A DNA stretch of 15,202 bases from Candidatus Peribacteria bacterium (GTDB lineage: Bacteria > Patescibacteria > JAEDAM01 > Absconditabacterales > Absconditicoccaceae), in the NCBI GenBank assembly GCA_031280545.1, contig JAITGP010000006.1:1-15202 (forward strand). Direction: 5' to 3'. The position numbers and the translations under genes are program-made. Under the pieces are notes generated by a model. That model saw only the letters and a program-made list of their open reading frames with translations, did no database searches and had not been told where the DNA came from. This document shows positions 1 to 15,202 of this stretch, piece after piece. The first letter of the stretch is position 1; each line of letters begins with the position of its first letter.

Positions 1-1493
<1,493 letters not shown>

Positions 1494-1600
1494 AGTATAC
1501 ATCTTAGCTCTAATTCTTTCTTGTATTGGTAAAGATCATCCCATAGCTTCGTACGGGACCACACTGACGTGTGGCTTCTGCAACGGATTCAACCGCCCTA
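1494..1600 (-). other. 5S-16S spacer with two hairpins
   Basis: Transcribed spacer of about 107 bases between the 5S gene and the 16S gene. Two clear inverted repeats are visible. One is CCACAC/GTGTGG at 1559-1574 with a four-base loop. The other is TCCCATA/TACGGGA at 1539-1558, whose single mismatch becomes a G-U pair in the minus-strand RNA. Neither is followed by a U-run in the transcribed direction, so they look like processing or folding elements rather than terminators. No tRNA gene is seen in the spacer. Confidence 0.5.
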
Positions 1601-1722
1601 AATGGTAGCACTAATCTACTTTCCCAGCGGGAAGCCCACCAGTATCATCGACTGGAATATGCTTAACTTCTGTATTCGGAATGGGAACAGGTGTTTCCAT
1701 ACTCCACATCAGCACCACCGTT
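1601..1722 (-). rRNA. rrf: 5S ribosomal RNA, located upstream of 16S
   Basis: On the minus strand this reads as a 5S rRNA. It has the conserved loop CCGAATACAGAAGTTAAGC (compare CCGAAC-CAGAAGU-AA in other bacteria), the GTTCCCATTCC block before it and CTGGGAAAGTAG near the 3' end. The two ends pair (GGTGGTGCT with AGTGCTACC, nine pairs including G-U), which fixes the limits to within a few bases and gives about 120 nt. It lies about 107 bp before the 16S 5' end on the same strand, opposite to the usual 16S-23S-5S order. Confidence 0.93.
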
Positions 1723-1754
1723 TAGAGAGGTTGTTTTTCAATGTTGCAAGGTAT

Positions 1755-1782
1755 AAGATACAGATTTGCCAACTAATTGCAA
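1755..1782 (-). promoter_or_regulatory. Candidate promoter of the rRNA unit
   Basis: On the minus strand TTGCAA (1782-1777) is separated by 16 bases from TATCTT (1760-1755), about 30 bases before the 5S gene. The boxes match the sigma-70 consensus only moderately. The position, in the non-coding stretch between dinD and 5S, is what one expects for an rRNA promoter. I see no convincing terminator of dinD in this stretch, so read-through from dinD is also possible. Confidence 0.4.
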
Positions 1783-1857
1783 GAGAAAGTTATGTTTTTT
1801 TTCTCCTAGGTAAGCAAGGGATTCTCTTAAAAAAATGGACACTTTATTGTTTTTTAT

Positions 1858-2664
1858 CTACTCAGAATCATTTTCTTCTTCATCCACTTTCCTTAATTCT
1901 TTGTGTACGTCTTTTAGCTCTCTTTTCATCTCGCCAAGTGGCATTTCCTTGGGTAAATTCTCTGGAGCATCGCCTGTATTGATTTTTACAAATTCACGAA
2001 CTTCCTTTCCAACCCTGCGATGGGCGTCTTCAAGTTGAGCCTGCCCTTGGAGTTTCTGGCTTCTAATTCTTTCTTCCGTCTGGGTAATACGGAAAAGATT
2101 TGCTGCCAATTCTGTACGTCCCATATAGTCAAAGAGTTTCTCTTTATCGATATTTCTTCTCTCAGCGAGGTCTTGGTTGGACATTTCGTACATTCCTTCA
2201 TATCCAGCTAAGTTGAATCTCGCATAATCTGCCACTCCATGACGGGCAATCGTTTTGGAAAGGGTTTTATTTCCTTCGGAAATTTCGCTCCTCACAGATA
2301 ATCTCTCTGGATCCTGTCGAAGCAACTCAAATTTTCTCGTCTGTTCTGCAAAATAATTTTGTGCCATAGCCACCTGACGAATTTTTGGGTTTCCATTCAT
2401 CGCCATAATATAACAGGCATATCTGGACATTTTATAGTCAAATTTCCCGTCATTATCAGATTTTTGGATATTTTCATGGAGGTCTACCTCTAGATTAATC
2501 AACGCTTTCATCGTCTTATTAATCAGTTTTTTTTGTTCTTTAGCATCCACATATCCCAACATCAACAAAAATTCTGATGCCCATCGATAGATAGTTTCTC
2601 CTTCTTGTTGCTGAAAATCTTCAAAAGTAGGAAAGGAGTTTTCGGTCAGGAGACGGGCTTCCAT
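1858..2664 (-). CDS. dinD: DNA damage-inducible protein D (DinD)
   Basis: 268 residues from the ATG at 2664 to TAG at 1858. It resembles E. coli DinD along most of its length. The strongest match is the central block MGRTELAANLFRITQTEE (E. coli: MGSTELAANLFRATQTEE). Other matches are SRYACYIMAMNGNP, QNYFAEQTRKFELL and the tail VGKEVREFVK with LPKEMP. In E. coli DinD is an SOS-induced protein that modulates RecA filaments; the role here is inferred from that. A TTG five codons upstream (2679) would add SHLA-type residues; the ATG was preferred because no Shine-Dalgarno sequence supports either start and the family alignment begins after it. This is the only protein gene here without UGA codons. 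It starts 42 bp after the stop of the membrane protein gene, so it may share its transcript. I see no LexA-box palindrome in front of it. Confidence 0.9.
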   Translation of the reverse strand: MEARLLTENSFPTFEDFQQQEGETIYRWASEFLLMLGYVDAKEQKKLINKTMKALINLEVDLHENIQKSDNDGKFDYKMSRYACYIMAMNGNPKIRQVAMAQNYFAEQTRKFELLRQDPERLSVRSEISEGNKTLSKTIARHGVADYARFNLAGYEGMYEMSNQDLAERRNIDKEKLFDYMGRTELAANLFRITQTEERIRSQKLQGQAQLEDAHRRVGKEVREFVKINTGDAPENLPKEMPLGEMKRELKDVHKELRKVDEEENDSE

Positions 2665-2706
2665 TGCGAGATGGGACAAAAGATAAAAGGGATATGAAAT
2701 CAGATT

Positions 2707-3345
2707 TTATTCCTCTTCTATATCATCAAAAAGATGATGCATAGGTCTTTTAGGCTGGTTTGCGATTTCTACGGATTTCTGATGAGTGGTTGGTTCGTCC
2801 ACTACGGTCAGAATTTTTGCTTTTTTTGAATTTTTCTTGGCAGAGAGTCGAAGGGAAACAAATGACCAAATTAATCCTGCTCCAAGAAGTGTTTCGGATA
2901 ATACTGCTCGATAAGTAAGATTGATTCTCTCTGAAATAATATGAGCTACTCCTACCGTATCTACGATTCCCATAAATACACTAGTAATTACCCAAAGAAA
3001 TGCAAAATCCACAAGCGGTTCGTCTTCTCTCAAAGAAAAGAGATATACTACAAAACTTTTAAACTTCATGCTAATATTCCATCCCAAAAGGAAAATTAAG
3101 CTGACCAATATCACAATCAAAGACCTAAAGTAGGCACTAGAAAAGAGTAAAGAATAGTGAGAGCCTTCTGCACCAGACATTCCATTAATTCTTACAATTG
3201 GAGGAAGGAGCAGCACTAACGTCAGGACAATGAGATACAATACAAACCATTTTCTGGAGTTATTATAATTGGAAAATCTTTTTCAGATTTTTTCAAAGAA
3301 TTTCTTTGTTGCCTGCAAAAAATGCCTCATTCCTTTCTCTTTCAT
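2707..3345 (-). CDS. Hypothetical membrane protein with four predicted transmembrane helices
   Basis: 212 residues from ATG at 3345 to TAA at 2707, including one UGA-Gly codon at 3283-3285. With UGA as stop the gene would appear to begin at a TTG (3240) inside the first helix. Reading through restores a basic N-terminal tail (KEKGMRHFLQATKKFFEK) and a proper ATG. A second ATG at 3330 is possible. Hydrophobic stretches lie at about residues 33-51, 73-91, 111-133 and 150-166. A Lys-rich segment follows, and the tail ends in an acidic cluster (DDIEEE). I do not recognise the family. It sits between the DUF2207-like gene and dinD on the same strand. Confidence 0.7.
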
Positions 3346-3383
3346 GATAGTAGAAAATAAGAAATAAAAAGTTGATTATTGTT

Positions 3384-3411
3384 AATGTATAAATTTCTCT
3401 TTCAGTATCAA
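3384..3411 (-). promoter_or_regulatory. Weak candidate promoter of the membrane protein gene
   Basis: On the minus strand TTGATA (3411-3406), then 16 bases, then TACATT (3389-3384), ending about 38 bases before the ATG at 3345. It lies in the 71-bp AT-rich gap after the DUF2207-like gene. AT-rich sequence produces such matches by chance, so this is weak. Confidence 0.25.
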
Positions 3412-3416
3412 GAGAT

Positions 3417-3842
3417 TTATTTAGTAGGCTCTCCTAATATATAGTCACCAGAAGAAAAGGTTGACTCTATATTTTTCACGCGGTAACTGATATAATACGT
3501 CTTTGGTCAGATCAGAGTAGAATTTGGACTTCCGATCCTCAATTGGTAGTTTCCTCCTTCGTCGTAGGCTGAATATTGATCTCCGTCAGCTTTTAAATTT
3601 TCTATAATGGTGTATCTGCCTGAGTCGTTGTAGTAAGGAATGGTCCTGTAGATCCCGTGGCGTGACTGGGTGAAGTTGACGTTAATTTTTTCTGTTACGT
3701 CCATAGAGCCGTCTTCGTAGAGATCCATATCTACATCGTAGCTAGTAATCGTATACCCTGCCAAGTCTGCGAAAGTAAATCAACAAAAAAGAGAGAAGAA
3801 AAAGCTGAGAAGGAATGAGAGGAGAAATCAGATTTCTTTCAT
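3417..3842 (-). CDS. Short secreted protein with a DUF2207-like N-terminal domain, probably truncated
   Basis: 141 residues from ATG at 3842 to TAA at 3417, with UGA-Gly codons at 3828-3830 (residue 5), 3780-3782 (21) and 3507-3509 (112). Residues 1-25 form a strongly hydrophobic signal peptide (FLLSFLLSFFFSLFCG). The mature part begins with the DUF2207 pattern: a beta-rich start (SYDVDMDLYEDGSMDVTE), the NFTQSRHGIYRTIPY block, and later TYYISYRVKN. Full DUF2207 proteins are usually 500-600 residues with a TM region and a Gly-rich tail. Here the protein stops after the first domain (DYILGEPTK), so it is a degraded gene or a single-domain relative. The neighbouring four-helix protein does not look like the missing half. 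Function is unknown even for the family. Confidence 0.7.
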
Positions 3843-3911
3843 TTTTTGATAGAGGCGGAATAAAGTATCTGATAAGTATACTAAAATTCCCTTTCTTGTC
3901 AAAAGTTTTCC

Positions 3912-3939
3912 TTGAATTTATTCCCAACTTTTCTATAAA
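3912..3939 (+). promoter_or_regulatory. Candidate promoter of ileS-valS
   Basis: TTGAAT (3912-3917), 16-base spacer, TATAAA (3934-3939). It lies in the divergent gap between the DUF2207-like gene and ileS and would give a leader of about 45 bases. The leader is pyrimidine- and A-rich, with no AGGAGG-like sequence before the ATG at 3992. Confidence 0.5.
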
Positions 3940-3991
3940 GAAAGGTAGTTGATCAGATTTTTTTCTTTATTCTTTCATCTTTCAGCTAAAA

Positions 3992-6900
3992 ATGACTAAC
4001 CTTGAACTGATGGACTCTATCATCAAATTCCGAAAAAGCGACAATACATTCCAACGCTCGATTGACGAGAGAAACGAAAAAATGGCATTCAGATTTTTTG
4101 ATGGTCCTCCTTTCGCCTCTGGAACACCACATTACTGACACCTCCTCGCTGGAGCAATTAAGGACTTGATTCCAAGATATATGACGATGCGTGGCTATCA
4201 AGTAAAGAGAAAGCGAGGTTGGGACTGCCATGGACTCCCCGTGGAGAAAGCCGTAGAAAAAGCTCTTGGAATTGATGGGAAAAGAGATATCGAAACAAAA
4301 ATCTGAATTGAGTCTTTTGTAGAAAAGTGTAGAGCGTATGTAAACGATACCAACGAGATTTGGAAGCGATTTATCGACCACACTGCAAGACGAGCTGATG
4401 TAGATAATGAATACAGAACGATGGATTTGGATTTTATGGAAAGCGTAATCTACTGTTTCGATAAAATCTACAAGGATAACCTCGTGTATAAAGGATTTAA
4501 GGTGCAACGATACTGTCCAAGCTGTGCCACACCGTTGGCGAATAATGAGGTGAGTGAGGGATATGAAGACAAGACAGATACTGCGATTACCGTGAAGTTT
4601 CAATTAAATCCTATGATCACCCAAGCAGAACGAGGAGAAAAATTTGAACTTACTGAAGATGGTGTAGGACAATATGTTAGAGCTATTATCAAAAATGATA
4701 AAGGAGATATCTTGCAGATTTTTAACACTCAAAAACATAAATTTGAAGCACCTGGTGGAAAAGTAGATAAAGGAGAAGATGCTGAACAAGCAGTTGCTAG
4801 AGAGCTCAGAGAAGAGATTGGTGTAGAAATCCAAGAAGTACACTATCTGGGATCATTCAAAGAAATTGTGGGTGGGCTATGCCTGCTTCAGCATACCTAT
4901 GAAGTAAAAATTGTAGAAGAACCTCAGATACAAGAAGCTGGTACTCATTCTCAACTTGTTCGAGTAGGAATAGAGCCATCAGAAAATGAGCTCGGATTTG
5001 GAGTAAGAATTGAAGGAAATATCATAGAAGAACCCGAAGAACTCATGTCTCAGTTTTGGAATATTTACACTTATGTTAAAGAGATCCCACAGAAAATAAG
5101 TTTGTCATTCTGAGTGGAAGCCGAAGGCTGAAACGAAGAATCTAGGACAACAAATACTTTGGCTTCGTCACTACGCTCAGAATGACGTGTGTATTTCCTC
5201 GCTCGAACTACTACCCCACGAACGCTTCCGAGTAATATGTTCCTCGCGACAGGAGCCGACATTCAATACAGTATGCTGTATGATTTCGCCAGCAAAGAAT
5301 ATTACATTCTCGCGACTAACCTCATCAAAAAATACTACAAAAATCCTGAAGACTACCTCACCATTAGAACCTTCAAAGGAAAGGAATTGCAAGGACTGCA
5401 TTACAAACCGCTTTTCGACTATATCGTGAAGAGCAATATCAAAGAAGCATATACATCAGATTTTTTTCAAGTTCTAAATCCCGATTTTGTGAGTACGGAA
5501 GATGGAACTGGAATAGTCCATATCGCTCCGACCTTTGGAGAGGAGGATTTTAATGCTGTGGCAAAATTGCTCGGTGCGAAAAATGCTCTCGAGTGGCTCT
5601 TTATGCCTGTGAATGAGTATGGAGAATTTGACGAACAGATTTACGACTACACAGGAGAAAGTGTATTGAACATCAATAAAACTATCATTGAAAGACTAAA
5701 AGAGGAAAGAAAGCTGATTAAATCCGAAAATATTACCCATAGCTACCCGCATTGCCGAAGATGCCACACACCGCTGATTTCTAAGGCAATGTCGAGTTGG
5801 TTTATTAAAGAGCAAGAAATGAATGCTCAGACGTGGAAAGACGCAGAAAAAATGAATTTTGTCCCTGAAAGTGTGAAAAATAGATTTGTGAATGGGTTAC
5901 AACAAGCTCCTGACTGGAATATCGCGAGAAATCGTTATCGAGGAAGTCCGTTGCCAATTTGGCAGAATGTAGAAGATGAAAATGACCATTTTTCCGTAGG
6001 AACACTAGAGGGAATCTATCAGCTTTCTAGATCTGGTAGTAAAAATATCACGAAACACATTTTGATTAGACATGCACAAACGGATTATAATTTGGAGAAA
6101 AAGTTTGATATTTTAGGGAAAGCAAGATGTACAGAGACAGGAAGATTACAAGCAGAAGCTATCAAAGATCAGTTGATAGGACAAAATATTCATCAGGACA
6201 AAGATTTGGTGATCGTGATTTCTCCGCTGGAAAGAACCTGGGAAACAATTTTGCCGTTTTTGAAAGAGGTCTATTCTGAGACGGAGCTTGCAGAGAGCTA
6301 TAAAAACTATGAAGAGGTGAAAAAGCAGTATGAAGAGGTATATCATGCAGGGAATCTTCATAGCTATGTACAGGATTCACAAGTTCAACAGCATTTTGAG
6401 ATCGGACGCAATTTATTTGTGGATTTTCGTGTGACGGATACTATTAGCCCCAAAGCACAAGATACTGTCAGCGATATCAGTTTACACCTTGCTTCTATAG
6501 AGGAATTTTGTCACCATGATGAAACAGGAGAGACTCTCAAACAGAAAATTGAAAGATGTAAGGAATATATGTATGATCTTAATAAAAAATACCCAACAAA
6601 GACAGTTATTACGGTGTCTCACGGAGGATCTCTTGCATCAATGAAGATCGCTTTTAGAGCATTTGATTATCTAAAAGATGGGCATAAAAACACACCAAAT
6701 AATGCTGAGTTTTCTGTACATTACCGAGATAACGCGAGAAATACTGAAGTGGATTTGCACAAGCCGTATGTGGATAGCTATCGATTCATGAAAGACGGGA
6801 AAACATATAAACGTATTCCTGAAGTGATGGATTGTTGGTTTGAATCTGGATCCATGCCATTTGGTCAGGAGCATTATGTTGGACAAGATGAAGTGAAGCT

Positions 6901-8875
6901 GGATAGTAGCGTTTGTAAACTCTCCTTAATGAGACATGGACAATCAATCAATAATAAAAAGAGAGCTGAGGGAACCTTGGAAGGATATGATTATCGAGAT
7001 GATACAAATGAACTTAGTGAAAAAGGAAAATTACAGGCAAAAAATAACATCAATAAAATAGAAAAAGAAGTGAAAAAGGCTGATTCAGTTTTCTATATTT
7101 CTTTATTGTCCAGAGCAGTGCAAACTATTGAGCCTTACTTTGAAAAAACCTTTGGATGGAAATTGACTCAACATCCTGTATACCTTGAGACGAAGAAACG
7201 CTTTGATGAAGCGATGAAACATGGAACGTTCCGTTGGCAAGATTTCATAGAGATTGAGGTAGAGAAAAACATCTATTTGGATGCGAGAGTCATGGAGCGA
7301 CATATAGATAGTAATGATATGGAATATATCCAACGAGTGAATAACCATGAACCTCAGCGAAACGAAATTGAGGACAGAGCGACTAATTTTTTGAAAGGAA
7401 TCAAGAAGCACGCAGGAAAACAGGTGATTGTGGCTACTCATCGATTCTTCATTTTCCAATGCAAGAGATATTTTGATGGTACTAATTACCAGCTCCATGA
7501 AGATCCAACTAAAACAGAAGTAAGTATCCATAATGGAGAACTGTATAATTTTTACTTAGATGTGGGAACAGGGAAACCTAGAGAGGAAAAAAATCAGACG
7601 TTTACCGCTGATTTCATCGCCGAAGGACTCGACCAGACGAGGGGACGATTTAGATCCCTTCATGTGTTGGGGCATGCTATTAAGGGAGGGAATGCTATGA
7701 AAAATGTTGTAGTAAACGGAATGATCCTCGCAGAAGACGGAAAGAAAATGTCTAAAAGTCTGAGAAATTATCCTGATCCTCAGCAGCTTATCGAAAAACG
7801 AGGAGGAGATAGTTTTAGACTGCATGTACTTTCGGCTCCTGTGGTCAGAGCAGAACCGATGAGATTTAGCGAAAAAGGCACGGAGCAGGCTTTCAAGGAT
7901 TTCACCCTCCCCTTGCAGAATGTATTCAACTTTTTTGAAACTTACGCGAAGATTGATAACTGGAAATCTGATGGAACGGAGGTGTATTTTTCTACCCCCT
8001 TTACGAAAGAGGGCGAAGGGGATTCGAACGCGGAACTCATTCTCAGAATCAATCCAGATCTCATCATCAGCTGAAATACACTTATCCTACAAGAAACTGC
8101 TGAGAGCATCCAGAGGATTCTTTATGACTATACTCATAAAGAAATAGAAATTCTCTCTCAACAGCCTGATCACTATTTTGATCTCTTACAACAATACAAA
8201 GGAAAGAAAATTTTGATTGTATCTGATGAGGGGACTTTTGGGAAATTACGACATCAATTATATCCTAACCAATCAACCTCCCCTACCTCCCATCAAAACG
8301 AGGACAAACCTCCTTACAAAGGAGGGCAACGAGAAGTAATTGAGCTTCCAATTTATGTATTAAGCAATGACCTAGATAAATGGATTTTGGCAGAATTGAA
8401 TAAAACACTGATTGAAGTGGATGGACATTTACAAAATTACCTTCTCGACGAGGCGACAAAGTCTGCGATGGATTTTATGGATAAACTCACAAACCGACGA
8501 CTCAGGAGAAGTAGAAGACGTTTTCGAGCGAATGGAATGAACGAGGATAAATCCGCTGCCTACGCAACGCTCTATCACGTTTTGAAAAGATATTTGCAAA
8601 TCCTCGCACCATTCACCCCATTCATCACAGAATATTTGTGGTTGCAACTCGCCGACTTCACGGAAACATCAACGGAAAGAGATTTAACCGCAAAAACTCC
8701 TTCTTCTATACATTTAACCTCTCGACCTATCGCAAACGAGCATTACCTCAATGAAACGCTAATCGAAGAAACAGAAACCGTTCGTAAAATCATCAAGCTT
8801 GCTCTGTTTATCCGTGCAAAGAATAAAATCGCTGTAAAACAGCCTTTGCAGAAGTTGAAGATAAAGATTGATTAA
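3992..8875 (+). CDS. ileS: Isoleucyl-tRNA synthetase with nested Nudix and histidine-phosphatase domains
   Basis: Charges tRNA-Ile with isoleucine. The 1627-codon frame runs from ATG 3992 to TAA 8873-8875 and is open only if UGA is Gly (4136, 4304, 5111, 5129, 5183, 8072). Conserved IleRS blocks, in order: TPHYGH class I signature (residues 45-50, its Gly encoded by UGA), [19 protein letters not shown], the editing strand [10 protein letters not shown] (406-415; the usual Trp is Arg), [15 protein letters not shown] (505-519), [17 protein letters not shown] (about 642-657), [30 protein letters not shown] (about 1251-1256), and [10 protein letters not shown] in the anticodon domain. The block style matches the eukaryote-like IleS2 type. 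Inserts: Nudix 204-371, palindrome-encoded peptide about 371-399, histidine phosphatases 682-911 and 969-1197, a degenerate phosphatase-like stretch 1334-1449. Without them the core is about 850 residues. The C-terminus ends at [11 protein letters not shown], so the usual last domain is absent. It is followed by valS after 29 bp. Confidence 0.95.
4601..5104 (+). other. Nudix hydrolase domain inserted in the IleRS editing domain
   Basis: IleRS residues about 204-371. The Nudix box is perfect: G-x5-E-x7-REUxEExGU is met by [20 protein letters not shown] followed by IGV (about 4745-4820). A typical Nudix beta strand precedes it ([16 protein letters not shown]), as does the KFEAPGG entry to the box. 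The domain lies between IleRS strand ITVKFQL and [10 protein letters not shown], that is, within the CP1 editing domain. Nudix enzymes cleave nucleoside diphosphates linked to another group (8-oxo-dGTP, Ap4A, ADP-ribose, NADH); which substrate applies here cannot be told from the sequence. The catalytic glutamates are intact, so it is probably active or was so recently. Confidence 0.9.
5104..5186 (+). repeat. Palindromic repeat element translated within ileS
   Basis: An 83-bp element with exact 11-base inverted ends, GTCATTCTGAG (5104-5114) and CTCAGAATGAC (5176-5186), and the internal GAAACGAAGAATCT motif. From memory, sequences of the type GTCATTCTGAGCGAAGCGAAGAATC are common dispersed repeats in many bacteria. 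It lies directly after the Nudix domain and keeps the reading frame. It supplies about 28 residues rich in Ser, Glu and Arg, with three in-frame TGA codons read as Gly (5111, 5129, 5183). The IleRS fold resumes just after it (YFLARTTTP). Confidence 0.85.
6035..6724 (+). other. Histidine phosphatase domain 1 inserted in IleRS
   Basis: IleRS residues about 682-911. It shows the full histidine phosphatase (phosphoglycerate mutase-like) signature: [10 protein letters not shown] with catalytic Arg693 and His694, SPLERTWET with Arg748, and [13 protein letters not shown] with His877. It sits between the IleRS blocks RGSPLPIW and [10 protein letters not shown], in the linker that leads back to the second half of the catalytic fold. 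Members of the family dephosphorylate sugar phosphates, nucleotides or proteins; the substrate here is unknown. No UGA codon occurs in this stretch. Confidence 0.88.
6896..7582 (+). other. Histidine phosphatase domain 2 inserted in IleRS
   Basis: IleRS residues about 969-1197. Signature: [12 protein letters not shown] with Arg981 and His982, [10 protein letters not shown] with Arg1041, and VIVATHRFF with His1150 (the usual SHGG is THRF). It lies between [13 protein letters not shown] and [13 protein letters not shown], two IleRS blocks that are normally only a few dozen residues apart. It resembles domain 1 beyond the catalytic motifs ([10 protein letters not shown] against [10 protein letters not shown]), which suggests the two come from one source. 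Catalytic residues are present, so activity is possible. Confidence 0.85.
7995..8013 (+). repeat. Small palindrome at the left edge of the third ileS insert
   Basis: CCCCCTTT-ACG-AAAGAGGG, a hairpin with one mismatch, translated as part of STPFTKEG. It resembles the CCCCCTTTACGAAAGGGGG type of dispersed palindromic repeat. Confidence 0.55.
8309..8325 (+). repeat. Small palindrome at the right edge of the third ileS insert
   Basis: CCTCCTT-ACA-AAGGAGG, a perfect seven-pair inverted repeat, translated within DKPPYKGGQ. It has the same design as the palindrome at 7995-8013 (pyrimidine arm, ACR loop, purine arm), so the two bracket the insert. Confidence 0.6.
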
Positions 8876-8904
8876 TTCTGATTTTTACTTTTCCTCTCTC
8901 TATC

Positions 8905-11373
8905 ATGGCAAATAAATATAATTTTCAGGAATCTGAAGCCAAATGGCAACAATTCCGAGAAGAACATCAGACGAATGCGTTTGACCTCACAACAACCGAT
9001 CCCAGTAAAATTTTTTCTATTGATACCCCACCACCAACGGTAAGTGGAAAACTTCACATTGGACACATTTTTTCCTATACCCAAGCGGAAATCATTGCAA
9101 GATACAAGAGGATGAAGGGATTTAATGTCTTTTATCCGATGGGGTATGACGATAATGGTATTCCAACCGAGCAACTCGTAGAGAGAGAATTGAAAATAAA
9201 CATTAAAGAAATGGACAGAAATGACTTCGTGGAAAAATGTTTGGAAGTGAATCAGAAATATAGAGACTTATATAAAACTCTCTGGCAATCACTGGGATTT
9301 TCTATTGATTGGAAAAGGACCTATGCAACTATTTCTCCTGAGGTACAACAGCTCGTACAAAAGAGATTTGTGGAAATGTATAGAAACGGAGATATCGTAT
9401 GAAAACAATTTCCTGCATTGCGATGTACTAAAAACCAGACTACCATTGCTCAAGCTGAGACTGAAGAGAAGGAATTCAACGAGTTTTTCAACTATTTGAA
9501 TTTCACGCTTGATGACGGAGAGAAACTCGTGATTGCTACGACCAGACCAGAAATGTTGCCCGCTTGTGTAGCAGTATTTGCTCATCCAGACGATGAAAGG
9601 TTTGCAAAATATATTGGAAGACAGATTACGACTCCGCTCGGTGATACGGTACCTTTGCTCTGAGATGATAAAGTAAAAATGGATAAAGGGAGCGGAGTAG
9701 TAATGTGTTGTACTTACGGTGATGAAACCGATGTATATCGAGCTCAGAAACACCATCTACCAGAAAAAGTAATCATCAGTAGATATGGAACCATTCAGAA
9801 TTCTGGTTGTGAAGTGATTGAAGGAATGAAAGTGGACGAGGCGAGAGAAAAAATTATGGAATACCTCGAAACTTTACCTAATATTATCGTGAAACGCGAT
9901 CCTATTATTCAGGCAAAGAAAATCTCTGAAAGAGGGAAAACGCCGATTGAGATTATCCCTGTCTATCAGCGATTTGTGAACCTTCTCGACAAAAAAGAAA
10001 TCCTTTTGGGATTGAATGATAAAATGGCACGACACCCAGAATTTATGAAGAAAAGATCCAATGACTGGATCAATAATCTACAACGAGATTGGAATATTTC
10101 CAGATCCAGAAAATTCTGAATTCCTATACCAATTTGGTATGAAAAGGAAACAAAAAAGATTCTGCTTCCAAGCGAGGATCAGCTTTCTAAAGGGTTTGTA
10201 GATCCGACTCGTGATCTGCCAGAAGGATATACTGCCGACCAAATCGAACCTGAAACCTTGGTACTCGATACTTGGTTCACCTCTGGACTTTCACCGCTAA
10301 TAAATGAAACTTTTTTGAAAAGGGAGGGACGAACAGGGGGAAATATTACACCAATGTCACTCAGACCGCAAGCTCACGATATTATTAGAACTTGGCTTCT
10401 TTATACAACACTCCAAAGTTATTTCAGAACGGGAGATATTCCGTTTAATGATGTGATGATTTCGGGGCACGTGTTGGCGGGGAAGAGTGAAAAGATTTCC
10501 AAATCCACGGGAAACGCTAAAGTGGAACCAGAAAACTTGATTAAACAACGAGGAGCTGACGCAGTGAGATACCGAACCTCTGGAGGGCAACTGGGAAAAG
10601 ATATGGTATTTGATGAAGAAGAATTGAAAAAAGGTCAAAAGCTGGTCACGAAACTATGGAATGCGTTCCAGTTTGTGAAAATGCAGTTGGAAGGATTTGA
10701 TCGAAAGACTCAAGACGAACTCTCTCAAGGTAATTTATACTCAACAGATCAACGAATTCTGGATAAACTCTACCTTACTATTGAAAAGATGAATACTCAT
10801 CTCGATAATTTTGAATATGGACTGGCAAAAATTGCTTTTGAAGAGTTTTTTTGGGCAGATTTCTGTGATAATTATTTGGAACTGATAAAAGTAAGACTCT
10901 ACAAACCAGAACTCTTTGACGAAGGAGAGAGGAAGAAAAAGAGTGGACAGCAGACTTTATGGAAAGTTTTTGAAGCGATTATCAGACTTATCGCACCGTA
11001 CTTACCCCACGTTACCGAAGAGATTTATCAGGAGTATTTCATGAAATACCCTAATTTTGATCACGTTCCCACATCAATACATAAGACAAAATATCCAGAG
11101 GTTAGCGATAAAATGTGGGCGTATGACCTAGTTGAACAAATGAAAGTACTACAAAACAATATGCAAATTACTTTGGAAATTGTGGAAATGGTCAGAAGAT
11201 ATAAATCTGAAAGCCAAATTTCTATGGGAGCAGAACTCAGCAAACTCGTTATCACCGCGAGTGAAGAAGAAAGAAAAGCCATTCAGCTTTTTGAAGACGA
11301 TGTGAAAGGAGTGACGAAGGCGAAGGAGATTGAATGGCAGGAAGGAAGCTTAGGTGTGGAATGTGTACAGTAG
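8905..11373 (+). CDS. valS: Valyl-tRNA synthetase
   Basis: 822 residues from ATG 8905 to TAG 11371-11373; attaches valine to tRNA-Val. UGA-Gly codons occur at 9400, 9661 and 10117; the last gives SRKFGIPIPIW, where a Gly is conserved in the family. Motifs: PPPTVSGKLHIGHIF (HIGH, about 44-54), MGYDDNGIPTE (the DDNG-PTE form found in rickettsial and archaeal-type ValRS), editing domain with TTRPEMLPACVAV and GSGVVMCCTYGDETD, DTWFTSGLSPL, KISKS in place of KMSKS, and the anticodon domain from TKLWNAFQFV. The Zn-type Cys pair expected before IEIIPVYQ is absent (SERGKTPIEII). The length is slightly below the usual 850-950, with no long C-terminal coiled coil. It begins 29 bp after ileS and probably shares its transcript. 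The leader is pyrimidine-rich, without a Shine-Dalgarno sequence. Unlike ileS it has no inserted domains. Confidence 0.96.
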
Positions 11374-11381
11374 GAAATTTT

Positions 11382-11409
11382 AAAAAAAGCCCTGTGAAGG
11401 GCTTTTTTG
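11382..11409. terminator. Bidirectional intrinsic terminator between valS and the aldo/keto reductase gene
   Basis: AAAAAAGCCC (11383-11392), loop TGTGAA, GGGCTTTTTT (11399-11408). The stem is perfect and has a T-run in both directions. It serves valS from the left and the convergent def-tsaD-AKR operon from the right. Confidence 0.9.
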
Positions 11410-11429
11410 AAGGGACAATTCTGCTTACC

Positions 11430-12296
11430 TTACTCAAACTGGTTAGCTAATTGGTCTATGCTGATCCCTCCTTGATTATTTCGGTCAATCTTGACGCTAT
11501 CAAATTCTTCACTTCTAAAGTCGTTCAATTGTTGATAATCAGCTTTTTCTAAGGTGAAATTGAGGGAAGCGATATTCTCTTGTATCCTTTCTGGATTGGA
11601 GGTTTTTACGAGCGGAAGAAGTCCCTTTTCTTTGATAATTCGATTGAGGAGGATTTGGTTTTGAGTTTTGTGATATTTTTCGGCAAGAGTGACGAGAAGG
11701 GAGTAATTTCTGTTTGCGGTTCTGTTTCTTCTGAGGGGTTGGTAGCAAACGAAAGCGATGTTGTGAGCTTTACAGTAGTCTAGGACACCGATATCTTCGT
11801 AGATTTTGCATTCAAAATTATAGATTCCCTCAAAGATGGCTATGGGGTAGCTGGGGTATAGATCACTAAGTTGTTGTAAATTTGTATTGCTTATTCCCAA
11901 GGATTTTGCTTTACCTTTTGTGACTAATTTTTTCATCTCTTTATAGGTATCCAATAGGCTGAGCTTTGTGAAAGCAGGAGAATGAAGCATTAAACAATCA
12001 ACATATGCTATTCATAGTAGAGATAGATAGGTATCCAATTGCTTTTCGATATCATTTTGTTGTTGAATGATTGGCTCTAATTTAGTAGTGATATATATAT
12101 CATTACGATTAATTTGTCCAATGAATTTACCTAATAAGTGCATTACTTCTCACTGCTGGTAGAGAAAACTGGTATCAATATAGTTCTCTCAGAGATTGAG
12201 AGATTGGAGTAATCCTTGCAGAGAAGTTTGATAATCATTAGTATCTAGTCTGAATGTTCCGATTCCTATGGGGAAAGTATTGTTGATATTGAGCAT
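11430..12296 (-). CDS. Aldo/keto reductase
   Basis: 288 residues from ATG 12296 to TAA 11430-11432, with UGA-Gly at 12189-12191, 12150-12152 and 12012-12014 (residues 36, 49, 95). Read with UGA as stop, only the last 60% would appear. The catalytic tetrad of the aldo/keto reductase superfamily is in place: Asp41 and Tyr46 (IDTSFLYQQGE), Lys72 (YITTKLE) and His105 (CLMLHSP). Downstream come KGKAKSLGISNTN and the cofactor-binding end LLPLVKTSNPERIQEN, typical for NADPH-dependent members. Its substrate cannot be told. The ATG overlaps the tsaD stop by one base (TAATG), so it is probably translated by coupling. It is the last gene of the operon; the shared terminator lies 21 bp after its stop. 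Confidence 0.92.
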
Positions 12297-13306
12297 TATT
12301 TGCTATCATAAGCTAAAATCCCTGCAACTCAAATCATTGCACCATTATCAGTAGAATAGACTTTTTTAATAGGATAGAGAAACTGCATTTCTCCCTCTAC
12401 TTTTGCATTATGTTCCTCAACTGCTTGGCTAAGATACTCCACCAATCTATTATTCGCAGAAACTCCTCCAGCGATAGCTACCGTTTTCGCTCCATATTCT
12501 TTCGCTACTTTCAACAGTCTTTTCCCTAGTGTTTCAATCGTGGCTTCCTGAAATTCATAGGCGATATCACAAATATCTTGTTCACTCAAAAGTTTATCTT
12601 CCTTTTTTATCTTGTCCAAGAGAAAAGAAACCTGACTTTTCATCCCTGAAAAACTAAACGGATAGTTCCCTTTGTCATCTTGAGGGAGAAAAATGCGTTT
12701 GAATTGATAGGCAGAATTTTGTTTCCCTTTAGAGGCTTTCTCGGAAATTCGAGGTCCACCAGGGTAGGGACCACCGAGCATTTTAGAAACTTTATCAAAG
12801 GCTTCGCCAGACGCATCGTCGAGAGTGTAAGCTTTTTTTTCTATCGTTAAATCTTCTTGTACCAAATAAATGTCGTTGTGACCTCCTGAGGCCGTAAGGA
12901 TGACCATCGGGAAAGTGAGGTCGGTCAGATTTCTTTCTAATAGAATGGAGAAAATATGTCCGTGAATGTGGTTGACTGAGATGAGAGGTTTGTGAAAATA
13001 TTCGGCGAGCATAGTAGCTACAGATTTCCCGACTACGAGAGAGCCAGGCAAGCCAGGATGAGTAGTAGCAGAAATGAAGTCTGCCTCAGCAATATTCTCT
13101 CGTCCGATATTTTGGAGAATAGCAATAATCTTTTCACTATGGAGGCGAGAAGCAACTTCTGGCAGGACTCCACCAAATTTTTGATGGTCAGCAATTTGAG
13201 AATAGGCGAGTAATTTTTCCACCGTAAAACTCCCTCCCTCTTCATAGGAAATACTACCAATAGAAGTATCATCACAACTGGTTTCTATGGCGATGGTTCT
13301 AAGCAT
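12296..13306 (-). CDS. tsaD: tRNA N6-adenosine threonylcarbamoyltransferase TsaD
   Basis: 336 residues from ATG 13306 to TAA 12296-12298. TsaD transfers the threonylcarbamoyl group to A37 of tRNAs that read ANN codons (t6A), working with TsaB and TsaE, which are not in this window. Motifs: ETSCDDTS near the N-terminus, TTHPGLPGSLVVG, the metal-binding pair His113/His117 in NHIHGHIFS, FSFSGMKSQV, IAGGVSANNRL, and Asp320 in STDNGAMI. A UGA-Gly at 12329-12331 follows DNGAMI; reading through adds GVAGILAYDSK, which matches the normal end of the family, so the stop there is only apparent. The start is two bases after the def stop, and the stop overlaps the next ATG. The N-terminus and total length are normal. 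Confidence 0.97.
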
Positions 13307-13308
13307 AC

Positions 13309-13815
13309 CTATACCAATTTATCAATAAATAAAATCCCGTCCAAATGGTCGACTTCATGCTGAATCACTACGGCATTCCGACCTGTGAATTTTTTAGTGA
13401 GGATTTTCCCCTCCGGAGTGGAATATTTGACTTTAATCCAAGTAGATCTTCTGACATTCCCAAAGGAATCAGGTACAGAGAGGCAGCCTTCTTCATTTAC
13501 TTGTGTAGTTTTTGAAAATTCCAAAATTTCGGGGTTGATCATGACTTGTTCTCCGATCAGGGTTCTTTTTAGATTTCAATTTCTGTCTTTTTTCCCTTTG
13601 GTCTCCCTCCAATCGGTCACTGCTATCATGCGAATATTCTGTCCTAGCTGAGGAGCAGAGAGTCCAATGCCATCATATTCATACATTAATTCCAAAAGGA
13701 TCTCTGCGAATTCCTCCGTTTCTGGAGTGATTTCCTTGATAGGGGCAGATTTCTTTCTAAGAATGGGATTATTTTCCCCAGTAATTATGGGGTAAAAGAT
13801 GCTGTGCGTACTCAT
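13309..13815 (-). CDS. def: Peptide deformylase
   Basis: 168 residues from ATG 13815 to TAG 13309-13311, with one UGA-Gly at 13576-13578 (residue 80). Removes the formyl group from the first methionine of new proteins. All three family motifs are present: GIGLSAPQLG (residues about 49-58), EGCLSVP with metal ligand Cys111, and QHEVDHLDGILFID with His153, Glu154 and His157. The region around residues 72-85 (ETKGKKDRNGNLK), which contains the UGA-Gly, is a variable, charged loop. First gene of the def-tsaD-AKR operon. A promoter lies almost on top of the start codon, and no Shine-Dalgarno sequence is present. Confidence 0.97.
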
Positions 13816-13822
13816 ACAGAAA

Positions 13823-13851
13823 TATATACTGATTTATCTCTTGAAAATCAA
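13823..13851 (-). promoter_or_regulatory. Candidate promoter of def giving a leaderless or near-leaderless mRNA
   Basis: On the minus strand TTGATT (13851-13846), exactly 17 bases, then TATATA (13828-13823). Only seven bases separate the -10 box from the ATG at 13815, so transcription would start at or within a base or two of the start codon. The 93-bp gap to the tRNA gene on the other strand also has to hold the tRNA promoter, which I could not place with confidence. Confidence 0.5.
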
Positions 13852-13908
13852 CTGAAAAAATATAAACTGGCAAGGTGTTAATTTTTCAACCGCATAGAAA
13901 ATTGCTAA

Positions 13909-13995
13909 GGAGGGATGGTAGAGCGGTTGAATGCAACAGTCTTGAAAACTGTCGATCGATTATTCGGTCCGTGGGTTCGAATCCCACTCCCTCCG
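13909..13995 (+). tRNA. tRNA-Ser (anticodon UGA)
   Basis: An 87-base class II tRNA. The acceptor stem is GGAGGGA (13909-13915) with TCCCTCC (13988-13994), discriminator G. The anticodon arm is ACAGT-CTTGAAA-ACTGT, giving anticodon TGA, which reads UCA and probably other UCN codons. A long variable arm follows (CGATCGATTATTCGGTC), as expected for serine tRNA. The T-arm is GTGGG-TTCGAAT-CCCAC. The 3' CCA is not encoded. It has no link to the UGA codon reassignment, which needs a tRNA with anticodon UCA. Confidence 0.96.
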
Positions 13996-14016
13996 AGGTT
14001 TACTTCTCTTATACCT

Positions 14017-15078
14017 ATGACGAGAAACCATCAGGTAAGTAAGGCAAAAATAATTTGAACGATTGTCTCACTTATCGTATTTGTAGTATTGATTGCCAAT
14101 GCTGACAGATTAACTACTTCTGCCTCAGATATGGGGTACATCAATCCTGCCTTTGTAGGAGATAGTGGAAAAGACGTGACTATCAACATGGACACGTTCA
14201 AAACCACCATTGATGAAACCGATGACGGCGTGGTAGTACAGTATATTGTCCAGCCAGGAGATTCCTTAGAATCGATTGCAACTGAGTTTGGAACGACTGT
14301 TTCCAATCTTAAGAAAATCAATGATGTGAAATCCATCAAAGCAGGACAAAAACTGATCGTCACCAACGAAGAAGACGGAGTTATCTATACGGTGAGAGAC
14401 ACCCAAAATATTAAAGTCTTTGCCAATAAATATAATCTAAATCTTGAGGATCTCATGACCCTCAACTATATCCTAGATGATACAGAAATTTTGCAAAAAG
14501 GACAAGAAATCTTTATCAATATCTCAGCGGAAAAAGCGAATAATATCCCTGGCTTCATTGATAAAGGACAGCCAAATCTTAATCCTCCTGCCCCTGTGAA
14601 ACCAAAACCAGTGGTTGCTACTGCTAGACCTTCTACCGCTTCATCTACCTCAGCTTCTTCCACTACTACCGTAACTCAGTCAGTTTCTCAGACTACTTCT
14701 CAGCGAACCTTCACCAAAAATATTTCTAATGGATTTGCTCGTGGATACTGTACGTGGTATGTTGCTACCCAGGCAAGTCATATCTTCACCTATACCTCAG
14801 AAACTACTCAATCTAGACCTTTCGCAGGAGATGCTAAATATCGATATGCAAATGCTCAGAAAGCTGGTCTAAGTGTAGGACAGAGTCCAAGAGCTGGTGC
14901 AATCATTGTATATGGTACTAGTGTTAACTCTGCTGGACATGTGGGAATCGTTAGATCAGTAGATGCTTCTGCTGGTACGATGGTTATCGAAGACATGAAC
15001 TATAAAGGAAAATTCATCGTAACCAAGAGAGTAGAGAGTATCTCCAGAGGAGGAATTATTGGATATATTTACGGATAA
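14017..15078 (+). CDS. Secreted LysM-LysM-CHAP peptidoglycan hydrolase
   Basis: 353 residues from ATG 14017 to TAA 15076-15078. The UGA-Gly at 14056-14058 lies within the N-terminal export segment; reading through it gives a basic start (TRNHQVSKAK) and a hydrophobic stretch (IVSLIVFVVLIANA), a signal peptide or anchor. LysM repeats at about 76-116 (YIVQPGDSLESIATEFGTT) and 124-168 bind peptidoglycan. A Pro-, then Ser/Thr-rich linker (about 188-233) leads to a C-terminal CHAP amidase/endopeptidase domain with catalytic Cys245 (GYCTWYVA), His308 (AGHVGIV) and an acidic/polar partner near 325-328 (EDMNY). It probably cuts cell-wall peptides during growth and division, or acts on the host wall in an episymbiont. 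It lies 21 bp after the tRNA and may be co-transcribed with it. It has its own terminator. Confidence 0.92.
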
Positions 15079-15095
15079 TTCAACTAGATATAAAG

Positions 15096-15126
15096 AAAAA
15101 AATCTGATTGCGGTCAGATTTTTTTT
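15096..15126 (+). terminator. Intrinsic terminator after the LysM-CHAP gene
   Basis: AAATCTGA (15100-15107), loop TTGCGG, TCAGATTT (15114-15121), extended by A-T pairs and followed by a run of T's. It starts 18 bases after the stop codon. Confidence 0.9.
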
Positions 15127-15171
15127 ATAATATACGCCCAATACATTTGCGTTGTTATTGTATGTTGTAGA

Positions 15172-15191
15172 GGCGAACCTACGTGTTCGCC
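15172..15191. repeat. Palindromic repeat GGCGAAC-N6-GTTCGCC
   Basis: A perfect seven-pair inverted repeat with loop CTACGT, embedded in GTAGAGGCGAACCTACGTG. It resembles the dispersed GGGGCGAACCT-GTGTTCGCCC palindromes that I recall from many bacterial genomes. The element probably extends left into the CGCCCAATACATTTGCGTT stretch and right beyond the window. No gene is seen in 15079-15202. Confidence 0.6.
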
Positions 15192-15202
15192 CAACTTCTG
15201 AT

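Follow-up and report, generated by a model that had tools for sequence, protein, structure and literature searches.

We favor, with somewhat better than even confidence and judging from sequence, the reading that the gene at positions 3992 to 8875 of the window (the whole stretch of 15,202 nucleotides analyzed here) encodes one isoleucyl-tRNA synthetase (IleRS) with charging and editing motifs, in whose loops a Nudix domain and two histidine phosphatases (HP1 and HP2) are tethered as likely independent phosphohydrolases, beside a third phosphatase-like piece (HP3) devoid of catalytic motifs. According to this model, the core would charge tRNA-Ile and edit normally, and each insert would be a self-contained domain acting on small phosphate compounds (e.g., nucleotides, dinucleotides, or phosphometabolites), produced in a fixed ratio to an essential enzyme. 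The modules would come by in-frame insertion at CP1, CP2, CP3, and the linker between the catalytic and anticodon domains, and older modules would decay, as HP3 may have done, or disappear.

The synthetase core and its genetic code

Under translation table 25, the stretch 3992..8875 (+) is one open frame of 1627 amino acids plus stop. The N terminus (MTNLELMDSII) is identical to the beginning of the ileS product of L021, one of the two nearest relatives, which supports the ATG chosen. A Pfam search with this ORF returned tRNA-synt_1 (6.9e-107), Anticodon_1 (7.5e-30), His_Phos_1 in three stretches (2.3e-28), and NUDIX (6.1e-13). The 15 best PDB matches were all IleRS, far above ValRS and LeuRS. 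Solved IleRS align with the window core across its full length, only piecewise, around the inserts; none bearing Nudix or HP inserts was seen among the PDB matches listed. An earlier note on this DNA had described an unbroken frame with the IleRS hallmark blocks and a three-domain architecture inside it, and the ORF, Pfam, and motif positions agree.

Core segment A (3992..4609, +) holds the first half of the Rossmann fold, the class I signature HYGH (4130-4141; residues 47 to 50), and the start of CP1. Segment B (5189..6019, +) comprises the CP1 editing domain, with the T-rich motif TTTPWTLPSN (5207-5236; residues 406 to 415) and the H/D motif (5519-5548), as well as a portion of the second Rossmann half. 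The conserved DCWFESGS block (6830..6853, +) lies between HP1 and HP2. Segment D (7601..7966, +) contains the DFIAEGLDQTR block (7610-7642) and KMSKS (7745-7759; residues 1252 to 1256), and segment E (8366..8872, +) is the anticodon-binding domain. In a 26-row IleRS alignment, T406-408 and D519 were invariant and H510 nearly so; we take these to be the T-rich and H/D motif residues of CP1 editing. AlphaFold predictions were obtained in two pieces, model A (residues 1 to 967, mean pLDDT 81.7) and model B (residues 910 to 1627, mean 66.0), and model A matched the fold of IleRS editing domains with a TMt of 0.78 to 0.80 (1ue0, TMt 0.80). The window core very likely charges tRNA-Ile in the usual way.

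The best solved relatives by both sequence and fold are IleRS2 or eukaryote-like IleRS (Priestia megaterium 8c8v and yeast 8wnd). These share with the window IleRS the HXGH motif, the CP1 editing domain, KMSKS, and the anticodon domain, but the window IleRS lacks the type 2 C-terminal domain (DUF5915): the ORF ends directly after the anticodon domain, and Pfam did not report DUF5915 in it. Twelve proteins of relatives examined by Pfam carry this domain at the C terminus, and it is seen in Gracilibacterial IleRS. The C-terminal tails of Absconditabacterial IleRS that reach the end measure 5 residues or fewer, compared to a domain of about 195 amino acids elsewhere.

The reading of the frame depends on the genetic code. 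At 17 alignment columns where 24 non-SR1 IleRS have Trp, the window codon was CGA at 8 and TGG at 7, and at 19 Arg columns defined against the same 24 proteins, CGA never occurred in the window ileS (0/19). Since CGA fills Trp columns and never Arg columns, it stands for Trp in the window. CGA and CGG take the same role in related Absconditabacteria, and a CGA/CGG-to-Trp reassignment has been predicted for this group (Shulgina & Eddy 2021, PMC8629427). Read in this manner, 26 apparent Arg residues of the window IleRS become Trp, the length remains 1627, and the blocks TTTPWTLPSN, NRYWGSPLPIW, and GLDQTRGWF turn canonical. The earlier note had used code 25 alone. TGA as Gly does open the frame, but that code is incomplete here, as the second reassignment (CGA as Trp) is needed.

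Hydrolase domains nested in the synthetase

All four inserts fall within connecting peptides, in line with the surface-loop placement proposed earlier. At site 1, in CP1, the Nudix domain (4607..5101, +; residues ~206-370) has a complete Nudix box, GX5EX7REUXEEXGU, at 4757-4825 (residues 256 to 278). HP1 occupies site 2, in CP2 (6044..6706, +; residues ~685-905), with R693, H694, R748, and H877, and HP2 occupies site 3, in CP3 (6896..7570, +; residues ~969-1193), with R981, H982, R1041, and H1150. Both thus retain the active-site RH(G/A), the Arg, and the second His of histidine phosphatase branch 1. HP3, at site 4 (7994..8269, +; residues ~1335-1426), is truncated and has lost both the R-H pair and the second His; judged by these residues, it is a decayed remnant. 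The description of a Nudix domain, two histidine phosphatases, and a degenerate third inside an IleRS therefore holds, with Pfam and the catalytic motifs in agreement. An in-frame palindromic repeat (GTCATTCTGAG arms) lies at the Nudix/CP1 junction (5104..5186, +), and a short GC-rich palindrome is found 3' of HP3 (8307-8325), also inside ileS.

In model A, the Nudix domain was predicted with a pLDDT of about 91 and HP1 mostly with 87 to 96, except for a poor loop at residues ~825-850. In model B, the HP3 remnant scored mostly 86 to 94, and HP2 reached 80 to 93 over much of the domain and about 40 to 60 around its RHG motif. Structure matches of model A included phosphoserine phosphatase (4ij6, TMt 0.72); on the model, we assigned the phosphoserine-phosphatase matches to HP1. 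The 50 matches of model B listed were all synthetases, and this search gave no confirmation of the HP2 and HP3 folds. Structure prediction of the whole chain, which the earlier note had proposed, thus yielded confident folds for Nudix and HP1 but only a partly confident one for HP2. In sequence comparisons, CTP pyrophosphohydrolase and RppH came closest to the window Nudix, and phosphoserine phosphatase 1 came closest to HP1; these matches name the family and not the substrate.

Turnover, conservation, and sources of the inserts

Relatives were collected from 34 loci at first, after which 353 genomes of the class were searched and regions were fetched for 60 of them, some cut at contig ends. 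The loci were chosen partly by long frames, so the occupancies given below are not population frequencies. Thirty automatically collected loci (L035-L064), many of them duplicates and some from otherwise unsampled genomes, are absent from the insert table and the trees. The core tree has 91 rows, as 4 of 95 loci (L018, L019, L070, and L102) were dropped for having too little core sequence. The 91-row tree and an 89-row tree were built with FastTree, and branches in the HP tree are often weak. For the site grid, proteins were cut at core anchors, the gaps were classified by family, and the classification was cross-checked by Pfam on a sample of proteins.

Among the classified gaps, site 1 held only Nudix; site 2 held HP, a serine hydrolase (PF06821, RBBP9-like), or both in tandem; site 3 held HP in the window, L076, and L078; and site 4, the catalytic/anticodon linker, held HP. 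In the core tree, the Absconditabacteria (SR1) clade comprises 31 rows, every one of which has at least one insert; 21 carry the combination of Nudix and two HP domains, which was confined to that clade. Insert-free rows number 27 of 91, outgroups included. With site-cut rows excluded, the minimum numbers of presence changes on the 91-row tree were 5, 17, 3, and 7 at sites 1 to 4, respectively. Gain and loss of Nudix, HP, and RBBP9-like serine hydrolases at the same loops extend to Gracilibacteria and some other Patescibacteria. Comparison with IleRS of other Absconditabacteria and Gracilibacteria, which the earlier note had suggested, thus revealed insert kinds common to the same loops. Its description of the architecture as unusual is apt for synthetases in general, but the feature is lineage-wide and not peculiar to this gene.

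The combinations vary widely. Read by eye, Nudix is accompanied by HP1 and HP2 in the fragment P0002 and by HP1 and an intact HP3 in P0005; all four sites are filled in P0004, where HP3 is degenerate, and P0003 contains Nudix but neither HP1 nor HP2. HP1 is likewise missing from L021, and most relatives have no HP2. The ileS product of L011 (complete genome CP006913.1) contains Nudix, HP1, and HP3. Pfam identified Nudix, HP, serine hydrolase, and HP in L077 (1932 aa); Nudix, serine hydrolase, DUF559, and HP in L079 (1749 aa); and three HP domains in L078 (1845 aa). The DUF559 domain of L079 (residues 974 to 1081) sits in frame within core D, an extra loop beyond the four sites; we had considered it a site 3 insert, which its position rules out. 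Past the HP at site 2 of L078, roughly 290 residues match no profile or Pfam family and are mostly probably a second insert. Presence at a site can apparently change recently, because L084 has a Nudix domain where L105 has a plain hairpin and the preceding DNA of the two is about 90% identical (by eye).

Pfam placed an HP at the CP2 position in L022, L024, and L025. Of 145 genomes sampled across the phylum, 10 of which belong to the class, at least 19 had a match across the L022 CP2 HP, 15 of them outside the class; these are single match spans taken without Pfam, and most other genomes among the matches listed skip the stretch. We also considered that ileS might be broken at CP1 in many Gracilibacteria, which show short frames there. 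This was ruled out, as the genes examined are continuous under code 25. No second IleRS was detected in the genomes of the two nearest relatives (G001 and G002), where only weak synthetase-family or Nudix matches appeared.

The catalytic residues of the inserts are largely kept. The Nudix glutamate motif, [RK]E-u-x-EE, was present in all 37 Nudix inserts; the strict full box was found in 24, including that of the window, and 13 deviate. The R-H pair and second His were found in 38 of 39 HP domains at site 2 (the exception is L114) and in 3 of 3 at site 3. At site 4, the catalytic residues are kept in 37 of 47 (35 scored by script and 2 by eye) and lost in 10, the window among them. The serine hydrolases have x-S-x-G, Asp, and His in all 7 aligned copies (by eye). 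For dN/dS, 22 pairs were compared, of which the 14 with a core dS below 1.5 were used, the deeper pairs being saturated. Omega ranged from 0.01 to 0.31 at insert sites and from 0.03 to 0.22 in the core; within a given pair, the inserts mostly had a somewhat higher value than the core. By these ratios, the inserts are under purifying selection that is mostly weaker than that on the core, which could partly reflect the avoidance of misfolding.

No further HP was found in 3 of 5 genomes with an HP-bearing ileS; the HP insert may therefore be the sole such enzyme of some cells. Nudix matches elsewhere numbered 2 to 13 per genome in each of 11 genomes, so the Nudix insert fills no lack. Long-frame matches to HP (8 genomes) and to Nudix (11 genomes) lay only in ileS, a weak result, as frames break at TGA.

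We searched for the origins of the modules. Free-standing kin of the kind that the earlier note had proposed to look for were obtained for HP2 but not for HP1, whose two matches are both IleRS fragments. The HP2 relative, P0124 (233 aa, Met start, 61% identity), is apparently free-standing, and the HP2 module thus seems also to stand alone. Site 3 may have received HP2 on more than one occasion, since the HP2 of the P0004 IleRS shows only 47% identity. A protein fragment, P0125, has an HP2-type phosphatase after an apparent membrane segment. No donor of the L084 Nudix was found within its own genome, only weak matches to the L066 serine hydrolase were seen elsewhere in G105, and no viral carrier of the inserts was confirmed. 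Diverged copies of the palindromic repeat at 5104-5186 occur in 2 of 5 related genomes (G002 and G003); it had no match in plasmids, and the strict pattern CCCCCTT...AAGGGGG was absent from all 7 genomes searched. Because this repeat lies in frame within the window ileS, mobile repeats may be one source of loop insertions.

In L001 and L021, the two nearest relatives, ileS is present as two ORFs split at the HP2 site (CP3); the window gene itself is continuous. In L021 (gap 10241-11225), the N-terminal half ends just past the conserved HYVG and is followed by an ORF for a UMPH-1 nucleotidase, and the C-terminal half has its own ATG. The gap in L001 (10901-12640) contains a DUF559 ORF and a DUF4357 ORF. 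The DUF559 ORF (10926-11499) lies between GC-rich inverted repeats and has the look of a mobile element, and the repeat recurs in partial copies elsewhere in the genome. With respect to introns, the L001 gap had no Rfam match and the L021 gap had two snoRNA-like matches far below cut-offs. The Pfam results for the window ORF included no intein domain.

Competing explanations and known systems

For Nudix, HP1, and HP2, a clean-up activity, one of the two readings offered in the earlier note, is favored over neutral passengers, given the preserved catalytic motifs and a dN/dS far below 1; Ap4A and aminoacyl-AMP would be no more than candidate substrates. The opposite reading, which casts the inserts as neutral or selfish passengers surviving as in-frame DNA in tolerant loops, with no role tied to a need of the cell, is in our estimate unlikely. 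It accounts well for the repeated gain and loss on the core tree, the Nudix of L084 that L105 lacks downstream of about 90% identical DNA, the palindromic repeat in frame within the same gene, the DUF559 ORF flanked by inverted repeats in the split L001 ileS, and the decay of HP3. It does not account for catalytic residues retained over deep branches, for omega far below 1, or for the recurrence of a few hydrolase families in place of random domains. Turnover thus speaks against a tight role, and the kept catalytic sites speak against pure passengers. Since gains and losses repeat across the tree, no single insert appears essential, and each module seems dispensable, HP1 being absent from L021 and P0003 and HP2 from most relatives. 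An assembly artefact fusing several genes would fit a single 15 kb window, but we give it hardly any credence: the same architecture recurs in many independent assemblies, including the complete genome CP006913.1, on which ground we rejected an assembly join.

Alternatively, the inserts might protect IleRS by hydrolyzing aminoacyl-nucleotide-type inhibitors or by-products (Ap4A or misactivated aminoacyl-AMP) at the target, and their turnover would then follow changing inhibitors. One enzyme gains a phosphatase, a pyrophosphohydrolase, and an esterase-like serine hydrolase at fixed sites, as this would predict, and the long-frame matches, which for HP (in 8 genomes) and for Nudix (in 11 genomes) were confined to ileS, point the same way, weakly in view of the TGA breaks. 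The editing domain, however, looks intact, so the inserts are no replacement for editing, and we regard protection as quite improbable. We likewise attach a low probability to a broader proposal, in which exchangeable hydrolase cassettes dock on the IleRS of both Absconditabacteria and Gracilibacteria, at fixed loops, and break down poisons or by-products of the aminoacyl-nucleotide type at the enzyme that these attack; such embedded immunity would track the threat and would in places have split the gene. Very unlikely, in our view, is a mainly structural or tRNA-binding role that would compensate for the C-terminal domain that Absconditabacterial IleRS lacks. The tails of 5 residues or fewer in place of a ~195-aa domain, the presence of an insert in 31/31 clade rows, and the retention of the dead HP3 as a folded piece beside the anticodon domain would agree with such a role. 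Against it, Gracilibacteria carry inserts and DUF5915 together, and active-site conservation would be left without explanation.

Tethered phosphohydrolases, as we prefer to read the inserts, have partial parallels. Nested hydrolases in class I synthetases and Nudix-HP chains are already known: the CP1 editing domain of IleRS, ValRS, and LeuRS is a hydrolase nested in the connective peptide, and mycobacterial MutT1 joins a Nudix domain and a histidine phosphatase in one chain. The editing domain is general and edits the misacylated product, whereas the window inserts are additional to it, have different folds, and are specific to certain lineages. MutT1 is an end-to-end, stand-alone hydrolase, whereas in the window both families are nested in separate synthetase loops. 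Natural split synthetases such as the LeuRS of Aquifex exist; the two-ORF IleRS of L001 and L021 resembles it but is broken at CP3 and has its halves separated by other genes. Rickettsia palindromic elements are palindromic repeats kept in frame within protein genes; the window repeat differs in its arms and borders a domain insert. Among titles and abstract openings in the open-access literature, our search yielded nothing on these IleRS inserts, on sets of enzymes nested at constant loops and exchanged between members of a bacterial group, or on split IleRS.

Synthetases are often considered conservative, and here one takes up whole enzymes at fixed loops. Related genomes show kept catalytic sites, decaying inserts, and two genes split at the same loop, so that the way in which nested enzyme domains arise becomes directly testable in this genome series. 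IleRS also offers scaffolds that tolerate several enzymes simultaneously, and uncultured bacteria with small genomes gain a set of unexplained candidate activities linked to translation.

Elsewhere in the window, the ORF at 8905-11373 is presumably a further class I synthetase, valS-like by its motif. On the reverse strand of the segment 1-1719, 5S rRNA lies immediately upstream of 16S rRNA, with no 23S rRNA in between.
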